A stretch of DNA of 64,000 nucleotides from Candidatus Cloacimonetes bacterium HGW-Cloacimonetes-2 (GTDB lineage: Bacteria; Cloacimonadota; Cloacimonadia; Cloacimonadales; Cloacimonadaceae). The stretch's first letter is position 1. Each line of letters starts with the position of its first letter. The stretch lies in contig PHBP01000007.1 of assembly GCA_002842035.1 (NCBI GenBank), forward strand, positions 1-64,000, given 5' to 3'. This document shows positions 1-64,000 of the stretch, piece by piece. The translations under genes were made by a program, and so were the position numbers. Below the pieces are notes generated by a model. The model had not been told where the DNA came from and made no database searches. It was given only the letters and a program-made list of their open reading frames with translations.

Positions 1-2816
1 CACCGATCTATACTACAGGTATCCCCGTGAACCAGTCGATGACCATCAAGGTCAAGGCTTACAAGACGGACTGGATACCCAGTATCACACATACAGCCAC
101 TTACAGCATCACCGGCCAGGTAACGATCTCCAGCCCGATCTTCAATATACCCGCTGGAATCTACACCAGTGCCCAGACCGTAAGCGTAATTGGCAGCCCC
201 AATCCCACCGATGCGATTATCAGATACAGCACAGACGGCAGCGATCCCACAGAGACCTCACCGATCTATGCAAGCCCCTTCAATATCGCCTTGAACAGCA
301 GCCTCACTATCAAGTTGAGAGCTTTCAAGACAGATTGGATACCCAGCCCCATCTATACCGCTACATACACAGTGACAGGCCAGGTACAGCTTCCCGCAGT
401 GGTCTTTACTCCTGCTCCCGGAACTTACCAGACTGCTCAGAACATCACTCTGAATACAGCTACCGTACCTACTGGTACTACTCTCAGATACACCCTGGAC
501 GGCACAGAGCCAAATGATCTCTCTCCTGCTTATACAAACCCGATCGCTTTGGGTCTTAATACTAACACGACAATCAAGGTCAAAGCCTTCAAGCAGGACT
601 GGATACCCAGCTCAACCGCTTCCGGGACATACGTGATCACGGGACAGATAGTCTTCAACGCTCCTGTCTTTGATCCTCCCCAGGGAATCTACTACGTCGC
701 ACAGACCGTAAGTATCAATGGCACTGTCCCTTCAAATGCGGTGATCCGTTATACTACAAACGGTACAGATCCGACCGAGGCTTCTCCTGTGTACAGCGCA
801 CAGATTCCGATTACTCAGGGAACGACCACCCTCAAAGTGAGAGCATTCCTGGCAAATTGGACACCCAGCGCAGTACAGACTGCTGTCTATCAGGTAACCG
901 GACAGGTTGCGATGACCAGCCCATACTTCAGCCCTGCACCCGGTACTTACCAGACCCCTCAAAACGTCACAATCAATACAACAACCGTACCGAGCGGAGC
1001 TAGCATCTATTATACTATGGATGGCACAGTCCCGACTCAGTCATCCTATATGTACCATGGCGATCCTATCAATGTTCCGCTGGATACGAGCATTACATTC
1101 AGAGCCAGAGCCTTCCTGAATAATTGGCTTCCCTCCGAAGTGGCGATTGCCACCTATACAATAACCGGGCAGGTTGCTATCACCGGAAGCCCTGTATTTA
1201 ACCCTGCTCCCGGAACCTACACAAACCCGATCTCGGTATCAGTGAATCCGCAAACTCATCCGCTCGGCGCTACTCTGAGATATACTACAGACGGAACAGA
1301 TCCAAACGAGACTTCTCCGATCTATACCTCAGCCATTCAATTGGCTACTGATAGCAACACAACGATTAAAGTAAGAGGATATGCCACTGGTTGGGTACCT
1401 TCCGAGGTTTACACAGCCACTTATGTAGTTACGGGAACGGTCAGCTTCAGCGGTCCGCTCTTTGATCCTCCTGCCGGTAATTACACAACTGCTCAGATGG
1501 TAAGCATCATAGCCAATATCTATCCCAGCGGTGCTACTCTGCGCTATACCACAGACGGATCAGAACCTACAGCAACCTCCGATATCTATAGTACTCCGAT
1601 TAATATCCCGCTGAATACCTTCGGATTCCAGATCAAAGCCAAGGCATTCCATCCGAACTGGGTGGACAGCCCTGTGATCTCTGCCATCTATAATGTTACC
1701 GGACAGGTTACACTGGCAACACCCGCCATCAGTCCTGCTGCCGGAACATATACTGCAGCCCAGACGATCTCAATGGCTCCTGCAGTCCTACCCACAACAG
1801 CAGATATTCGCTATACAATGGATGGCTCTGAACCTACTCTGACATCTCCGGCTTACACAGGATCATTTATCCTGCCGATCAACAGCCAGACCACTATCAA
1901 GCTGAAAGGTTTCGCACAGGATTGGATCAGTAGCCCGACGGTTACAGCAATCTACAATATCACAGGCACCGTAGCAGATCCCATCTTCAGTGTTGATGGT
2001 GGTATTTATGCGGAAGCCTTTGATCTGGAGATCACGACGCCTACAGCCGGTGCTGAGATCAGATACACTACCGATGGCAGCGAGCCAGATCAGAGCTCTA
2101 TGCTCTATACAGGCCCGATCAATATCGCAGATATGACTCAAAACCTGGGCATCAGAGCAAAAGCCTTCAAGACTGATTGGGTTAGCAGCCAGACGATTGG
2201 CGAGACCTATTCAGTGCTGCTCTTGCCTATTAATATCAGAGCATATTCCTATAGCGGTTATATCCGTGTATTGTGGAATTCACCTCTTGCCAGCCGCGCT
2301 CTCGATGGATTTAATCTCTATCGCAGAGGTAGCGGTGAAGCAAGCTTCACAAAGGTCAATACCAGTGGCTTGATCAACACCTTCGATGGTGGTTTCTACT
2401 ACTACGATGACTATGTGATCCAGGTGAATTCTTCTTACAGTTACTATGTTACAGCAGTTTACAACGGAATGGAAAGCTTGGGCAGCGAAACCACCACAAT
2501 CGAATATCAGACCGGTGATTTGGTGATCAATGACAGCTCCCACGTCTATCCGAATCCAGCAGTGAACTCCTGTAGAATTAAACTCGTACTAAGCAGAAAC
2601 GACAACGTTCAAGTCTCAGTCACAATTTTCGATTTCGCCGGCAAGCAAATCCGTAGCCTGTCTGTCCCTGCAACAAACACAAACCTGATCGAAGTCCTTT
2701 GGGATTTGAAGAATTCAGGAGGTGTCAAAGTTGCCAGAGGTACATACTTCGCGCGAGTTGTGGCTGTCGATGGTGCTAATCGCAGTGAAAAGATCCTCAA
2801 GATCGCGGTTCAATAA
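1..2816 (+). CDS. T9SS-type cargo protein with chitobiase C-terminal-like repeats (5' end missing)
   Basis: The reading frame (codons from base 3) is open to the window edge, so the N-terminus and signal peptide are missing. The visible part holds one partial and eight full repeats of about 85 residues. Each has a core like RYTTDGTDPTETSP, then IKVKAF, DWxPS and a closing TATYxVTGQV, which matches the chitobiase/beta-hexosaminidase C-terminal domain family (CHB_HEX_C_1). After the last repeat come a fibronectin-III-like segment (around SGYIRVLWNSP) and a terminal domain starting VYPNPAVN and ending KILKIAVQ, typical of T9SS/FlgD-like sorting domains. The protein is therefore probably exported and surface-attached or released, with the repeats as stalk or carbohydrate-contacting modules. 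No catalytic domain is visible; one could lie upstream. The stop codon overlaps the Shine-Dalgarno sequence of the next gene (taaggagg), which suggests co-transcription with the PorV-like and PorE-like genes. Confidence 0.85.
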   Translation, partial: PIYTTGIPVNQSMTIKVKAYKTDWIPSITHTATYSITGQVTISSPIFNIPAGIYTSAQTVSVIGSPNPTDAIIRYSTDGSDPTETSPIYASPFNIALNSSLTIKLRAFKTDWIPSPIYTATYTVTGQVQLPAVVFTPAPGTYQTAQNITLNTATVPTGTTLRYTLDGTEPNDLSPAYTNPIALGLNTNTTIKVKAFKQDWIPSSTASGTYVITGQIVFNAPVFDPPQGIYYVAQTVSINGTVPSNAVIRYTTNGTDPTEASPVYSAQIPITQGTTTLKVRAFLANWTPSAVQTAVYQVTGQVAMTSPYFSPAPGTYQTPQNVTINTTTVPSGASIYYTMDGTVPTQSSYMYHGDPINVPLDTSITFRARAFLNNWLPSEVAIATYTITGQVAITGSPVFNPAPGTYTNPISVSVNPQTHPLGATLRYTTDGTDPNETSPIYTSAIQLATDSNTTIKVRGYATGWVPSEVYTATYVVTGTVSFSGPLFDPPAGNYTTAQMVSIIANIYPSGATLRYTTDGSEPTATSDIYSTPINIPLNTFGFQIKAKAFHPNWVDSPVISAIYNVTGQVTLATPAISPAAGTYTAAQTISMAPAVLPTTADIRYTMDGSEPTLTSPAYTGSFILPINSQTTIKLKGFAQDWISSPTVTAIYNITGTVADPIFSVDGGIYAEAFDLEITTPTAGAEIRYTTDGSEPDQSSMLYTGPINIADMTQNLGIRAKAFKTDWVSSQTIGETYSVLLLPINIRAYSYSGYIRVLWNSPLASRALDGFNLYRRGSGEASFTKVNTSGLINTFDGGFYYYDDYVIQVNSSYSYYVTAVYNGMESLGSETTTIEYQTGDLVINDSSHVYPNPAVNSCRIKLVLSRNDNVQVSVTIFDFAGKQIRSLSVPATNTNLIEVLWDLKNSGGVKVARGTYFARVVAVDGANRSEKILKIAVQ

Positions 2817-2826
2817 GGAGGATAAA

Positions 2827-3798
2827 ATGAAAAGGATAATAATGATGATACAGCCCAAGAACCTGATATTGGTTAGCCTCCTCTTGTTGGCTGCCTTCGG
2901 TTTGTTCGCTGATGATATGAATAATTCCGCTGCCGCCTATATCCGTATGGGTATAGGCGCGCGGACTATTGCCATGGGTGAAGCCGGCACAGCCACTACC
3001 AAGGACGTTAGCTCCGCATATTGGAATCCTGCCGGTCTTACCGAGATGAAAGATATCGAATTTTCCTCGATGTACAATCTCTCGATGGGGCTCGATCGCA
3101 CCTACAAATACGCTGCCATCGGTAAACGCTTTGATTTCGGAGTTTTGGCTCTGAATTGGATCAATGCCGGTGTCTCTGATATTGAAGGTTACAATGATCT
3201 TGACCAACCCACAGGCTTCTTTAGCAACAACGAGCACAATATATCAATCAGCTATGCTAATCGTTACAAAAGATTCAGCTTTGGAGCCAGCCCCAAGTTT
3301 TATCTATCCAATATGGATGATGATACTCAGACCGGCTTTGGGCTTGATCTGGGGCTCAAGTATGATATCAATCAATACTTCCAGGCCGGACTGATGGCTC
3401 GTGACTTGATCGGCAAGCTCGATGACGACACAATCCCGACACAACTGGCTTTGGGCGTTGCCGGGCATCCCTTTATGGGAGTAACGATCGCAGCCGACGT
3501 CGTAATGGAAAGCAAAGAAGATCCCAAGCTAAATTTCGGAGCCGAATACTGGACACCCATTGGTAGAGATCCCGAAGCGGATTCAAAGCTATCTGTGGTC
3601 AATATGACCGAGCGCAGCTCTTGGGATGATCTGATGTCAAATTCACAGACCGGACTCAGACTAGGCTTTAATGAAGGCAGATTCACCGTAGGTACCGGTC
3701 TCCGTTTCCGTAGCATCCAACTTGATTATGTATATAGATTTAGTAATCACGATATCTTCAACGACGACCATATCATCTCGCTGATTCTCAAGTTCTAA
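2827..3798 (+). CDS. PorV/PorQ-like outer-membrane beta-barrel protein
   Basis: Start chosen at the ATG 6 bases after a strong Shine-Dalgarno AAGGAGG; a longer in-frame extension upstream lies inside the preceding gene and is unlikely. The 323-residue product has a signal peptide (hydrophobic LVSLLLLAAFGLFA, cleavage near ADD). The segment after it, YIRMGIGARTIAMGEAGTA followed by SAYWNPAGL, is the hallmark of the PorV/PorQ (UPF0164-like) family. Alternating aromatic strands continue to the C-terminal Phe (ISLILKF), as in outer-membrane barrels. PorV acts in type IX secretion as a shuttle that brings cargo from the translocon to the attachment complex; here the role is inferred from family and from the sorting-domain protein just upstream. 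The OmpA/PorE-like gene follows after 15 bases. Confidence 0.8.
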   Translation: MKRIIMMIQPKNLILVSLLLLAAFGLFADDMNNSAAAYIRMGIGARTIAMGEAGTATTKDVSSAYWNPAGLTEMKDIEFSSMYNLSMGLDRTYKYAAIGKRFDFGVLALNWINAGVSDIEGYNDLDQPTGFFSNNEHNISISYANRYKRFSFGASPKFYLSNMDDDTQTGFGLDLGLKYDINQYFQAGLMARDLIGKLDDDTIPTQLALGVAGHPFMGVTIAADVVMESKEDPKLNFGAEYWTPIGRDPEADSKLSVVNMTERSSWDDLMSNSQTGLRLGFNEGRFTVGTGLRFRSIQLDYVYRFSNHDIFNDDHIISLILKF

Positions 3799-3813
3799 CA
3801 AAGGGAGCAAGCA

Positions 3814-5652
3814 ATGAGAAAGCAAATACTGCTGATCCTGCTGACAGGAATCATCCTGTTGCTGACAGCTTCGCTGTATGCTCAAAGCGGTTCCCGTTAT
3901 GCCTTGGAAGCAATGGAATACTTCCAGCGTGGTGAGTATCGCAATGCAATCGAGCAATACAAACTTGCTGATCGGGCAGCTGATGGTCAGGTTCCTGCCT
4001 ACAGGTTTTGGCTGGGACGGCTCTATATAGCTGATAACGATACACTAAACGCCAGATTATGGTTGAATAGATATTTGGATTCAGGTGAAGAAAGAAACCG
4101 AACAGAGGTACAGAACTACCTTAGGATTCTGGATCGCCAAACCAAGATCTTTGATTCCTTTGAGATTTCCAGGCTTCCCCGCTATATCTTCAGCTGGAAT
4201 TCAGATTACGGCGCGATAATGAGCCCTGATAACAACTATCTCTATTTCACCTCGCTAAGACCTTCCTCCTATGAGAAAGAAAACATCTGGCGCGCAGAGA
4301 GATTCTCCTCAGGCTGGGGACGTCCCGAATTGATGCCAAACCTCAACACCGACAAGAATGAGGCAGTGGGTTCCTTCTCAATGGATGGCAATACCGCCTA
4401 TTTGTTTGGCAATTTCGAGCGCAATAAGATCGATGGAGATATCTATATAAGCACTTTCAATGGAAGCCGTTGGTCGAGCCCTGTAAATCTCACGGCAGTC
4501 AATTCCGATCAGGTTGAGCTGCATCCAATGGTCTTCCAGGACAAATGGATGTTTTTCACTTCCTCACGTGAAGGCGGCTTTGGCGGCACGGATATCTGGG
4601 TTAGTGAGTTTGCCGATGGTGCTTGGTCACTCCCTCAAAATCTCGGGCCTATGATCAATACTGCCCAGAATGAGCAAACGCCATTTTTGGATTTTGATGG
4701 TATCACACTCGTCTTTGCCTCAGATGGACACCCCGGATTTGGCGGATACGACCTGTTTAAGGCGGTGAAGATCGGTTCCGGATGGCAGGAATGGTCGATC
4801 CCTGAAAATCTTGGCATCCCAGCCAATTCCATTCGTGACGATCGTTTCTTCTTCCACGCCAAAGATACTAATCAAGGATTCATCAGCACGGACAGACAAG
4901 CCTCCGGATACGAGAAATTCATTGCGACAAACTTCGTGTTTACGACTCCTCCCAGCTACTTGGTTAGAGATCCGGAAACCGGTGATGTAATCTCGATCGA
5001 TGTGGGCGATGAAACACCAGCTGAGATTGAAGAACCCCTCATGTCAATGGTTACAGGCAGAGTCCTGGATGAAGATGGCAATCCTGTCCAAACCCAGATT
5101 GTTTTCGAAGCGATCATAGATGGTCAGAGATATAGACAAGTAGCCAATACCGATGCCAATGGGAATTATACACTGGATCTGCCCGCTGGTAAAACCTACG
5201 ATGTGGTAGTAAACGAGGAAGGCTATATGATCTTTACTCAGACATATACACCTCAAGCAGGAAGCGACAACCTCAATATTACTCTGCAAAAGCTCCGCGA
5301 AGAGCGGATCTTTGTCCTGGAGAATATCCAGTTTGAGTTCAATAGCTCCCAGCTTACAGAAGCATCCAAGGTTATCCTGAACAATTCTGTAATTACTCTG
5401 CTCAACAATCCCGATATCAAAGTCGAGCTTTCGGGTCACACCTGTAATATGGGTAGTGCAGAATACAACCTGTGGCTTTCCGAACGTCGTGCACAATCCG
5501 TGCGCAATTACCTCATTTCCAAGGGAGTAGAAGCCAGCAGATTGACAGCCGTAGGTTTCGGTCTCACCCGTCCAATCGAATCCAACGACAGTCTCGCCGG
5601 TAGGATAAAGAACCGCAGAGTCGAGTTTAAAGTACTGGATACTAATAACTAA
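3814..5652 (+). CDS. PorE-like OmpA-family protein (TPR, PD40 propeller, CRD, OmpA C-terminus)
   Basis: The 612-residue protein has a signal peptide (LLILLTGIILLLTASLYAQ), TPR-like helices at about 25-110, and WD40-like PD40 propeller blades at about 120-370 (repeated YFTSLRP-, MFFTSSREGG-, LVFASDGHPGFGG-type strands). A carboxypeptidase regulatory-like beta-sandwich follows at about 410-490 (VTGRVLDEDGNPVQ), then an OmpA peptidoglycan-binding domain at about 500-612 (IQFEFNSSQLTEAS, LSERRAQSVRNYL, NRRVEF). This order matches PorE of the type IX secretion system, which anchors the outer-membrane complex to peptidoglycan. PorE is usually a lipoprotein, but no lipobox cysteine is visible here. 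The gene follows the PorV-like gene closely and is closed by a strong terminator, so cargo, PorV-like and PorE-like genes appear to form one unit. The domain reading is firm; the T9SS role is inferred. Confidence 0.82.
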   Translation: MRKQILLILLTGIILLLTASLYAQSGSRYALEAMEYFQRGEYRNAIEQYKLADRAADGQVPAYRFWLGRLYIADNDTLNARLWLNRYLDSGEERNRTEVQNYLRILDRQTKIFDSFEISRLPRYIFSWNSDYGAIMSPDNNYLYFTSLRPSSYEKENIWRAERFSSGWGRPELMPNLNTDKNEAVGSFSMDGNTAYLFGNFERNKIDGDIYISTFNGSRWSSPVNLTAVNSDQVELHPMVFQDKWMFFTSSREGGFGGTDIWVSEFADGAWSLPQNLGPMINTAQNEQTPFLDFDGITLVFASDGHPGFGGYDLFKAVKIGSGWQEWSIPENLGIPANSIRDDRFFFHAKDTNQGFISTDRQASGYEKFIATNFVFTTPPSYLVRDPETGDVISIDVGDETPAEIEEPLMSMVTGRVLDEDGNPVQTQIVFEAIIDGQRYRQVANTDANGNYTLDLPAGKTYDVVVNEEGYMIFTQTYTPQAGSDNLNITLQKLREERIFVLENIQFEFNSSQLTEASKVILNNSVITLLNNPDIKVELSGHTCNMGSAEYNLWLSERRAQSVRNYLISKGVEASRLTAVGFGLTRPIESNDSLAGRIKNRRVEFKVLDTNN

Positions 5653-5670
5653 GAACCATCTCATTAATAT

Positions 5671-5704
5671 AAAAGAGGTTCAGCCTTCGGGTTGAACCTC
5701 TTTT
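5671..5704 (+). terminator. Rho-independent terminator after the PorE-like gene
   Basis: A 15-bp stem (5671-5685 with 5690-5704, including one G-U pair) is capped by a UUCG tetraloop and ends in a run of T. The AAAAGAGG/CCTCTTTT ends would let it work in both directions. It closes the operon that begins before the window. Confidence 0.93.
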
Positions 5705-5716
5705 ACTTTCTGCTTA

Positions 5717-5771
5717 GATTCCTGCTTGTATCCTGCTTCTATCCTGCATCAATCCTGCTTGAAGAAGCAGG
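5717..5771 (-). repeat. 11-bp tandem repeat element, copy A (gap before gyrB)
   Basis: The 5705-6236 gap holds this array. Read on the minus strand, 11-bp units of the form aagCAGGATnn follow each other without spacers (plus-strand units at 5717, 5728, 5739 and 5750). The final unit makes a small inverted repeat (CCTGCTT gaag AAGCAGG, 5754-5771). Just upstream in the minus sense lies CTTAAAGCATTG (5773-5795), which resembles CTAAAGCATTG beside copy D. The rest of the gap is AT-rich, with a possible gyrB promoter near 6141-6167, a TGACA-aaa-TGTCA palindrome at 6116-6128, and two short open frames of doubtful meaning (5825-5920 plus; 5837-6007 minus). Confidence 0.85.
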
Positions 5772-6140
5772 AATCAACTGCCTTGCAATGCTTTAAGATT
5801 GTATGATCTAAAGTGAGGCTATAAATGAATAGAAAATTAGATAAAGAATTGGGACGGCTTACGCGTTATTATAGTAAAATTACCATATTCACCACTCAAG
5901 TCGATCACGGATATCTCTGAAAGGTCGATCTCTCTACTACGATGATTTTTGATAGCTTCATAGTGATTTTGGCAGATGGGACAGCTCCCGAAAACGACAA
6001 ATTCCGGCTATTATTTGCTGTCAAACTGCCAGCTGTTTATGAGACACTTATATACGTAGTCCTAAAGTACTATATTACTATCAGTTACAATCTTGTAATA
6101 ATCGAACTTAGTTCTTGACAAAATGTCAGTATCATTTTTA

Positions 6141-6167
6141 TTGACAATCAGATAACGGCACTAAACG
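6141..6167 (+). promoter_or_regulatory. Possible gyrBA promoter
   Basis: TTGACA at 6141-6146 is followed after 15 bases by TAAACG. A second TTGACA at 6115-6120 overlaps a perfect inverted repeat TGACA-aaa-TGTCA that could be an operator. The -10 match to TATAAT is weak, but the same TTGACA-N14/15-TAAAMC arrangement appears before the V-ATPase operon and the tRNA. A Shine-Dalgarno TAGGAG stands before the gyrB ATG. Confidence 0.35.
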
Positions 6168-6233
6168 TACTGTAATAATTCACAAGAGCATAAGGTTGTC
6201 GTTATTCAGTCATAACTAATTAGGAGATAATAG

Positions 6234-8135
<1,902 letters not shown>

Positions 8136-8146
8136 TGGAGATTAGA

Positions 8147-10756
8147 ATGTCTGATAACAATAGAATTATAAACGTACAAATCGAAGAACAATTGAAGCAG
8201 GCGTATCTGGACTATTCGATGAGCGTAATCGTCGCAAGAGCGCTTCCAGATATCCGGGATGGCTTGAAGCCTTCTCAGAGACGTATCATATTTGCAATGC
8301 ATGAGCTAAATCTTTCCCCGGGCGGACACTTCCGCAAATGCGCCAAGATTGCAGGTGATACATCAGGTAACTATCACCCTCACGGTGAACAGGTGGTTTA
8401 TCCTACTTTGGTGCGTTTGGCACAACCCTGGGTGATGAGATATCCCTTGATAGATGGACAGGGAAACTTTGGTTCTATCGACGGCGATCCACCGGCTGCC
8501 ATGCGTTATACAGAGGCGCGCCTGCATAAAGCCACTATGGAGATGCTTGACGAGCTCGAGAAAGATACGGTAGCCTACAAATCAAATTACGACGAGACCC
8601 GTAAAGAACCAACGGTATTCCCTACCAGAATACCTAATCTTCTGGTCAATGGCTCCTCAGGTATCGCAGTAGGTATGGCTACCAATATGCCACCTCACAA
8701 TATCAAAGAGATATGTTCCGCTATGATTGCCCTGATCGATAATCCGGAGCTTCAACCTTTGGAACTGCTCAATTATATCAAGGGTCCTGACTTCCCCACC
8801 GGAGGATTTATCCTCGGAGTCGAAGGCATCAGAGATTACTTTGAGACAGGCCGTGGAAAGATCATCGTGCGCGGTAAGGTCGATATTGAGACCACTCCCA
8901 GCGATCAGGAACTGATCATCATCCGTGAGATTCCCTATCAACTGGCAAAGACTTTGTTGATAGAGAAGATGGTGGAACTGGTCAAAGAGAAGAAGATCGA
9001 AGGTATCAGCGACATACGTGATGAATCCGGCAGAGACGGTATGCGCTTGGTGATCCAAGTGAAACGCAATCACGATGCACAAGTCGTGAGAAACCTACTC
9101 TACAAATACACACAACTTCAAACTACCTTTGGTGTGATCAATCTCTGTCTTGTGGATGGAGTGCCCAAGGTAGTGCCGATGAAGGATATGATCCTGAACT
9201 TCATAAACTTCAGACATGATGTTGTACTACGTAGAACTTTGTTTGAGCTAAGAAATGCGGAAGACAGACTTCATATCCTGGAAGGCTTGAGGATTGCTCT
9301 GGATAACCTGGACGAAGTAATAGCCACAATCAGAGCTTCTCAGACGCCTCCTGAAGCTAACGAACAACTACAAGCCAAGTTCGGTCTATCCGAGATTCAG
9401 GCAAAAGCTATCCTGGATATGCGTTTGCAGAGACTCACAGGCTTGGAACGGGAAAAGATAGAAGCTGAATATCAGGATCTTCTGGTACTAATCAAGAGAC
9501 TAAGGGATTTGGTTGAGAGTCGCGAACTACGTGCTGATCTCATCAAACAAGAAACGACAGAGATCATTGAGAAGTTTGGTGATGCGCGCAAGACCACTAT
9601 TATAGAAGCTTATGGCTCCAGCTTTAATATGGAAGATCTGATTGCTGATGAGTTGGTAGTTGTGACCATCACCCACGATGGCTATGTAAAGCGTATCCCT
9701 GTTGACACCTATAAGGTTCAGGGACGTGGAGGAAAAGGACTCTCGGCATCAAATCTGAAAGAAGATGACTTTATCCAGTATCTCTTTGTAGCTTCTACAC
9801 ACAGCTACATCCTGCTCTTTACCGATCATGGAAGGTGCTATTGGATCAAAGTCTTTGAGATTCCAGAAGCCAGTAGAACAGCCAGAGGTAAGGCTATAGT
9901 CAATCTGGTTCAGTTCCAGGGGCAAGAGAAGATCAAGGCGTTTGTAACTCTCAAGAGCTTCTCAGAGACTCAGAATATCCTGATGTGCACTCGTAATGGC
10001 CTTGTGAAGAAGACTTCTCTCAAAGCTTTCTCCCGCCCCCGCTCCATCGGTATCCTTGCTATCAAGCTCAATGAGGATGATGAGCTGATCGATGCCCGGA
10101 TCACAGACGGCAACGACGATATCCTGCTTGCTACCCGCAATGGTTATTGCAACAGATTCAACGAAGCAGACGTTCGTCAAAGCGGTCGCTTCACTATGGG
10201 TGTACGCGGCATCAAACTCAGAGATAAAGACTTTGTAATCTCGATGACTCTGATCAAGCCGGAAGAACAGATGGAGAATGGAGAAGGCATCCTGCCCAGC
10301 ATTCTCGCAATCAGTGAGAACGGCTATGGCAAACGTACTCCAATTGATTCCTATCCTGCTCACAAACGTGGCTCAAAGGGCGTGATAACACTCAAGACTA
10401 CTATGCGTAATGGTCATTTGGCTGCTCTGATGAAGGTCAAAGATGGTGATGACCTGATGATTATCACCCAAGACGGTATGATCATACGCCAGAAAGTTGA
10501 TGAGATCTCCCGCGTAAGCCGTAATACCCAAGGCGTCAGGCTGATCTTCCTCAACGATGAAGACAAGGTAAGAGATATTACATACGTACCTGCCGAGCCC
10601 GATGACGAACAGATAGACTCTGAGATTGACAAGCTGCGTACTGAAGCGCCTCTGGAGATACTAGCTCCTGTCGATGATGAGGACGAGCTGGACGAAGCCA
10701 TCGATGAGATAGAAGAGATCGAAGATACAGAAGAAGATATAGACGATAATGAATAA
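8147..10756 (+). CDS. gyrA: DNA gyrase subunit A
   Basis: This is the breakage-reunion subunit of gyrase (869 residues). The start chosen is the ATG at 8147, six bases after GGAG; an in-frame ATG at 8135 overlapping the gyrB stop lacks a ribosome site. The catalytic tyrosine is Tyr121 (RYTEARL). A gyrase-specific GyrA box, QGRGGKG, sits in the C-terminal pinwheel domain, which separates it from topoisomerase IV ParC. The tail is strongly acidic (runs of D and E over the last 45 residues). In the quinolone-resistance region, [11 protein letters not shown] places Gln82 and Pro86 at the positions of E. coli Ser83 and Asp87, the usual drug-bridge residues, so intrinsic quinolone insensitivity is possible. 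The next gene starts inside the last codons of gyrA. Confidence 0.97.
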
Positions 10757-11318
10757 AGCTCTGTTAGCGGTCTTGATGATACTGATCCTGGGCGCATGCT
10801 CAGTGGGCTACTACATCCCGATCAGTTCAGACAAGGTCACTACAGAAGACAGATATGCCATAATCAGGACGGATAGCTTGCTCATAGCTGTCCGTCCTTA
10901 TTACTACCCCGACACAGGCAATAGCTATTCCAGTCGTTTCTTCTCGATTTACCTCCAAGTACGCAACAACAGCAGCCAAAACCGCGTACTCAGCCCCGGC
11001 AGCTTCAGCATCCTGGCAGATGGACGCCAATTTGACTACATCCCCCTGCAATTGATTCTGAGCAGCACCCAAAGCAGTCTCTTTCTGGATCAGGGAAATT
11101 GGTTCGCAGAGCCCAGCCTCTTTCCTGATACCACTGATCCTTATGAAAAGGAGAGAGAGCACGCCCTGGAGCTGATCAATAATTACTTCAGCTTTGGTGA
11201 TTTGATCCCCGGTGGACGCAAGGAAGGTTTTCTCTTCTACAACCGTGATCTCCAGAATAAAAGACAGATCACCATAGACGTATTTGGCACCCCGGTTAGT
11301 TTCGGCTATTCAAAGTAA
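10749..11318 (+). CDS. Small lipoprotein of unknown function
   Basis: A 189-residue protein whose N-terminus [17 protein letters not shown] is a lipoprotein signal peptide with the lipid-modified Cys at position 17. It is therefore predicted to be anchored in the inner or outer membrane. The mature part has predicted beta strands (SRFFSIYLQVRNNSSQNRVLSPGSFSIL; then DLIPGGRKEGFLFYNRDL), resembling a small beta-sandwich of the kind seen in DUF4352-like secreted proteins, but I do not recognise the family. Its ATG overlaps the last 8 bases of gyrA, suggesting translational coupling, although a functional link to gyrase is not expected. Confidence 0.75.
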   Translation: MNKALLAVLMILILGACSVGYYIPISSDKVTTEDRYAIIRTDSLLIAVRPYYYPDTGNSYSSRFFSIYLQVRNNSSQNRVLSPGSFSILADGRQFDYIPLQLILSSTQSSLFLDQGNWFAEPSLFPDTTDPYEKEREHALELINNYFSFGDLIPGGRKEGFLFYNRDLQNKRQITIDVFGTPVSFGYSK

Positions 11319-11487
11319 ACACTTGTCTATTCTGGATCAAGCATTTATCTTATAAACAGACACGCCAAACATGCCTGTTGATTAATATCACGAAGCTTGA
11401 AGGCAACATATTTGATGTACCGGCGATTTTTATTGACTGGATTTGGACAATACCCAGACTGGCGACATAAACACAAAGAGGTTTTGA

Positions 11488-11700
11488 ATGAAAGGTAAAG
11501 TGAAGTGGTTCAACAAGAACAAGGGATATGGCTTTATCATCACTGATGATAACAAGGAATACTTTGTTCACTGGAAATCGATCGTAACCAATTCCCCCCG
11601 AGAGCTGAAAGTGCTCGAGCAAGATGAATACGTAACCTTTGACCTGATGGATACTGAAAAGGGTGTGCAGGCTATAAACATCATCAGATCCAATCAATAA
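11488..11700 (+). CDS. Cold-shock domain protein (Csp family)
   Basis: A 70-residue single cold-shock domain that binds single-stranded RNA or DNA as an RNA chaperone. The family features are all present: MKGKVKWFNKNKGYGFI (RNP1 KGYGFI) and EYFVHW in the RNP2 position, where most members have VFVHF or VFVHY. The ATG follows AAAGAGG at normal spacing. It stands alone: 169 bases separate it from the lipoprotein gene and a T-tailed hairpin follows it. The long leader is typical of csp genes, but I cannot assign a cold-box. The conserved but variant RNP2 (Trp for aromatic/His) is probably lineage-specific. Confidence 0.9.
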   Translation: MKGKVKWFNKNKGYGFIITDDNKEYFVHWKSIVTNSPRELKVLEQDEYVTFDLMDTEKGVQAINIIRSNQ

Positions 11701-11712
11701 CTTAACTGAGTA

Positions 11713-11754
11713 AAGCTATAACGGGTGATAGCTTCAGGGCTGCCACCCTTTTTT
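11713..11754 (+). terminator. Terminator with an alternative upstream hairpin, after the csp gene
   Basis: GGGTG (11723-11727) pairs with CACCC (11744-11748), followed by TTTTTT, a plausible rho-independent terminator. A competing hairpin AAGCTAT (11713-11719) with ATAGCTT (11728-11734) encloses the left arm of the terminator stem in its loop. The two structures share bases, so they may be mutually exclusive. It lies between csp and ygiQ. Confidence 0.6.
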
Positions 11755-11770
11755 CTATCCAGAGGATAAT

Positions 11771-13510
11771 ATGCCATTTTTACCGATGAGTCCCCAAGAG
11801 CTCAAAGCCCGCAATTGGTCACAAGCTGATATCATCCTGATCAGCGGTGATGCATATATCGATCATCCCAGCTTTGGCGCAGCCATCATTGGCAGAAGCT
11901 TGGAAGCTGCAGGATTCAAAGTTGCTATCATTGCCCAGCCCGATTGGACTAAAGACGAGGATTTCCTCCGTCTGGGTGCTCCGCGTCTCTTTTTCGGCAT
12001 CACTGCCGGCAATATGGATTCTATGGTAAACCACTACACAGCGCAAAAGAAGATCCGTCACGATGATGCATACAGCCCCGCTGGCGTAGCAGGCAAACGC
12101 CCAGATCGCGCCAGCTTGATCTATACCAACAAGATCAAACAGCTTTTCAAAGGCGTTCCTGTCGTGCTGGGCGGAATAGAGGCTTCCCTCAGGAGGATCT
12201 CCCATTATGACTATTGGAGCGATACCGTCAAAAACAGCATTCTCTCGGATAGCAAAGCTGATCTTCTGGTATATGGAATGGCAGAGCCCACAATCGTGGA
12301 TATTGCCCGTTACCTGGATCAGGGTAAGTCTCTCAAAGAGCTCAAGGACCTGCGTGGATCAGTAGTGTTTGATGATCCAAAGGCAGAGATCAATACTCTG
12401 GATATCCTTCCTGATGCCATCGCCTCCAAAGATAAGCTCATTCATCATCAGCTCTATCGCCGCTTCTTCGAGCGTTTCAATAGCCACACCCTCTACCAGA
12501 TGAACGGTGGCAGATGGATCAGACACAATCCACCGGCTCTACCGCTTACTGAAGCCGCTCTGGATGCCATCTATGCGCTTCCTTTTGAAAACGCTCCCCA
12601 TCCTTTTTATCAAGGCCAGAAGATCCCTGCCTGGGAGCAGATCAAAGACTCGATCACCAGCCATAGAGGCTGCTACGGAGGCTGCAATTTCTGCGCAATC
12701 GGCTTGCATCAGGGTAGAAAGATTCAATCCAGATCAGACAAATCTATCATTAACGAGGCGAAGCGTATGAGCCAAAGGACTACTGGTAATGATAGATTTC
12801 ACGGCAGCATCTCCGATATCGGAGGACCGACCGCTAATATGTATGCCAGTTTCTGCAAGCTTGGCTTTCCCGAAAGCTGCAAACGCAGATCCTGCCTATT
12901 CCCAGAAGTCTGTCCCAATCTGGTCTTCGATCACAAGCTCCAGCTCAAGATGCTCGATGCAGTAAGCAAACTACCCGGAATTCGCCACATCTTCATCTCC
13001 TCAGGAATACGATTTGATATGGCAATCAAGAGCCAGCCCTATATCAAAGCCCTGGCTGAACGCTACACCGGAGGACGGCTAAAGCTTGCTCCCGAACACG
13101 TAGCCCACAAGACCCTTAGCTTGATGGGAAAGCCTGATATTTGGCTCTATGAAGACTTTAGCAAGGAGTTTTTCAAACAGGCAGACAGCTTGGGACTAAA
13201 GCGCCAGATCATCCCATACATCATCATCGGACATCCCGGCACAAGTATGGAAGATGCACAGGAGCTTTCCAACTGGCTCAAAAAGAACCGCATCAAGATC
13301 GAACAAGTGCAGGAATTTACCCCAACACCAATGACCATCTCCACCTGTATGTACTTCACCGGCTTGGATTTCGAAACGGGTAAACCAATCTTCGTGCCAA
13401 AGGGACGCCAGATCAGAGAGCAGAAGAACCTCGCTCTGTGGTGGCAGGATAGCAAGATTCACTCAAAACCCAAAGCATACACCAAGTCTTCTATAAAGCG
13501 CTCCAAATAA
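11771..13510 (+). CDS. YgiQ family radical SAM protein
   Basis: A 579-residue member of the YgiQ/UPF0313 radical SAM family. The radical SAM cluster motif CxxxCxxC is at HRGCYGGCNFCAIG (about residues 300-315). The N-terminal third (ILISGDAYIDHPSFGAAIIGRSLEAAG) is the Rossmann-like segment found before the radical SAM core in this family. After the core come a Cys-rich stretch (SCKRRSCLFPEVCPNL) and the conserved LKLAPEH and QEFTPTPMT motifs. The chemical reaction of the family is not established. E. coli YgiQ is longer, so the C-terminal extension is short here. The ATG follows AGAGGA. The following gap carries repeat copy B. Confidence 0.93.
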   Translation: MPFLPMSPQELKARNWSQADIILISGDAYIDHPSFGAAIIGRSLEAAGFKVAIIAQPDWTKDEDFLRLGAPRLFFGITAGNMDSMVNHYTAQKKIRHDDAYSPAGVAGKRPDRASLIYTNKIKQLFKGVPVVLGGIEASLRRISHYDYWSDTVKNSILSDSKADLLVYGMAEPTIVDIARYLDQGKSLKELKDLRGSVVFDDPKAEINTLDILPDAIASKDKLIHHQLYRRFFERFNSHTLYQMNGGRWIRHNPPALPLTEAALDAIYALPFENAPHPFYQGQKIPAWEQIKDSITSHRGCYGGCNFCAIGLHQGRKIQSRSDKSIINEAKRMSQRTTGNDRFHGSISDIGGPTANMYASFCKLGFPESCKRRSCLFPEVCPNLVFDHKLQLKMLDAVSKLPGIRHIFISSGIRFDMAIKSQPYIKALAERYTGGRLKLAPEHVAHKTLSLMGKPDIWLYEDFSKEFFKQADSLGLKRQIIPYIIIGHPGTSMEDAQELSNWLKKNRIKIEQVQEFTPTPMTISTCMYFTGLDFETGKPIFVPKGRQIREQKNLALWWQDSKIHSKPKAYTKSSIKRSK

Positions 13511-13605
13511 ATCCTTTATCTCCCGAGAAAGAACTCCCCCATCCCCGCTCTTTGGTTGAAACGATGCTAATCACTTGTATCTCAGCTATATGATGCTTGT
13601 TCATA

Positions 13606-13660
13606 CAGGATTCAAGCAGGATACAAGCAGGATAGAGGCAGGATACAAGCATCCAATCAA
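13606..13660 (+). repeat. 11-bp tandem repeat element, copy B
   Basis: The gap 13511-13861 is filled by this composite element. Four perfect-period 11-bp units (CAGGATTCAAG, CAGGATACAAG, CAGGATAGAGG, CAGGATACAAG at 13606, 13617, 13628 and 13639) end in a CATCC-type unit at 13650. About 60 bases upstream is GATGCTAATCACTTG, related to the ATTGCTAAGACATTG flank of copy F. Downstream, 13712-13773 forms an imperfect hairpin (arms around TCTCCCACGATTCTCCC and GGGAGA...TGGGAGA) that is also found after copy D. No gene is seen in the gap. Confidence 0.9.
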
Positions 13661-13801
13661 AGGGAGGGCTGGAGGCTTTACTTAAGCTTCAAGCCAAACT
13701 TCTCAATAATCTCTCCCACGATTCTCCCACAAAGAGGGAGAAAAGTGAGAGTATCCTGGGAGATACCTTTGATGGAGCTTAAGGGAAGCTTAGCTGAACG
13801 C

Positions 13802-13829
13802 TTGCAATTCTGAGGATGGGGATTATACT
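13802..13829 (+). promoter_or_regulatory. Possible promoter of the 13862 gene
   Basis: TTGCAA (13802-13807) and TATACT (13824-13829) are 16 bases apart, about 30 bases before the ATG at 13862; a Shine-Dalgarno GGAG lies between. This is a plausible sigma70-type promoter by position and sequence only. Confidence 0.4.
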
Positions 13830-13861
13830 ATCTAAAAAATTACTATTGGAGACAAACAATA

Positions 13862-14596
13862 ATGAATAAACTCATCCTATTCATCGCAATCAGTCTGATG
13901 GCAAGCCTTATCTATGCTCAGTTCAGCATCGATTTGGAGACTGGAGCAGCTTTCTCGGGGTATAATGATCTTAGGATTCCTAATGATGATTTGTCCAGCG
14001 ATCTCTCTTTGTCTGAAGAGCTGGAATCCCCTGTGGTTTGGGCAAGCCGTGCCAATTTGCACTATCTGATCACCCCCCGTCACGAGGTATCACTATTGGT
14101 TGCTCCGCTGAGAATCAGCCCCTCCGGGACAGTGAATCGTGATATCATATATCAAGGCGAGACCTTCACAGCAGGCGACAAGATAGATGCCAGCTATGTA
14201 TTCAATAGTTACCGTCTGCAATACCTCTACCGTTTTCCAAATCAGAACGGGATAGTAAGGGGACTGGGGCTTAGCCTCAAGCTCCGCGATGCAGAGATCA
14301 GTCTGGAGAATTCCACGACCAAAGCAAGCAAAGACAATACAGGCTTTGTACCATTGATAGGCTTTGAATTTGGCTATGATTTTAGTGACAACACGGAGAT
14401 ATTACTCAAGGGTGAAGCGCTGGCATCAAAGTTTGGACGGGCTGAGGATGTACTGCTGGCTGTAAACTACGATATCAATGATATGTACAGCCTGTATGGC
14501 GGCTACAGGATTCTGGAAGGCGGTGCCGATGTGGACGAAGTCTATACTTTCTCGCTCTTTCATTATACAATGATCGGAGCAAAAGTCCGCTTTTAA
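13862..14596 (+). CDS. Outer-membrane beta-barrel-like protein, unknown role
   Basis: A 244-residue protein with a clear signal peptide (LILFIAISLMASLIYAQ, cleavage before FSID). The mature part alternates polar and hydrophobic residues in strand-length runs ([60 protein letters not shown]) and ends in Phe (AKVRF), the signature of an outer-membrane barrel of 8-10 strands. No named family is recognised. Its stop overlaps the stop of the convergent MATE gene by four bases, and there is no terminator hairpin between them. Confidence 0.75.
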   Translation: MNKLILFIAISLMASLIYAQFSIDLETGAAFSGYNDLRIPNDDLSSDLSLSEELESPVVWASRANLHYLITPRHEVSLLVAPLRISPSGTVNRDIIYQGETFTAGDKIDASYVFNSYRLQYLYRFPNQNGIVRGLGLSLKLRDAEISLENSTTKASKDNTGFVPLIGFEFGYDFSDNTEILLKGEALASKFGRAEDVLLAVNYDINDMYSLYGGYRILEGGADVDEVYTFSLFHYTMIGAKVRF

Positions 14597-15939
14597 TAGG
14601 CTTTTCTCTTCATTCTGCGGAGAATCAGCCAGACCGTAGGACCAGAAAAGGCAACTGTCACTGCGTCTGCCACAGGCATTGCGAAGACCAATCCCTGAAA
14701 TCCGAAGAGCTTGTTTAGCAGAAAGATTGCCGGGATATAGACAATCCCCTGGCGTGAAATGGCTACAATCAGGGATGGGAGAGCTTTTCCCATAGCTTGC
14801 AGACACGCCATAAAGATCATACCAGTTGCGGCAAATGGTATCGCATAGACATAGGCTTTGAGCATTACAGTGCCCGGGGCAACTACCAGCGGATCTTTGA
14901 TGAAGATGCTGATAAGTTGTTCAGGGAAGCTGGCAAAGAGCAGTATTCCAAAAACCGACAAGACCAATGCAATAGCCAGCGATTTCTTGATCACTTCCCG
15001 CATTCTTTTATAGAGCTTTGCACCGTATGTGTAGCCTATTAGGGGCTGTGCTCCGATAGAAAGACCGATAAAGACAAAGATCGGGATCGAGAAGACTCGC
15101 ATACTCACACCCATTGCTGCCACACTGTGATCTCCATAAGCCGAGGCAAGCCTGTATGCTACGGAACTGCCTATACTCATCATAACCTGAGAAAGTGATG
15201 AGGGAACGCCGATCTTGAAGATTTCGGTAAAAATCTGCCATTTCATCCGTATGTAGCGCAGAGCAGGTTTTGCAGGACTATGATCTTGAATATAGTATCT
15301 GCCGTAGTAAAGCACAGCAATCAGATTGCCGATGATAGTAGCAACTGCTGCACCTTTGACACCCATCCCAAAGCCAAAAATAAAGAGCGGATCGAGCAGG
15401 ATGTTTGTCCCGGTGCCTATAATCATACCAATCATCGCCACCCGGGCAGCCCCTTCGGCTCTCAGGAGCTGAGTCATAGCAAAATTGATCATTACTATGG
15501 GGCTACAGGCAAGAATAATGCCCAGATATCCCATTGCGTGGGGATAGCTATCCGGGCTGGCTCCGGTCAGATTGAGGATTTGAGGTAATAATACCAGGCC
15601 TGCAACGCCGACAAATACAGATAAGATCAGGCAACTAGCCAGCGAGGTGGAAGTAGTTGCTTTGGCTTCGTCATAGTTCTTTTGCCCCAATAATCTGGAT
15701 AGATAAGACCCTCCCCCGTTGCCAAAAATGCCTGCTAAAGCCATCTGCAGCATTGATATTGGTAAAGCGATCGTTACCCCTGCTACTTGGTAAGGATCGT
15801 TGAGTTTGCCGATGAAAAAAGTATCAGTGAGATTGTATAGAATCTGCACGACCATACTGAGGATGGTCGGGATTGCCAAGTGGAGGATGGCGCGTGTAAC
15901 AGGCGCGCTTTCCATTATTTGAAGCTTTGATTTATCCAT
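14593..15939 (-). CDS. MATE family efflux transporter
   Basis: A 448-residue inner-membrane protein with about 12 hydrophobic segments arranged as two homologous halves. Family features: the N-terminal PVTRAILHLAIPTILSMVVQILYNLTDTFFIGKL and, in the second half, GVPSSLSQVMMSIGSSVAYRL and GLSIGAQPLIGYTYGA. MATE proteins export organic cations, drugs or metabolites in exchange for Na+ or H+; the substrate cannot be read from sequence. The length matches the family. No good Shine-Dalgarno precedes the ATG, but no better start lies nearby. It is convergent with and overlaps the preceding gene's stop, and stands alone as a transcription unit. Confidence 0.93.
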   Translation of the reverse strand: MDKSKLQIMESAPVTRAILHLAIPTILSMVVQILYNLTDTFFIGKLNDPYQVAGVTIALPISMLQMALAGIFGNGGGSYLSRLLGQKNYDEAKATTSTSLASCLILSVFVGVAGLVLLPQILNLTGASPDSYPHAMGYLGIILACSPIVMINFAMTQLLRAEGAARVAMIGMIIGTGTNILLDPLFIFGFGMGVKGAAVATIIGNLIAVLYYGRYYIQDHSPAKPALRYIRMKWQIFTEIFKIGVPSSLSQVMMSIGSSVAYRLASAYGDHSVAAMGVSMRVFSIPIFVFIGLSIGAQPLIGYTYGAKLYKRMREVIKKSLAIALVLSVFGILLFASFPEQLISIFIKDPLVVAPGTVMLKAYVYAIPFAATGMIFMACLQAMGKALPSLIVAISRQGIVYIPAIFLLNKLFGFQGLVFAMPVADAVTVAFSGPTVWLILRRMKRKAY

Positions 15940-16002
15940 TGATGCCCAGACTAATTTTGAGCTTACTTTGTCAAGCTTACAGTCACTCTACAGAAAAGAA
16001 AA

Positions 16003-16031
16003 GCCATCCCCCGGGATTATCGGAGGATGGC
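16003..16031 (-). terminator. Rho-independent terminator for the 17294-16055 genes
   Basis: On the minus strand GCCATCC (16031-16025) pairs with GGATGGC (16009-16003), followed by TTTTCTTTTC. It lies 23 bases after the stop of the minus-strand barrel gene, as expected for a terminator. Confidence 0.8.
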
Positions 16032-16054
16032 ATAAATCACCAGGATGGGATGCT

Positions 16055-16678
16055 TTATCTGAAATAGTAGTGCAAACCTACCTGCGGGATATACATTATA
16101 ATTTCATCATCGCTGCTAAAGGTAATAGGCAGATCGATGGTAAACTTGAAGTGACGATCCAGGGTAAATTCGAAGCCCGGACCAGCACCGACTGTCCACT
16201 TGTCTGTGTTGACAGTCTCTTCCAATTCAGGTACGCTCTCGTCCAGGACATATTGGTTGTAGCTGCCGGAACTGAGATTGTATCTGCGGGTGAATTGCTT
16301 CTCACGACCGATCTTGTAAGCTCCACCCATCGCTATGAAAAAACGGGTCTTGGGGGATTGATCGAGAATATAGATGTAATTCAAGCCAGCGGTGAGACTG
16401 GTTCGGCGGCCTCTGCGAACATAATCTGCTGTATTGCCGCTAGCTTCCAGCTCGTCTTGCCAGAGAGTTGTGGGGAACTTTACGTCGTTGCTGCCGTAGG
16501 TTGATGCGCCCAGAGTAGCTTGAAGTCCGTGGGTATCACCAATCCAACGCATTACATAACCGCTGCCGGAGCTGGAACCAAATTGGATACCCAGCGACCT
16601 GCTTTCGCGATACTGAGCGCTCAAAGGAAGAGCAGCCAGCAGTATCAGCACAGATAGTACTAGTAATCTTGCTTTCAT
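16055..16678 (-). CDS. Outer-membrane beta-barrel-like protein, unknown role
   Basis: A 207-residue protein with a signal peptide (LLVLSVLILLAALPLSAQ). The mature region consists of short amphipathic strands (LQATLGASTYG, LTAGLNYIYIL, RFFIAMGGAYKIGRE, WTVGAGPGFEFTLDRHFKFTIDLPITF) and ends QVGLHYYFR. The pattern fits a small outer-membrane barrel or an outer-membrane-beta-barrel-domain protein. The Shine-Dalgarno GTGAGG is 6 bases before the ATG. It follows lemA by 16 bases and is closed by a terminator, so both are probably one transcript. Confidence 0.72.
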   Translation of the reverse strand: MKARLLVLSVLILLAALPLSAQYRESRSLGIQFGSSSGSGYVMRWIGDTHGLQATLGASTYGSNDVKFPTTLWQDELEASGNTADYVRRGRRTSLTAGLNYIYILDQSPKTRFFIAMGGAYKIGREKQFTRRYNLSSGSYNQYVLDESVPELEETVNTDKWTVGAGPGFEFTLDRHFKFTIDLPITFSSDDEIIMYIPQVGLHYYFR

Positions 16679-16694
16679 ACAAACCTCACTAAAT

Positions 16695-17294
16695 TTATTC
16701 GAAGTTTACACGAGGTGCTTGAGCAGCAGCCTCATCAGCCTTGAAGAATTCAAAGCTCTTAATATTGAACATACCTGCTATAATGTTATTGGGAAATACG
16801 ATAATGGTCTGGTTGAAACCGGTGACCTGCTCGTTGTATCTCATACGTGCTACACGAATTCGGTTTTCGATGCCTTCAAGCTGGGATTGCAGTTGGAGGA
16901 AGTTTTGATTTGCCTTGAGCTCGGGATATTGCTCCACAACGACCATCAAGCGAGAGAGAGCTGAGCTGAGGCTTTGCTGTTGAGCCTGGAACTGAGCAAA
17001 GGCGTTCGGATCAGTCAGAGCTTCCTCAGGAAGGTTGATCTGACCACCCATACGTGATCTGGCCTCTGTGACAGCAGTAAGAGTCTCTTGTTCGAAGTTG
17101 GCTGCGCCTTTGACCGTCTGTACCAGGTTTGGAACGAGATCAAAACGAGATTGATAGACGTTTTCTACCTCTCCCCATGCACCTGTAACAGCAATTTTAG
17201 ACTTTTGGATGGTATTGTATTTTGAGATCACCGAGCCGGCAATCACTATTACTATCAGTATTATCGCGAGTAGAATTATCAGTCCTTTCTTCAT
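16695..17294 (-). CDS. lemA: LemA family protein
   Basis: A 199-residue LemA protein: one N-terminal membrane helix (LIILLAIILIVIVIAGSVI) followed by a helical, largely alpha-bundle domain outside the membrane. The family landmarks are present: YNTIQKSKIAVTGAWGEVENVYQSRFDLVPNLVQTVKG, then EQETLTAVTEARS, then ENRIRVARMRYNEQVTGFNQTI. The molecular role of LemA is not known; homologues often sit beside TPM-domain or peptidase genes, which are absent here. GGAG stands before the ATG. It shares a transcript with the barrel gene downstream. Confidence 0.94.
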   Translation of the reverse strand: MKKGLIILLAIILIVIVIAGSVISKYNTIQKSKIAVTGAWGEVENVYQSRFDLVPNLVQTVKGAANFEQETLTAVTEARSRMGGQINLPEEALTDPNAFAQFQAQQQSLSSALSRLMVVVEQYPELKANQNFLQLQSQLEGIENRIRVARMRYNEQVTGFNQTIIVFPNNIIAGMFNIKSFEFFKADEAAAQAPRVNFE

Positions 17295-17364
17295 TGTTCA
17301 CATCTCCACGTTTGAATTTTGATCAATGGTAAGACTACTAGTCTAATTGTCCAGCTTTTTTTTG

Positions 17365-18711
17365 TCACTCGATGTTTATTGTGCCAGATGCTGCTTTTAC
17401 CCGATACCGGCTCTTGATATTCTCGTCATTGCTAATCCTGAGATCTTTCCTGTTTGTTTGAATCGAAATGCCTTCGCTAATGTAGATCAAAGCAGAGAAG
17501 TCTTCTGGCAGTGTAACATTCAGATCAACGGTCTCAGCTTGAATATCAATGGGCAATACAACCTGGATGGTAGATAAATCTATAGTGCATTCAAGATCTC
17601 GAGATTTGATCGACAGGCTGCTGCAGCGAGTGCTATCGATGCAGAGATTTGCTCGTGAACTGATCTCGGTAAAGAATCCACTTTGCTTTTGGAGAATAGA
17701 CAGCTTTGAGACATCTCTATCGGAAGTAATGACTGGGCTGTATCGCAACTTACTCCCCGGAGCACCAAAGCCCTGTGAATTGGCAGTGAAACTCGTAGAA
17801 TCCGAGACTAGAACATCCAAAGCTACAGACTGGGCAATAAACTCAAGATTGTAGTACGTGCTATCTTGAAGCAACTCGCTTAGCCTGAGACTGTGCTTTC
17901 TGGTATATGGTGTGGCGAGTGATACTGCAAAAATGATTAGCACAAGAAGGATCAACATAAGTAGCTTCTTCCATCCTGCCAGTCTGCCTGGTGGAGTAAT
18001 ATGTCTGGCTTCGTCTGGCTTGACTATCATAAAGAGGAAGTAGCTGATTAGGTAAACGAGTGCCCCAGCCCATATTACATCACTCAGGAAATGCCCACCC
18101 TGAGCCATCCTGGCAAGTCCGATCAGACTACCATAGATTGCCGCGCCGGTCATCACAATTGCCGAGACTAATTTCTTTCTTTTTCTGATCACCAGAGCCA
18201 AAGCAAAAAAGTAATAGCCCATTGTAGCATGCCCGCAAGGGAATGACTTGCCGTCGCTTTCCGGATCTATCTGGAGAGGGCGTTCATACTGCTCTGATCC
18301 GCCATACTGCACCAGTTCCCGAGGTCTTGGTCTCCCCCATTGATCTTTTAAGATAGTGTTTACTATCAATCCCGGGCCAATTGCCAAGCACAATACAAGG
18401 TAAACGTAAGTGCGTCTGTTTAGGGTTAATCTGGGCTTGCTATAACTTAAGATGTAAGCCACTAGTGATCCTATAACAAGCAAGAGAGCAGGAATGTTTC
18501 CCCAGTGATACAGAATACTATACAGGGGATAATCACCCAGTTTCCACTCTCCAGTCCTGTAGAAATAGCTCTGAACCACTATATCCAGATCAGAGAGCCA
18601 GAAGAGCAAAGTAGAAGCCAGTAACACCAATAGTGGTATCAGTAGGTCAGGAGTAAAATGGAAATGACGACGCATAGGCGCCGTCATTTCTCTATTATTG
18701 TTTTGTGACAT
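17365..18711 (-). CDS. PAP2 superfamily phosphatase with an extra C-terminal beta-rich domain
   Basis: A 448-residue protein. The N-terminal half is a six-helix PAP2 membrane phosphatase with all three active-site motifs: KDQWGRPRP, FPCGHATMG (Cys where PSGH has Ser) and ARMAQGGHFLSD. Such enzymes dephosphorylate lipid phosphates such as undecaprenyl diphosphate, phosphatidylglycerol phosphate or lipid A. After the last helix (about 245-265) comes a roughly 180-residue beta-rich region (LSILQKQSGFFTEISS, LSIKSRDLECTIDLSTIQVV, SGTINIE) that looks like a DUF4097-type toast-rack fold on the periplasmic side; this is inferred. The gene starts 3 bases after the rpsA stop, so translation is probably coupled. 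The 70-base stretch before lemA has no clear terminator. Confidence 0.85.
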   Translation of the reverse strand: MSQNNNREMTAPMRRHFHFTPDLLIPLLVLLASTLLFWLSDLDIVVQSYFYRTGEWKLGDYPLYSILYHWGNIPALLLVIGSLVAYILSYSKPRLTLNRRTYVYLVLCLAIGPGLIVNTILKDQWGRPRPRELVQYGGSEQYERPLQIDPESDGKSFPCGHATMGYYFFALALVIRKRKKLVSAIVMTGAAIYGSLIGLARMAQGGHFLSDVIWAGALVYLISYFLFMIVKPDEARHITPPGRLAGWKKLLMLILLVLIIFAVSLATPYTRKHSLRLSELLQDSTYYNLEFIAQSVALDVLVSDSTSFTANSQGFGAPGSKLRYSPVITSDRDVSKLSILQKQSGFFTEISSRANLCIDSTRCSSLSIKSRDLECTIDLSTIQVVLPIDIQAETVDLNVTLPEDFSALIYISEGISIQTNRKDLRISNDENIKSRYRVKAASGTINIE

Positions 18712-18714
18712 TAG

Positions 18715-20961
18715 TTATTCAGTAGTCTTTTCTGTCTCTTCTTCAACAGCTGTTTCTTCTGCAACTTCTTCAACAGGGGCTTCTTCTACTGCTTCTATTC
18801 CTGGTTGTTCTTCAGTTTCAACGGACTCAGCTTCGACCACCGGCTCTTCGACAGCTACCGGTTCGGCTTCGACAACCGGTTCTTCAGCAGCGATCTCGAC
18901 CACTTCTTCAACTATCGGCTCCTCGGCAGGTGCAGAGATAGTCTCTTCCTGTTCGAGGATCGGAGCTGTTTCATTGGTTTCTTCGACTTCGTCAGTATCG
19001 TGTTTCTCTGCTTGAGCTTTCTCGCGAGCTTCTTTCTCAGCTTTCTTCTTTTGCAGCTTGGATACACGCTCTCTCATGAATTGCTCGTGGATTGCAATGT
19101 ACTCTTCCTGCAAGCGAGGATCGCGTGAGAAGAAGAAGGCTTTGACAGAAAGGATAAGTCTGCGGTTGTCCATATCAAGCTCGATAACTTTCAAGGGAAG
19201 CTCTTCACCGACGTGGAAAGCATCTTCGGAATTTTCAAGCTTTGGCAGTGCAAGATGCGAGATGGGAATGAAGCCTTCAACAACTTCTTCGCCAATATGC
19301 ACGTCAACCAAGACACCCTTGGGGATGAGCTTGCTGATCTTGCCTTTTACTTCGCTATTGACGGGAAGCAGTTGATTCAAGGTCTCCCAAGGATCGCTGG
19401 AAAGCTGCTTAACGCCGAGAGCGATACGATGCAAGGCACGATCGATCTGCAGGATAATGGATTCCACTTCTTGACCCTTGCGGTAAACTTCGCGTGGATG
19501 ATAGATACGCTTTGTCCAGCTAATGTCGGAAATGTGAATCAGACCATCAATACCTTCTTCGATCTCAACGAAAGCTCCAAAAGCCGTAAGGCTCTTGATC
19601 TTGCGTGTGAGGACAGTACCGATGGGATAACGATCTTCGATTGTAAGCCAGGGATTAGGCTCCATCTGCTTCATACCGAGGGAGATCCTACGGTTTTCCT
19701 TGTCCATTTCCAGGACGATCGCATTGATGGTATCGCCAACTTTTACGATCTTGCGGGCATCAGAGATCTTCTTAGTCCAGCTCATTTCTGAGATATGCAC
19801 CAAGCCTTCAACACCAGGCTCAATCTCAATGAAGGCACCAAAGGACTTCACGCTAACCACTTTACCGGTGACTCTTGTACCCTCGGGATACTTGATTTCG
19901 ATGTTTTCCCAGGGATGGGGAACCAATTGCTTCAGACCAAGGGAGATCTTGCTATTCTCAGCATCAAAACCGATAACCTTGACCTTGACTTTGTCGCCAA
20001 TGGACAGCATATCGGAGGGATGATTGATCTTGCCCCAGGACATATCTGTCAGATGCAAGAGACCGTCAATTCCACCCAAATCAACGAAGGCTCCATACTG
20101 AGTGATATTCTTCACTTCACCATCGAGCTCTGCGCCTACTTCCAGTTTCTCCAGAAGTTCAGCACGTTTCGCCTGGGATTCCTCTTCCATTACTTGCTTG
20201 CGGGAAAGGATGATATTGCGATGTTCTTCATCAATCGATACGACTTTGAAGGTCTGCTCTTTGCCGATGAATTGATCCAGATTGGGAATGGGCTTCAGGG
20301 ACATCTGTGATCCGGGCAGGAAGGCGTCGATACCCATTATATCAACGATCATTCCACCCTTTACGCGCCGGCGGATAATACCGTTTATTTTTGTGCCATC
20401 TTCACAGCACTGCTTGATCCTTTCGATATTCAGGATGAAATCAGCTTTCTTCTTTGATAGATTGATCTTGCCATCGCCATTCTCCACCTCATTGATGAAG
20501 ACTTTGATGGTAGAATGCATCTCAGGAATTCCGCTATAAGCAAATTCGCTGATTGGGATCACACCTTCAGATTTGTAACCGATATCAACCATAACTTCTT
20601 TGTCGGTGATATTGACTACCAGACCATCCTTAATCGTTCCCTTCTCGAAGCTGGACGAGTATTGCTCGATCATACTGAGCATATCTTGATCGTCCTTGGA
20701 CATTTCGACTATCTCTTTTGCCGGTTTTTTAGGCTTGGCAGGTTCTTCTGCTACCGGGCTGGGTTCATCAGCTTGAGGAACTACCGCGGGCTCTTCAACT
20801 TGCTCGACCGGTGCTTCCTCTGTTACTACTACGTTTGACTCTTCTTGTTCTTGAGCCACTTCTTGGTTCTCACCTGTTGTCTTCGACGTCTGGTCTTCAA
20901 CGGCATTCAAATCTTCATTCTTAATGTCGTCGAGTACTTCGTTTTGATCATGGGTTAGCAT
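18715..20961 (-). CDS. rpsA: 30S ribosomal protein S1 with long acidic ends
   Basis: A 748-residue S1 protein, much longer than the 557 residues of E. coli. Six S1 (OB-fold) domains are recognisable at about 110-610, for example GTIKDGLVVNITDKEVMVDIG, GEVKNITQYGAFVDLGGIDGLLH, GKVVSVKSFGAFIEIEPGVEGLVH and RKIKSLTAFGAFVEIEEGIDGLIH. S1 binds mRNA and helps start translation. Both ends are unusual: about 85 N-terminal residues and about 100 C-terminal residues are rich in Glu, Val, Pro and Ala, with repeated EEPVVEAE-type motifs. The start overlaps the cmk-ispH stop by 7 bases, and the order Cmk-IspH-S1 is a known bacterial arrangement. The upstream promoter probably drives cmk-ispH, rpsA and the PAP2 gene. 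Confidence 0.96.
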   Translation of the reverse strand: MLTHDQNEVLDDIKNEDLNAVEDQTSKTTGENQEVAQEQEESNVVVTEEAPVEQVEEPAVVPQADEPSPVAEEPAKPKKPAKEIVEMSKDDQDMLSMIEQYSSSFEKGTIKDGLVVNITDKEVMVDIGYKSEGVIPISEFAYSGIPEMHSTIKVFINEVENGDGKINLSKKKADFILNIERIKQCCEDGTKINGIIRRRVKGGMIVDIMGIDAFLPGSQMSLKPIPNLDQFIGKEQTFKVVSIDEEHRNIILSRKQVMEEESQAKRAELLEKLEVGAELDGEVKNITQYGAFVDLGGIDGLLHLTDMSWGKINHPSDMLSIGDKVKVKVIGFDAENSKISLGLKQLVPHPWENIEIKYPEGTRVTGKVVSVKSFGAFIEIEPGVEGLVHISEMSWTKKISDARKIVKVGDTINAIVLEMDKENRRISLGMKQMEPNPWLTIEDRYPIGTVLTRKIKSLTAFGAFVEIEEGIDGLIHISDISWTKRIYHPREVYRKGQEVESIILQIDRALHRIALGVKQLSSDPWETLNQLLPVNSEVKGKISKLIPKGVLVDVHIGEEVVEGFIPISHLALPKLENSEDAFHVGEELPLKVIELDMDNRRLILSVKAFFFSRDPRLQEEYIAIHEQFMRERVSKLQKKKAEKEAREKAQAEKHDTDEVEETNETAPILEQEETISAPAEEPIVEEVVEIAAEEPVVEAEPVAVEEPVVEAESVETEEQPGIEAVEEAPVEEVAEETAVEEETEKTTE

Positions 20962-22523
20962 GATTCCTCCTTAAACGTGGGAATGTCCCGGATGCTTGTT
21001 GCCAAGTCCGATTCCCCTTTGATTTGCTTAATTTTGTTGTAAACTCGTATTATCATCTCATCGGGTGTTGATGCTCCTGCTGTAATACCGATCGGGGTAG
21101 CTGTGCTAATCATATTCTGATCGAGCTCCGCCTCTGTTTCTATATGCATACAGCTGGTATGTTTGGAACAAATGGAATGCAACATCTTTGTATTGGAGCT
21201 GTTGTGTCCTCCAATAACAATCATCAGATCGCTGGTTTCCGCAAGTGTCTCTGTGGCATCCTGACGCTTACTGGTAGCGATACAGATCGTATTGAAGATT
21301 CTCAGTTCTTTGCATTCGGGTAAAAGCTTGTCCACCAAGGCTTGCAGATTCTCCAGTTTCTGAGTAGTTTGAGATATTACTGCCAGCTTTTGCTTTCCAA
21401 TGATATTGGGCTCTTCCCCGGCTGCCACAACGGTCGTTTCCTGATTGCCATAAGATACCATTCCGATCAGCTCAGGATGGTGGGAATCTCCCAAAATAAC
21501 GACCGGATAGCCTTGCTCGCACATCTCTTGCACCAATTCATGTGTGCGTTTTACATAAGGGCATGTGGCGTCAATTATGGTATTACCGCCTTCTATCAAT
21601 AGCTGCTCTTCGTTTTTGGCAATTCCGTGAGAGCGTATGATCACGATGCTGTCTATGATCTCTGAGGCATTCTTGGCTACGTGAATATTCTGCTCCTCCA
21701 ATTCTTTGACAAACTGAGGATTGTGAATGATCTCACCCAGAGTGTAAACTGGCTTATCAGGACTCTGCATGGCAGCATCAAGGGCAAGCTTGATCGCCCT
21801 CCGCACTCCGAAACAAAATCCTGAATGCTGCGCCAGCATAAGCGGTGCAACAGATCTGATCCGTTGTAGTGCTAGTTTATACAGCAGTTCTACCTGTTCT
21901 TCCAGCCCCATATGGCTTGTATCAATGGAGATCGAATCGGCAGCAGGCTTGAGCGGTGCAATACTGCGGTTGCTATCGTTAAAATCCCGCTCCTGCAATT
22001 CTTTGAGGACTTTATCGTAGGAGGCTATCACGCCTTTATCCTGAAGCTCGCGATATCTCCGCTTTGCTCTCTCCTCAACATCTGCGATCATAAAGATCTT
22101 CAGCTCTGCCTGAGGGAATACAACCGTACCGATATCACGACCGTCCAGCACAACAGCCTTGTCTCTGCCCAGCTTTCTTTGCAGGGAGACCATCTTTTCA
22201 CGCACTATGGGAATTGCAGAGATGGCTGATGCCAGATTGGAAACTTCTTCACTGCGAATGGCATCGGTAATATCTTTGCCGTGCAGCATCAAGATATTGC
22301 CGTGAGGGCTTTGAGCTATTGTAATATCGAGTGTATCCATCATTGCGCTGATAGCCGGAATATCTTCCAGGGCTATGGCTTTCTTGCGCGCTTCAAGAGC
22401 GCAGGCCCTATACATCGCTCCCGTATCGAGATAGATGTAACCAAGCCTCTGGGCAAGACGACGTGCCGTGCTGCTCTTTCCCGAGGCAGCAGGTCCGTCA
22501 ATTGCAATGATAATGCGCTTCAT
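20955..22523 (-). CDS. cmk-ispH: Cytidylate kinase / IspH fusion
   Basis: A 522-residue two-enzyme fusion. Residues 1 to about 220 are cytidylate kinase, which phosphorylates CMP and dCMP: P-loop IAIDGPAASGKSST, LDTGAMYRA, and the conserved LDGRDIGTVVFP. Residues from about 230 are 4-hydroxy-3-methylbut-2-enyl diphosphate reductase (IspH/LytB), the last step of the MEP isoprenoid route. Its three Fe-S cysteines are at HSGFCFGVRRA, IDATCPYVKR and NTICIATSKRQ. The ATG at 22523 is preceded by GAGGA; a TTG nine bases upstream sits too close to that site. Similar fusions and the following rpsA are known in several bacterial groups. The Cmk and IspH activities are read from sequence; the shared peptide is unverified experimentally. 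Confidence 0.95.
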   Translation of the reverse strand: MKRIIIAIDGPAASGKSSTARRLAQRLGYIYLDTGAMYRACALEARKKAIALEDIPAISAMMDTLDITIAQSPHGNILMLHGKDITDAIRSEEVSNLASAISAIPIVREKMVSLQRKLGRDKAVVLDGRDIGTVVFPQAELKIFMIADVEERAKRRYRELQDKGVIASYDKVLKELQERDFNDSNRSIAPLKPAADSISIDTSHMGLEEQVELLYKLALQRIRSVAPLMLAQHSGFCFGVRRAIKLALDAAMQSPDKPVYTLGEIIHNPQFVKELEEQNIHVAKNASEIIDSIVIIRSHGIAKNEEQLLIEGGNTIIDATCPYVKRTHELVQEMCEQGYPVVILGDSHHPELIGMVSYGNQETTVVAAGEEPNIIGKQKLAVISQTTQKLENLQALVDKLLPECKELRIFNTICIATSKRQDATETLAETSDLMIVIGGHNSSNTKMLHSICSKHTSCMHIETEAELDQNMISTATPIGITAGASTPDEMIIRVYNKIKQIKGESDLATSIRDIPTFKEESC

Positions 22524-22689
22524 ACAATACAAATCCTCATTTTATCTAATTTTTTCGCATGCCAAATCAAGTCAATACTTATTTTCAGATTAACATTGAA
22601 GTCAATTGGAGTCTATCATAGGCTTTTTCACATACAATAGCGCTCCAATCTCTTTCTCTTTGACTAGCAGCATCTTAGAAGCCTACTGA

Positions 22690-22757
22690 AAGCTTCTATC
22701 CTGCATCGCCATGCAGGCTTCAAGCAGGATACAAGCAGGATAGAGGCAGCAAAGCAA
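22690..22757 (+). repeat. 11-bp tandem repeat element, copy C (divergent gap)
   Basis: The gap between cmk-ispH (minus) and the CapA gene (plus), 22524-22871, carries a perfect 7-bp hairpin CCTGCAT-cgcc-ATGCAGG (22700-22717). It runs directly into units CAGGCTTCAAG, CAGGATACAAG and CAGGATAGAGG at 22714, 22725 and 22736. The left arm of the hairpin is itself preceded by a reverse unit (CTTCTATCCTG). The remaining bases hold the two divergent promoters, which I cannot place securely; TTGACA at 22799-22804 is a candidate -35 for the plus gene. Confidence 0.88.
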
Positions 22758-22871
22758 TGAGAGACAGAGCCTTGCGCATTCGATCATCACATATTATCTT
22801 GACAGATTCTTTGCTTTGAATTTGGAATGATATTGGCACATAAGTGATTCACGAATATACGGGAGTAGCTC

Positions 22872-25859
22872 ATGAAGAATAAACGTAGCTTGCTCGGTAC
22901 AGCCCAATTTGGCTTGGTTGTATTACTTTTCTTTGCTTGCAGCCTATTGATTGCAGATGACTATCGGTTTACTACACTGGAGGACTTTGAATCCGGCAGT
23001 GTGGAGCTGAGCTCCTGGTTGGATCAGGATGTCCAGCCCACATATTGGAACCTGGATAATACTACTACTTACAATGGCTCTCAATACTCCCTAAAGCTTT
23101 ACGGCAATACCTGGAAGAGGCAGATCATATCGCCTGTTGTGGTAGATAGCGGAGCTGTTTTTCAAGTAGCAGCTATGACATCCTCTGGTGCCAGTATCCA
23201 GGGGATCGGCTTTTCGGATGGATTTCATCAGATATTCTATTCTTTTTCTGGAGGTGCGACACTTGATATCGAAGCTTGGGTACCGGTCTATCAGGGAGCA
23301 AATTCCACCGGAAGCTGGAACCTTTACCAATTGCCCATTGCTGATGACTGGTATGCTTTTCTTGATTATCTCCCGCAGATAAATTCCATCATATATGTCA
23401 ACGACCTGGATGGCGTAACCGGAAACAAGAATTTCTGGATCGATAGCATCCTTGATATCAGCTCTGATCTGCCTGTATCACCAATCGTAAGCATCAGCAC
23501 AAACATCATTACAAACCGCAGAGTAAACAGCAGCAGAGAAATCGGCATCCAGTTCGATTGCCAAGTGATAGATCCTGATAGTTTCAGTTTTAGCTATTTG
23601 TGGGACTTTGGTGATGGAGGAACAGCGACTACAGCCAGTGCGTATCACCTGTTTACAGTGATGGACGACCACCCCTATACAGTGAGTCTGAAAGTAACCG
23701 ATGACAGCGGTAAATGGGGCTGGGAATCAGTGCAGGTCGGGGTTGATCCCGGAGAAAGCAGATGGCCGGTAAGACTGAACTTCATCGGGGACGTGATGTT
23801 GGCTAGAAGGTACGAGAGTGCCGGAGGGATCATCCCTACCCAGGGAGTCAATGCCATCTTTACTCCCACGCTTCCGCTATTGGGGCAGGCTGCAGATCTC
23901 ACGGTTGCCAATCTGGAAGTAGTCCTATCAAATACTGGGACGCCACACCCTACAAAATCCGTAAAGTATCGGGGTAGTCCCAATAATGTATCGGGATTGG
24001 TCTATGCCGGAATCGATGTCGTCTCAATAGCAAATAATCACACTCTTGATTACGGTCTTAGCGCTTTGCAGCAGATGCAAAACAACCTGAGGCAAAACGG
24101 TATAGCATTCAGCGGTGCCGGAGCAGATAGCTATGAGGCTTACAGCCCGATTATAATGTCCCGCAATGGGCTTAGTTTCGCATTTTTAGCAAGTTCGGAC
24201 AGAACCGGCCAGTACAATAACGCCCAGCCCTACCTTCAGGCAGGATATAACAAACCCGGCTTTGCCTATATGACCCCCTACTATATATCACAGCAGATTG
24301 CTGCCGTTGAAGGCATAGCTGATCTGAAAATACTTGAGCTACACGCAGGCAGCGAGTATTCCCTGAGTCCCGGCAGCAATTACGACAAATCAGCCGTTGT
24401 AGATGACATCGATCAAGATGAGGATTATAGCATTAGAACAGACATCCCCCATATGTGGGATGTTGCGATCAGGCATTACGCAGTGGACGCGGGAGCTGAT
24501 CTGGTGATATTACATCACCCGCATATTATCCAAGCCTTGGAAATGTATAATGGCAAGTTGATAGCCCATTCGCTGGGAAACTTTGCTTTTGATCTGGATT
24601 ATCCGGAGACTATGCCATCGATGATCCTGTATGCAGATGCTGATAGAGATGGCTTCTTCAATTACCAGGTACGTCCGATCTATATAGATAATTACTTGCC
24701 AAAGCAGCCAACCGGACAGCTTGCTCTGCATATCCTGGACTATCTGGCTATGCGTAGCAGGGAGATGAACACTGTCCTGATGGTGGATGAGGAAAATCTG
24801 ATAGGGACTGTCTTGGAAGAGCCCCAGACCTATCCTACATTCAATTCGGATTATCGTATGCAATTGGATCTGGTTCAGGTCAGCGGTACATACAATCAAA
24901 CTGCACCTATCAAACTGGCGAGGAATGGCAGTATATCAGGTGTATCAGATATCAGTCCGGTAGAAGATGAGGAGATCAGGCTGGGTGCTGAAACAATCTG
25001 GTATGGCAATTTTGAGGATGAGGGTAGCAGCCTGTGGAGTATCCCCTCATTCTCGACAACGGATATGATAGATGGAAGTCGCAGTGCATACTTCAACGTG
25101 AACTCAGGACAGACAACTACAGGTACTATTGGGCAGAAATGCAGATGGTATGATAATACAAAGAGCTATACTTTACATGGCTGGATCAAGACAAGGAATG
25201 TGGCATCAGCCAATATCGTGATTCGTTATTATACTTCCCGTACGGGTGGACAAGTCGGCTCTGAAAACATCACAACGAATCTCACAGGTAATAACGAATG
25301 GGCTTGGTTTTACAAAGAGCTGACCATACCGTCGAATGCCTGGTATTATGATATCAGACTCACAGTAACCGGGGCTACAGGGGGCAGCCAGGCTTACTTT
25401 GATAATGTAGGACTGATCGAATGGACACCCTGGCTTACAGCAGGCCAGATGATTGATCTTCCCTATCCAAACAACTACTACTTTGCTCAGGTTCGCACCC
25501 AGGAAAACCCCAAATCGCTGATGTTGAACTATTCTGAGAAAGAATATATGCCGCAGCAAGCACCTGCCAGATTGGCATCAAGCTATTCCACAAATCTGGT
25601 AGCTTATCCCAATCCTTTCTCGGAGACGGTACAGATTGATCTTGAGCTGCATAGAGAAGGACTGGTCGAACTCGATGTGTTCAACATTCGGGGACAAAAA
25701 GTGGCAAGTCTGATCTCCGGACAGGTTGCTCTTGGCAGGCACAAGATTAGCTGGACTCCAAAGGATAGAAGCGGGTTATCTTTTGCTACAGGTATTTACT
25801 TCGTAAGATTGAAACAAGGTTCTGATATTGTATCCAGGAAGATCCTGTATTATAGATAG
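22872..25859 (+). CDS. Secreted CapA-domain protein with PKD and T9SS sorting domains
   Basis: A 995-residue protein starting at an ATG after GGGAG. A signal peptide (LVVLLFFACSLLIADD) leads into a carbohydrate-binding-like beta-sandwich (about 35-200) and a PKD domain (YLWDFGDGGTATT, about 215-295). A CapA (PGA_cap) metallophosphatase-like domain follows at about 300-620: LNFIGDVMLARRYE, TVANLEVVLS, VVSIANNHTLDYG, LHHPHIIQALE and IAHSLGNFAFD. Then come a second beta-sandwich (about 690-850) and a T9SS-type sorting domain (VAYPNPFSETVQIDL to KILYYR). CapA domains are usually tied to poly-gamma-glutamate capsule synthesis at the cytoplasmic membrane. Here the domain is an exported module flanked by binding domains, so its substrate is uncertain. 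The stop is immediately followed by the convergent malQ stop. Confidence 0.88.
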   Translation: MKNKRSLLGTAQFGLVVLLFFACSLLIADDYRFTTLEDFESGSVELSSWLDQDVQPTYWNLDNTTTYNGSQYSLKLYGNTWKRQIISPVVVDSGAVFQVAAMTSSGASIQGIGFSDGFHQIFYSFSGGATLDIEAWVPVYQGANSTGSWNLYQLPIADDWYAFLDYLPQINSIIYVNDLDGVTGNKNFWIDSILDISSDLPVSPIVSISTNIITNRRVNSSREIGIQFDCQVIDPDSFSFSYLWDFGDGGTATTASAYHLFTVMDDHPYTVSLKVTDDSGKWGWESVQVGVDPGESRWPVRLNFIGDVMLARRYESAGGIIPTQGVNAIFTPTLPLLGQAADLTVANLEVVLSNTGTPHPTKSVKYRGSPNNVSGLVYAGIDVVSIANNHTLDYGLSALQQMQNNLRQNGIAFSGAGADSYEAYSPIIMSRNGLSFAFLASSDRTGQYNNAQPYLQAGYNKPGFAYMTPYYISQQIAAVEGIADLKILELHAGSEYSLSPGSNYDKSAVVDDIDQDEDYSIRTDIPHMWDVAIRHYAVDAGADLVILHHPHIIQALEMYNGKLIAHSLGNFAFDLDYPETMPSMILYADADRDGFFNYQVRPIYIDNYLPKQPTGQLALHILDYLAMRSREMNTVLMVDEENLIGTVLEEPQTYPTFNSDYRMQLDLVQVSGTYNQTAPIKLARNGSISGVSDISPVEDEEIRLGAETIWYGNFEDEGSSLWSIPSFSTTDMIDGSRSAYFNVNSGQTTTGTIGQKCRWYDNTKSYTLHGWIKTRNVASANIVIRYYTSRTGGQVGSENITTNLTGNNEWAWFYKELTIPSNAWYYDIRLTVTGATGGSQAYFDNVGLIEWTPWLTAGQMIDLPYPNNYYFAQVRTQENPKSLMLNYSEKEYMPQQAPARLASSYSTNLVAYPNPFSETVQIDLELHREGLVELDVFNIRGQKVASLISGQVALGRHKISWTPKDRSGLSFATGIYFVRLKQGSDIVSRKILYYR

Positions 25860-27305
25860 TTAATGTGTGCTTCCCGGTAGATCTGGCATTCGCCATTCCC
25901 AGTTACCTAGAGCTGTTCCGGGGATATTCATTCTGGCTGAAGCTCCCAGATTGAGGACGTCTTGCATCGGTATGATAGCTATCCTACAGGGAGACGATAA
26001 GGCAATTTTCTGGATTGCCAGGGCTACATTATCTGCGGTAGGGGTGTCCCCCAAGCCAAGCTCCGGGTGCTTTTGGTAGTAGCCTTTTAGGTGAAGAAAG
26101 CTGGGGGAATCAGGGGCAAGCTCATTGAACCATTGCCTGCTGGTCTTGTTATCGTGAGTGCCGGCATAGATGATGCATTGAGGTGGATAGAATTGGGGCT
26201 CGGGAACGGACTCCTCAAAGCAAAATTGCAGTACGATCATCCCAGAAAATCCGTTTGTATCACGGTAGTGACATACCTTTTCATTCAAGATACCCAGGTC
26301 TTCGGCAATAAAACGATCAACCGGGTACTTGCTCAAGAGCTTGGTAAAAAATGCCTCAGGCATCGCTTCTTTCCAAGTGCCATCAATGGCGTTCTCCGCA
26401 TCTCCCGGGACTTCCCAATAGTTTACCAACCCAATAAAGTGATCAAGGCGCAGGATGTCGTACAACTGCATAGCGTGATCAATTCGCTCGATAAAGAAGC
26501 TGAATCCATCTCTGCTCATCTTGTCCCATCGGTAGATTGGATTACCCCAAAGCTGACCATCAGTGGAAAAAGCATCAGGCGGTACTCCTGCCTGGCTGAT
26601 TCGCTTTCCACTTGAATCCAGCTTGAAGATATCCTGATATGCCCAAAGCTCTGCGCTATCATAAGACAGATATAGCGGCATATCCCCTATTATACTGATC
26701 TGATTGTGATTGGCATAATCTTTGAGTTGTTTGTATTGATCCTGCAGGATCTGCTGCTGACCAATGATGGATGTAATCTGGTCACTATCCTTAAGGAGGA
26801 TTTTGTCGAAGATATCCTGTGAGTAGCGCCTGTACTCCTCCGGCCAGTTATACCAAGCAGTGCTTTTAAACCGGTCGCTGAGATATCTGAAACAGACATA
26901 GGGAATAAGGGCAGGATCCAATTCGCTAAGGATTGACCTGGAAGCTCTAAGCTTTTGATACTTAGCAAGAGCTTTGCTCCAAAGCTGAGATTTTGTGATC
27001 TGCACTTTGGCGTAACTGACTCTATCTCCGTTGTTTTGGGTAGCTTTTAGCAGATCACCGGGCTCTACCAGACCTGCTTCAGAAAGCAGCTCAGGGCTTA
27101 CAAAATGAGGATCAATAGCAAAAGCGGAGATTGGATTGTATGGTGAGTTTCCATAGCCACAATGGGACAGAGGTAGAATCTGCCAGTACTTATGCGACTC
27201 AGTCTTGAGATAATCGATGAATTTGTAAGCATTAGGGCCGAAATCACCTATCCCGTAAGGGCCTGGAAGGCTTATGATATGTAGCAGAATCCCGCTGGAT
27301 GGCAT
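25860..27305 (-). CDS. malQ: 4-alpha-glucanotransferase (amylomaltase)
   Basis: A 481-residue GH77 enzyme that moves maltooligosaccharide units between glucans in glycogen or maltodextrin metabolism. The N-terminus SGILLHIISLPGPYGIGDFG and the following YWQILPLSHCGYGNSPYNPISAFA are characteristic. The catalytic residues lie in LRLDHFIG (nucleophile Asp), AEDLG (acid/base Glu) and YAGTHDNKTSRQW (stabilising Asp). Length matches the family. The ATG overlaps the holA stop by one base (TAATG), so it is translated as the last gene of the long minus-strand operon. No terminator is visible before the convergent CapA gene. Confidence 0.95.
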   Translation of the reverse strand: MPSSGILLHIISLPGPYGIGDFGPNAYKFIDYLKTESHKYWQILPLSHCGYGNSPYNPISAFAIDPHFVSPELLSEAGLVEPGDLLKATQNNGDRVSYAKVQITKSQLWSKALAKYQKLRASRSILSELDPALIPYVCFRYLSDRFKSTAWYNWPEEYRRYSQDIFDKILLKDSDQITSIIGQQQILQDQYKQLKDYANHNQISIIGDMPLYLSYDSAELWAYQDIFKLDSSGKRISQAGVPPDAFSTDGQLWGNPIYRWDKMSRDGFSFFIERIDHAMQLYDILRLDHFIGLVNYWEVPGDAENAIDGTWKEAMPEAFFTKLLSKYPVDRFIAEDLGILNEKVCHYRDTNGFSGMIVLQFCFEESVPEPQFYPPQCIIYAGTHDNKTSRQWFNELAPDSPSFLHLKGYYQKHPELGLGDTPTADNVALAIQKIALSSPCRIAIIPMQDVLNLGASARMNIPGTALGNWEWRMPDLPGSTH

Positions 27306-28297
27306 TAGCTTTGAATAATCCTGATTATCGCCATATCGAGCAGCATTGTATAAGTGTCCGAGGGGGATGACTTAAGCTGCCAATCCAGCTCCAGGAGAGC
27401 GTCAAATACCTTTTCGAGCGAACTAAGCGAGTAGTTGTTGGCATATTCTATGAAGTCTTTGCGTTGAGATTGAAATAGCTCTGGAACATACTTGGCTGCT
27501 ATCTCGGATGCTGATATGTTTTTGGTTCTTAGCAGCTGGATTTTTCTGATAGAAGTAAAAAACTTCTGTAGTAAATAGACAATCTGCAGGTGCTCCCAAT
27601 CAGATGCCAGCATCTTTTCCAACAGCGATAGCGTCAGTTCGAGAGAGCGTTTACCCAGCGCTTTATGAATCTCAGATTGAGCAGAAGACCTGGTTGAGCC
27701 CAAGCTACGAGTAACGTCTTCTTCGGAGATTTCAGCTCTGCCGTAGGAAAGCAAGATCAGCTTCTGCAGTTCATTTTCGGCAGTTCCATAATCCAGCTCT
27801 ATGCGCGCCAGGAATGCTTCAAAAGCTCGGGGATTCATTGTCTTGGCATTAGCTTTGAGTTCTACTTGTAGCCAGGTCTTCATATCTCCGGCATATCTGG
27901 GAGGATCACATTGGATTGTTGTACAGGCTTCCTTGATAGTCTTCCAAGAGCCTAAGCGTCCATCAATCTTCTCTGCCATAATGACCACTGATTGGTTCTC
28001 CAGAGGATGATTGAAATACGTCGCCAAGGTATCAAGCTCTCGCTTCAAGAACTTGTCGGCAGACTTGATCAAAATCAGCTTGGAAGAAGTAAACATACTG
28101 ATACTATCGAGGGCATCATTAAGGGCAGCGCTCTTTGTTTCATCCGCATAAACAATGATTACTTCCAAATCTTCTTTTGCCTGTAGCCTGGCTCTAATCC
28201 TGTTGCTATACTGATTTGCCAGATAAATATCGGCACCGTAAATCAGATAAGAATCACCTATCTTGATTTTGGACAGTGGATCAGCAATTGCCGTCAT
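27305..28297 (-). CDS. holA: DNA polymerase III delta subunit
   Basis: A 330-residue clamp-loader subunit. The start chosen is the ATG at 28297, which overlaps the uppP stop as ATGA; a longer frame would need a TTG start inside uppP. Family features: the N-terminal SYLIYGADIYLANQYSNRI, FTSSKLILIKSADKFLK (the delta equivalent of the sensor region), DPPRYAGDMKTWLQVELKAN, and the helical C-terminal part ALGKRSLELTLSLLEKML with LQIVYLLQKFFTSIRKI. HolA opens the beta sliding clamp during replication. The position between uppP and malQ has no obvious functional logic; it looks like a housekeeping operon. Confidence 0.88.
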   Translation of the reverse strand: MTAIADPLSKIKIGDSYLIYGADIYLANQYSNRIRARLQAKEDLEVIIVYADETKSAALNDALDSISMFTSSKLILIKSADKFLKRELDTLATYFNHPLENQSVVIMAEKIDGRLGSWKTIKEACTTIQCDPPRYAGDMKTWLQVELKANAKTMNPRAFEAFLARIELDYGTAENELQKLILLSYGRAEISEEDVTRSLGSTRSSAQSEIHKALGKRSLELTLSLLEKMLASDWEHLQIVYLLQKFFTSIRKIQLLRTKNISASEIAAKYVPELFQSQRKDFIEYANNYSLSSLEKVFDALLELDWQLKSSPSDTYTMLLDMAIIRIIQS

Positions 28298-29109
28298 ATT
28301 GCTACAATCAAGACAGTGACTAGGGCCAATGCCCAGCAATAATATGAGAAGTACTTCAGCTTGCTGTTTTGGATAAATGAGATGAGGAGTGATATCACAG
28401 CGTAACCAACGACAGCCGCACTAACGAAACCTGCGAGATAGATTGCAAGCTCGGAGGACTGAAGCTCTTTGAAAGAGCTAAGCTCCTTCAGATTTGCTCC
28501 CAAAATGGCAGGGATGCTAAGCAAGAATGAATATCTGGCTGCGTCTTTTCGCTTGATCCCACAGAATAGCGACACTGCTATGGTAGTACCGGATCGTGAT
28601 ATACCGGGAATTATCGCTATTCCCTGTCCCAATCCAATAATGACACTCCGTATGAAGCCCATTGAAAAAGCAGGTATGCGGCAATTCTTGACTTTATCCG
28701 AGATGAAGACTATCAGACCAGTGATACTGAGCATCAGTGCTATAATCAATGGATTTGGCTTATCAAATAGCTTATCCAGCCAATCTTGGAAGACTAGGTA
28801 AAACACGAGGGTTGTTGCAGTTGATAATCCCAGATAGAGGATCCAAAGTCTGTTGTGATAATGAACCTGGTTATCGAGATTGTTTTTCAATTTGAAGAGC
28901 GAAATGCATAGTGCCCAAATCTCCTTGCGGAAGTATATAAGCACAGCAACCAGAGTCCCAAGATGCAAAAAGATATCAAATTCAGAACCGGCTGCTTCTT
29001 CGGTATGCAGGAAGTACTGCGCCAGTTTGAGATGTCCAGAACTGCTGATGGGCAAAAACTCCGCCAGTCCTTGGATAATTCCCAGAAGAATTGCTTTGAA
29101 GAAACCCAT
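28294..29109 (-). CDS. uppP: Undecaprenyl-diphosphatase
   Basis: A 271-residue UppP/BacA enzyme that dephosphorylates undecaprenyl diphosphate to recycle the lipid carrier of peptidoglycan and O-antigen. The two signature motifs are present: QGLAEFLPISSSGHL near residue 15 and GIAIIPGISRSGTTIAVSLF near residue 155, with about eight membrane helices. The start chosen is the ATG at 29109, which follows AGGAG at five bases; an upstream extension would overlap the deacetylase gene. Downstream holA overlaps by four bases. An envelope role agrees with the deacetylase-like gene next to it. Confidence 0.95.
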   Translation of the reverse strand: MGFFKAILLGIIQGLAEFLPISSSGHLKLAQYFLHTEEAAGSEFDIFLHLGTLVAVLIYFRKEIWALCISLFKLKNNLDNQVHYHNRLWILYLGLSTATTLVFYLVFQDWLDKLFDKPNPLIIALMLSITGLIVFISDKVKNCRIPAFSMGFIRSVIIGLGQGIAIIPGISRSGTTIAVSLFCGIKRKDAARYSFLLSIPAILGANLKELSSFKELQSSELAIYLAGFVSAAVVGYAVISLLISFIQNSKLKYFSYYCWALALVTVLIVAI

Positions 29110-29116
29110 AATACTC

Positions 29117-30298
29117 CTATATAATACTTGGGCTATTATGCTGACCAAGTCTGGATAAAGGCACAAGCGTAAATCCGGCTTGCTTTAATCTGGTGATGAA
29201 TCTCTTGATGTATTGAAGCTTCGCATCATTGTGGCAGTGAGTGATGGCAATCAGGTTTGGATTGCTATTTGACATCGCTATGATCTGTTGTAATTTCGTT
29301 TCAAATGTCGCATCGCTCACGTCTGGAGAATCCAGGAAGATCTTGTTTTGAAAAGCTGGTATATGCGCCTTTTGGGCTACCTGATATGCCACAGATACAT
29401 TGGATGTTCTGCTATCAAGGAAATACAGACCCTTCTCTTTAAGTACGTTCATTACCACTTCCATTACATCATCTTCCGTAGTGGCAAGGCTTCCCATGTG
29501 ATTATTGACACCCTTGCAATAGGGTAAGTGATTTATGAATCGATTGATAGTACGCTCTATCTCCGAGGGTGACATTTGAACAAGAATTGCCTCTGGACCG
29601 GGATCTACTGCAGGATAACCTATTGGTTCCATAGGTACGTGGATCAGGGTCTCCCGATTCTGTTGCCTGGCTTTATTCATAGTAGAAACGCTGTTTGTTT
29701 GGAATGGAAGTATGGCAAACGATACTTCTCTATCCAAGTCCAAGAAACCATCTAACAGGTCTCCGCCTATTGTGCCGAAATCATCGATGACTATTGCGAT
29801 GCTTTTTCCGGTAACTCTATTCTCGTAAGGAGCGGAATCATAATAGATCTCAACCTGGTACTTTTTGTCGAGTTCCGAATGGCTAAAGACCAGTACCTGT
29901 CTCGAACCGGTTTCAGTACCCCGATCCAGCTTACCTCCGGCAAGTTCGACCTGCCCTTTCACAATGATGTTTGCAAAGGTGAGATCAAGGTCTCTGCGAT
30001 TGACAGGCAGTAAGTAGATTGTCTTGCCATCGGCACTACGTTTCTTAATTGCGTTATCTGGGATTTGGAGCTTGTTTGCCGCTTTCTTGATTGCTGTATC
30101 GAGGTAATCCGCTCCGTTAATTCTGGTGCTTTCTGTTTCTACGGTCTCTTGGTTGACAGGAGTTTCTGCTTCCTGGTCTTCCGTGGGTTTGTAGGTGCTT
30201 AGCCACCAAATAAAGGCTATTACTGCAATAGTTAAAACCAGCAGTATCCATATTGGTTTCTTTTTAGTTCTAGCTGTCCTGCGTTTTTGTCTCGGCAT
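29117..30298 (-). CDS. Divergent polysaccharide deacetylase (YibQ/DUF610 family)
   Basis: A 393-residue protein with a positively charged N-terminus and one membrane anchor (IWILLVLTIAVIAFIWWLS). After a linker of about 120 residues comes a NodB-like fold typical of the divergent polysaccharide deacetylase family: SIAIVIDDFG (about residue 165), LIHVPMEP, VNNHMGSLATTEDDVM, LYFLDSRTSN and LIAITHCHNDA. The family is related to polysaccharide deacetylases, but its substrate is not established; location in the periplasm is inferred. The start lies inside the preceding membrane-protein gene (29-base overlap), and uppP begins 7 bases after its stop. Confidence 0.87.
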   Translation of the reverse strand: MPRQKRRTARTKKKPIWILLVLTIAVIAFIWWLSTYKPTEDQEAETPVNQETVETESTRINGADYLDTAIKKAANKLQIPDNAIKKRSADGKTIYLLPVNRRDLDLTFANIIVKGQVELAGGKLDRGTETGSRQVLVFSHSELDKKYQVEIYYDSAPYENRVTGKSIAIVIDDFGTIGGDLLDGFLDLDREVSFAILPFQTNSVSTMNKARQQNRETLIHVPMEPIGYPAVDPGPEAILVQMSPSEIERTINRFINHLPYCKGVNNHMGSLATTEDDVMEVVMNVLKEKGLYFLDSRTSNVSVAYQVAQKAHIPAFQNKIFLDSPDVSDATFETKLQQIIAMSNSNPNLIAITHCHNDAKLQYIKRFITRLKQAGFTLVPLSRLGQHNSPSII

Positions 30299-31160
30299 TT
30301 GCTACCTTCAGTTTAATCGGGTGAAATCGGTTTATCAGATACTGTCCCAAGGCTACTATTGGATAGAACAGCAGGTTTGAGATGAAGAAAGAAATCACAA
30401 TCATCATTACATTGTAAAAGATATCAATGCTGCTGCCTGCATCTATCAGCTTTAGCCTGAGATCAATTCCAAATGCAGAAGATACAAAACTAACAGCGGG
30501 ATTGACGGCGTATGTGAACATTAGATGATACAGCTTGACTGAACTAAAGATAACCAGAGCTATGAAGCCAGTGAATTTCAGCACCGTTGCTATATTCTTT
30601 CGGGCAAATATGATCATATAGTCTATACATCGACTATAACTGATTCTCCTGTTTTTAAAGGGTTTTGTCCATACGCTCTGGATATAGTAAAACATCATCA
30701 GTGTAAGAGATATATACTGGAATAAATGAGCGTAAATCCTCTTTTGAGGTACTTGGATTTGATAAAAGTAGCTCAGGAATGACGACAATACAAAGATCAT
30801 TATCGCCACAAAGAGGATCAGGAGCAGCCCCTTGTGCAATTCCAGCAGGAAGCGAACCAGATCCTTCCTGCGTAGATCCGGATCCCTACGCTCAAGGCTA
30901 AAGCTGTAAAACTTCACTATCAGAAACCCCATATAAAACAGAATCAGTAGAAACAATGAGAGCGGCAAGTGATACTGCTTTATTGTTAACAGGTTGGAAA
31001 ACCAGTAAACCAAACTAACACTATCCAGCATATACAGTATTAGAGTCGGATAGACAAAGACCTGAATACCATTCCATGCTCCAAAGAATATCTTGATGAT
31101 CCCTTCAGACACCAGTCTAAGCTTGCTTCTTTCTGCTTTAAGTGTTTCTTCCAATGACAT
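30270..31160 (-). CDS. Unrecognised membrane protein
   Basis: A 296-residue protein with about six hydrophobic helices (around VYPTLILYMLDSVSLVYWF, LPLSLFLLILFYMGFLIV, GLLLILFVAIMIFVLSSFL, ISLTLMMFYYI, TGFIALVIFSSVKLYHLMF and IFYNVMMIVISFFISNLLFYP). Charged stretches between them (SLERRDPDLRRKDLVRFL; KPFKNRRISYSRC) suggest cytoplasmic loops. I do not recognise the family and see no catalytic motif. The gene begins 9 bases after the gltX stop and overlaps the deacetylase gene by 29 bases, so it is a full member of the operon. A role in the envelope is possible from its neighbours but not shown. Confidence 0.75.
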   Translation of the reverse strand: MSLEETLKAERSKLRLVSEGIIKIFFGAWNGIQVFVYPTLILYMLDSVSLVYWFSNLLTIKQYHLPLSLFLLILFYMGFLIVKFYSFSLERRDPDLRRKDLVRFLLELHKGLLLILFVAIMIFVLSSFLSYFYQIQVPQKRIYAHLFQYISLTLMMFYYIQSVWTKPFKNRRISYSRCIDYMIIFARKNIATVLKFTGFIALVIFSSVKLYHLMFTYAVNPAVSFVSSAFGIDLRLKLIDAGSSIDIFYNVMMIVISFFISNLLFYPIVALGQYLINRFHPIKLKVANAETKTQDS

Positions 31161-31169
31161 TCACCTTTT

Positions 31170-32600
31170 CTAGTTTATTGATGATTGTAATCTTTTCAGT
31201 GCTTCTTCTCTGCCCAGTATTGCATAGATGCTGAAAATATCTGGACCATGTGCTTGTCGGATCAAAGCAAGCCTGATCGGAGTATAAAGCAGCTTGCCTT
31301 TGACAGAGAGCTCGATTTGTATCTGTGAGATAATGCTATTAAGTTCATCAACATCCTTTGGATCAATAGCATCAAACGAGCGCAACAGAGATTTAAGCAC
31401 CGCTTGAGAGGACTCTGCATTTATCGTCTCCAAGTCCGAACCTTCAAGCTTGCTATTCTTCAAAAACATCTCGCAATACTCCACCAATTCCGGCAATAGC
31501 GTAGATCTCTCCCTTGCAGTTGAGAGCATCAATCTTGATCGGTCGCTGTGATCCAAAGAATAGCCTTTGGACTCAAAGAATGGCATTGCTCTATCTATCA
31601 AATGATCCAGATCCATCTGCCTGAGATACTGGCCATTCATCCAATCCAGCTTGGTGAGATCAAAGACAGCTCCTGCCTTACTTACTCTATCCAGACTGAA
31701 TACATCACACAGCTCATCAAGGCTATAGATCTCTCTGTCATCGGCAGAGTGCCAACCCAGCAGAGCAATGAAATTGATCAAAGCTTCCTTGAGGTAACCT
31801 TTTTCCAGATAAGAATCCACCGAGACATCATTCATTCGTTTACTAAGCTTAGATCTATCAGTATTGAGGATCAGTGGTAAATGAACCCATAGAGGTGCAT
31901 CCCATCCCAGACATTCGTAGAGCCAGATGTGTTTGGGAGTACTGGAAAGCCATTCCTCACCCCTGATCACATGGCTGATCTTCATATAGTGATCATCGAC
32001 CACTGCTGCAAGATGGTAGGTGGGAAAACCATCAGATTTGATGATTACCTGATCATCCGACTGAGACGAATCCATCTCGACATCTCCGCGGATCAGATCG
32101 TTGAAACGGAATTTCCGTTCATCTGGCATCCTAAGCCTTAGCACGTGACTCTCACCACTAGCCAGCTTTTCCTTAACAACCTCGGGACTCAGATGAGAGC
32201 AGCGTCTGTCATATTTAACGAATTCACCATTCTGTTGCTGTTGTTCACGCATTTCTGCAAGAGTCTGCGAGCTGCAAAAGCAATAATAAGCGTGCCCAGA
32301 TTCTACCAGGCGTTGAGCTTCACGATGATACAGCTTCAACCTTTCTGATTGGATGTATGGTCCATAATCACCTCCGATTCCAGGACCCTCGTCAAGCTCG
32401 ATTCCCATCCTGAGCAAGGACTGAATCAGCTTATCCGTAGCGTCTTCAACCAATCTGTTTCTGTCTGTATCCTCAATCCTTAGGATAAATTTACCGCCTG
32501 TCGCTCTGGCAAACAGGTAGTCGTACAAAGCCGTACGTAATCCACCAATATGGAGATATCCTGTAGGGCTCGGCGCAAATCTTACTCTTGTATCTGTCAT
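31170..32600 (-). CDS. gltX: Glutamyl-tRNA synthetase
   Basis: A 476-residue class I aminoacyl-tRNA synthetase that charges tRNA-Glu (and possibly tRNA-Gln where GatCAB is used). The HIGH-type motif is in RFAPSPTGYLHIGGLRTALYDYLFA at the N-terminus; the KMSKS-type loop is DRSKLSKRMNDVS at about residue 245. The zinc-binding Cys set of some GltX is visible only in part (YYCFCSS and RRCSHL). The C-terminus has the anticodon-binding helices (LLYTPIRLALIRQAHGPDIFSIYAILGREEAL). Its ATG overlaps the stop of the upstream unknown gene as ATGA. Confidence 0.97.
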   Translation of the reverse strand: MTDTRVRFAPSPTGYLHIGGLRTALYDYLFARATGGKFILRIEDTDRNRLVEDATDKLIQSLLRMGIELDEGPGIGGDYGPYIQSERLKLYHREAQRLVESGHAYYCFCSSQTLAEMREQQQQNGEFVKYDRRCSHLSPEVVKEKLASGESHVLRLRMPDERKFRFNDLIRGDVEMDSSQSDDQVIIKSDGFPTYHLAAVVDDHYMKISHVIRGEEWLSSTPKHIWLYECLGWDAPLWVHLPLILNTDRSKLSKRMNDVSVDSYLEKGYLKEALINFIALLGWHSADDREIYSLDELCDVFSLDRVSKAGAVFDLTKLDWMNGQYLRQMDLDHLIDRAMPFFESKGYSLDHSDRSRLMLSTARERSTLLPELVEYCEMFLKNSKLEGSDLETINAESSQAVLKSLLRSFDAIDPKDVDELNSIISQIQIELSVKGKLLYTPIRLALIRQAHGPDIFSIYAILGREEALKRLQSSIN

Positions 32601-33184
32601 AAACTCTTCTCCAAGTTATAGCCTGGAAACAACTCCTTGATTTCATCCATATAGCTGGTATGTACTATTCTGTAATGAGGATGGTATGCTGTTCTAAAGG
32701 GATCTGAATGATGCGGTATAAAAGCATTGTCCAGGGTATATTGAAGCAGTATCAGCTCTTCCTCAGTGTGATCAAGCTGCTCCAAAACCAGCCCCTCAAT
32801 AGTCGCCCAATATGATACCCAATCCTTATGATTGATCTCTCCACCTGTCCTGGAAGCAAAGATCAATTCACATAGCCTGTCCCTGGCAGCTATCCTTTGC
32901 GCTCCATATAGTGATTTGAGACAAGTGAGGCTGATCCTTAGGAATCCCTTCATACCCCCAATATCCTGTATCAGTGGATAATAGTCTTTTCGCATTGATT
33001 TCAGCTCGATATCGAGATAATCAGTAAACTCCAGGAAGTTAGCTCTGATATGTGTAGCCCCATATACAGCCTGATAAACCAATTTATATAGATCTATCAA
33101 TCTGCTTTGCGGATGTAAATCCATCTCCATCTGTAATATCTGATTTAGCTCTTCGCGATCAGGTTTGAACGGCATCACCGTCAT
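32597..33184 (-). CDS. Unrecognised conserved-looking soluble protein
   Basis: A 195-residue protein without signal peptide or membrane helix, so probably cytoplasmic. The conspicuous segments are DLYKLVYQAVYGATHIRANFLEF (about 30-55) and HHSDPFRTAYHPHYRIVHTSY (about 155-176), with conserved-looking His residues that could bind a metal; this is a guess. I do not recognise the family. Alternative starts exist: ATG at 33184 and, in frame, ATG at 33175. It overlaps the amidohydrolase stop by 26 bases and gltX by 4 bases (ATGA), so it is translated with them. Confidence 0.75.
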   Translation of the reverse strand: MTVMPFKPDREELNQILQMEMDLHPQSRLIDLYKLVYQAVYGATHIRANFLEFTDYLDIELKSMRKDYYPLIQDIGGMKGFLRISLTCLKSLYGAQRIAARDRLCELIFASRTGGEINHKDWVSYWATIEGLVLEQLDHTEEELILLQYTLDNAFIPHHSDPFRTAYHPHYRIVHTSYMDEIKELFPGYNLEKSL

Positions 33185-34643
33185 AAACTATATCTCCCGT
33201 TTTAATCACCTTGACCACTTTTATATCACCAATTTCAAAGCCTTCTCGCAATTCACGGTTTAGCACCGTAAAATCAGCATACTTACCCTTGTCTATCGAA
33301 CCCCTCAGTTCATCCGTTCCTGCTAACCAAGCGGCATTTATAGTATATGCATCAATCGCTTCATTTACTATAATTCTTTCTGCCGGATTCTTATGATTGA
33401 CAGCAGAGTGTATCCCCTTGATCGCATCGAGCTCTGTGATATACCAGTCCGATCCGAAACACAGTCTGATTCCCTTGCTTGCTAAGCTCCGAAAGCGATT
33501 CATCTGTAGCATTCTTGATCTGCCAAGCTCATTATCATAGAGATCATCCTCTCCACCCCAATACCTGTCGAAAGCCGGCTGCATAACAGCTGCTGCGCCA
33601 CTGGCAGCAATTTCCTCAATCAGATCATCCGGACATAATTCGCAATGGATCAATTGATGCCTAAAGCACTTACCGGATTGACCCTTGGCATTTAGATAGG
33701 CGTTGTTGATCTGCCTGATAGCTTTGTCTCCAATGCAATGTACTGCTACATTTAAATTGTGGAATTGAGCACGTTCCACAAACCTGAGCCAAAACTGATC
33801 ATCGTGATACAGATTGCCACAGCTATCAGAGCCTTGATAAGGCTGGGAAAGCGCTGCTGTATGAGAGCCTATGGAACCATCAGCCAGGATACAGCCACCA
33901 ATCCTATCTGCACCCAGTTCAAGAGAGCTATCTATATTAAAACTTTGCGGGTACAGCTTGTAATCTACCTTGAACTCATCCAGGCGATCACGGATCAAAG
34001 CATAATGCGTATTGCTGCAATCTGCATCGCCTATCATAGTATGCAAGCCTGAGAATCCTCCCTTCAACCCAATTTCTGCTGACTTGTGATATGCCCTCAA
34101 AATTGTCTCTTCGCTACAGCTTCCATGAAACCAATGCATTGCGATATCATTATCTTTACCCCGCAATACCTCTTCTCTGCTGAATAGTCCCGAGACTCTT
34201 TCTCTGGCTCGGCTATTCAGGAGGACGCTATGGCCATCAATCCGTCTCAGCAGGATATTATGTTCCGAGCTTACGCTATCCAGTTCTGCAATGGTGGGAA
34301 ATCTACGTTCCTTGATCCTGTTCTCGTCAAAACGCCAAACAAAGAGATTCTCACCTTTACTTAGACCTTCAGTACCGGCTTTGATTTTTTCGAGGATTTC
34401 GGAGATATCTCCGGCATTTGTAAGATCAACCCCTCCGCTGTAGAGCCCGCCCTCAAAGCTATGAGTATGCGTATCTACAAAACCCGGATAAACCCACCAA
34501 TTCCCCAGATCCAGTACCTGGCAATCCCCCGGCATCGGATCAGTAGGGGTGAACAAAGCTGTAATCTTCCCCTGTTCCACCAATACCGCCTTGACGCCCT
34601 TCTTGCCATAGAATCCGGCACTTTTTAGGAGAACTCTATTCAT
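33159..34643 (-). CDS. Amidohydrolase (YtcJ/imidazolonepropionase-like)
   Basis: A 494-residue amidohydrolase of the YtcJ/N-substituted formamide deformylase type. The composite beta-sandwich starts at the N-terminus (LKSAGFYGKKGVKAVLVEQGKITAL), and the barrel follows with metal ligands in VDTHTHSFEGG, HCIGDKAIRQ and LIHCELCPDDL. The last Asp of the site is in CFGSDWYITE, and the C-terminus closes with SIDKGKYADFTVL. Members hydrolyse amide or C-N bonds; the substrate here is unknown. The ATG overlaps the maf stop by 8 bases. Its own tail overlaps the unknown gene downstream. Confidence 0.9.
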   Translation of the reverse strand: MNRVLLKSAGFYGKKGVKAVLVEQGKITALFTPTDPMPGDCQVLDLGNWWVYPGFVDTHTHSFEGGLYSGGVDLTNAGDISEILEKIKAGTEGLSKGENLFVWRFDENRIKERRFPTIAELDSVSSEHNILLRRIDGHSVLLNSRARERVSGLFSREEVLRGKDNDIAMHWFHGSCSEETILRAYHKSAEIGLKGGFSGLHTMIGDADCSNTHYALIRDRLDEFKVDYKLYPQSFNIDSSLELGADRIGGCILADGSIGSHTAALSQPYQGSDSCGNLYHDDQFWLRFVERAQFHNLNVAVHCIGDKAIRQINNAYLNAKGQSGKCFRHQLIHCELCPDDLIEEIAASGAAAVMQPAFDRYWGGEDDLYDNELGRSRMLQMNRFRSLASKGIRLCFGSDWYITELDAIKGIHSAVNHKNPAERIIVNEAIDAYTINAAWLAGTDELRGSIDKGKYADFTVLNRELREGFEIGDIKVVKVIKTGDIVYDGDAVQT

Positions 34644-35223
34644 CTGCAGCCATCTCTTTCAAGGATCGATAAAAAAGCTGCAAGGGAAATCCCATAACGT
34701 TAAAATAACAGCCTCTCACTTCCTTGATGAACTGCGCTCCATATCCTTGTATTCCGTAAGCACCAGCTTTGTCAAAAGGTTCGCCGGTCTTTACGTATTC
34801 CTCTATCTCCTGCTCGCTCAGAGTGCAAAAGCTTACTTTGGTACGCTCATAATCGCTGATACAGTGGTTGTTCCACATAATGCAAATAGCTGTATAGACA
34901 TAATGATCTTTCCCGGAGAGCAGCCTCAAATAGTCCACCGCTTGCTTCGCATCTGCGGGTTTGCCCAGGATATGCTGATCCAAAACGACTATGGTATCGG
35001 AGCCAACCACAATAGTATCCGGGTTGAAAGCTGCAGCCACTTTATTAGCTTTGTTTCTGGCGTGGTTAATAGCTTGTTTATACGGACGTTCATTGGTGAT
35101 CGGTTCCGCAATATTTGCAGGAATCACCAATGGCTTAAGGCCCATCATCTCCAGTAGTTGTTTTCTCCTGGGTGATTCTGAGGCCAAGACGACTTTATGT
35201 TTATTCAATATCTTGTGTATCAT
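34636..35223 (-). CDS. maf: Maf family nucleoside triphosphate pyrophosphatase
   Basis: A 195-residue Maf protein that hydrolyses non-canonical or modified nucleotides to monophosphates; family members are also linked to septum control. The signatures are VLASESPRRKQLLEMMGL at the N-terminus, VVGSDTIVVLDQHILGKPAD, and the middle YVYTAICIMW and PFDKAGAYGIQGYG. The start chosen is the ATG at 35223 behind AGGA; an upstream TTG extension is unlikely. It is the first gene of the nine-gene minus-strand operon that runs to 25860, and its promoter must lie in the 35224-35726 gap. Confidence 0.94.
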   Translation of the reverse strand: MIHKILNKHKVVLASESPRRKQLLEMMGLKPLVIPANIAEPITNERPYKQAINHARNKANKVAAAFNPDTIVVGSDTIVVLDQHILGKPADAKQAVDYLRLLSGKDHYVYTAICIMWNNHCISDYERTKVSFCTLSEQEIEEYVKTGEPFDKAGAYGIQGYGAQFIKEVRGCYFNVMGFPLQLFYRSLKEMAADE

Positions 35224-35407
35224 ATGATTTTTTCCTGATTGCAAACTAGGCGATACCCTCTTTACGTCAATATAAATCTGAATTTGCTGCTACTGATTTT
35301 CGAAACATGTCTTGTATTCATCTGCCCAGATACGATCAAACCTTGTTCAATAGACCGATTCCACTATTGCGCAATCATTCATTCTTCCTACTTTACCGGA
35401 GGTCACC

Positions 35408-35477
35408 AGCAGATCAAAAGCAAATCAAGTCGAACGTGGTTCGACTTGATTTGCTCTTGATTTGCTCTTGATATGCT
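35408..35477 (+). repeat. 11-bp tandem repeat element, variant copy G with a perfect 17-bp hairpin
   Basis: The gap 35224-35726 between maf (minus) and serC (plus) contains this element. The left side has units AGCAGATCAAA and AGCAAATCAAG; the right side has CTTGATTTGCT twice and CTTGATATGCT (35445, 35456, 35467), the reverse complements, also in an 11-bp period. The centre 35419-35455 is a perfect 17-bp inverted repeat with a GTG loop. It could be a bidirectional terminator or a structural element. The unit differs from CAGGATNNAAG but keeps the period and the AAG...ATC ends. Promoters of both divergent units must also lie here. Confidence 0.85.
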
Positions 35478-35726
35478 GTAGATCATAGCTAAGGATGTAG
35501 GATTCATCATTTAGGTACAGCTGATAATACCATCATAAATGCGCTTTAAATGTTCATTTAGGAGCGAATTTTTGTGCGGATTATGCATAACAATAGTTCA
35601 GGGTTCTATGACTGCTATCGTTTGGAATATAACCTGAAATCTGATAGACAAAAAAATTCCTTGCCTGAAAAGACGACATCGTTTTTCCTTGTAACATTAA
35701 AACAAAATACATCCAGGAGGATTATT

Positions 35727-36812
35727 ATGGAACGCATCCATAATTTCAACGCCGGTCCGGCAGTACTGCCCGAAGAAGTATTGAGAGAGGCTCAGGCCGA
35801 TTTCTTTAACTACAAGGGTATGGGACTTTCCGTGATGGAAATGAGCCATCGCAGTAAGGAATATCAAGCCATTATCGACGCTACGCATGCCTCAGTAAAG
35901 AGAATCTACAATCTTGGTGATGATTATGAAGTGCTCTTCCTGCAAGGTGGAGCCAGTATGCAATTCCTGATGGTTCCTATGAGCTTTGCTCTGGAAGGAA
36001 AGGAAGCGAACTACATCAACACCGGTCAGTGGTCAAAGAAAGCCATTTCCGAAGCCAAGAAGATCGGCAAGACAGTACACGTCGCTGCTAGCTCTGAAGA
36101 CAGAAACTTCTGCTACATTCCGAAGAGCTGGAATCTCTCGGACAACCCTTCCTATCTGCATATTACCAACAACAACACCATCTTTGGTACAGAATGGAAG
36201 ACAGATCCCACCGTTCCAGCCAATGTGCCATTGATTGCTGATATGTCTTCAAACTTTATGAGCAAGCCGATTGATGTTCAAAAGTACTCGATGATCTATG
36301 CCGGTGCCCAGAAGAACGTTGGTCCTTCCGGAGTAGTCGTTGTGATCATCAAGAAAGACCTGCTCGAGCGCGTAAATCCCAATATCCCTACAATGTTGGA
36401 TTATAATATCCACGCCAAAAACGGCTCGATGTACAACACACCTCCGACCTTTGGTATCTATATGATCGGTCTGGTGCTCAACTGGATCGAAAACTTCGGT
36501 GGACTCAAGATGGTTCAGACCAACAACGAAGTCAAAGCCGGTTACATTTATGATGCCATCGATGCCTCCGAAGGCTTTTACAAAGGCACAGTCGATAAAG
36601 ATGACCGCTCTTTGATGAACATCACTTTCAGGCTTCCCAGCGAAGAGCTCGAAGCTCTCTTTATCGGCGAAGCCAAGAAAGAAGGTATGATCGGTCTCAA
36701 AGGTCATCGTGATGTTGGCGGTTGCCGTGCTTCCACATACAATTCTCTTCCCCTGCCCGCAGCCCACGCTCTGGCAGAATTTATGAGAAACTTCAAAAAG
36801 CAACACGGTTGA
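35727..36812 (+). CDS. serC: Phosphoserine aminotransferase
   Basis: A 361-residue PLP enzyme that transaminates phosphohydroxypyruvate to phosphoserine in serine synthesis (and can act in pyridoxal phosphate synthesis). The start is the ATG behind a perfect AGGAGG at 7 bases. The N-terminus HNFNAGPAVLPEEVLREAQ and SVMEMSHRSKEY are diagnostic, and the PLP lysine is in YAGAQKNVGPSGV. The C-terminal LKGHRDVGGCRASTYNSLP is also conserved. Length is normal. It stands alone: a strong terminator follows, 17 bases before the next gene's ATG. Confidence 0.97.
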   Translation: MERIHNFNAGPAVLPEEVLREAQADFFNYKGMGLSVMEMSHRSKEYQAIIDATHASVKRIYNLGDDYEVLFLQGGASMQFLMVPMSFALEGKEANYINTGQWSKKAISEAKKIGKTVHVAASSEDRNFCYIPKSWNLSDNPSYLHITNNNTIFGTEWKTDPTVPANVPLIADMSSNFMSKPIDVQKYSMIYAGAQKNVGPSGVVVVIIKKDLLERVNPNIPTMLDYNIHAKNGSMYNTPPTFGIYMIGLVLNWIENFGGLKMVQTNNEVKAGYIYDAIDASEGFYKGTVDKDDRSLMNITFRLPSEELEALFIGEAKKEGMIGLKGHRDVGGCRASTYNSLPLPAAHALAEFMRNFKKQHG

Positions 36813-36860
36813 TAACCGTAATGCACGGAGTATTAACAATAACTGATTAAGATACAATGG

Positions 36861-36894
36861 CATAAGCTCGGATGCAGGTCCGAGCTTATGTTTT
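36861..36894 (+). terminator. Rho-independent terminator after serC
   Basis: A perfect 12-bp stem (36861-36872 with 36879-36890) with a 6-base loop is followed by TTTT. It ends just before the Shine-Dalgarno GGAG of the TolQ/ExbB gene, so that gene needs its own promoter or read-through. Confidence 0.9.
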
Positions 36895-36906
36895 GATTGG
36901 AGTACT

Positions 36907-37521
36907 ATGTCGATCTTCTCTCTCTTCGTCAAGGGCGGCATACTGATGTGGGTATTGCTGGCTATTTCATTTGTGGTTATAGCACTGGTGATCGAGAAAT
37001 ACCGCGCTATTTCCAGAGCCAGAAAGCAAAATGAAAAGCTCTTGAATGCTCTGCAATCGCAGGATAAGCTGGATAGTATAAAGAGCGTCCTGAGGATCTA
37101 CGGAGAGGAAACACCGCTCTGCCAGATTCTCAGCAAGCTATACAACGAGCATCTTTCGGATGAAATACTCCAGAAAGAAAGCCTTGAAACCGCTGCAACT
37201 ATGGAGATGCACAAGCTGGAAAAAGGTATGGGCTGGCTCTCGACCTTTGCTGCTGTCGCTCCCCTGATTGGCTTTTTGGGCACTGTAATGGGAATGGTGC
37301 GCGTCTTTATGAACATTCAGGGACAAAACCAGAGCGGTATAGACATATCAATTCTTGCCGGAGGTATCTGGGAAGCTCTGCTTACCACGGTTGGTGGGTT
37401 GATTGTCGGTATTATCGCGATCATTTTTTACAACGATCTGGTGCAAAACCTTGAAAATATGGCCAAAGAAATGCAGGATCACACAGTATCCCATATGATC
37501 CGGATCAAAAGTTTGAGCTAG
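36907..37521 (+). CDS. MotA/TolQ/ExbB-type proton channel
   Basis: A 204-residue inner-membrane protein with three helices: GGILMWVLLAISFVVIALVIEKY at the N-terminus and, in the second half, LSTFAAVAPLIGFLGTVMGMVRVF and IWEALLTTVGGLIVGIIAIIFYNDLV. These are the hallmarks of TolQ/ExbB, which with the TolR/ExbD partner uses the proton gradient to drive an envelope process. The next two genes are the partner and a TonB-like protein, so a Ton- or Tol-type machine is likely; which of the two cannot be decided by sequence alone. The ATG follows GGAG. Spacing to the next gene is 11 bases. Confidence 0.94.
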   Translation: MSIFSLFVKGGILMWVLLAISFVVIALVIEKYRAISRARKQNEKLLNALQSQDKLDSIKSVLRIYGEETPLCQILSKLYNEHLSDEILQKESLETAATMEMHKLEKGMGWLSTFAAVAPLIGFLGTVMGMVRVFMNIQGQNQSGIDISILAGGIWEALLTTVGGLIVGIIAIIFYNDLVQNLENMAKEMQDHTVSHMIRIKSLS

Positions 37522-37532
37522 GCGGCAAACAG

Positions 37533-37940
37533 GTGAAGATACAGACTTCCAAGCAAAAGATCAGCTCTACAATGCTGATTTCTATGACCGATGTTATCTT
37601 CCTGCTCATCATCTTTCTGCTGATTGCATCAAATTTCACTTCTCAGACAGGTCTCCCCGTCAAACTTCCCGGCTCTGTAAGTGCCAGCCGAATGACCAAT
37701 CTCACTATTCACATTGTCTATCGTGATGAACAGAACATTCTTCTGGATGGCAAGAATTACGATCTCAAAGGCCTGGAACTTGCCCTGGAAGATCTGTTTG
37801 AGACCAACGAACAGGTTGTCCGCTTATCTGCAGAAAAGACTACTGACCTTCAATCCCTGATCAATGTAATGGATGTGATCAGACTTACGGGATTTGAAAA
37901 GATCTTTGTAGCTACAGAAAGGACCGGCAAAGCCAAATGA
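37533..37940 (+). CDS. ExbD/TolR-type biopolymer transport protein
   Basis: A 135-residue protein with one N-terminal membrane helix containing the functional Asp (MLISMTDVIFLLIIFLLIASNF) and a periplasmic domain of about 95 residues with the usual strand-helix pattern. Start at a GTG; the ribosome site is weak, but translation can be coupled to the upstream gene. Length and architecture match ExbD/TolR. It pairs with the upstream channel subunit, and its stop overlaps the TonB-like ATG by 4 bases. Confidence 0.93.
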   Translation: MKIQTSKQKISSTMLISMTDVIFLLIIFLLIASNFTSQTGLPVKLPGSVSASRMTNLTIHIVYRDEQNILLDGKNYDLKGLELALEDLFETNEQVVRLSAEKTTDLQSLINVMDVIRLTGFEKIFVATERTGKAK

Positions 37941-38647
37941 AGACGAAAGTCGCCAGGATGTTCAGATCGCCTTATGCGCAATCAGCAGCTATACATCTCT
38001 TGATACTGCTAGTTCTGGCTCTGTTTACTATCAATCCGGTCAGCCGCGATATCTGGCATAGCTTTGATTGGGGTGCAGAACCTACGGTTACGGAAAACGA
38101 ACCTGCCTCATCTGCCAGCGAAGGACTGCCTGAGGATTTGGTAGATGCAGTTGATCATAATACTAGTAATGTGGCACCTGTAACAGATAATCCTGCCCCG
38201 GTTGCGCCATCCATACCCAGTCCTACTCCTTCGCTTCCAATTAGGGAAGAACTCGTTCAAAATACTCCTGCAGCGACCACCGCAGTCGATCAAGCCCTTG
38301 CAAGCCCTGCCATCCCTGATCGTGGACGCCGCATTCCTGGTAATACCAATGGAGCAGGAAGCGGAGCGGGAGATGGTTATGAGCTCTTTGGCGATGGCAT
38401 CGAAGCTATCCGAACGCCTCTTCCCAGCGTAAGAGAAACCGATTTTGGCTTACTTGAGCTAAGTTTCAAGCTAAATCGCGAGGGCCGTATCAGGATGGAT
38501 ACTATTCAGACCATCACTTACAGCACCCGCGACCACTATGAAGCTACTCTGATTGCGCTTAGAAGCTGGCAATTCCGTTTTTTGGGAAGATTCAATCCGG
38601 ATCAGACCTATCGCATCAAGTTCAGATTTGTGCCGAGGAACGGATGA
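37937..38647 (+). CDS. TonB-like protein
   Basis: A 236-residue protein. One membrane anchor (QSAAIHLLILLVLALFTI, about residues 15-32) is followed by a Pro/Ala/Ser-rich spacer (DNPAPVAPSIPSPTPSLPI) that could span the periplasm. The C-terminal domain (about 165-236) contains LLELSFKLNREGRIRMDTI and ALRSWQFRFLG-YRIKFRFVP, in the style of TonB/energy-transducer C-terminal domains. The location right after ExbB and ExbD supports this. It overlaps both neighbours by 4 bases (ATGA). Confidence 0.8.
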   Translation: MKTKVARMFRSPYAQSAAIHLLILLVLALFTINPVSRDIWHSFDWGAEPTVTENEPASSASEGLPEDLVDAVDHNTSNVAPVTDNPAPVAPSIPSPTPSLPIREELVQNTPAATTAVDQALASPAIPDRGRRIPGNTNGAGSGAGDGYELFGDGIEAIRTPLPSVRETDFGLLELSFKLNREGRIRMDTIQTITYSTRDHYEATLIALRSWQFRFLGRFNPDQTYRIKFRFVPRNG

Positions 38648-39462
38648 AAACGGTTAAACCAGTCATAATGGGTATTCTCAATCTTACTGAGGATTCCTTT
38701 TCTGATGGCGGTAAATACCTTGATCCTCAAAGAGCCTTGGAGCATGCCCGGCAAATGATCTCAGATGGGGCAACAATGCTCGATCTGGGGGCTGAATCCA
38801 CCCGTCCTGGGGCAAGACCTACTGATGAAGCTACCGAGCTTGCACGTATCATCCCGATTACCAAGGTACTAAGGGCAGAATATCCGGATCTTCCCCTTTC
38901 GATAGATACCCGTAAATCTCCGGTCGCTGTTGCAGCCATCGAAGCCGGTGCAGACATTATAAATGATATCTCCGCTCTGCGCTATGACCCTCAGATGGCC
39001 GAGCTGCTCTCCGGTAATCCCGATATTACGGTTATTCTGATGCATATGCAGGGAGAGCCTGAGAATATGCAGAATAATCCTCATTACGATGATCTGGGCA
39101 AGGACTTGCTGGATTTCTTTTCGGAGCGTATCGCATATTGTAATAGCAAAGGCATCTCAAAGATCATTCTAGATCCCGGAATTGGTTTTGGCAAACATCT
39201 TTCACATAATCTATCCATCCTAAGGAATCTCGATGCATTGTCTCGTTTTGAGCTGCCCATCTTGCTCGGAGCCAGCCGTAAACGCTTTATAGACGCAGTG
39301 AATCCCTCTGCACCGGATCAGAGACTCGGTGGTAGCCTGGCAGCCGTAATGGCGGCAATATCATCAGGCGTATCCATCGTAAGAGTGCACGATGTCAAAG
39401 CCAGTTACCAATTCATCGAGACTTATTCAGCCATTTACAATGAGGCACAATGGATTTCTTGA
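38644..39462 (+). CDS. folP: Dihydropteroate synthase
   Basis: A 272-residue TIM-barrel enzyme that joins p-aminobenzoate to the pterin in folate synthesis and is the target of sulfonamides. Signature stretches: IMGILNLTEDSFSDGGKYLD at the N-terminus (note TED in place of the common TPD), DLGAESTRPGA, IDTRKSPVAVAAIEAGADIINDISAL, ILDPGIGFGKHLSHN and LLGASRKRFI. Length is usual. The ATG overlaps the TonB-like stop, and the next gene (diadenylate cyclase) begins 13 bases before its stop. The folP-diadenylate cyclase adjacency is a common arrangement in Bacteroidota and relatives. Confidence 0.96.
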   Translation: MKTVKPVIMGILNLTEDSFSDGGKYLDPQRALEHARQMISDGATMLDLGAESTRPGARPTDEATELARIIPITKVLRAEYPDLPLSIDTRKSPVAVAAIEAGADIINDISALRYDPQMAELLSGNPDITVILMHMQGEPENMQNNPHYDDLGKDLLDFFSERIAYCNSKGISKIILDPGIGFGKHLSHNLSILRNLDALSRFELPILLGASRKRFIDAVNPSAPDQRLGGSLAAVMAAISSGVSIVRVHDVKASYQFIETYSAIYNEAQWIS

Positions 39463-40196
39463 TCCCTCGCTTTACCGATATAGTCGATATCCTGGTGATC
39501 GCTTTTTTGATCTACCAAGCATTGATGATCGTCAAACGCTCCGGAGCACACCAGGTACTCTGGGGACTGGTCTTTTTGGTCATCAGTTACTTCCTGGCAG
39601 TGCTATTCAATCTCAAGATGCTCAGTTCCGTGCTCAGCGCAGTCCGCAATTTCTGGATCTTGGCAGTCGTGATTCTCTTCCAGCCGGAACTCCGCTCTAT
39701 GCTGGCGAGGCTCAATTTATCCAAGGAGCTCGGTGCAGCTTTCAAAAAGAAAGAGAGCGGTTCGCAATACACGGCTTTGATCGATGCCATCTCCTCGATG
39801 TCTTTCCGCAAGATCGGTGCTCTGATAGTTTTGGAAAACAAACGCCGGCTCAATGAGTACATTAACAGCGGAGAACCAATCGATTCAGCTATTTCTACCA
39901 GGCTGATTTTGACCATTTTCAATACCCGCTCCATACTGCACGATGGCGCTATCATCATCCGCCAAAACCGCATACAAGCAGCAAAAGTTGTATTACCGCT
40001 CACCAAGAATCCCGAATACGTCCGTAAATATGGCACCCGGCATCAGGCAGGCATAGGTATTTCAGAGCTCAGCGATGCTATCGCCATCATTGTTTCAGAG
40101 CAAACTGGCAAGATTTCCGTTGCGCATAATGGCAAGCTACAAACCGGAGTAGCCTTTGAAGAATTGGTGCAGATCATTGCAGATGCCTCCAGATAA
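39450..40196 (+). CDS. cdaA: Diadenylate cyclase (CdaA type)
   Basis: A 248-residue protein with about three N-terminal helices (IVDILVIAFLIYQALMIV and HQVLWGLVFLVISYFLAVLF among them) followed by a DisA-N domain. It makes cyclic di-AMP from two ATP. The DGA motif is HDGAIIIRQNRI; the second motif is GTRHQAGIGISELSD, where most enzymes have RHR, so one arginine is replaced by Gln. The following IAIIVSEQTGKISVAHN is typical. The start ATG lies inside the end of folP and coaE starts inside its end, which suggests tight co-translation. c-di-AMP usually controls osmolyte transport and wall homeostasis. Confidence 0.93.
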   Translation: MDFLIPRFTDIVDILVIAFLIYQALMIVKRSGAHQVLWGLVFLVISYFLAVLFNLKMLSSVLSAVRNFWILAVVILFQPELRSMLARLNLSKELGAAFKKKESGSQYTALIDAISSMSFRKIGALIVLENKRRLNEYINSGEPIDSAISTRLILTIFNTRSILHDGAIIIRQNRIQAAKVVLPLTKNPEYVRKYGTRHQAGIGISELSDAIAIIVSEQTGKISVAHNGKLQTGVAFEELVQIIADASR

Positions 40197-40818
40197 CCGA
40201 CCTCTGGTCATCGGCATTACCGGTAATATTGGCAGCGGAAAGTCCAGCGTAAGCGCTTTGATTCGTGAAATGGGCTACAGCGTGATCTCTGCTGACGAAG
40301 TAGCAAAAAGCAAGCTCGAAAGCCCGGAAGCTATGCTCTCTCTGATGGCTCGCTGGGGTGCAGACGTCGTAAGCCAGGGAAAACCGGACAGAAACAAGAT
40401 TGCCTCCATCGTTTTTAATAATCCCGATGAGCTTGTATTTCTGAATAGCTTGATCCATCCGCTTGTACTGCGCGAATTTGCCACAGAAGTAGATAGGTCC
40501 GGCGATGCAATCATCTTTTTTGAAGTACCTCTCCTCTTTGAAGCCAAGCTCAATGCCTGCTTTGATTATATCATCCTGGTCACCGCCTCTCCCCAACTGC
40601 GGTTCAAACGCCTGATGCAGCGTGATTCTCTCGATAGCGACGACATCCAAAAGCGTATTGACAGCCAGATTGATGATTCTCATAAACTCAAACAGGTTGA
40701 TATCATCATAGATAACAACAGCACTCTCGATGAACTGCGCATTTGCACTTTACGCAGCATTGCTCAATTACAAAGCCTTCCCCACAAAAAGATCATCCCA
40801 TTCGACCAAATCGGCTAA
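40183..40818 (+). CDS. coaE: Dephospho-CoA kinase
   Basis: A 211-residue P-loop kinase performing the last step of coenzyme A synthesis. The Walker motif is IGITGNIGSGKSSV; the family also shows VISADEVAKSKLE, LVFLNSLIHPLV, EVPLLFEAKLNACFDYIILV and LKRLMQRDSL-type helices. The start chosen is the ATG at 40183, 14 bases before the cdaA stop; a TTG-initiated extension further upstream would lie wholly in cdaA. Length matches the family. It closes the part of the run with very tight overlaps; the next gene follows after 80 bases. Confidence 0.93.
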   Translation: MPPDNRPLVIGITGNIGSGKSSVSALIREMGYSVISADEVAKSKLESPEAMLSLMARWGADVVSQGKPDRNKIASIVFNNPDELVFLNSLIHPLVLREFATEVDRSGDAIIFFEVPLLFEAKLNACFDYIILVTASPQLRFKRLMQRDSLDSDDIQKRIDSQIDDSHKLKQVDIIIDNNSTLDELRICTLRSIAQLQSLPHKKIIPFDQIG

Positions 40819-40898
40819 GCCTTCCTGATTGATTGGTCTCGCTGAAACTGCTTGACACAAAGAGGCTCTCCGGAGGAAAAAGCTCTATAGAGGAATAG

Positions 40899-43800
40899 AT
40901 GAACGAGTTTCAAAGGATCATACATAAATACCAGAGCAAATTGAACCTGCAGATAATGCTGCGCGCAGTCTTGCACAGCATTGTCCTTTTTGCCTTTGCG
41001 TTGCATATGTATTACATCCTCTGGCAAAGGCTTGATCATCAATCCGGAGTTCTCTTTTATGCCAATCTAGCGATCCGAACCAGCTTGGTCTTGGTGATTA
41101 TCTACCTTATCTTTGGAGCTTATCGCAAGTTTAAAACTATGCTTGCAACTGCCCGCTGGCTGGATATGCTAATCGACAAAGAAGATGACCTGTATCAGAA
41201 TGTCTTGGAACTAGGGGAAAAGTATGGGCACGACAATCCTATTACCTTGGCTCTATCATCTCAGGCACTTGAAAGGCTCAAAAGCAATCAGTACAAACTA
41301 CCCCCGATCTTCAGGGCAAACCAATGGCTCTTGATTTTGAGCCTCTTTATCGGGCTTGCAGCTATTTGGGCAGTGGACTATCAGAACTTTAGAGCTTCGG
41401 CAAAGCAGTTCTATACAAACAAAGCTGAAACTATCAGATACAAGGAGACTATTGAGCTTAGCCCGGGGAATCTCAGGATCGGCAAGAATTCCCAAGTCCT
41501 GATCGAAGTTAAGAATCCTGAGCACCGCCTGGAACATAAGCTCTTCTATCGCACCGAGTCCAATTGGCGTGAACTGGCGATGACGGATTACAGCTACCTC
41601 TTTGAGCGCTTGGATAATAGCATCGAGTATTATGTTGAGAACTCCGTTGCAAAATCCGATGTCTATAAAATAGAGGTACTTGACGAGCCTTATGTGAAGA
41701 ACTGGTTGATACGTTACGAGTATCCTGCCTACACCGGGCTGGCAGCTACTGCGGATAGCAGTTCTTATGGAAATATCACAGCTTATGCAGGCACTCGCGT
41801 CAAGCTTGGCATCACCAGCAACGTCCCTGCCAAGGAAGCTGTAATGAATCTCTCCAATGGGCAAAGGATCAAGCTGACTGCCTTGGACAAGCAGAACTTC
41901 ATTGGGCAGTTCACTGTGAATCAGAGCCAGACTTGGTATCTTGAGCTTACTGATGAACTGGGCAGAAAGTCCAGGCCCGAAGAAAAGACCATCCAGATCC
42001 TGCCTGATAATGCACCCCAGATCAGAGTGCTCTTCCCTGCCAAGGATGTCACTCTCAATCAGGATATGCTATTGCCCTTGATAGTAAGTGCAGATGACGA
42101 CTTTGGGCTGCAGGACTGCAATTTGAAGTATTTTGTCAATGACAGCAACGCATCCACTATCTCGATCCAATCCACGATCAGCGGGAAGCTCTTTACCAAG
42201 GACTGGGTCTTCGATATGAAATCTCTAAACCTGATGCCGGGCGATGTGGTGACCTATTGGTTTGAGATCTATGATAATTCTCCCGGGCATCAGAAAGCCG
42301 AGACCGCCAGATTCAGAGCTCGTTTCCCCTCAATTGAAGAGATCTTCAGGGAGATTGAAGCCCGTGAACGCAGCACAGTCGAAGAGCTCGAAAACATCGG
42401 CGATAGATCCCGAGAGCTACAGCAAGATTTTGAAGAGATGCGCCGGGAACTGCTTCGTGAAGATAATCCCAATTGGCAGCAGCAACAGCAACTGCAACAG
42501 ATCATAGAGCAGCAGGAAAACCTCAGCGAACAGGTCGATCAGATCAATGAAAACTATCAGGAACTGGTGGAGAGGATGCAGATGAATTCCACTCTCTCAC
42601 ACGATATGGTGCAGAAGATGCAACGTATCCAGGAACTGATGGCAGAGATCAACAATGAAAGCCTCCAGGAAGCGCTGCAAAGAATGAATGAAGCGATGGA
42701 GAACATCCGTCCGGAAGACCTGCGCCGGGCAATGGAAAACTTCCGTTTCTCAATGGAAGACTTTGCCCAAAAGATACAACAGACCATCGATCTGCTGGAG
42801 AGCGTCAAGAAGGAACAAGCCGTTCAAAAAGCTCTGCAGATATCTGAAGAGATGCAAAGGATGCAGGAAGACCTCTTACAGAGGACGAATGAATCAAACC
42901 AGGACAATCAAAGGCTGGCTTCCGATCAGGAAAACATAGAGCAGAAGTACGACAACCTGCAGCAAGAGCTTGCCAATCTGGAGCAGATGCTTGATCCAGA
43001 TAAAGATCGAAACGCCCTGCAGCAGCTCCGGGAACTGCAACGTGAGATGAGGCAATCCGATCCTCAGCCCAATATGCAAGAGAGCAGGCAGAGCTTGAAC
43101 CAAAACAACCGCTCGTCCGCTGCTCAAGCTCAGTCCGAAGCTCTGCAAAAGATGCGCACCTTCACACGCAGGCTACAACAGATGAGAGAATCTATGGGTG
43201 CTGGTTCTCAGCAGGAAGTAAAGCAAGCGATGGAAACTGCTGTCCGCGAGATGCTGATATTCTCCCGCAATCACGAGGAACTGAGTACGCGCTACCAAAA
43301 CGATCCATACCAGATCGTACAGGATCTGATCTCCACCTACGAAGGCATCCAGCTCTCCCTGAACAAGCTCTATTCCAAGCCACAGGTGATGATGTTTCTC
43401 ACTCCCAAGTTCTACATAGATCTCAGCGACACTTTCAATGCCTACCGGGAGTTCTTTGTCAATATCAGCGAGATGCAATACACCAGAACGCCTGAGCTGC
43501 TTTCACGCATCCAGAGAGGCATTAATCTTGTCACTTATGACCTGATCCAATCTATGCAAAACCAAGGCAGCGGTTCGGGCTCAGGCTCCGGGATGCAATC
43601 CCTGATGCAGATGCTACAGCAAATGAGCCAGGAACAGATGGCGATGAATATGCTTACACAGCAGCTTATGCAGCAGATGCAGGCCAATGGTGGTGGGATG
43701 GATGCAGCTATGCAACAGCAGATGCAGCGTCTCGCCTCAGACCAACAGCGTCTGGCAGACAACCTGAAACGTGCTCTGCAAAACAACCCGCAAGCCCAGC

Positions 43801-44138
43801 AACAAGGCAACAGCCTTCAACAGATCATTGAAGAGGCAGAAGCTGTCTCCCGTCAACTACGTGGAGGCCGGCTGGATCAGGAAATACTGAATCGGCAGGA
43901 ACGCATCATTTCCCGTATGCTGGACGCTCAACGCTCATTAAATCAGAGAGAGCAATCCAGGGAGCGCCGTGCAGAGGCATCTACCCGCCAGGACTGGGGC
44001 GATCAGGTCTCACCTCAGGACTTTGAATCCCTGCGTCGCAGAGCCATCCTTGATGAAAGCTACCGCAGTTATCCTGCCGAGTATCAGCAATTCATCATCG
44101 AATACCTTAAACGTATCAACAGCGGTGGCGGGCAATGA
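40899..44138 (+). CDS. DUF4175-like membrane protein with a very long Gln-rich coiled coil
   Basis: A 1079-residue protein. Two hydrophobic helices near the N-terminus (about 24-45 and 60-80) and a third (WLLILSLFIGLAAIWAV, about 147-163) anchor it. Beta-rich periplasmic domains follow (about 180-480) with repeated ELSPGNLRIGKNSQVLIEVKN and QIRVLFPAKDVTLNQDMLLPL-type strands. From about 480 to 830 there is a long alpha-helical coiled coil extremely rich in Gln, Glu, Met and Arg (REIEARERSTVEELENIG, QQQQLQQIIEQQENLSEQVDQ). A second Gln/Met-rich, Gly-spaced region lies at about 885-960. The layout resembles DUF4175 family proteins of FCB bacteria, whose function is unknown. A ribosome site GAGGAAT precedes the ATG. 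It shares a 4-base overlap with the TPR gene that follows. Confidence 0.8.
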   Translation: MNEFQRIIHKYQSKLNLQIMLRAVLHSIVLFAFALHMYYILWQRLDHQSGVLFYANLAIRTSLVLVIIYLIFGAYRKFKTMLATARWLDMLIDKEDDLYQNVLELGEKYGHDNPITLALSSQALERLKSNQYKLPPIFRANQWLLILSLFIGLAAIWAVDYQNFRASAKQFYTNKAETIRYKETIELSPGNLRIGKNSQVLIEVKNPEHRLEHKLFYRTESNWRELAMTDYSYLFERLDNSIEYYVENSVAKSDVYKIEVLDEPYVKNWLIRYEYPAYTGLAATADSSSYGNITAYAGTRVKLGITSNVPAKEAVMNLSNGQRIKLTALDKQNFIGQFTVNQSQTWYLELTDELGRKSRPEEKTIQILPDNAPQIRVLFPAKDVTLNQDMLLPLIVSADDDFGLQDCNLKYFVNDSNASTISIQSTISGKLFTKDWVFDMKSLNLMPGDVVTYWFEIYDNSPGHQKAETARFRARFPSIEEIFREIEARERSTVEELENIGDRSRELQQDFEEMRRELLREDNPNWQQQQQLQQIIEQQENLSEQVDQINENYQELVERMQMNSTLSHDMVQKMQRIQELMAEINNESLQEALQRMNEAMENIRPEDLRRAMENFRFSMEDFAQKIQQTIDLLESVKKEQAVQKALQISEEMQRMQEDLLQRTNESNQDNQRLASDQENIEQKYDNLQQELANLEQMLDPDKDRNALQQLRELQREMRQSDPQPNMQESRQSLNQNNRSSAAQAQSEALQKMRTFTRRLQQMRESMGAGSQQEVKQAMETAVREMLIFSRNHEELSTRYQNDPYQIVQDLISTYEGIQLSLNKLYSKPQVMMFLTPKFYIDLSDTFNAYREFFVNISEMQYTRTPELLSRIQRGINLVTYDLIQSMQNQGSGSGSGSGMQSLMQMLQQMSQEQMAMNMLTQQLMQQMQANGGGMDAAMQQQMQRLASDQQRLADNLKRALQNNPQAQQQGNSLQQIIEEAEAVSRQLRGGRLDQEILNRQERIISRMLDAQRSLNQREQSRERRAEASTRQDWGDQVSPQDFESLRRRAILDESYRSYPAEYQQFIIEYLKRINSGGGQ

Positions 44139-45862
44139 AGCTAAGCCTGATTATACTGATCATATTGCTCTCGGTGATAAGCATCCTGTCTGCTCAATAC
44201 GACGAAAAGCAGATAATGACCCAGGAAGCTTACCAGCTCTTGGCTCGCAGGCAGTACAATGAAGCGGAACAGATGTTCAGAATCATACTGGAACGCTGGC
44301 CGGGAGATCAAAACAGCATACTCCAATTGATGCAGATCTACCTGCAAACCTCCCAGTTGAACAAAGCAGAGACGCTCTTGACCGAAAACCAGCGGAGTAT
44401 CAATGCCAATACCTTCAGCGAGCAACAGATACTGCTTTTGATCCATCAGGGCAGACCTGAGGAAGCTTACAACAAGACCCTGAGTTATCTCGCCCAAGTA
44501 AACTATGATCAAAACCGCTTTCGCTTGATTGCTTCATATTTTGAACAACGCAGCTTCCACGACCGTTCTTCCGAGCTTTATAGCTATGCCCGGCAACACT
44601 ATAACAACCCTGATCTGTTTACTTTGGAGCTGGCTAATGCCTATCTCAATTCCCGGCGTCTTGAGCAATCAGCCCGCGAATACCTGAACTGGCTAAGGCA
44701 AAGCCCAAACAATCTCTATTTTGTAAACAACCAGATCAAGACCATCCTTACCGAGAATCCCGAGCTGATCCGCGTGATTGCTGAAAGCGCTTTATCGACC
44801 AGTGACACTGCCATTTTGGAGCTTTATGCCGGCAGCCTCGTCTATCTCAAAGATTTCACCACTGCGTTTGAGACATATAAAAGACTGCCCATCCCCAGAA
44901 TGCAAAGATTCGCGGAAGATCAATATGCAGCGGTGAACGATTCGGTAGCCCTGATGGCTTTTAGCCACCTTAGGGATCAAAGCCAGGACATTGTCCAGAA
45001 GAGCGAATATCGCCTCAAGCTCGCTCAGATCAACAACCGTCTCGGCAATACTACCGCGGCTATGGCTATTCTGGATAGCCTCTTTATCGATCCGACCCTT
45101 AGCCAAAACCAATACCGCAACCGCATCAGCGCAAACTACTCAGGCAGGAAACTGCTGGCAGAGATGCAGCTCAAACAAGGCATTGCAATAGATTCCGTCC
45201 TTGCCACGCTTGATTCAGCCCGGCGTTTTGCCCGCGGTTCGGCTGAACTGGGCGAAGCCAATATGTTGATCACCAAGCTATTGATGATGAATGGCGATTA
45301 CGACCAGGCAGAGCGTTTGCTTGCCCAGGTCACCGACCCTCAGCAGCTTGCCTTGAGAGATTATTATAAAATAGTGCTGAGCCTCTTCAGAGGAGAGATC
45401 GAGCTGGCTGATTCGCTGATGAACGAGTATGTGATTATGCAGCCCGGCAGCCCCTGGGTAAACGACGCGATCCAGCTATTGATGTTTGCCAATAGCTTCG
45501 ATGCCTCTCCCCGCACGGCTTTCCTGAATGCCTACAAGGATTTTCATCTTTACAAAGCCGCCACGATTGACAGTCTCCAATCCGTTTTTGCCATAACCAA
45601 TGAAGAAGAACTGCTGATCCTGGCTGCGGAGTGGGCAATGCAGATGAATTTGAAGAGTAGAGCCTTGAGTGTTTTGGAACATAGCTTCACGGATCAGATC
45701 TGCCTCGAATATGCCCAAGTGCTGAAGCTGCGCATCCTCGATGATGCCCAGTCAAAAGAGCTGATAGCCAGAGATTTCCTCTCCCAAAATCCCAATAGTG
45801 TCTTCTCCCCCGGCTTTCGTTCCATCTTCAGCCGTATCAGCTCTCCGCGCCCCAATTTCTAG
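44135..45862 (+). CDS. Secreted TPR protein
   Basis: A 575-residue protein with a signal peptide (LSLIILIILLSVISILSAQ) and tetratricopeptide-like helix pairs over most of its length, for example AYQLLARRQYNEAEQMFRIILERWPGDQNSILQLMQIYLQ and LNKAETLLTENQRSI. No enzyme motif is visible; such proteins serve as periplasmic scaffolds. It is translated from the ATGA overlap with the DUF4175-like gene, so the two probably act together. No terminator hairpin is seen in the following gap, which carries repeat copy D. Confidence 0.8.
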   Translation: MKLSLIILIILLSVISILSAQYDEKQIMTQEAYQLLARRQYNEAEQMFRIILERWPGDQNSILQLMQIYLQTSQLNKAETLLTENQRSINANTFSEQQILLLIHQGRPEEAYNKTLSYLAQVNYDQNRFRLIASYFEQRSFHDRSSELYSYARQHYNNPDLFTLELANAYLNSRRLEQSAREYLNWLRQSPNNLYFVNNQIKTILTENPELIRVIAESALSTSDTAILELYAGSLVYLKDFTTAFETYKRLPIPRMQRFAEDQYAAVNDSVALMAFSHLRDQSQDIVQKSEYRLKLAQINNRLGNTTAAMAILDSLFIDPTLSQNQYRNRISANYSGRKLLAEMQLKQGIAIDSVLATLDSARRFARGSAELGEANMLITKLLMMNGDYDQAERLLAQVTDPQQLALRDYYKIVLSLFRGEIELADSLMNEYVIMQPGSPWVNDAIQLLMFANSFDASPRTAFLNAYKDFHLYKAATIDSLQSVFAITNEEELLILAAEWAMQMNLKSRALSVLEHSFTDQICLEYAQVLKLRILDDAQSKELIARDFLSQNPNSVFSPGFRSIFSRISSPRPNF

Positions 45863-45945
45863 TAATAGAATCCACTGCCTTCCCATCTCTTTTGACCTCC
45901 TATTCAATGGAACATTGCTAAAGCATTGTCCTCCTTTTGCTTCAT

Positions 45946-45995
45946 ACTTGTTCAAGCAGGATTCAAGCAGGATAGAAGCAGGATTGATGCATCCT
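45946..45995 (+). repeat. 11-bp tandem repeat element, copy D
   Basis: The gap 45863-46182 holds three good units (CAGGATTCAAG, CAGGATAGAAG, CAGGATTGATG at 45957, 45968 and 45979), then a CATCC end. It is preceded by CATTGCTAAAGCATTG (45913-45928), a flank shared with A and F. Downstream, 46047-46100 is an imperfect hairpin containing TGTGGGAGAATCGTGGGAGA, the same sequence seen in reverse in copy B. No gene is seen; the last 80 bases hold the promoter region of the 46183 gene, which I cannot pinpoint. Confidence 0.88.
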
Positions 45996-46182
45996 ATGAA
46001 AAGGAGCACAGTCCGGCTTGACGCCTCCTAAGCTCCAAGCCACATTTCTCCCGACTTACTCCCTCATATCCCCCAGTTTGTGGGAGAATCGTGGGAGATA
46101 CATGGTAGAGTTGCTCGGTGAAGTTTAAGTGAAGAGGGAACAATAATTGCTTTAAGTATTTGCTATCAATGCAGGAGCAATT

Positions 46183-47757
46183 ATGATGAGAAAGTATGGT
46201 TTGGTTTTGTTGTTATTGGCTGCTTTCGCAGTGCTGGGAGCGCTGCAGACGGCTTTGTTGACGCAGGTAGGCACAGCAAGTCTTGATTGGGAATATGATC
46301 AAATCGTGATGGATACGGATAGTACTTTATGCCTTTACAAAAGCTTCTATCCGAATAACGCGATGAACTATATCGAGATGAGGCGAATCCGGGCGAATGG
46401 ACTGGTGGAGAATACCGGAGTCATATACCAATTCCCTTATGATCCATTGGGTGATACGAGCCGTTACTATCTTCACTATACTCACCAGGAAGGTCCATCT
46501 CTCCATTGTATCTACTCGAATAACCGCCGTTTGGTCTATCTTCAACTCACCGGTTCATCGGTTACATATCACTACCTTACATATCAAGAGGGTGGCATAA
46601 ATGGCTTTAGCGGCTATCCGGTTTTCAGGGCTGATACAGTGTATTTTATTGGATACTCCTGGGACAACCAGACCAAGCTATGGGCTTGGAATTATCCGAC
46701 CGGGTCATTGGAATCTGTTTATACCTTTGCGCCCACAACATACGGAGAAATAGCCTGTCCTTTGGGTGAAGACAAGATTCTGCTTTCGCAGTGGAATATA
46801 AATACTTCAAACCCGGAGAATTACCCCGTAGTAATTATCGATTCTCAACACAACGCAATCCCCACAAGCTATAACAATATGCTCTTTATGACCTTTTACG
46901 AGTTTGAGCAAGATAGATACTATGTCGAGTGGTATTATGACGAGTATGCTAATACATACTCAAATTGCGGGATACTGGAATTTAGCTCAAACTCCATCAG
47001 CCTCGAAACGTGGTCCAGTATAGATAGCTGGGCTGAATTTGGTGAAGGCTGGCGATTTCTCTTTCCCTTTGGAGACCACTTGCATGCCTGCAGCTATACT
47101 TACTCCAGTATGTCCGGGACTTATAACTACGCAAGGATTTTTGAGCAGAGCGCATCCGGCGATATCGATTTAGTGGATGGTTTTCCCCAAGTCTCAGAAC
47201 CGGATAAGATGTTCAGATTCCTTGGAAACTACAGAGCCAGGCTTCTCACTGTGCACTTTGCCGGTGGGGAGGACCATTTCAGACTGGCTGATACGAATAC
47301 ACAGGAGTGGATAAACGTCGCGGGGAGTCCCTGGCAGGGTGCGGATGAGGATTACTATTCGATAAAGTATCTCTGTAGCGACCGGTATATCTTTGTGCAC
47401 GGACGTAGCGGAGTGAACAATCCGAGCATCTATAGCTGCCTCTCGCTGGAGATAGCCACCTCCGCGGAAGATGGATTGCAGACTGATGCGCCGGCATTGA
47501 GCGTGTATCCCAATCCCTGCAGTGGTGAGATTACGATAGATTTTGTTCAAATTGCCGGGCAGAAAACGGAGCTTGAGATCTACAATATCAGGGGACAGAA
47601 AGTGGATACTATTGAGCTCGAAGCTCTGCGCTCCGGGGAACAGCGTATTATCTACAATTTCTACCAGCGGGGAGAGCAGAAAAAAGCCCCGGGAATCTAT
47701 TTCCTGAGGCTAAGACAAGGAGAGAGCCAGGTTATCAGAAAGCTCGTGCTACTCTAA
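46183..47757 (+). CDS. T9SS cargo protein of unknown function
   Basis: A 524-residue protein with a signal peptide (GLVLLLLAAFAVLGALQTALL) and a long central region of aromatic-rich beta strands (LWAWNYPTGSLESVYTF, VVIIDSQHNAIP, HACSYTYSSMSGTYNYARIFEQSASGDIDL), perhaps a beta-propeller; no family is recognised. The C-terminus is a T9SS/FlgD-like sorting domain: LSVYPNPCSGEITIDF, LEIYNIRGQKVDTI, GIYFLRLRQGESQVIRKLVLL. It is therefore exported to the cell surface or medium. Two adjacent ATG codons occur at the start; CAGGAG stands before them. It is followed directly by the convergent flavin reductase gene. Confidence 0.82.
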   Translation: MMRKYGLVLLLLAAFAVLGALQTALLTQVGTASLDWEYDQIVMDTDSTLCLYKSFYPNNAMNYIEMRRIRANGLVENTGVIYQFPYDPLGDTSRYYLHYTHQEGPSLHCIYSNNRRLVYLQLTGSSVTYHYLTYQEGGINGFSGYPVFRADTVYFIGYSWDNQTKLWAWNYPTGSLESVYTFAPTTYGEIACPLGEDKILLSQWNINTSNPENYPVVIIDSQHNAIPTSYNNMLFMTFYEFEQDRYYVEWYYDEYANTYSNCGILEFSSNSISLETWSSIDSWAEFGEGWRFLFPFGDHLHACSYTYSSMSGTYNYARIFEQSASGDIDLVDGFPQVSEPDKMFRFLGNYRARLLTVHFAGGEDHFRLADTNTQEWINVAGSPWQGADEDYYSIKYLCSDRYIFVHGRSGVNNPSIYSCLSLEIATSAEDGLQTDAPALSVYPNPCSGEITIDFVQIAGQKTELEIYNIRGQKVDTIELEALRSGEQRIIYNFYQRGEQKKAPGIYFLRLRQGESQVIRKLVLL

Positions 47758-47791
47758 GTAGTATTACGATGGCTGATAAGGTGGATGCTGA

Positions 47792-48265
47792 TTATTTATA
47801 GACGAAGAATTCCTTTTCGTCGTTCAGCCAGCTATACTTTACTTCACCGACAAAGATGGTATGGTCGCCGGAGCGTACCTGGCTTACGATCTCACACTCA
47901 AAATTGACGATTGCTTCTGTAAGTATGGGGATCTTTTGGAACTTGCCGGGCTTGAATTCTACTCCTGAAGCTGCGAACTTGTCCATATCACGCCCGGAAT
48001 TTGATCCTGCGAGAGAGAGCACAGGCTTGAGCTCGGGAGATGGCAGGACGAGATTGAAATAGCCAAAGTCGCTGAGGCAATCGTATGAATAGCGGCTATG
48101 TCCTATTGAGATGGCAAATTGGGGAGGCTGTATAGAGGTTCTCATAAACCACTCCACGGTGATCAGATTGTAGTTATGATCGGGTTTACGGCTTACTACG
48201 AGAGCTACTTTGGAGGGGAGGTGAACCTTTGTGTAGGCTTGTGGAAAATCTACTATGGAAAGCAT
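47792..48265 (-). CDS. Flavin reductase-like FMN-binding protein
   Basis: A 157-residue split-barrel flavoprotein-like protein of the flavin reductase/FMN-binding family. The start is the ATG at 48265, preceded by AAAGGAG at 5 bases; the longer reading upstream lacks a ribosome site. Motifs typical of the family: VALVVSRKPDHNYNLITVEWFM near the N-terminus, PPQFAISIGHSRYSYDCLSD, FNLVLPSPELKPVLSLAGS, and IVNFECEIVSQVRSGDHTIFVGEV. It probably binds FMN and may reduce flavin or act as an oxidoreductase; the partner is unknown. It is divergent from the V-ATPase operon. Confidence 0.85.
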   Translation of the reverse strand: MLSIVDFPQAYTKVHLPSKVALVVSRKPDHNYNLITVEWFMRTSIQPPQFAISIGHSRYSYDCLSDFGYFNLVLPSPELKPVLSLAGSNSGRDMDKFAASGVEFKPGKFQKIPILTEAIVNFECEIVSQVRSGDHTIFVGEVKYSWLNDEKEFFVYK

Positions 48266-48368
48266 TGTATCTCCTTTGGCTGGAATTAATAGGTTATTGG
48301 ATAGTATAAAGCATCGTGGGGCAGTTTGCAAGGGCATCTGACTGTTAGTTTACTTTCGTGAATTCTTG

Positions 48369-48395
48369 TTGACACAAAACATAAGAGTTTAAAAC
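48369..48395 (+). promoter_or_regulatory. Possible promoter of the V-ATPase operon
   Basis: TTGACA (48369-48374), 15 bases, then TAAAAC (48390-48395), 35 bases before the ATG of the first gene. The -35 is perfect; the -10 is weak for sigma70 but recurs before gyrB and the tRNA. Confidence 0.4.
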
Positions 48396-48429
48396 GTGGA
48401 AAAAAGTAATCAAAGCTGGAGTAAGAACT

Positions 48430-49035
48430 ATGAGCGACCAGTTGCAAGACCTTTTAAGCAAAGTATATGAGGAAGGGGTTGCCAAAGCGGAAGCCGAAGC
48501 CGCTAAAATCCTCGCCTCCGCACGTGAAGAAGCAGATAGCATTAGAACCAAAGCAATGCACGAAGCGGATATTATCCTGAAAGATGCCGCCAAACGCGCG
48601 GAAGAACAGAAGAAAAACACCCAATCCGACCTGAAGCTGGCAGCCCAGCACACGGTCAATTCTCTCAAAAGCAAAATCACCGATCTGATACTGGGAAGCG
48701 TCTATAATACTAAGATTGCAGCAGATTTCACTGATACAGACTTTACCAAGAAGCTTATTCTGGAATCTCTGGAAGCCTGGAAAACGAGCAGCAAAGATGG
48801 GATCATTACCATTCCCGAAGCTATGAAAGCCAAGCTGGAAGATCACTTTATCGCCTCTATGAAGGCTGTGCTCGACAACAAGCTACTGGTGGAGTTTAGC
48901 CCGGCAATGAAAAACGGCTTTACCATCGCTCCTCAGGATGGCAGCTACAAGCTTAGCTTTACGGATAGTGATTTTGCCAATCTTTTCAATTCCTTCTTGC
49001 GTCCACGCACCCAAAAGCTATTATTTGAATCCTGA
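48430..49035 (+). CDS. ntpE: V-type ATPase subunit E
   Basis: A 201-residue peripheral stalk subunit. The first 95 residues form a long charged helix (EEGVAKAEAEAAKILASAREEADSIRTKAMHEADIILKDAAKRAEEQKKN) typical of subunit E, followed by a compact C-terminal domain. It is the first gene of the operon that also encodes A, B, D, I and K. Subunit E normally pairs with G to link the catalytic head to subunit I; no separate G gene is seen nearby. GGAG precedes the ATG. Confidence 0.85.
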   Translation: MSDQLQDLLSKVYEEGVAKAEAEAAKILASAREEADSIRTKAMHEADIILKDAAKRAEEQKKNTQSDLKLAAQHTVNSLKSKITDLILGSVYNTKIAADFTDTDFTKKLILESLEAWKTSSKDGIITIPEAMKAKLEDHFIASMKAVLDNKLLVEFSPAMKNGFTIAPQDGSYKLSFTDSDFANLFNSFLRPRTQKLLFES

Positions 49036-49037
49036 TA

Positions 49038-49922
49038 ATGCAATACTACTATTTCATCAGCGGTTTACCCGGCCTGAGCATTGATGACGCAAAGCAAAGC
49101 TATAGCACTGCGGCATTTCGGGAGGACGCATCAAAACACCTGAGTGCTGCTGATTACAAGCTGCTCCTCAGCCTGCATCTGCCGGATGAACTGGATATCC
49201 TACTAAGATTGATCTATAATGGGGTTCTGCCGGAGAAGCCGGTATCAGTCTATCCTGAGAAATATTGGGAGAGATTTCTGGCTTATTGCAAAGAACTCGT
49301 CCAGAATCAGGATATCAAAGAGCCGGCTGAGTTCAAAGACCTACCGGGCTTCATCTCGGCTAAGGTAGTCGAGCTGTTCTCTCAGGAAGAGCTTCCCCCC
49401 TACCATACTACAGATCACTCTTTTATACAGGATGCTTACGAGTATTTGGAGCAATCGGGAAACAAGTTTATCAAGGCTTGGTTTGAGTATGATGCCCAGA
49501 TCAGGAATATTGTGATAGCGATCAATGGACGTGAGCATAATTACGACTTCAAGCCGTATCTGGTGGGTCACAAGGAATATGTTGATTCGATCAGGCGTAG
49601 TACTGCTTCAGATTTTGGGCTTGGCAAGGATGTGGAGACATACGATGCAGTATGGCGAATCTATGATCAAAACAATATTCTCTACCGCGAGAGATCATAC
49701 GATGTCCTGCGCTGGAAGTGGATCGATGCAAAGCTCTTCTTTGAGTATTTCAGCGTTGACAAGATCCTTGGCTATTACTCCAAACTCAGAATACTGGAAC
49801 GCTGGACATCGATGGATACAGATAGCGGTAAAGAGAGCTTTTACGATACGTTGAATGCGCTGAGTGAGAGCTTTAAGATACCGGGCGAGTTCTCGGTAAA
49901 AGCTTTGAAAGATAAAAACTGA
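49038..49922 (+). CDS. DUF2764 family protein, probable V-ATPase subunit C-like
   Basis: A 294-residue soluble protein beginning MQYYYFISGLPGLSID, the characteristic opening of DUF2764. Genes of this family sit between subunits E and A in V-ATPase operons of Bacteroidota and relatives, as here. Its helix-rich composition and its place in the operon, where subunit C would be expected, suggest that it replaces subunit C (the central-stalk to membrane connector); this is an inference from context. It starts 2 bases after ntpE, with weak ribosome-site evidence, and subunit A begins 28 bases later. Confidence 0.82.
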   Translation: MQYYYFISGLPGLSIDDAKQSYSTAAFREDASKHLSAADYKLLLSLHLPDELDILLRLIYNGVLPEKPVSVYPEKYWERFLAYCKELVQNQDIKEPAEFKDLPGFISAKVVELFSQEELPPYHTTDHSFIQDAYEYLEQSGNKFIKAWFEYDAQIRNIVIAINGREHNYDFKPYLVGHKEYVDSIRRSTASDFGLGKDVETYDAVWRIYDQNNILYRERSYDVLRWKWIDAKLFFEYFSVDKILGYYSKLRILERWTSMDTDSGKESFYDTLNALSESFKIPGEFSVKALKDKN

Positions 49923-49950
49923 TAATAATGAATAGATAGAAGGTATCTTT

Positions 49951-51705
49951 ATGACCAATGGAATAGTCAAAGGAATTATCTCAAACCTGGTCATGGTCGA
50001 AGTGGATGGTCCTGTCTCCCAAAATGAGATCTGCTATATCGAGCTTCAAGGCGTGAAGCTGATGGCAGAAGTCATCAAGGTCGTGGGAAATCTCGCTTAT
50101 GCACAGGTCTTTGAGAGCACACGCGGTCTCCGCCCCGGAGACAAGGTCGAATTTGTGAAGCATATGCTACAGGTCAAGCTGGGTCCCGGTATGCTTTCCA
50201 AGAATTATGACGGATTACAAAACGACCTCAACAAGATGAAGGGCGTTTATCTTACCCGTGGTGAATATACTGATCCACTGGATGAAGAAGGAAAGTGGCA
50301 GTTTAAGCCTCTGGCCAAAGCAGGTGACGTCGTGAGCGGTGGTGATTGGCTGGGCGAAGTGAAAGAAAGCTGGATATCTCACAAGATAATGGTTCCTTTC
50401 ATAATGGAAGAGCAATACACAGTAAAGAGTGTTTCTCCGGAAGCCGAGTATTCCATCAAGGATACAATAGCTGTGCTTACTGATGCGGACGGCAAGGATC
50501 ACAACATCAATATGATCCAGTATTGGCCTGTGAAGCTGCCTATCAGGGCATTCAAAGACAAGCCACGTCCTTTCAGACTGATGGAGACAGGTGTGCGTAC
50601 GATTGACACGCTCAATCCAATCGTGGAAGGAGGTACCGGCTTTATTCCCGGGCCTTTCGGCTGTGGTAAGACAGTGCTCCAGCATAGTATTTCAAAGAAT
50701 GCAGATGCTGATCTGATCATTGTGGCAGCTTGCGGTGAGCGTGCCAATGAAGTGGTCGAGATCTTCGTTGAGTTCCCGGAGCTGGATGATCCACGCACCG
50801 GACGCAAACTGATGGAGCGTACAATCATCATCTGCAACACCTCTAATATGCCCGTGGCAGCTCGTGAAGCATCCGTCTATACAGCTATGACTATTGCCGA
50901 GTATTATCGCTCTATGGGCTTGAAAGTACTGCTCCTGGCAGATTCTACCTCGCGCTGGGCACAGGCTCTCAGAGAGATGTCCAACCGTATGGAAGAGCTG
51001 CCCGGTCCTGATGCTTTCCCGATGGACTTGCCTGCAATAGTTTCAAACTTCTATTCCCGTGCCGGATTCGTAAATCTGAACAATGGATCGACAGGCTCTA
51101 TCACATTTATTGGAACGGTTTCTCCTGCAGGTGGAAACCTCAAGGAACCCGTGACAGAATCCACCAAGAAGGCTGCTCGCTGTTTCTATGCCCTCTCTCA
51201 GGACAGAGCAGACAGCAAGCGCTACCCCGCAGTTGATCCGATAGATTCCTATTCCAAGTATCTGGAGTATGACGAGGTACAGGATTACCTCAATACCAAT
51301 ATCGAATCAGGCTGGGTAGGGAAAGTCCTACACGCCAAAGATATTCTGCTGAGAGGCCGTGAAGCCTACGAACAGATCAATATCCTGGGTGATGATGGAG
51401 TTCCTTTGGCATATCATGACAAGTATATGAAGTCCGAGCTGATCGATCGCATTATCCTCCAGCAAGATGGCTTTGACAAGATAGATCAATCCACTCCTAT
51501 GAAACGCCAGCAGTATATGCTGGATCTGGTCTTGGAAATATGTGACTTTGAATACAGCTACGATGGCTTTGAAGATGTCCAGCCCTATTTCATCCAGATG
51601 GTAAACCTCGCCAAGCAGATGAACTATGCAGAGTTTGAATCCGACAAGTTCAAGGAGTTCGAACGTGAGTTGCACTCTATCGTTGCCCAAAGGAGAGTGA
51701 AATGA
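49951..51705 (+). CDS. ntpA: V-type ATPase catalytic subunit A
   Basis: The 584-residue catalytic subunit. The P-loop GPFGCGKTVLQHS is at about residue 230, and the Walker B-like region is LLLADSTSRWAQALREMSNRMEELPGPDAFP. The bulge or non-homologous region found only in A subunits, which inserts around residues 110-200, is present (EYTDPLDEEGKWQFKPLAKAGDVVSGGDWLG). The C-terminal helix domain is complete. Length matches the family. It overlaps subunit B by 4 bases. Confidence 0.97.
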   Translation: MTNGIVKGIISNLVMVEVDGPVSQNEICYIELQGVKLMAEVIKVVGNLAYAQVFESTRGLRPGDKVEFVKHMLQVKLGPGMLSKNYDGLQNDLNKMKGVYLTRGEYTDPLDEEGKWQFKPLAKAGDVVSGGDWLGEVKESWISHKIMVPFIMEEQYTVKSVSPEAEYSIKDTIAVLTDADGKDHNINMIQYWPVKLPIRAFKDKPRPFRLMETGVRTIDTLNPIVEGGTGFIPGPFGCGKTVLQHSISKNADADLIIVAACGERANEVVEIFVEFPELDDPRTGRKLMERTIIICNTSNMPVAAREASVYTAMTIAEYYRSMGLKVLLLADSTSRWAQALREMSNRMEELPGPDAFPMDLPAIVSNFYSRAGFVNLNNGSTGSITFIGTVSPAGGNLKEPVTESTKKAARCFYALSQDRADSKRYPAVDPIDSYSKYLEYDEVQDYLNTNIESGWVGKVLHAKDILLRGREAYEQINILGDDGVPLAYHDKYMKSELIDRIILQQDGFDKIDQSTPMKRQQYMLDLVLEICDFEYSYDGFEDVQPYFIQMVNLAKQMNYAEFESDKFKEFERELHSIVAQRRVK

Positions 51706-53018
51706 CAGCCTTTCAAAAGATATATACCAGGTTAAATCAGATCACCAAGGCTACCTGTACAGTAAGTGCATCCGGCATAGGCAATGAAGAGATGGCAACC
51801 GTGGCAGGACGCAGAGCTCAGGTCGTTAAGATCATGGGTGAATCAGTCACATTGCAGATCTTCTCCGGTACTGAAGGTATCGGCACAGATGCCGAAGTAG
51901 TCTTTTTCGGTAAACCGCCCACACTCAAAGTAAGTGATGAGCTTGCAGGCAGATTCTTTGATGCTTATGGCGATCCTATTGATGGCGGTCCTGAAGTACA
52001 GGGTGAAGAGATAGAAATCGGCGGACCATCGGTTAATCCGGTGCGTCGTAAACAACCATCCGAACTCATCGCAACCGGTATTGCCGGTATTGACCTGAAC
52101 AACACTTTGGTGACCGGACAAAAGATTCCCTTCTTTGCCGATCCAGACCAGCCCTACAACCAAGTAATGGCTATGGTTGCCCTGCGCGCCAATGCCGATA
52201 AGATCATCCTGGGCGGTATGGGTCTCTCAAACGACGATTATCTTTACTACAAGAACGCCTTTGAGAATGCCGGTGTGATTGATCGTATAGTGTCCTTTGT
52301 GAATACTACCGAGAATCCTCCGGTGGAACGTCTCCTTGTGCCCAATATGGCTCTCTCTGCTGCAGAGTATTTTGCAGGAGAAAAGCAGGAGAAGGTACTG
52401 GTATTGCTTACTGATATGACTCTGTACTGCGATGCTCTCTCGATAGTATCAAACCGTATGGATCAGATTCCCTCCAAAGACAGTATGCCCGGCTCCCTCT
52501 ATTCTGAGCTGGCAAAGCTCTATGAGAAAGCAGTACAGTTCCCTGAGGGCGGATCAATCACCATCGTAGCAGTTACGACCCTCTCCGGTGGAGATATCAC
52601 CCACGCTATCCCGGATAATACCGGCTACATCACAGAAGGTCAGCTCTACCTGCGTCGTGATACGGACATCTCCAAGGTGATTGTCGATCCTTTCCGCTCT
52701 CTATCAAGGTTGAAACAGCTTGTCATTGGCAAAAAGACCCGCGCAGATCATCCTCAGGTGATGAATACCGCTGTAAGGCTTTACTCAGACGCTGCGAATG
52801 CCAAGACCAAGCTGGAGAACGGCTTTGATCTCTCGGATTATGACGAGCGTGTACTCAGCTTTGCCAAACAGTATTCCGAACTGATCCTCGCAATAGACGT
52901 CAATATAGATATTGACGAGATGCTGGATACTACCTGGGAACTCTTCCAGAAGTACTTCAACCGCGCTGAGATCGGTATCAAAGACGAATTTATGAAGCTT
53001 TACTGGAAAAAGCAATGA
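51702..53018 (+). CDS. ntpB: V-type ATPase subunit B
   Basis: The 438-residue non-catalytic nucleotide-binding subunit that alternates with A in the head. Typical stretches: TVAGRRAQVVKIMGESVTLQIFSGTEGI, TGIAGIDLNNTLVTGQKIPFFA, and KVLVLLTDMTLYCDALSIVSNRMDQIPSKDSMPGSLYSELAKLYEKA. It lacks a canonical Walker A glycine loop, as in other B subunits. It is slightly short compared with many homologues of about 460-480 residues. The ATG overlaps the A stop; the D gene overlaps its stop. Confidence 0.96.
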   Translation: MTAFQKIYTRLNQITKATCTVSASGIGNEEMATVAGRRAQVVKIMGESVTLQIFSGTEGIGTDAEVVFFGKPPTLKVSDELAGRFFDAYGDPIDGGPEVQGEEIEIGGPSVNPVRRKQPSELIATGIAGIDLNNTLVTGQKIPFFADPDQPYNQVMAMVALRANADKIILGGMGLSNDDYLYYKNAFENAGVIDRIVSFVNTTENPPVERLLVPNMALSAAEYFAGEKQEKVLVLLTDMTLYCDALSIVSNRMDQIPSKDSMPGSLYSELAKLYEKAVQFPEGGSITIVAVTTLSGGDITHAIPDNTGYITEGQLYLRRDTDISKVIVDPFRSLSRLKQLVIGKKTRADHPQVMNTAVRLYSDAANAKTKLENGFDLSDYDERVLSFAKQYSELILAIDVNIDIDEMLDTTWELFQKYFNRAEIGIKDEFMKLYWKKQ

Positions 53019-53614
53019 GCCTTAAATTCCAATACAACAAAACTGCTCTGCAAGAGCTGAATAAACAGCTAAAGGTTCGCATCAAAGCGCTTCCCACCTT
53101 GAAAAACAAGGAAAGCGCACTGCGGCTGGAAGTGAAACGAGCCAGAGACAAAGTCCACGAGTTGGATCTGAGTATTCAAGCCAAGTTCAACGAGCTTAAT
53201 GAATTTATGAAGCTCTACACGGAGTTTGACCCCTCGCTGGTCAAGATCCGCGAGATTGATATTCAGAGCCGCAAGATTGCCGGTGTACAGACGCCGCTAT
53301 TGGGCAAGATTGAATATGAACTGGCGCAGATCAACCTCTTCAGAGCACCCACATGGTTTTTGGATGGTGTCCAGCTACTGAAACAAGTCTCAGAGCTCCA
53401 AATCGAGCAGAGGCTATTTCAACGCAAAATGCAGATTCTGGAGCACGTCCGCAAGAAGACCACACAGAAAGTCAATCTCTACGAGAAAGTACAGATTCCC
53501 GCTTTTGAAGAAGGCATCCTCAAGATCAAACGCTTCCTGGAAGATGAGGAAAACCTCTCCAAAGCAGGACAGAAGATACTGAAAAACCGTATGAGCAACG
53601 AGGCAGCCTTATGA
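53015..53614 (+). CDS. ntpD: V-type ATPase subunit D
   Basis: A 199-residue central rotor shaft subunit. The long N- and C-terminal antiparallel coiled coil is evident (FQYNKTALQELNKQLKVRIKALPTLKNKESALRLEVKRARDKVHELDL at the start; RKMQILEHVRKKTTQKVNLYEKVQIPAFEEGILKIKRFLEDEEN at the end). Subunit D turns with the ring inside the A3B3 head. No F subunit gene follows. Both ends overlap their neighbours by 4 bases. Confidence 0.9.
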   Translation: MSLKFQYNKTALQELNKQLKVRIKALPTLKNKESALRLEVKRARDKVHELDLSIQAKFNELNEFMKLYTEFDPSLVKIREIDIQSRKIAGVQTPLLGKIEYELAQINLFRAPTWFLDGVQLLKQVSELQIEQRLFQRKMQILEHVRKKTTQKVNLYEKVQIPAFEEGILKIKRFLEDEENLSKAGQKILKNRMSNEAAL

Positions 53615-55407
53615 TCGAGAAAATGAGGAAATACAGCTTCGTACTGTACCATCTGGACTATGGTGACTTCCTGAAGAAGCTGCAAGATCTGGGAGTACTG
53701 CATATTGAAAGCAGCAAAGTTGCAGAGAATCCCGCTCTTATCCAGAATCAGGAGCTGATGGCTGAATACTCCGATGCCATCAAGTATCTTGAGAAATACA
53801 GCAGTCCCGATGCTAAGCCAAGCGCTTCTCCCCTACCGGTCAAAGCCATTCTCAATAAGGTCAATCAAGCTAAAGAAGAGCTGGAAAAGCTATCCCGCCA
53901 GAAAGAAGCCATACGTAAACAGATTCACGATCTCGAGCCCTGGGGACACTTCGATTATCCCCTGCTTGAGCTTCTGAAACAGAAAGGTGTTTCGGTAGAA
54001 TTCTATCACTGCCTAAAGAACCATTTCAAGCAGGAATGGAAAGAACAGGCTTTGATACTGGAAGTGACAGAACGCTCGGGTATGCTCTACTTTGCTGTTG
54101 TATCAAGCGGCAATGCCCCGCAGATAGAAGCCGATAGATTCAGCTTTCATCAACACAGCCTCGCCGAGTACGAGCAGCAATTTGCAGAACTGGAACAGCG
54201 TCAAAACGACATCATAGACTACTATAAAAACACTTCTGCAACATCTACAAAAGAGTTTACTGCCGAGATCGCAAACCTCAGCAAGAGCTACGAATATACC
54301 AAAGCTCTGGAACTCGCAGATAACGAGGCAAAAGATCACCTCAGAGTTCTAACAGGATGGGTGCCAAAGAGTAAGGAACAAGACTTAAAGCAATTTGTGA
54401 CAGACAACGGAGTAATTCACTTCAGTGCAGATGTATTGCCTGATGACAATCCTCCCATTATGCTGAAGAACAACGCCTTCTCTCGTCTCTACGAGACCAT
54501 CAGCAAGATGTATATGTTGCCAAATTACAATGACTTTGATCTTACTCCCTTCTTCGCGCCGTTCTTTATGCTCTTCTTTGGTTTCTGCAATGCTGATATG
54601 GCTTATGGAGTCATCCTGATTGCTCTGGCTTTCTTCCTGAAACGCAAGAACAAAGCCCCGGGGTTCCAAGTCTTTATGAACCTTGTGATCACCTTTGGCA
54701 TAGCCTCCATCGTTGTTGGAGCAGCCTTTGGAACGATCCTGGGCTTCCAGTTAGTAGAAAATGAGAATCTCAAGCGCTATGTGTTGGTCAAAAACAATGA
54801 ACAGATCTTCAATCTGGCGCTGCTTTTAGGTGCGATACAAATCCTCTTTGGTGTGATGATCAATACGATCAAGCAGATGCTGAGATCAGGATTCCGCTAC
54901 GGGCTGGCTCCGCTGGGAACCTTCCTGTTTATCCTGGCTTTGGCAGTACTTGGATCAACCCAGCTTGGTGTAGAGAAAGCTCCCATCCACGACCTCGCAA
55001 AGTATCCTCTCTTTGCCGGATTGGCTCTGATCCTGCTCTTCAACAACCCCAAAAAGAACATCATTATCAATATCCTGGGTGGTTTGTGGCTACTTTACAA
55101 CGTAGTAACAGGCTTCTTTGGCGATATATTGTCATACATTCGTCTGTTCGCATTGGGCGTCTCAAGCGCAATACTGGGCTTTGTGATAAATTCCATCGGC
55201 TCAACCATACTCGGGGACAAGCCTGGAATCTTAAACTACCTCATTTATCCTATCTTTATGGTGCTGGGGCATTCATTGATCCTTGCCCTGGGCGCCTTGA
55301 GCGCTTTTGTGCATCCGATGCGTCTTACCTTTGTGGAATTTTTTAAGAACGCAGGGTTCGAAGGACCTGGCATAGCTTACAAACCTTTTGGAAATCAGAA
55401 TAAATAA
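53611..55407 (+). CDS. ntpI: V-type ATPase subunit I
   Basis: The 598-residue membrane stator, equivalent to eukaryotic subunit a. The N-terminal half (about 1-300) is soluble with coiled-coil regions; the C-terminal half has about seven or eight helices, opening with FDLTPFFAPFFMLFFGFCNADMAYGVILIALAFFL and including DILSYIRLFALGVSSAILGFVIN. The latter carries the conserved Arg (SYIRLF) that faces the rotor ring in this family. Ion passage occurs between this subunit and K. The ribosome site is internal to the D gene; K begins 12 bases downstream. Confidence 0.95.
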   Translation: MIEKMRKYSFVLYHLDYGDFLKKLQDLGVLHIESSKVAENPALIQNQELMAEYSDAIKYLEKYSSPDAKPSASPLPVKAILNKVNQAKEELEKLSRQKEAIRKQIHDLEPWGHFDYPLLELLKQKGVSVEFYHCLKNHFKQEWKEQALILEVTERSGMLYFAVVSSGNAPQIEADRFSFHQHSLAEYEQQFAELEQRQNDIIDYYKNTSATSTKEFTAEIANLSKSYEYTKALELADNEAKDHLRVLTGWVPKSKEQDLKQFVTDNGVIHFSADVLPDDNPPIMLKNNAFSRLYETISKMYMLPNYNDFDLTPFFAPFFMLFFGFCNADMAYGVILIALAFFLKRKNKAPGFQVFMNLVITFGIASIVVGAAFGTILGFQLVENENLKRYVLVKNNEQIFNLALLLGAIQILFGVMINTIKQMLRSGFRYGLAPLGTFLFILALAVLGSTQLGVEKAPIHDLAKYPLFAGLALILLFNNPKKNIIINILGGLWLLYNVVTGFFGDILSYIRLFALGVSSAILGFVINSIGSTILGDKPGILNYLIYPIFMVLGHSLILALGALSAFVHPMRLTFVEFFKNAGFEGPGIAYKPFGNQNK

Positions 55408-55419
55408 ATTGGAGAAATC

Positions 55420-55905
55420 ATGAACGAACTTACACAAGCAGCCGGAACCAGCGCGGCATATATAATCGCCTGGGTTGGTATTTTCCTGATGGTGGCTCTC
55501 GCCGGTATCGGCAGTGCAATCGGTACAGTTATCGGTGGTAGCGCCAGCGTCGCCGCAATGAAGAAAAGAGATGATATCTTTGCAAATTGTATGATCCTTT
55601 CCGCTCTTCCCGGCACACAAGGCCTCTATGGATTTGGTGCTTTCTTCATTCTGCAAAAGATCGCTGTCGATCCCAATCTCACTATGATGCAAGCAGCAGC
55701 TCTTCTGGGTGCCGGCTTGATTATGGGTATTGTCGGATTGATCTCCGCTATCCAACAGGCAAAGATTGTTGCAAATGGTATCGAAAGTCTGGGCAGCGGT
55801 AATGACGTCTTCACCAAGACACTGATTCTGGGCGTGTTTCCTGAGCTTTATGCCATTATCGCTTTCGCAACCAGCTTCCTGATCAGCGGTTTGATCGCCG
55901 GATAA
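55420..55905 (+). CDS. ntpK: V-type ATPase rotor subunit K (proteolipid)
   Basis: A 161-residue four-helix proteolipid made of two fused hairpins. The ion-binding Glu is Glu142 (PELYAI), and LPGTQGLYGF (residues 63-72) and SAIQQAK (109-115) complete the site. Compared with Enterococcus hirae NtpK, all five Na+ ligands are kept (Leu63, Thr66, Gln67, Gln113, Glu142), which indicates Na+ rather than H+ coupling; this is an inference from known structures. The gene ends the operon and is followed by a strong terminator. The ATG follows TTGGAGAAATC. Confidence 0.96.
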   Translation: MNELTQAAGTSAAYIIAWVGIFLMVALAGIGSAIGTVIGGSASVAAMKKRDDIFANCMILSALPGTQGLYGFGAFFILQKIAVDPNLTMMQAAALLGAGLIMGIVGLISAIQQAKIVANGIESLGSGNDVFTKTLILGVFPELYAIIAFATSFLISGLIAG

Positions 55906-55923
55906 AAGTAGTTTATCTATAAT

Positions 55924-55958
55924 AAAGAACTCCGCCATATGCGGAGTTCTTTTTTTTA
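55924..55958 (+). terminator. Rho-independent terminator of the V-ATPase operon
   Basis: A 12-bp perfect stem (55924-55935 with 55941-55952) with loop CATAT is followed by a long T run (total eight T from 55950). It closes the seven-gene operon. Confidence 0.95.
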
Positions 55959-56044
55959 TGGATGAATCAGTATCCTGTAACACTCAGCACATCCTTTATC
56001 CCCTCTCTTTCGATGATACATTATTAAGTGATTGATAATCAGCT

Positions 56045-56106
56045 GCTTGATGCATCGCCATGCAGGATTCAAGCAGGATAGAAGCAGGATAGAAGCATCC
56101 TACCAG
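56045..56106 (+). repeat. 11-bp tandem repeat element, copy E
   Basis: The gap 55906-56417 holds a hairpin TGCAT-cgcc-ATGCA (56051-56064), units CAGGATTCAAG, CAGGATAGAAG and CAGGATAGAAG at 56063, 56074 and 56085, and a CATCC end unit at 56096. Upstream CATTATTAAGTGATTG (56019-56034) matches the flanks of other copies loosely. A different 11-bp array follows at 56179. The rest of the gap shows no gene; the last 40 bases hold the tRNA promoter. Confidence 0.9.
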
Positions 56107-56178
56107 GCAGAGCGCATCAGGCTCCCTCGAAGCACCCACCTGAATATCTGTAGGATAGAAGCTGTGATTCCGCTGTCC

Positions 56179-56222
56179 CACAGGGGATTCACAGGGGATG
56201 CACACGGGCTGCACAGGACGGA
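56179..56222 (+). repeat. Second 11-bp tandem array with a different unit
   Basis: Four consecutive 11-bp units CACAGGGGATT, CACAGGGGATG, CACACGGGCTG and CACAGGACGGA. The period equals that of the CAGGATNNAAG arrays, but the unit is different. It lies about 70 bases after copy E in the same gap. An 11-bp period cannot keep a reading frame, so this is not coding. Confidence 0.85.
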
Positions 56223-56377
56223 GCTTTGAGATAGAGTAAAGAATTCAAGGATCAGACCAAGGGCTATCTGGCTCTAATACATTATCTGGCAACGCCTTGG
56301 CGCTTAAGCTTCTGAACCTGCCGATGCTCCTGTGAAGGTTTTACACAAGAAATCCTTATCCTATCAGCTTTTTTATA

Positions 56378-56403
56378 TTGACAAGAGAACGAATCTCTAA
56401 AAC
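56378..56403 (+). promoter_or_regulatory. Possible tRNA-Leu promoter
   Basis: TTGACA (56378-56383), 14 bases, TAAAAC (56398-56403), ending 14 bases before the mature tRNA. Position fits a tRNA promoter; the -10 is weak by the E. coli consensus but resembles those before gyrB and ntpE. Confidence 0.4.
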
Positions 56404-56417
56404 TTGGGAGAGAGCGT

Positions 56418-56504
56418 GCCGAAGTGGTGAAATAGGTAGACGCAGTGGACTCAAAATCCACCGGGCATTAGCCCATGCCGGTTCGATTCCGGCCTTCGGC
56501 ACCA
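56418..56504 (+). tRNA. tRNA-Leu (anticodon CAA)
   Basis: A class II tRNA of 87 bases including an encoded CCA. The acceptor GCCGAAG pairs with CTTCGGC (56494-56500), with discriminator A at 56501 and CCA at 56502-56504. The anticodon stem GTGGA/TCCAC encloses loop CTCAAAA, so the anticodon CAA is at 56452-56454 and reads UUG. The long variable arm GGGC-atta-GCCC (56463-56474) and the T loop TTCGATT confirm leucine class. It is a single gene between the V-ATPase operon and the PorV-like gene. Confidence 0.97.
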
Positions 56505-56676
56505 AATCAAAGGAGAAACCGGTAATTTTTGTTAACTCAGGCTCTATTTAAGGCAATTTAGGATGAATCTACTTGGTTTTTTAGCCTTACCAGTTAGATT
56601 TTTGTAGAAGTTAACACAGGTAGGGCTTATCTGTTGATGCCTTACATCAAATAATACCCAATACATGGAGGTATAA

Positions 56677-57720
56677 ATGTTCAGATCCAAAAAGACTCTG
56701 ATCGGTGCTGCATTAGCATTATTGATGGTCGCACCTTTGAGCCTTGCTGCCGTCTCCCAGGCGTCACTCCTCTTCCTCACCTTTGAACCGGGCGCTCGCG
56801 CCAATGGTATGGGACGTGCCTTCACTGCGGTTGCAGATGATGCGTATGCCGGTTGGTGGAATCCTGCCGCGATGGCATTTAATAAAAAGACTCAGCTAGC
56901 CGCTACGCATATGCCTTGGATGCAGGGTGCTGGTGGTGGTTTTGATGATATGTTCCACCAGTATTATGGTTGGAATCAAAACTTTGAAGGTATTGGTAAT
57001 CTTGGCGTTCACATTACCTGGCTCGATGCCGGCACACAGATGCAGATGGATGAGTTTGGCAACGAGCTTGGTGAATTCCATACATTTGAAATGGCTGCCG
57101 CAGCCGGATATGCCTATGAAATCACGCCTGATAAGATCGGTGTTGGCGGAAACTTTAAGCTGATCTACAGCTACCTCGGACCCGGCACGGGTAATACCGA
57201 TACCGAAGGCAAGACCTTTGGTTTTGCTTTTGACCTCGCTTCCCAGTTCCGCGATGTAGCCGGCGTCGAAGGTTTGAATGCTGCTTTGGTATTGCAGAAT
57301 ATCGGTCCTGACGTCACTTATGTCAATGAAGATCAAGCTGATCCTCTGCCGATGACAATACGACTTGGTGCTGCTTACACAGCTCTTGACAGCCCAATGA
57401 ACAGGCTAAGAGTATCAGCCGAAGCCAGCAAGATCCTCGCCAATGAAGATCCCCTGATTCAGCGCTTCGTAACCGGTTTTGAGCATTTTGACGAAACGAT
57501 CTACTCCGCGGGTGCTGAGTACACTTATCTCGATTTGATCACCCTCAGAGGTGGTTATTTCTACGATAATGCCGGTCAGGTTACCGGTCCAAGCTTTGGA
57601 GCAGGATTCCAATACAGCTTTAGCCAAAAATACAAGCTCAATGTTGATTTTGGTATGATTTGGGCAGGCAAGCTGACCAATGATTTCAACAAAGTCTTCT
57701 CACTTGGGTTTGAATTCTAA
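56677..57720 (+). CDS. PorV/PorQ-like outer-membrane protein (second copy)
   Basis: A 347-residue barrel with a signal peptide (IGAALALLMVAPLSLAAVSQ). The PorV hallmark FEPGARANGMGRAFTAVADDAYAGWWNPAAMAF follows directly, and strands continue to the C-terminal Phe (FSLGFEF). It is distinct from the first PorV-like protein (2827-3798) but has the same fold and motif order. GGAGG lies before the ATG. It is followed by an M6-type protease with a sorting domain, which fits a PorV role in type IX secretion of that protein. A strong hairpin lies between the two. Upstream, the 172 bases after the tRNA contain the repeated GTTAACnCAGG at 56531 and 56610. Confidence 0.85.
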   Translation: MFRSKKTLIGAALALLMVAPLSLAAVSQASLLFLTFEPGARANGMGRAFTAVADDAYAGWWNPAAMAFNKKTQLAATHMPWMQGAGGGFDDMFHQYYGWNQNFEGIGNLGVHITWLDAGTQMQMDEFGNELGEFHTFEMAAAAGYAYEITPDKIGVGGNFKLIYSYLGPGTGNTDTEGKTFGFAFDLASQFRDVAGVEGLNAALVLQNIGPDVTYVNEDQADPLPMTIRLGAAYTALDSPMNRLRVSAEASKILANEDPLIQRFVTGFEHFDETIYSAGAEYTYLDLITLRGGYFYDNAGQVTGPSFGAGFQYSFSQKYKLNVDFGMIWAGKLTNDFNKVFSLGFEF

Positions 57721-57748
57721 AGCTGATAAAGAATGTAGTTAACATTGA

Positions 57749-57800
57749 AGTGGGTCAATTGCCTGAGGATAAAGCCAGCTCTCCCGGCACTTGACCCGCT
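57749..57800 (+). terminator. Long hairpin between the PorV-like and M6 protease genes
   Basis: A stem of about 14 pairs with one mismatch (57749-57763 with 57786-57800) stands 15 bases before the protease ATG. Only three T follow, so it may be a weak terminator or a translational control element rather than a strong stop. Confidence 0.55.
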
Positions 57801-57815
57801 TTGATCAAACCATTG

Positions 57816-60800
57816 ATGAAACATCTTCCTCTGCTAATACTGATCACCTTTTACCTTCCGCTTGCGGCACAGGTCAAAGTACTGCGCAAATTCAGCGAGT
57901 ATCAATATCCCAAGAGACACCCCCATACAGAGCTTCTCAAGCAGGAAAAGACAGCACCGGGCAATCTACAAGAGAGATCGTTTATAGATAATAATCTCCT
58001 GGTGATTCTGGTAGATTTTCAAGAAGACGACAATCCTCTCAGCACAGGCAATGGTAAGTTCCAGCTCGAGCCTGATCCTGATTACCTTTACAGCATAGGC
58101 AGCCCTCCTCACAACCACGAGTATTATCTCTCCAATTTGGAAGCGCTGAGATACTACTATTTAGCGGCTTCTGCAGGGACTTTCAATCTTCAGTACGACC
58201 TGTATCCCAAGACTCAACAGGCATATACCCTGCCCCATGATATGGCTTACTACAACCCGCCGGGAGCATCCGGAGAGCTCTTCGTTGCTAGAATGGAAGA
58301 GTATTTCAAGGCTGCAATAGAACTAGCGGATCAGACTGATCCGGAGATTGACTTCAGGCAGTATTCCCACTTTATGATCATCCATGCCGGTTCGGACTGG
58401 CAGCACGACGTATTGGGCGATAGCCCGGTTGATATACCATCCTTCTTTATTAGGGTCGGAGAGGATAAGGCTGCTGTAGTCGATGAAGGATCGTGGACGG
58501 TAACACAAGCTTGCAACGTCCCTGCAACCATCTCTCAGGATTTTCGTTCGAGAGATTATGGTGATGCAATCTATTGGAGTGGTTATGGCGCTCTGAATGC
58601 GGTGATAGCTCACGAATTTGGACACTCGATGGGCTTGGTAGATCTTTATAATACCAGAACCTTTCAGCCTATGGTAGGTGTTTTTGATATTATGGATAGC
58701 GGCGGGAGCGGTGTTTTGGTCGATGGACCTCTGACTGATGGCTCCTATGTGATGGTGGAAGGGATACTCCCTGCATTGCCGGGGGCATTCTCACGTGCTT
58801 TGCTATTCGAAGAGGATTTCAGGGCAAATGGGATGATGAAGGATGCTTACGATCTTGCGGGAAATCCGATAGTCAATATCGCAGCATCAAGTGTCCGACA
58901 AGATCCCGGTAACATTCGCCCCAGCATTGTGAAGCTACCGCTTTCTGAAACTGAGTATGTCCTGGTGGAAAACCGTTCGGTTGATCCCGATGGAGATGGA
59001 GCTACAGCCGTCTTTGGTGATCTCAATGGACGTGTAATCCTCTACCCTACTGCAATAGATGATCCTAATAATAACCCTACCTACGAGTATGATTACCTCT
59101 TGCCATCCTTTCTGAACCAGAATGGGGCGTCTATTGGCGGAGGGGTAATGCTCTGGCACGTCAATGAGGATATCATTTACAATCAGGGCACGACTTACTC
59201 TGATGGGCAGTGGGTAAGTAACTTTGATAACAACACGGTCAATACTGCGTACAACTATCGGGGAGTAAAGGTCATAGAAGCTGATGGTCTTGAGGATATC
59301 GGCAATGAGTATTCATATTACTGGACGGGCACTCAATACGAGTATTTCCATCAGAGGAAACCCAATCTCAATGAGGATGGTTCTTTCGCAGGCTGGTCAT
59401 CGCAAGAGTGGAGACCGAGGATCAATTCTATTACCACTCCGGCGTTATTGGATACTAAGAACCTGCCCTCTCTGTATTGGCTGGATGAGATCAGTAATCC
59501 TGCCACCTTTATGAGCTTCAAGATCAAGGATAGCTTCTTCAGCAAAGAGCAGATCGTTGTGGCAGACAGCCTGCCCGTCTTTACCGCTCCAATGATTCTC
59601 TCCAGCTTTACTCTGACTGATGAGATCCCCCTGTTCGGTGGGGGGAGATTTGAGCTACTATCCAGAAATCAGGAGACAGGTCTATGGGAGAATCAACTGG
59701 GTTACTTCCCGGTGATTGAGTCTTTTAGAAAGAACCCTGTGATAGTGGCAAATCAGAGTCCAGACCAATATATGGAGCTGGTCTTGAGTGGCGGATCACA
59801 AATAGATATCTTGGACTTCCTTGATGATTTTTACCAGCAACACCCGATCACTTTCCCTGATTCACTGACCAGTATTCCGATCTATATCAGGCATAGAAAC
59901 CCGGATGGATATAAGCTCTATGTGGCTACTCAGAGCAGTCTTTTTCGCATAGGCGATTACGTAGTGGAAGAATATAACAACGAGCTGGGCGGTATCCTCA
60001 GGATGGCTGAGACTCAGAACGGGATTTTAGCTCTGAGAGAGAGAGCCGTTTTGTTCATTGACAGGGAGCTACACCTAAGCAAGTCAATCAACCTGCCGGA
60101 GAGCTTTGGTCTCTACGAGCCTGTGATCTTTAACAATCAGCAAGATGGATCTATCATCTACTTCCTGATGGCTAATACAGGCAGTATCTACAGGCTCTCT
60201 GAAGATATCCTCACCAAGATCTACACTGCCCCGCATGGTTCTGCTAATACACAGATGGGACTATCCCGGCTTGAGCCTTACTCACCGGGTTTGTTCTTTG
60301 CCTCAGGAGACAAGGCTTTTGCACTGCGTGAAGATGGCAGCCTGATCCCCGGATTTCCGGTCAATATAGGCAGCTCACCGGCATCAAAAGCAGCTCACCT
60401 CTACTCCATCAAGCTTGCCAATAAGTTCTTTATGTTCTTTCCCCTGGAAGGCAGAGGCTACATAGCCATCGATGAGAGGGGAAATATTGACAAGGCTTAC
60501 AGTATGATCTGGGAACGCCTTGCCAGGGCTGATTACTGGCATTACTCCCATGATGAGCAGGAGCTCGTCTTTTACCACATTGGTCATAACGGCAAGCTGC
60601 ACATCAAGACGCTTTCCGGGATAAGCCAGGATCCTATCCTCTGGAATGGCTTCCGCAACGGAGAAACCGGCAATTACGACGGTATGATCTTCCAGCAGAA
60701 TCCGCCAATTGCTGATTACAATGCCTGGATCTATCCCAATCCGGTAAGTGGTGACATCTTTAGACTGCGCCTTGAAAACCAGACTCAAACAGGCATTTAC

Positions 60801-60971
60801 AGCATTTACGATATCAGTGGAAACCTGATCCAAAGGCAGACAATAGCAGCTAATGGCAATCTCACCAGAGATCTCGAGATAGATTCTTCCCGGCTAAGCT
60901 CCGGAGTGTATATCCTTACCGCCACAAACGGCAACCAGATCAAACGGCTCAAATTCGCCATCCAAAAATAA
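57816..60971 (+). CDS. M6-type metalloprotease with T9SS sorting domain
   Basis: A 1051-residue secreted protease. Signal peptide MKHLPLLILITFYLPLAAQ; then a propeptide-like segment and LLVILVDFQEDDNPLS, the opening of M6-type (immune inhibitor A) domains. The zinc motif HExxHxxGxxD is AHEFGHSMGLVDLYN (about residue 270). After about residue 380 come long beta-rich regions (PKD- or propeller-like strands, not assigned) and a terminal sorting domain WIYPNPVSGDIFRL to LKFAIQK. The start chosen is the ATG at 57816; a TTG 15 bases upstream is possible. No Shine-Dalgarno is visible, and a strong hairpin sits just upstream, so expression may be specially controlled. M6 members cleave host or substrate proteins; the target here is unknown. 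Confidence 0.9.
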   Translation: MKHLPLLILITFYLPLAAQVKVLRKFSEYQYPKRHPHTELLKQEKTAPGNLQERSFIDNNLLVILVDFQEDDNPLSTGNGKFQLEPDPDYLYSIGSPPHNHEYYLSNLEALRYYYLAASAGTFNLQYDLYPKTQQAYTLPHDMAYYNPPGASGELFVARMEEYFKAAIELADQTDPEIDFRQYSHFMIIHAGSDWQHDVLGDSPVDIPSFFIRVGEDKAAVVDEGSWTVTQACNVPATISQDFRSRDYGDAIYWSGYGALNAVIAHEFGHSMGLVDLYNTRTFQPMVGVFDIMDSGGSGVLVDGPLTDGSYVMVEGILPALPGAFSRALLFEEDFRANGMMKDAYDLAGNPIVNIAASSVRQDPGNIRPSIVKLPLSETEYVLVENRSVDPDGDGATAVFGDLNGRVILYPTAIDDPNNNPTYEYDYLLPSFLNQNGASIGGGVMLWHVNEDIIYNQGTTYSDGQWVSNFDNNTVNTAYNYRGVKVIEADGLEDIGNEYSYYWTGTQYEYFHQRKPNLNEDGSFAGWSSQEWRPRINSITTPALLDTKNLPSLYWLDEISNPATFMSFKIKDSFFSKEQIVVADSLPVFTAPMILSSFTLTDEIPLFGGGRFELLSRNQETGLWENQLGYFPVIESFRKNPVIVANQSPDQYMELVLSGGSQIDILDFLDDFYQQHPITFPDSLTSIPIYIRHRNPDGYKLYVATQSSLFRIGDYVVEEYNNELGGILRMAETQNGILALRERAVLFIDRELHLSKSINLPESFGLYEPVIFNNQQDGSIIYFLMANTGSIYRLSEDILTKIYTAPHGSANTQMGLSRLEPYSPGLFFASGDKAFALREDGSLIPGFPVNIGSSPASKAAHLYSIKLANKFFMFFPLEGRGYIAIDERGNIDKAYSMIWERLARADYWHYSHDEQELVFYHIGHNGKLHIKTLSGISQDPILWNGFRNGETGNYDGMIFQQNPPIADYNAWIYPNPVSGDIFRLRLENQTQTGIYSIYDISGNLIQRQTIAANGNLTRDLEIDSSRLSSGVYILTATNGNQIKRLKFAIQK

Positions 60972-60983
60972 AGGCAGGAAAGT

Positions 60984-61964
60984 ATGAAACGTAATTTACT
61001 AATTCTGTTGGCACTTATTACTCTGGGCAGTCTCTTTGCCCAAGGCGGTTATGGTAATATCGATGATATGATTTTCGCTGATCCAGCCGCTTCTGATACC
61101 GTCAGCAATGCAAACAGCCTTCGCAACGACATCATAACGGTCAACTATGCTCGCAAAGATGCACGCAAAGCTATGCTGTTTTCGATGATTTTACCCGGTG
61201 CAGGCCAGTTTTATGCTGATAAATCTGCTATCCAGACCTACATCTACCCCGTCATCGAGCTCGCTCTGATAGGTGGAATGATCTATTTTAACCAGAAAGG
61301 CAATGAGCTGACCAAAGACTATGAAAAGTACGCAACCGGTGAGAACATTACTACTCAGATCGGGGATTTCCAATACACCGGACCTCGCTATCGCCGTGAA
61401 TACCAAAACAATGTCCAGTCCATACTGATTGCTTACAACACGGCTGACATCTACGATGGCAGCTTCTTCCGGCTGGATGCAAACAATACCCAACACTTCT
61501 ACGAAGACATTGGCAAGTATGACAAATACATCTTCGGTTGGGCTGATTGGTATCACACTTTTGCCGCCAATGACGGTGTATTCGTCCTTGGCAATCCCGG
61601 TTTTGAATCAGCATTTGTAATGAGTTCCGAGGACTTTTCGGCTCGCTGGCTGGGCAACCACACCATTGAAAACATCATTGCCAACGACTTTAGCCAGCAA
61701 GTGACTCATGGTGCCCCCTCCTCTTCACCGATGCGCGAGGAGTACATACGGATGCGTAAAGATGCCGAGAAAGAGTACAGCACAGGGCATCTGCTCTCCT
61801 TTGGCTTGGTGGCAAACCACCTTGTGAGCGCAATTGAAGCCGTTACTCTCACAAACAGAGTAAACCGTATGTCGATCTCTCAAAGCCCCTTCCAGCTCAA
61901 TTATTACGCCAGCCTGCGGGATATGAAATTCACTCCCACAGTCAACCTCAGTTACAGATTCTAG
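60984..61964 (+). CDS. Envelope protein of unknown family, paralogue 1 of 3
   Basis: A 326-residue protein with a signal peptide (LLILLALITLGSLFAQ). The segment SMILPGAGQFYADKSAIQTYIYPVIELALIGGMIYFNQKGNELTKDYEKYA is shared in pattern with the next two genes (ILPGxGQ, then a short hydrophobic helix). This resembles DUF5683-type sequences. The C-terminus is SPFQLNYYASLRDMKFTPTVNLSYRF, ending in Phe as in outer-membrane strands. This copy is longer than the others because of an insert at about 110-240. Role unknown. Confidence 0.75.
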   Translation: MKRNLLILLALITLGSLFAQGGYGNIDDMIFADPAASDTVSNANSLRNDIITVNYARKDARKAMLFSMILPGAGQFYADKSAIQTYIYPVIELALIGGMIYFNQKGNELTKDYEKYATGENITTQIGDFQYTGPRYRREYQNNVQSILIAYNTADIYDGSFFRLDANNTQHFYEDIGKYDKYIFGWADWYHTFAANDGVFVLGNPGFESAFVMSSEDFSARWLGNHTIENIIANDFSQQVTHGAPSSSPMREEYIRMRKDAEKEYSTGHLLSFGLVANHLVSAIEAVTLTNRVNRMSISQSPFQLNYYASLRDMKFTPTVNLSYRF

Positions 61965-61972
61965 ATAAGTAT

Positions 61973-62626
61973 ATGAAAGCTGTTCTGCGCTCGCTGCTTC
62001 TCTTGCTGATAGTCTGTCCTGTCAGCCTGATCGCTTTACCCAAGATTGCTTATGTCGGGATGTCCGGGATACTCCCCGGTAGCGGTGAAATCAGCCTGGG
62101 CAAGGTAAATCGCGGTGCAGTCTTTATGAGCGCTGATCTTGTGAGTATCGCGCTCTTTGCCCAAACAAAGAAGGATATCACCGATCTGGATAACAGCTAT
62201 CGCGAGCTTGCCGGTGCCTATGCCGGAGCTGCCACAAACGTAGGCGGAAACTACTTTCAGCATATGCAAAACTGGCGCAGCAGCGACGAATTTAACCGTT
62301 ATCAGCAGATGATGGCACGCAATTACTTCCTGATTTCAAACTATGATCCTGCCGCTTATGATGCCTACATCGCTGCGAATACTTATAGCGACGATGAAGC
62401 CTGGGCTTGGGAAAATGACTCCCAGTGGAGCCAGTATCGCAAGACTCGCACAAAGTACCAGGAAGCAAAGCTTTACAACAACCTGGTCCTCGGCACTTTG
62501 CTCTTGAACCGAATTGTCAGTATGCTGGATGTCGTCTTCATTAAAAAAGAAGCCGGCACACAGAATCTCTATTTCAGCCCCGACAACAATCTGGGGCTCA
62601 GAATCAATTACCAAATGGAATTCTAA
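61973..62626 (+). CDS. Envelope protein of unknown family, paralogue 2 of 3
   Basis: A 217-residue protein, signal peptide LLLLLIVCPVSLIALP, then GMSGILPGSGEISLGKVNRGAVFMSADLVSIALFAQTKKDI. In the second half, WAWENDSQWSQYRKTRTKYQEAKLYNNLVLGTLLLNRIVSMLDVVF matches the third copy (DDMAWSWDELSNR..., ATGVLVLNHLVSVIDIL). It ends NYQMEF. The ATG lies 8 bases after the previous stop without a clear ribosome site, so translation is probably coupled. Function unknown. Confidence 0.75.
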   Translation: MKAVLRSLLLLLIVCPVSLIALPKIAYVGMSGILPGSGEISLGKVNRGAVFMSADLVSIALFAQTKKDITDLDNSYRELAGAYAGAATNVGGNYFQHMQNWRSSDEFNRYQQMMARNYFLISNYDPAAYDAYIAANTYSDDEAWAWENDSQWSQYRKTRTKYQEAKLYNNLVLGTLLLNRIVSMLDVVFIKKEAGTQNLYFSPDNNLGLRINYQMEF

Positions 62627-63274
62627 ATGATTAAACGCATTTGCATTACAATCGCCTGTCTTATCCTATTGATGCCCGTCTTTGCCCAAAGCAGAGGCGT
62701 AAGAGTGCTCAAATCTGCCATATTACCCGGATTGGGGCAGGTATCCTCAGGCCACCAATACGGATACGGGATGATGGCTGCAGAACTGGGAATCATTGGC
62801 TCACTACTCTACTTTAGAAACGAATCAGAGCTCAAAGCCCAGGAATACAAGGATTACGCAGTGCAATTCGCGCATATCCAACCCGGAGTTTTCAACACAG
62901 ATTACTACAGCCATCTGAGCCGATATGACCACAGCGGGTTTGGTGCCGGTGGTTACAACGCTATGGTGCGTCAGCAAGCCATCAAGCTGTATCCCGATGA
63001 TCCGGCTCTGCAACAGCAATACATTGATGCTTATGCCTATACCGATGATATGGCTTGGTCTTGGGACGAACTCAGCAACCGACGCGAATACAGCCAAATG
63101 CGAATCAAAACGCAAGATCTCAAAGACTTTGCCAAGATCGCAACCGGAGTATTGGTGCTCAACCACCTGGTCAGCGTGATCGATATCCTGCGCTATCCGG
63201 TTGGGGACAAAGCAGCATTCTCAATGAAGTTTGATGGAGACCGCCGACTGATCGTCGTGGACGTTCCTTTCTAA
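62627..63274 (+). CDS. Envelope protein of unknown family, paralogue 3 of 3
   Basis: A 215-residue protein, signal peptide ICITIACLILLMPVFAQ, then SAILPGLGQVSSGHQYGYGMMAAELGIIGSLLYFRNESELKAQEYKDYA. It has the same layout as paralogue 2, with a 44-residue similar helix region near DMAWSWDELSNRREYSQMRIKTQDLKDF and the hydrophobic ATGVLVLNHLVSVIDI. The C-terminus is DRRLIVVDVPF. The start directly abuts the previous stop (no gap). Function unknown; a small gap and repeat copy F follow. Confidence 0.75.
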   Translation: MIKRICITIACLILLMPVFAQSRGVRVLKSAILPGLGQVSSGHQYGYGMMAAELGIIGSLLYFRNESELKAQEYKDYAVQFAHIQPGVFNTDYYSHLSRYDHSGFGAGGYNAMVRQQAIKLYPDDPALQQQYIDAYAYTDDMAWSWDELSNRREYSQMRIKTQDLKDFAKIATGVLVLNHLVSVIDILRYPVGDKAAFSMKFDGDRRLIVVDVPF

Positions 63275-63430
63275 GAGCTTCCAGATATAATACACTTCAT
63301 TCATATCTCAGGCTTGAGCTAAATCTTTGTGTTACAAAATCACTAGCAAGTCCATAAATCCACCTAATCCAATCCTTTAGCGTCCTCTTTGAATGAAACA
63401 TTGCTAAGACATTGAAGGATAGTCGTTTCC

Positions 63431-63499
63431 TGCGTCCTCATGCAGGATTCAAGCAGGATACAAGCAGGGAGCAAGCATCCTGGAAGCATCCAATCAAAC
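63431..63499 (+). repeat. 11-bp tandem repeat element, copy F
   Basis: The gap 63275-63661 holds CCTGCGT-cctc-ATGCAGG (63431-63448, one mismatch) leading into units CAGGATTCAAG, CAGGATACAAG and CAGGGAGCAAG at 63445, 63456 and 63467, then CATCC-type units at 63478 and 63489. Upstream TTGAATGAAACATTGCTAAG (63390-63409) is the best-conserved flank, shared with copy D. No gene is seen before the mutL-like gene. Confidence 0.88.
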
Positions 63500-63661
63500 A
63501 GAGAGCTTAGCGAAACTACATTTAAGTGACCAGATCATCAAGACGCTTAGAGGGGGTAGTCTATGATCAGATAAGCAATCCGGAGCTTTTTCAAATGACG
63601 AAATATTGGGCTTGACTATTTACAGAGGACTCGCAGAATTGCGTGAAGGGGAAAGGATGAT

Positions 63662-64000
63662 ATGAAGACTATCGTAATCTCTGATCTTGGCAGCACCAAA
63701 ACCAAGACTGTCGCAATAAGTAACATTGATGGCAGGTATTCTCTAAAAGCCATCAGCAAGCACGATACTACTGTGGAAGCTCCTTCAAACGACGTAATCA
63801 TCGGTCTGGAAAATAGCATCAGCGAAATCACACAAGATAAGGACTTTGAGCTTTATTGCACCAGTAGCGCAGGCGGTGGATTGCAGATATTGGTAATCGG
63901 GCTTACGATGTTTGATTCTGCGAGTAGCGGAAAACGTGCTGCTTATGGAGCAGGCGGTGTGATCCTCGATACTTTCGCACTGGATGACAAGCGTAATGCT
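63662..64000 (+). CDS. MutL/GlmL-type accessory protein of amino-acid mutase (3' end missing)
   Basis: The reading frame is open to the window edge (113 codons). It opens MKTIVISDLGSTKTK, an ASKHA-type phosphate-binding loop, and continues LYCTSSAGGGLQILVIGLTMFDSASSGKRAAYGAGGVIL, which matches the MutL/GlmL family. These ATPases are thought to reactivate or protect B12-dependent glutamate mutase and related aminomutases. It would agree with an amino-acid-fermenting lifestyle; neighbouring mutase genes must lie beyond the window. Start ATG behind AAAGGA; C-terminus not visible. Confidence 0.85.
   Translation, partial: MKTIVISDLGSTKTKTVAISNIDGRYSLKAISKHDTTVEAPSNDVIIGLENSISEITQDKDFELYCTSSAGGGLQILVIGLTMFDSASSGKRAAYGAGGVILDTFALDDKRNA

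Follow-up and report, generated by a model that had tools for sequence, protein, structure and literature searches.

The window, that is, the whole stretch of 64,000 nucleotides that was analysed, belongs to a genome of 2.5 Mb in 14 contigs (G000, the source genome) and carries six arrays in which short units of the CAGGATNNAAG kind follow each other every 11 bp. All six arrays named in the original prediction were located, each with three to four units and mostly followed by a closing CATCC unit; array F, however, starts at 63443 and not, as previously placed, at 63445, which was off-register by 2 bp. Every array is embedded in a longer element, hereafter type 1. Element A (5704-5826) lies on the minus strand, with its array of CAGGAT units at 5714-5757, and the other five lie on the plus strand: B (13537-13659; array 13606-13649, closing CATCC unit at 13650), C (22645-22767; array 22714-22746), D (45888-46010; array 45957-45989), E (55994-56116; array 56063-56095) and F (63374-63496; array 63443-63486). 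Element C, located in a divergent intergenic region, is degenerate and retains one exact unit only. None of 40 mononucleotide shuffles of the window produced a lag-11 segment with a score near theirs.

The exact pattern of two consecutive CAGGATNNAAG-like units with period 11 occurs 87 times in the source genome (55 forward and 32 reverse matches), whereas a reversed control of the same pattern has no exact match in the whole genome. With up to three mismatches allowed, the numbers are 185 and 0, respectively. The two-unit matches are spread genome-wide, so that confinement of the arrays to the window, an outcome that would have spoken against the original prediction, is not observed. Merging the matches in the stretches that were read yielded 58 type 1 elements. 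The genomic total is at least 58 and probably 80 or more, because the mismatch search reveals further copies and two sites on contig C14 lie outside the sample.

When aligned on the first unit, the copies are conserved from about −69 to +54, with no conservation beyond. The arrays are real, but each represents only one arm, the 3′ half, of a conserved element of ~120 bp, which also has a conserved 5′ arm and ends of the form CTCCCTTT...AGGGAG. The approximate consensus, weakly conserved positions included, reads CCTTTTGCGCYCCCTTTCAATGAAACAATGCTAAAACATTGCAGGACAGTTGTTTCCTGCTTGTTCATG in the 5′ arm, CAGGATTCAAG CAGGATAGAAG CAGGATACAAG in the array and CATCCTATCAAGCAGGGAGCA at the 3′ end. Mean pairwise identity among the copies is 0.55 in the 5′ arm, 0.57 at the 3′ end and 0.26 (the level expected by chance) in the flanks; the value of 0.80 for the third unit is biased upward, since the copies were gathered by two exact units. 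A matrix scan based on the 5′ arm alone recovered 56 of the known copies and one more match, which overlaps a known L024 element on the opposite strand, while a 3′-end matrix produced eight weak extra matches compared to four in shuffled sequence. The number of units per array varies from three to five among copies. A closing CATCC unit is present in 40 of the 58 copies, in agreement with the earlier statement that most arrays end this way, and ATG stands 5′ of the first unit in 21 of them. The hairpin CCTGCATCGCCATGCAGG, proposed to open several arrays, is genuine in array C but is not a general feature of the copies. The dyad of type 1 is weak, and its expected centre did not stand out in an anti-diagonal scan.

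Type 1 elements are intergenic: 54 of 58 are free of ORF overlap and the remaining four overlap unverified ORFs, as anticipated from a unit length that is not a multiple of three. Their orientation relative to the neighbouring genes (18 same/same, 15 same/opposite, 14 opposite/opposite and 9 opposite/same) shows no strand bias with respect to genes, and none was found with respect to GC skew. With genes defined by a simple ORF rule and no gene finder, intergenic regions of the source genome holding an element are convergent in 13, divergent in 8 and co-directional in 29 cases, versus 1, 17 and 23 for regions lacking one. Thus, convergent regions hold more elements than expected and divergent regions fewer; relatives share the former tendency but not the latter. 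As a side observation, the convergent intergenic region at L040 (3850-4290), which holds a type 1 element, is bordered by genes whose orthologues adjoin period-11 elements built of other words, the left gene in genome G003 and the right one in G002.

Several observations bear on the dispersal of the elements. Loci L011 and L049, located on different contigs, share 98% identity over exactly the element, whereas both flanks are unrelated, indicating that the elements disperse. Two copies in L050, situated 8.5 kb apart, are near-identical as far as the third unit and then diverge. In relative G010 there are about 64 copies, and the 30 that were read constitute a near-identical palindrome of ~90 bp with clean ends. 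Visual inspection of G010 copies and of L049 revealed no target-site duplication. At orthologous positions of the source genome and its relatives, elements are mostly found at different places; the excess of shared sites is weak (5 of 31 gene sides versus 6 of 154, P = 0.02, with intergenic length unadjusted).

Type 1 is not the only period-11 repeat in the source genome, and two further instances inside the window had been overlooked in the original prediction. Directly behind element E, on the plus strand, lies a type 2 element (56121-56224, boundaries set by eye), in which the word CACAGGGGATN recurs every 11 bp from 56179 onwards. Further type 2 loci are L018 (13452), L024 (14603), L030 (347) and L031 (about 3929). 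In the window, L018, L024 and L030 a distance of 116-120 bp separates the first type 1 unit from the start of the type 2 array behind it, and in L031 the two are also close; such type 1 and type 2 composites resemble BIMEs. The 5′ arm of type 2 carries CTGT motifs on the same 11-bp phase as the array. They occupy 14 of 20 helical slots (−5, −16, −27 and −38), opposite CACAG of the 3′ arm, although the 20 slots are not independent because the five copies are of common ancestry. The six-base spacers between the CTGT motifs do not match the other arm. The second overlooked instance, at 35408-35483 (no strand assigned), is made of a third period-11 unit, CTTGATTTGCT, and comprises a perfect to near-perfect palindrome (35408-35466) and more units up to 35483. 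The same unit is present again as a palindrome in L018 (7597-7624).

Do relatives have the same family? The pair of CAGGAT units is absent in 60 relatives, including two of the same genus, and a scan of ~85,000 species genomes returned only seven isolated stretches. Hence, among the genomes searched, the word is private to the species of the source genome, but the 11-bp spacing and the general plan are common to relatives. The original prediction is thus borne out in part, namely, as regards a dispersed, non-coding family with helical spacing. The period-11 words of relatives are AAGCGGTATGA in G002, GACTCTTCGCC in G001, CTTAGTATAAC and ATCAAGCGTTA in G003, TCAATACGGAC in both G010 and G015, and GCTTACCCATT and CCCATATCATT in G011. 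One more word used in the family is TTAATCAAGCG. The same-plan elements of these other species are mostly long palindromes. In G001, G003, G010 and G015 the elements are almost perfectly palindromic, with tiny loops between arms that measure 30-50 bp. The distribution of words is patchy even at short distances: ACGGACTCANT is found in 4 of 50 genomes, belonging to four genera, and in genus g6 the TACGG word occurs in some species and the TTAATCAAG word in others, with one species having both and some having neither. No period-11 element was detected in the sampled 85 kb of G004 or 114 kb of G007. The outer ends (CYCCYTT...AAGGRG) look alike across species, a resemblance that suggests common descent but falls short of proof.

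The constancy of the step is best seen in 1.40 Mb of family sequence not selected for arrays. This sample contains 47 lag-match segments at lag 11, compared to a single one at lag 12 and none at lag 10, and 28 of 36 hairpins with arms of at least 24 bp match themselves best at 11 bp, one does so at 6 bp and none at any other lag. Most long hairpins observed between genes in these genomes are thus explained by period-11 elements. Periods of 7-9 are present as well, partly as other simple repeats. In other families of the same order, 249 kb of sequence contained one lag-11 segment. Three additional repeats deserve mention. Genome G002 has 7-bp and 8-bp tandem repeats (L065, 215-295, and other stretches), some of them palindromic (GAGTGAT). 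In G025, L243 contains the longest period-11 array seen, a 231-bp run (1060-1290) of ~21 units (CAAGGATTGAG and variants), ~200 bp upstream of a gene for an IS200-like Y1 transposase. Finally, many G010 copies (L158-L191) end directly in the palindromic repeat GTAGCGCAGCATGCCGATGCTGCG, likely a true GTAG-type REP, forming composite repeats.

The original prediction had found no named family of this form, and none of those considered here, namely, Rfam, REP/REPIN, integron attC and CRISPR, matched. At the gathering score, Rfam models detected only tRNAs in the window and six loci of relatives. Integron attC sites were rejected because the integron integrase model TIGR02249 had no match above the cut-off and its weak matches recur in 14 of 14 control genomes, and CRISPR because the units abut directly, with no unique spacers. 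REP, BIME and REPIN sequences, which are associated with RAYTs (PMC3116915, PMC3733652, PMC6006769), likewise are short palindromic intergenic repeats of tens to hundreds of copies that vary in sequence by species and form composite clusters; the depletion of elements in divergent regions of the source genome is a further common trait. However, REPs are defined as 20-40-bp palindromes with a 5′ GTAG/GTGG or CGTC tag (PMC3733652, PMC6006769), whereas the present elements measure ~90-125 bp, lack the tag, end in CYCCYTT...AAGGRG and are built of 11-bp units. MITEs are similarly non-coding, ~100 bp long and dispersed as near-identical copies with inverted arms, but the internal 11-bp helical build sets the present elements apart; no target-site duplication was visible in the copies inspected. 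Cyanobacterial STRR heptamers and the TAACTGA direct repeats of Beggiatoaceae are also dispersed in intergenic DNA and lineage-specific and consist of short tandem units (PMC4679880). Their step is 7 bp, as opposed to one helical turn here. Those repeats are not known to have opposed arms or defined ends. The end arrays of the Tn7 and Mu transposases are composed of 22-bp sites (two turns) that are inverted at the two ends. With our elements they thus have in common protein sites that are repeated in phase with the helix and inverted between the two ends; our elements differ in having one putative site per 11 bp, arms with no gene in between and dozens of solo copies. No published description of Cloacimonas/Cloacamonas repeats or of 11-bp palindromic repeats was found in the open-access literature. 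The distribution of the elements is like that of BIMEs, REPINs and MITEs; what sets them apart is the size, the ends and, above all, the 11-bp helical construction.

In our assessment there is about an even chance that the arrays form the core of a MITE/BIME-like mobile element of ~120 bp, which is dispersed and non-coding and bears helically phased protein-contact motifs in two opposed arms. Such an element would spread by copying and would present one short motif per helical turn, with opposite orientations in the two arms. A putative DNA-binding protein, probably an oligomer, would touch the helix once per turn, always on the same face, and several phased contacts would give avidity. The protein might be either the mobilising enzyme or a host factor that keeps the element; word and binder would be swapped jointly, leaving each species with its own word and a constant 11-bp step. 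The palindromes of relatives and type 2 clearly display opposed arms, type 1 only in part. In type 2, the retention of the CTGT slots together with unmatched spacers is what would be expected if about half of each turn were contacted and the rest were free to vary.

A second explanation, which may hold together with the first and would supply its mobiliser, views the elements as substrates of a Y1 HUH transposase (RAYT or IS200-like) that recognises and moves a single-stranded hairpin. We consider it possible but rather improbable. The respective domain (PF01797) is present in 37 of 50 genomes of the family and in all genomes rich in copies of the two counted words, the first two Y1-less genomes sampled (G004 and G007) yielded no period-11 element in the 85 and 114 kb covered, and the want of target-site duplications in the inspected copies fits as well. 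Nevertheless, G024, G032 and G031 (the last being 82% complete) have period-11 elements and no PF01797 match. Moreover, a cognate RAYT is typically flanked by its own repeat, and this is not the case for the Y1 genes examined in the source genome and G010. The only Y1 (RAYT-like) gene of the source genome (L145, G000:C2:454945-458148), in or beside DNA methyltransferase-like genes, is flanked not by type 1 but by 12-bp-period TCTGTGGGTCCG repeats and GTAGGAGCGACATCCTGTCGCTC palindromes of GTAG type; the L146 gene of G010 is likewise flanked by another repeat. One G015 copy does lie 24 bp behind a Y1 gene, so that a cognate RAYT may exist in some species. The six loci within 400 bp of Y1 genes are not clearly above the rough expectation of 3-4. 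A RAYT as the cognate mobiliser was set aside, the correlation being suggestive, the linkage unsupported and three genomes standing as counter-examples. In view of the Y1-less carriers and of the other repeats at Y1 genes, the elements are not classified as REPs here.

The perfect palindromes of several relatives would also be explained by a selected hairpin, either an RNA stem-loop, such as an mRNA 3′-end stabiliser or an RNase III-type substrate, or a DNA cruciform. The near-perfect palindromes of G001, G003, G010 and G015, the enrichment in convergent intergenic regions and a step of exactly 11 bp (lags of 10 and 12 being nearly absent), the length of an A-form RNA turn, all fit this explanation. 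Against it, type 1 copies of the source genome display no covariation between arms, their RNA fold is little better than that of shuffled sequence (mean z of −0.74, compared to −0.39 for the flank control), and no Rfam model matched at the gathering score. In 17 palindromes of G015, arm agreement at variable positions is close to that expected under independence, except for one position (16 versus 12.7 expected); the variable positions recur at 11-bp intervals. In the sets amenable to the comparison, arm pairing is thus probably not the conserved property. An RNA hairpin was rejected, as folding, covariation and z-scores all failed to support it, and a selected hairpin of either kind appears unlikely.

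Still less probable is phased curvature, in which the step would serve nucleoid packing by setting intrinsic bends or supercoil writhe, and no factor would read the individual words. A general ~11-bp periodicity of bacterial DNA is commonly credited to the pitch of negatively supercoiled DNA (PMC4132750, PMC516772), and the step here is exactly 11 bp; however, that periodicity is a statistical nucleotide bias, whereas here whole words and not just AA/TT are repeated, and the words are patchy among close species. A+T is unphased within the 14 words tested (P = 0.70), so intrinsic AT-phased curvature is not the general principle. Functionless minisatellites arising by independent replication slippage can practically be dismissed: unit numbers do differ between copies (3-5) and isolated arrays of the same word arise by chance in unrelated genomes, but slippage accounts neither for conserved flanking arms and dispersal as whole units nor for a single period over many words and both palindrome arms.

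Taken together, the results on the arms, type 2 and AT phase point to a protein, probably oligomeric, that would read one helix face per turn in opposed arms. A broader reading is that, family-wide, these are selfish or maintained elements which conserve their geometry, a word per turn in opposed arms, with one word giving way to another between species. We advance it tentatively, as a possibility with the balance somewhat against it; if true, it implies that a dedicated binding protein and its target co-evolve rapidly. Sequence is what defines the interspersed palindromic repeats of bacteria, whereas here, in the sampled species of one family, the 11-bp step is constant and the sequence changes even between members of a genus. 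A constant step combined with turnover of the word points to a dedicated binder or mobiliser that evolves fast, and the words of the different species represent a natural series of phased DNA sites for finding this putative binder.
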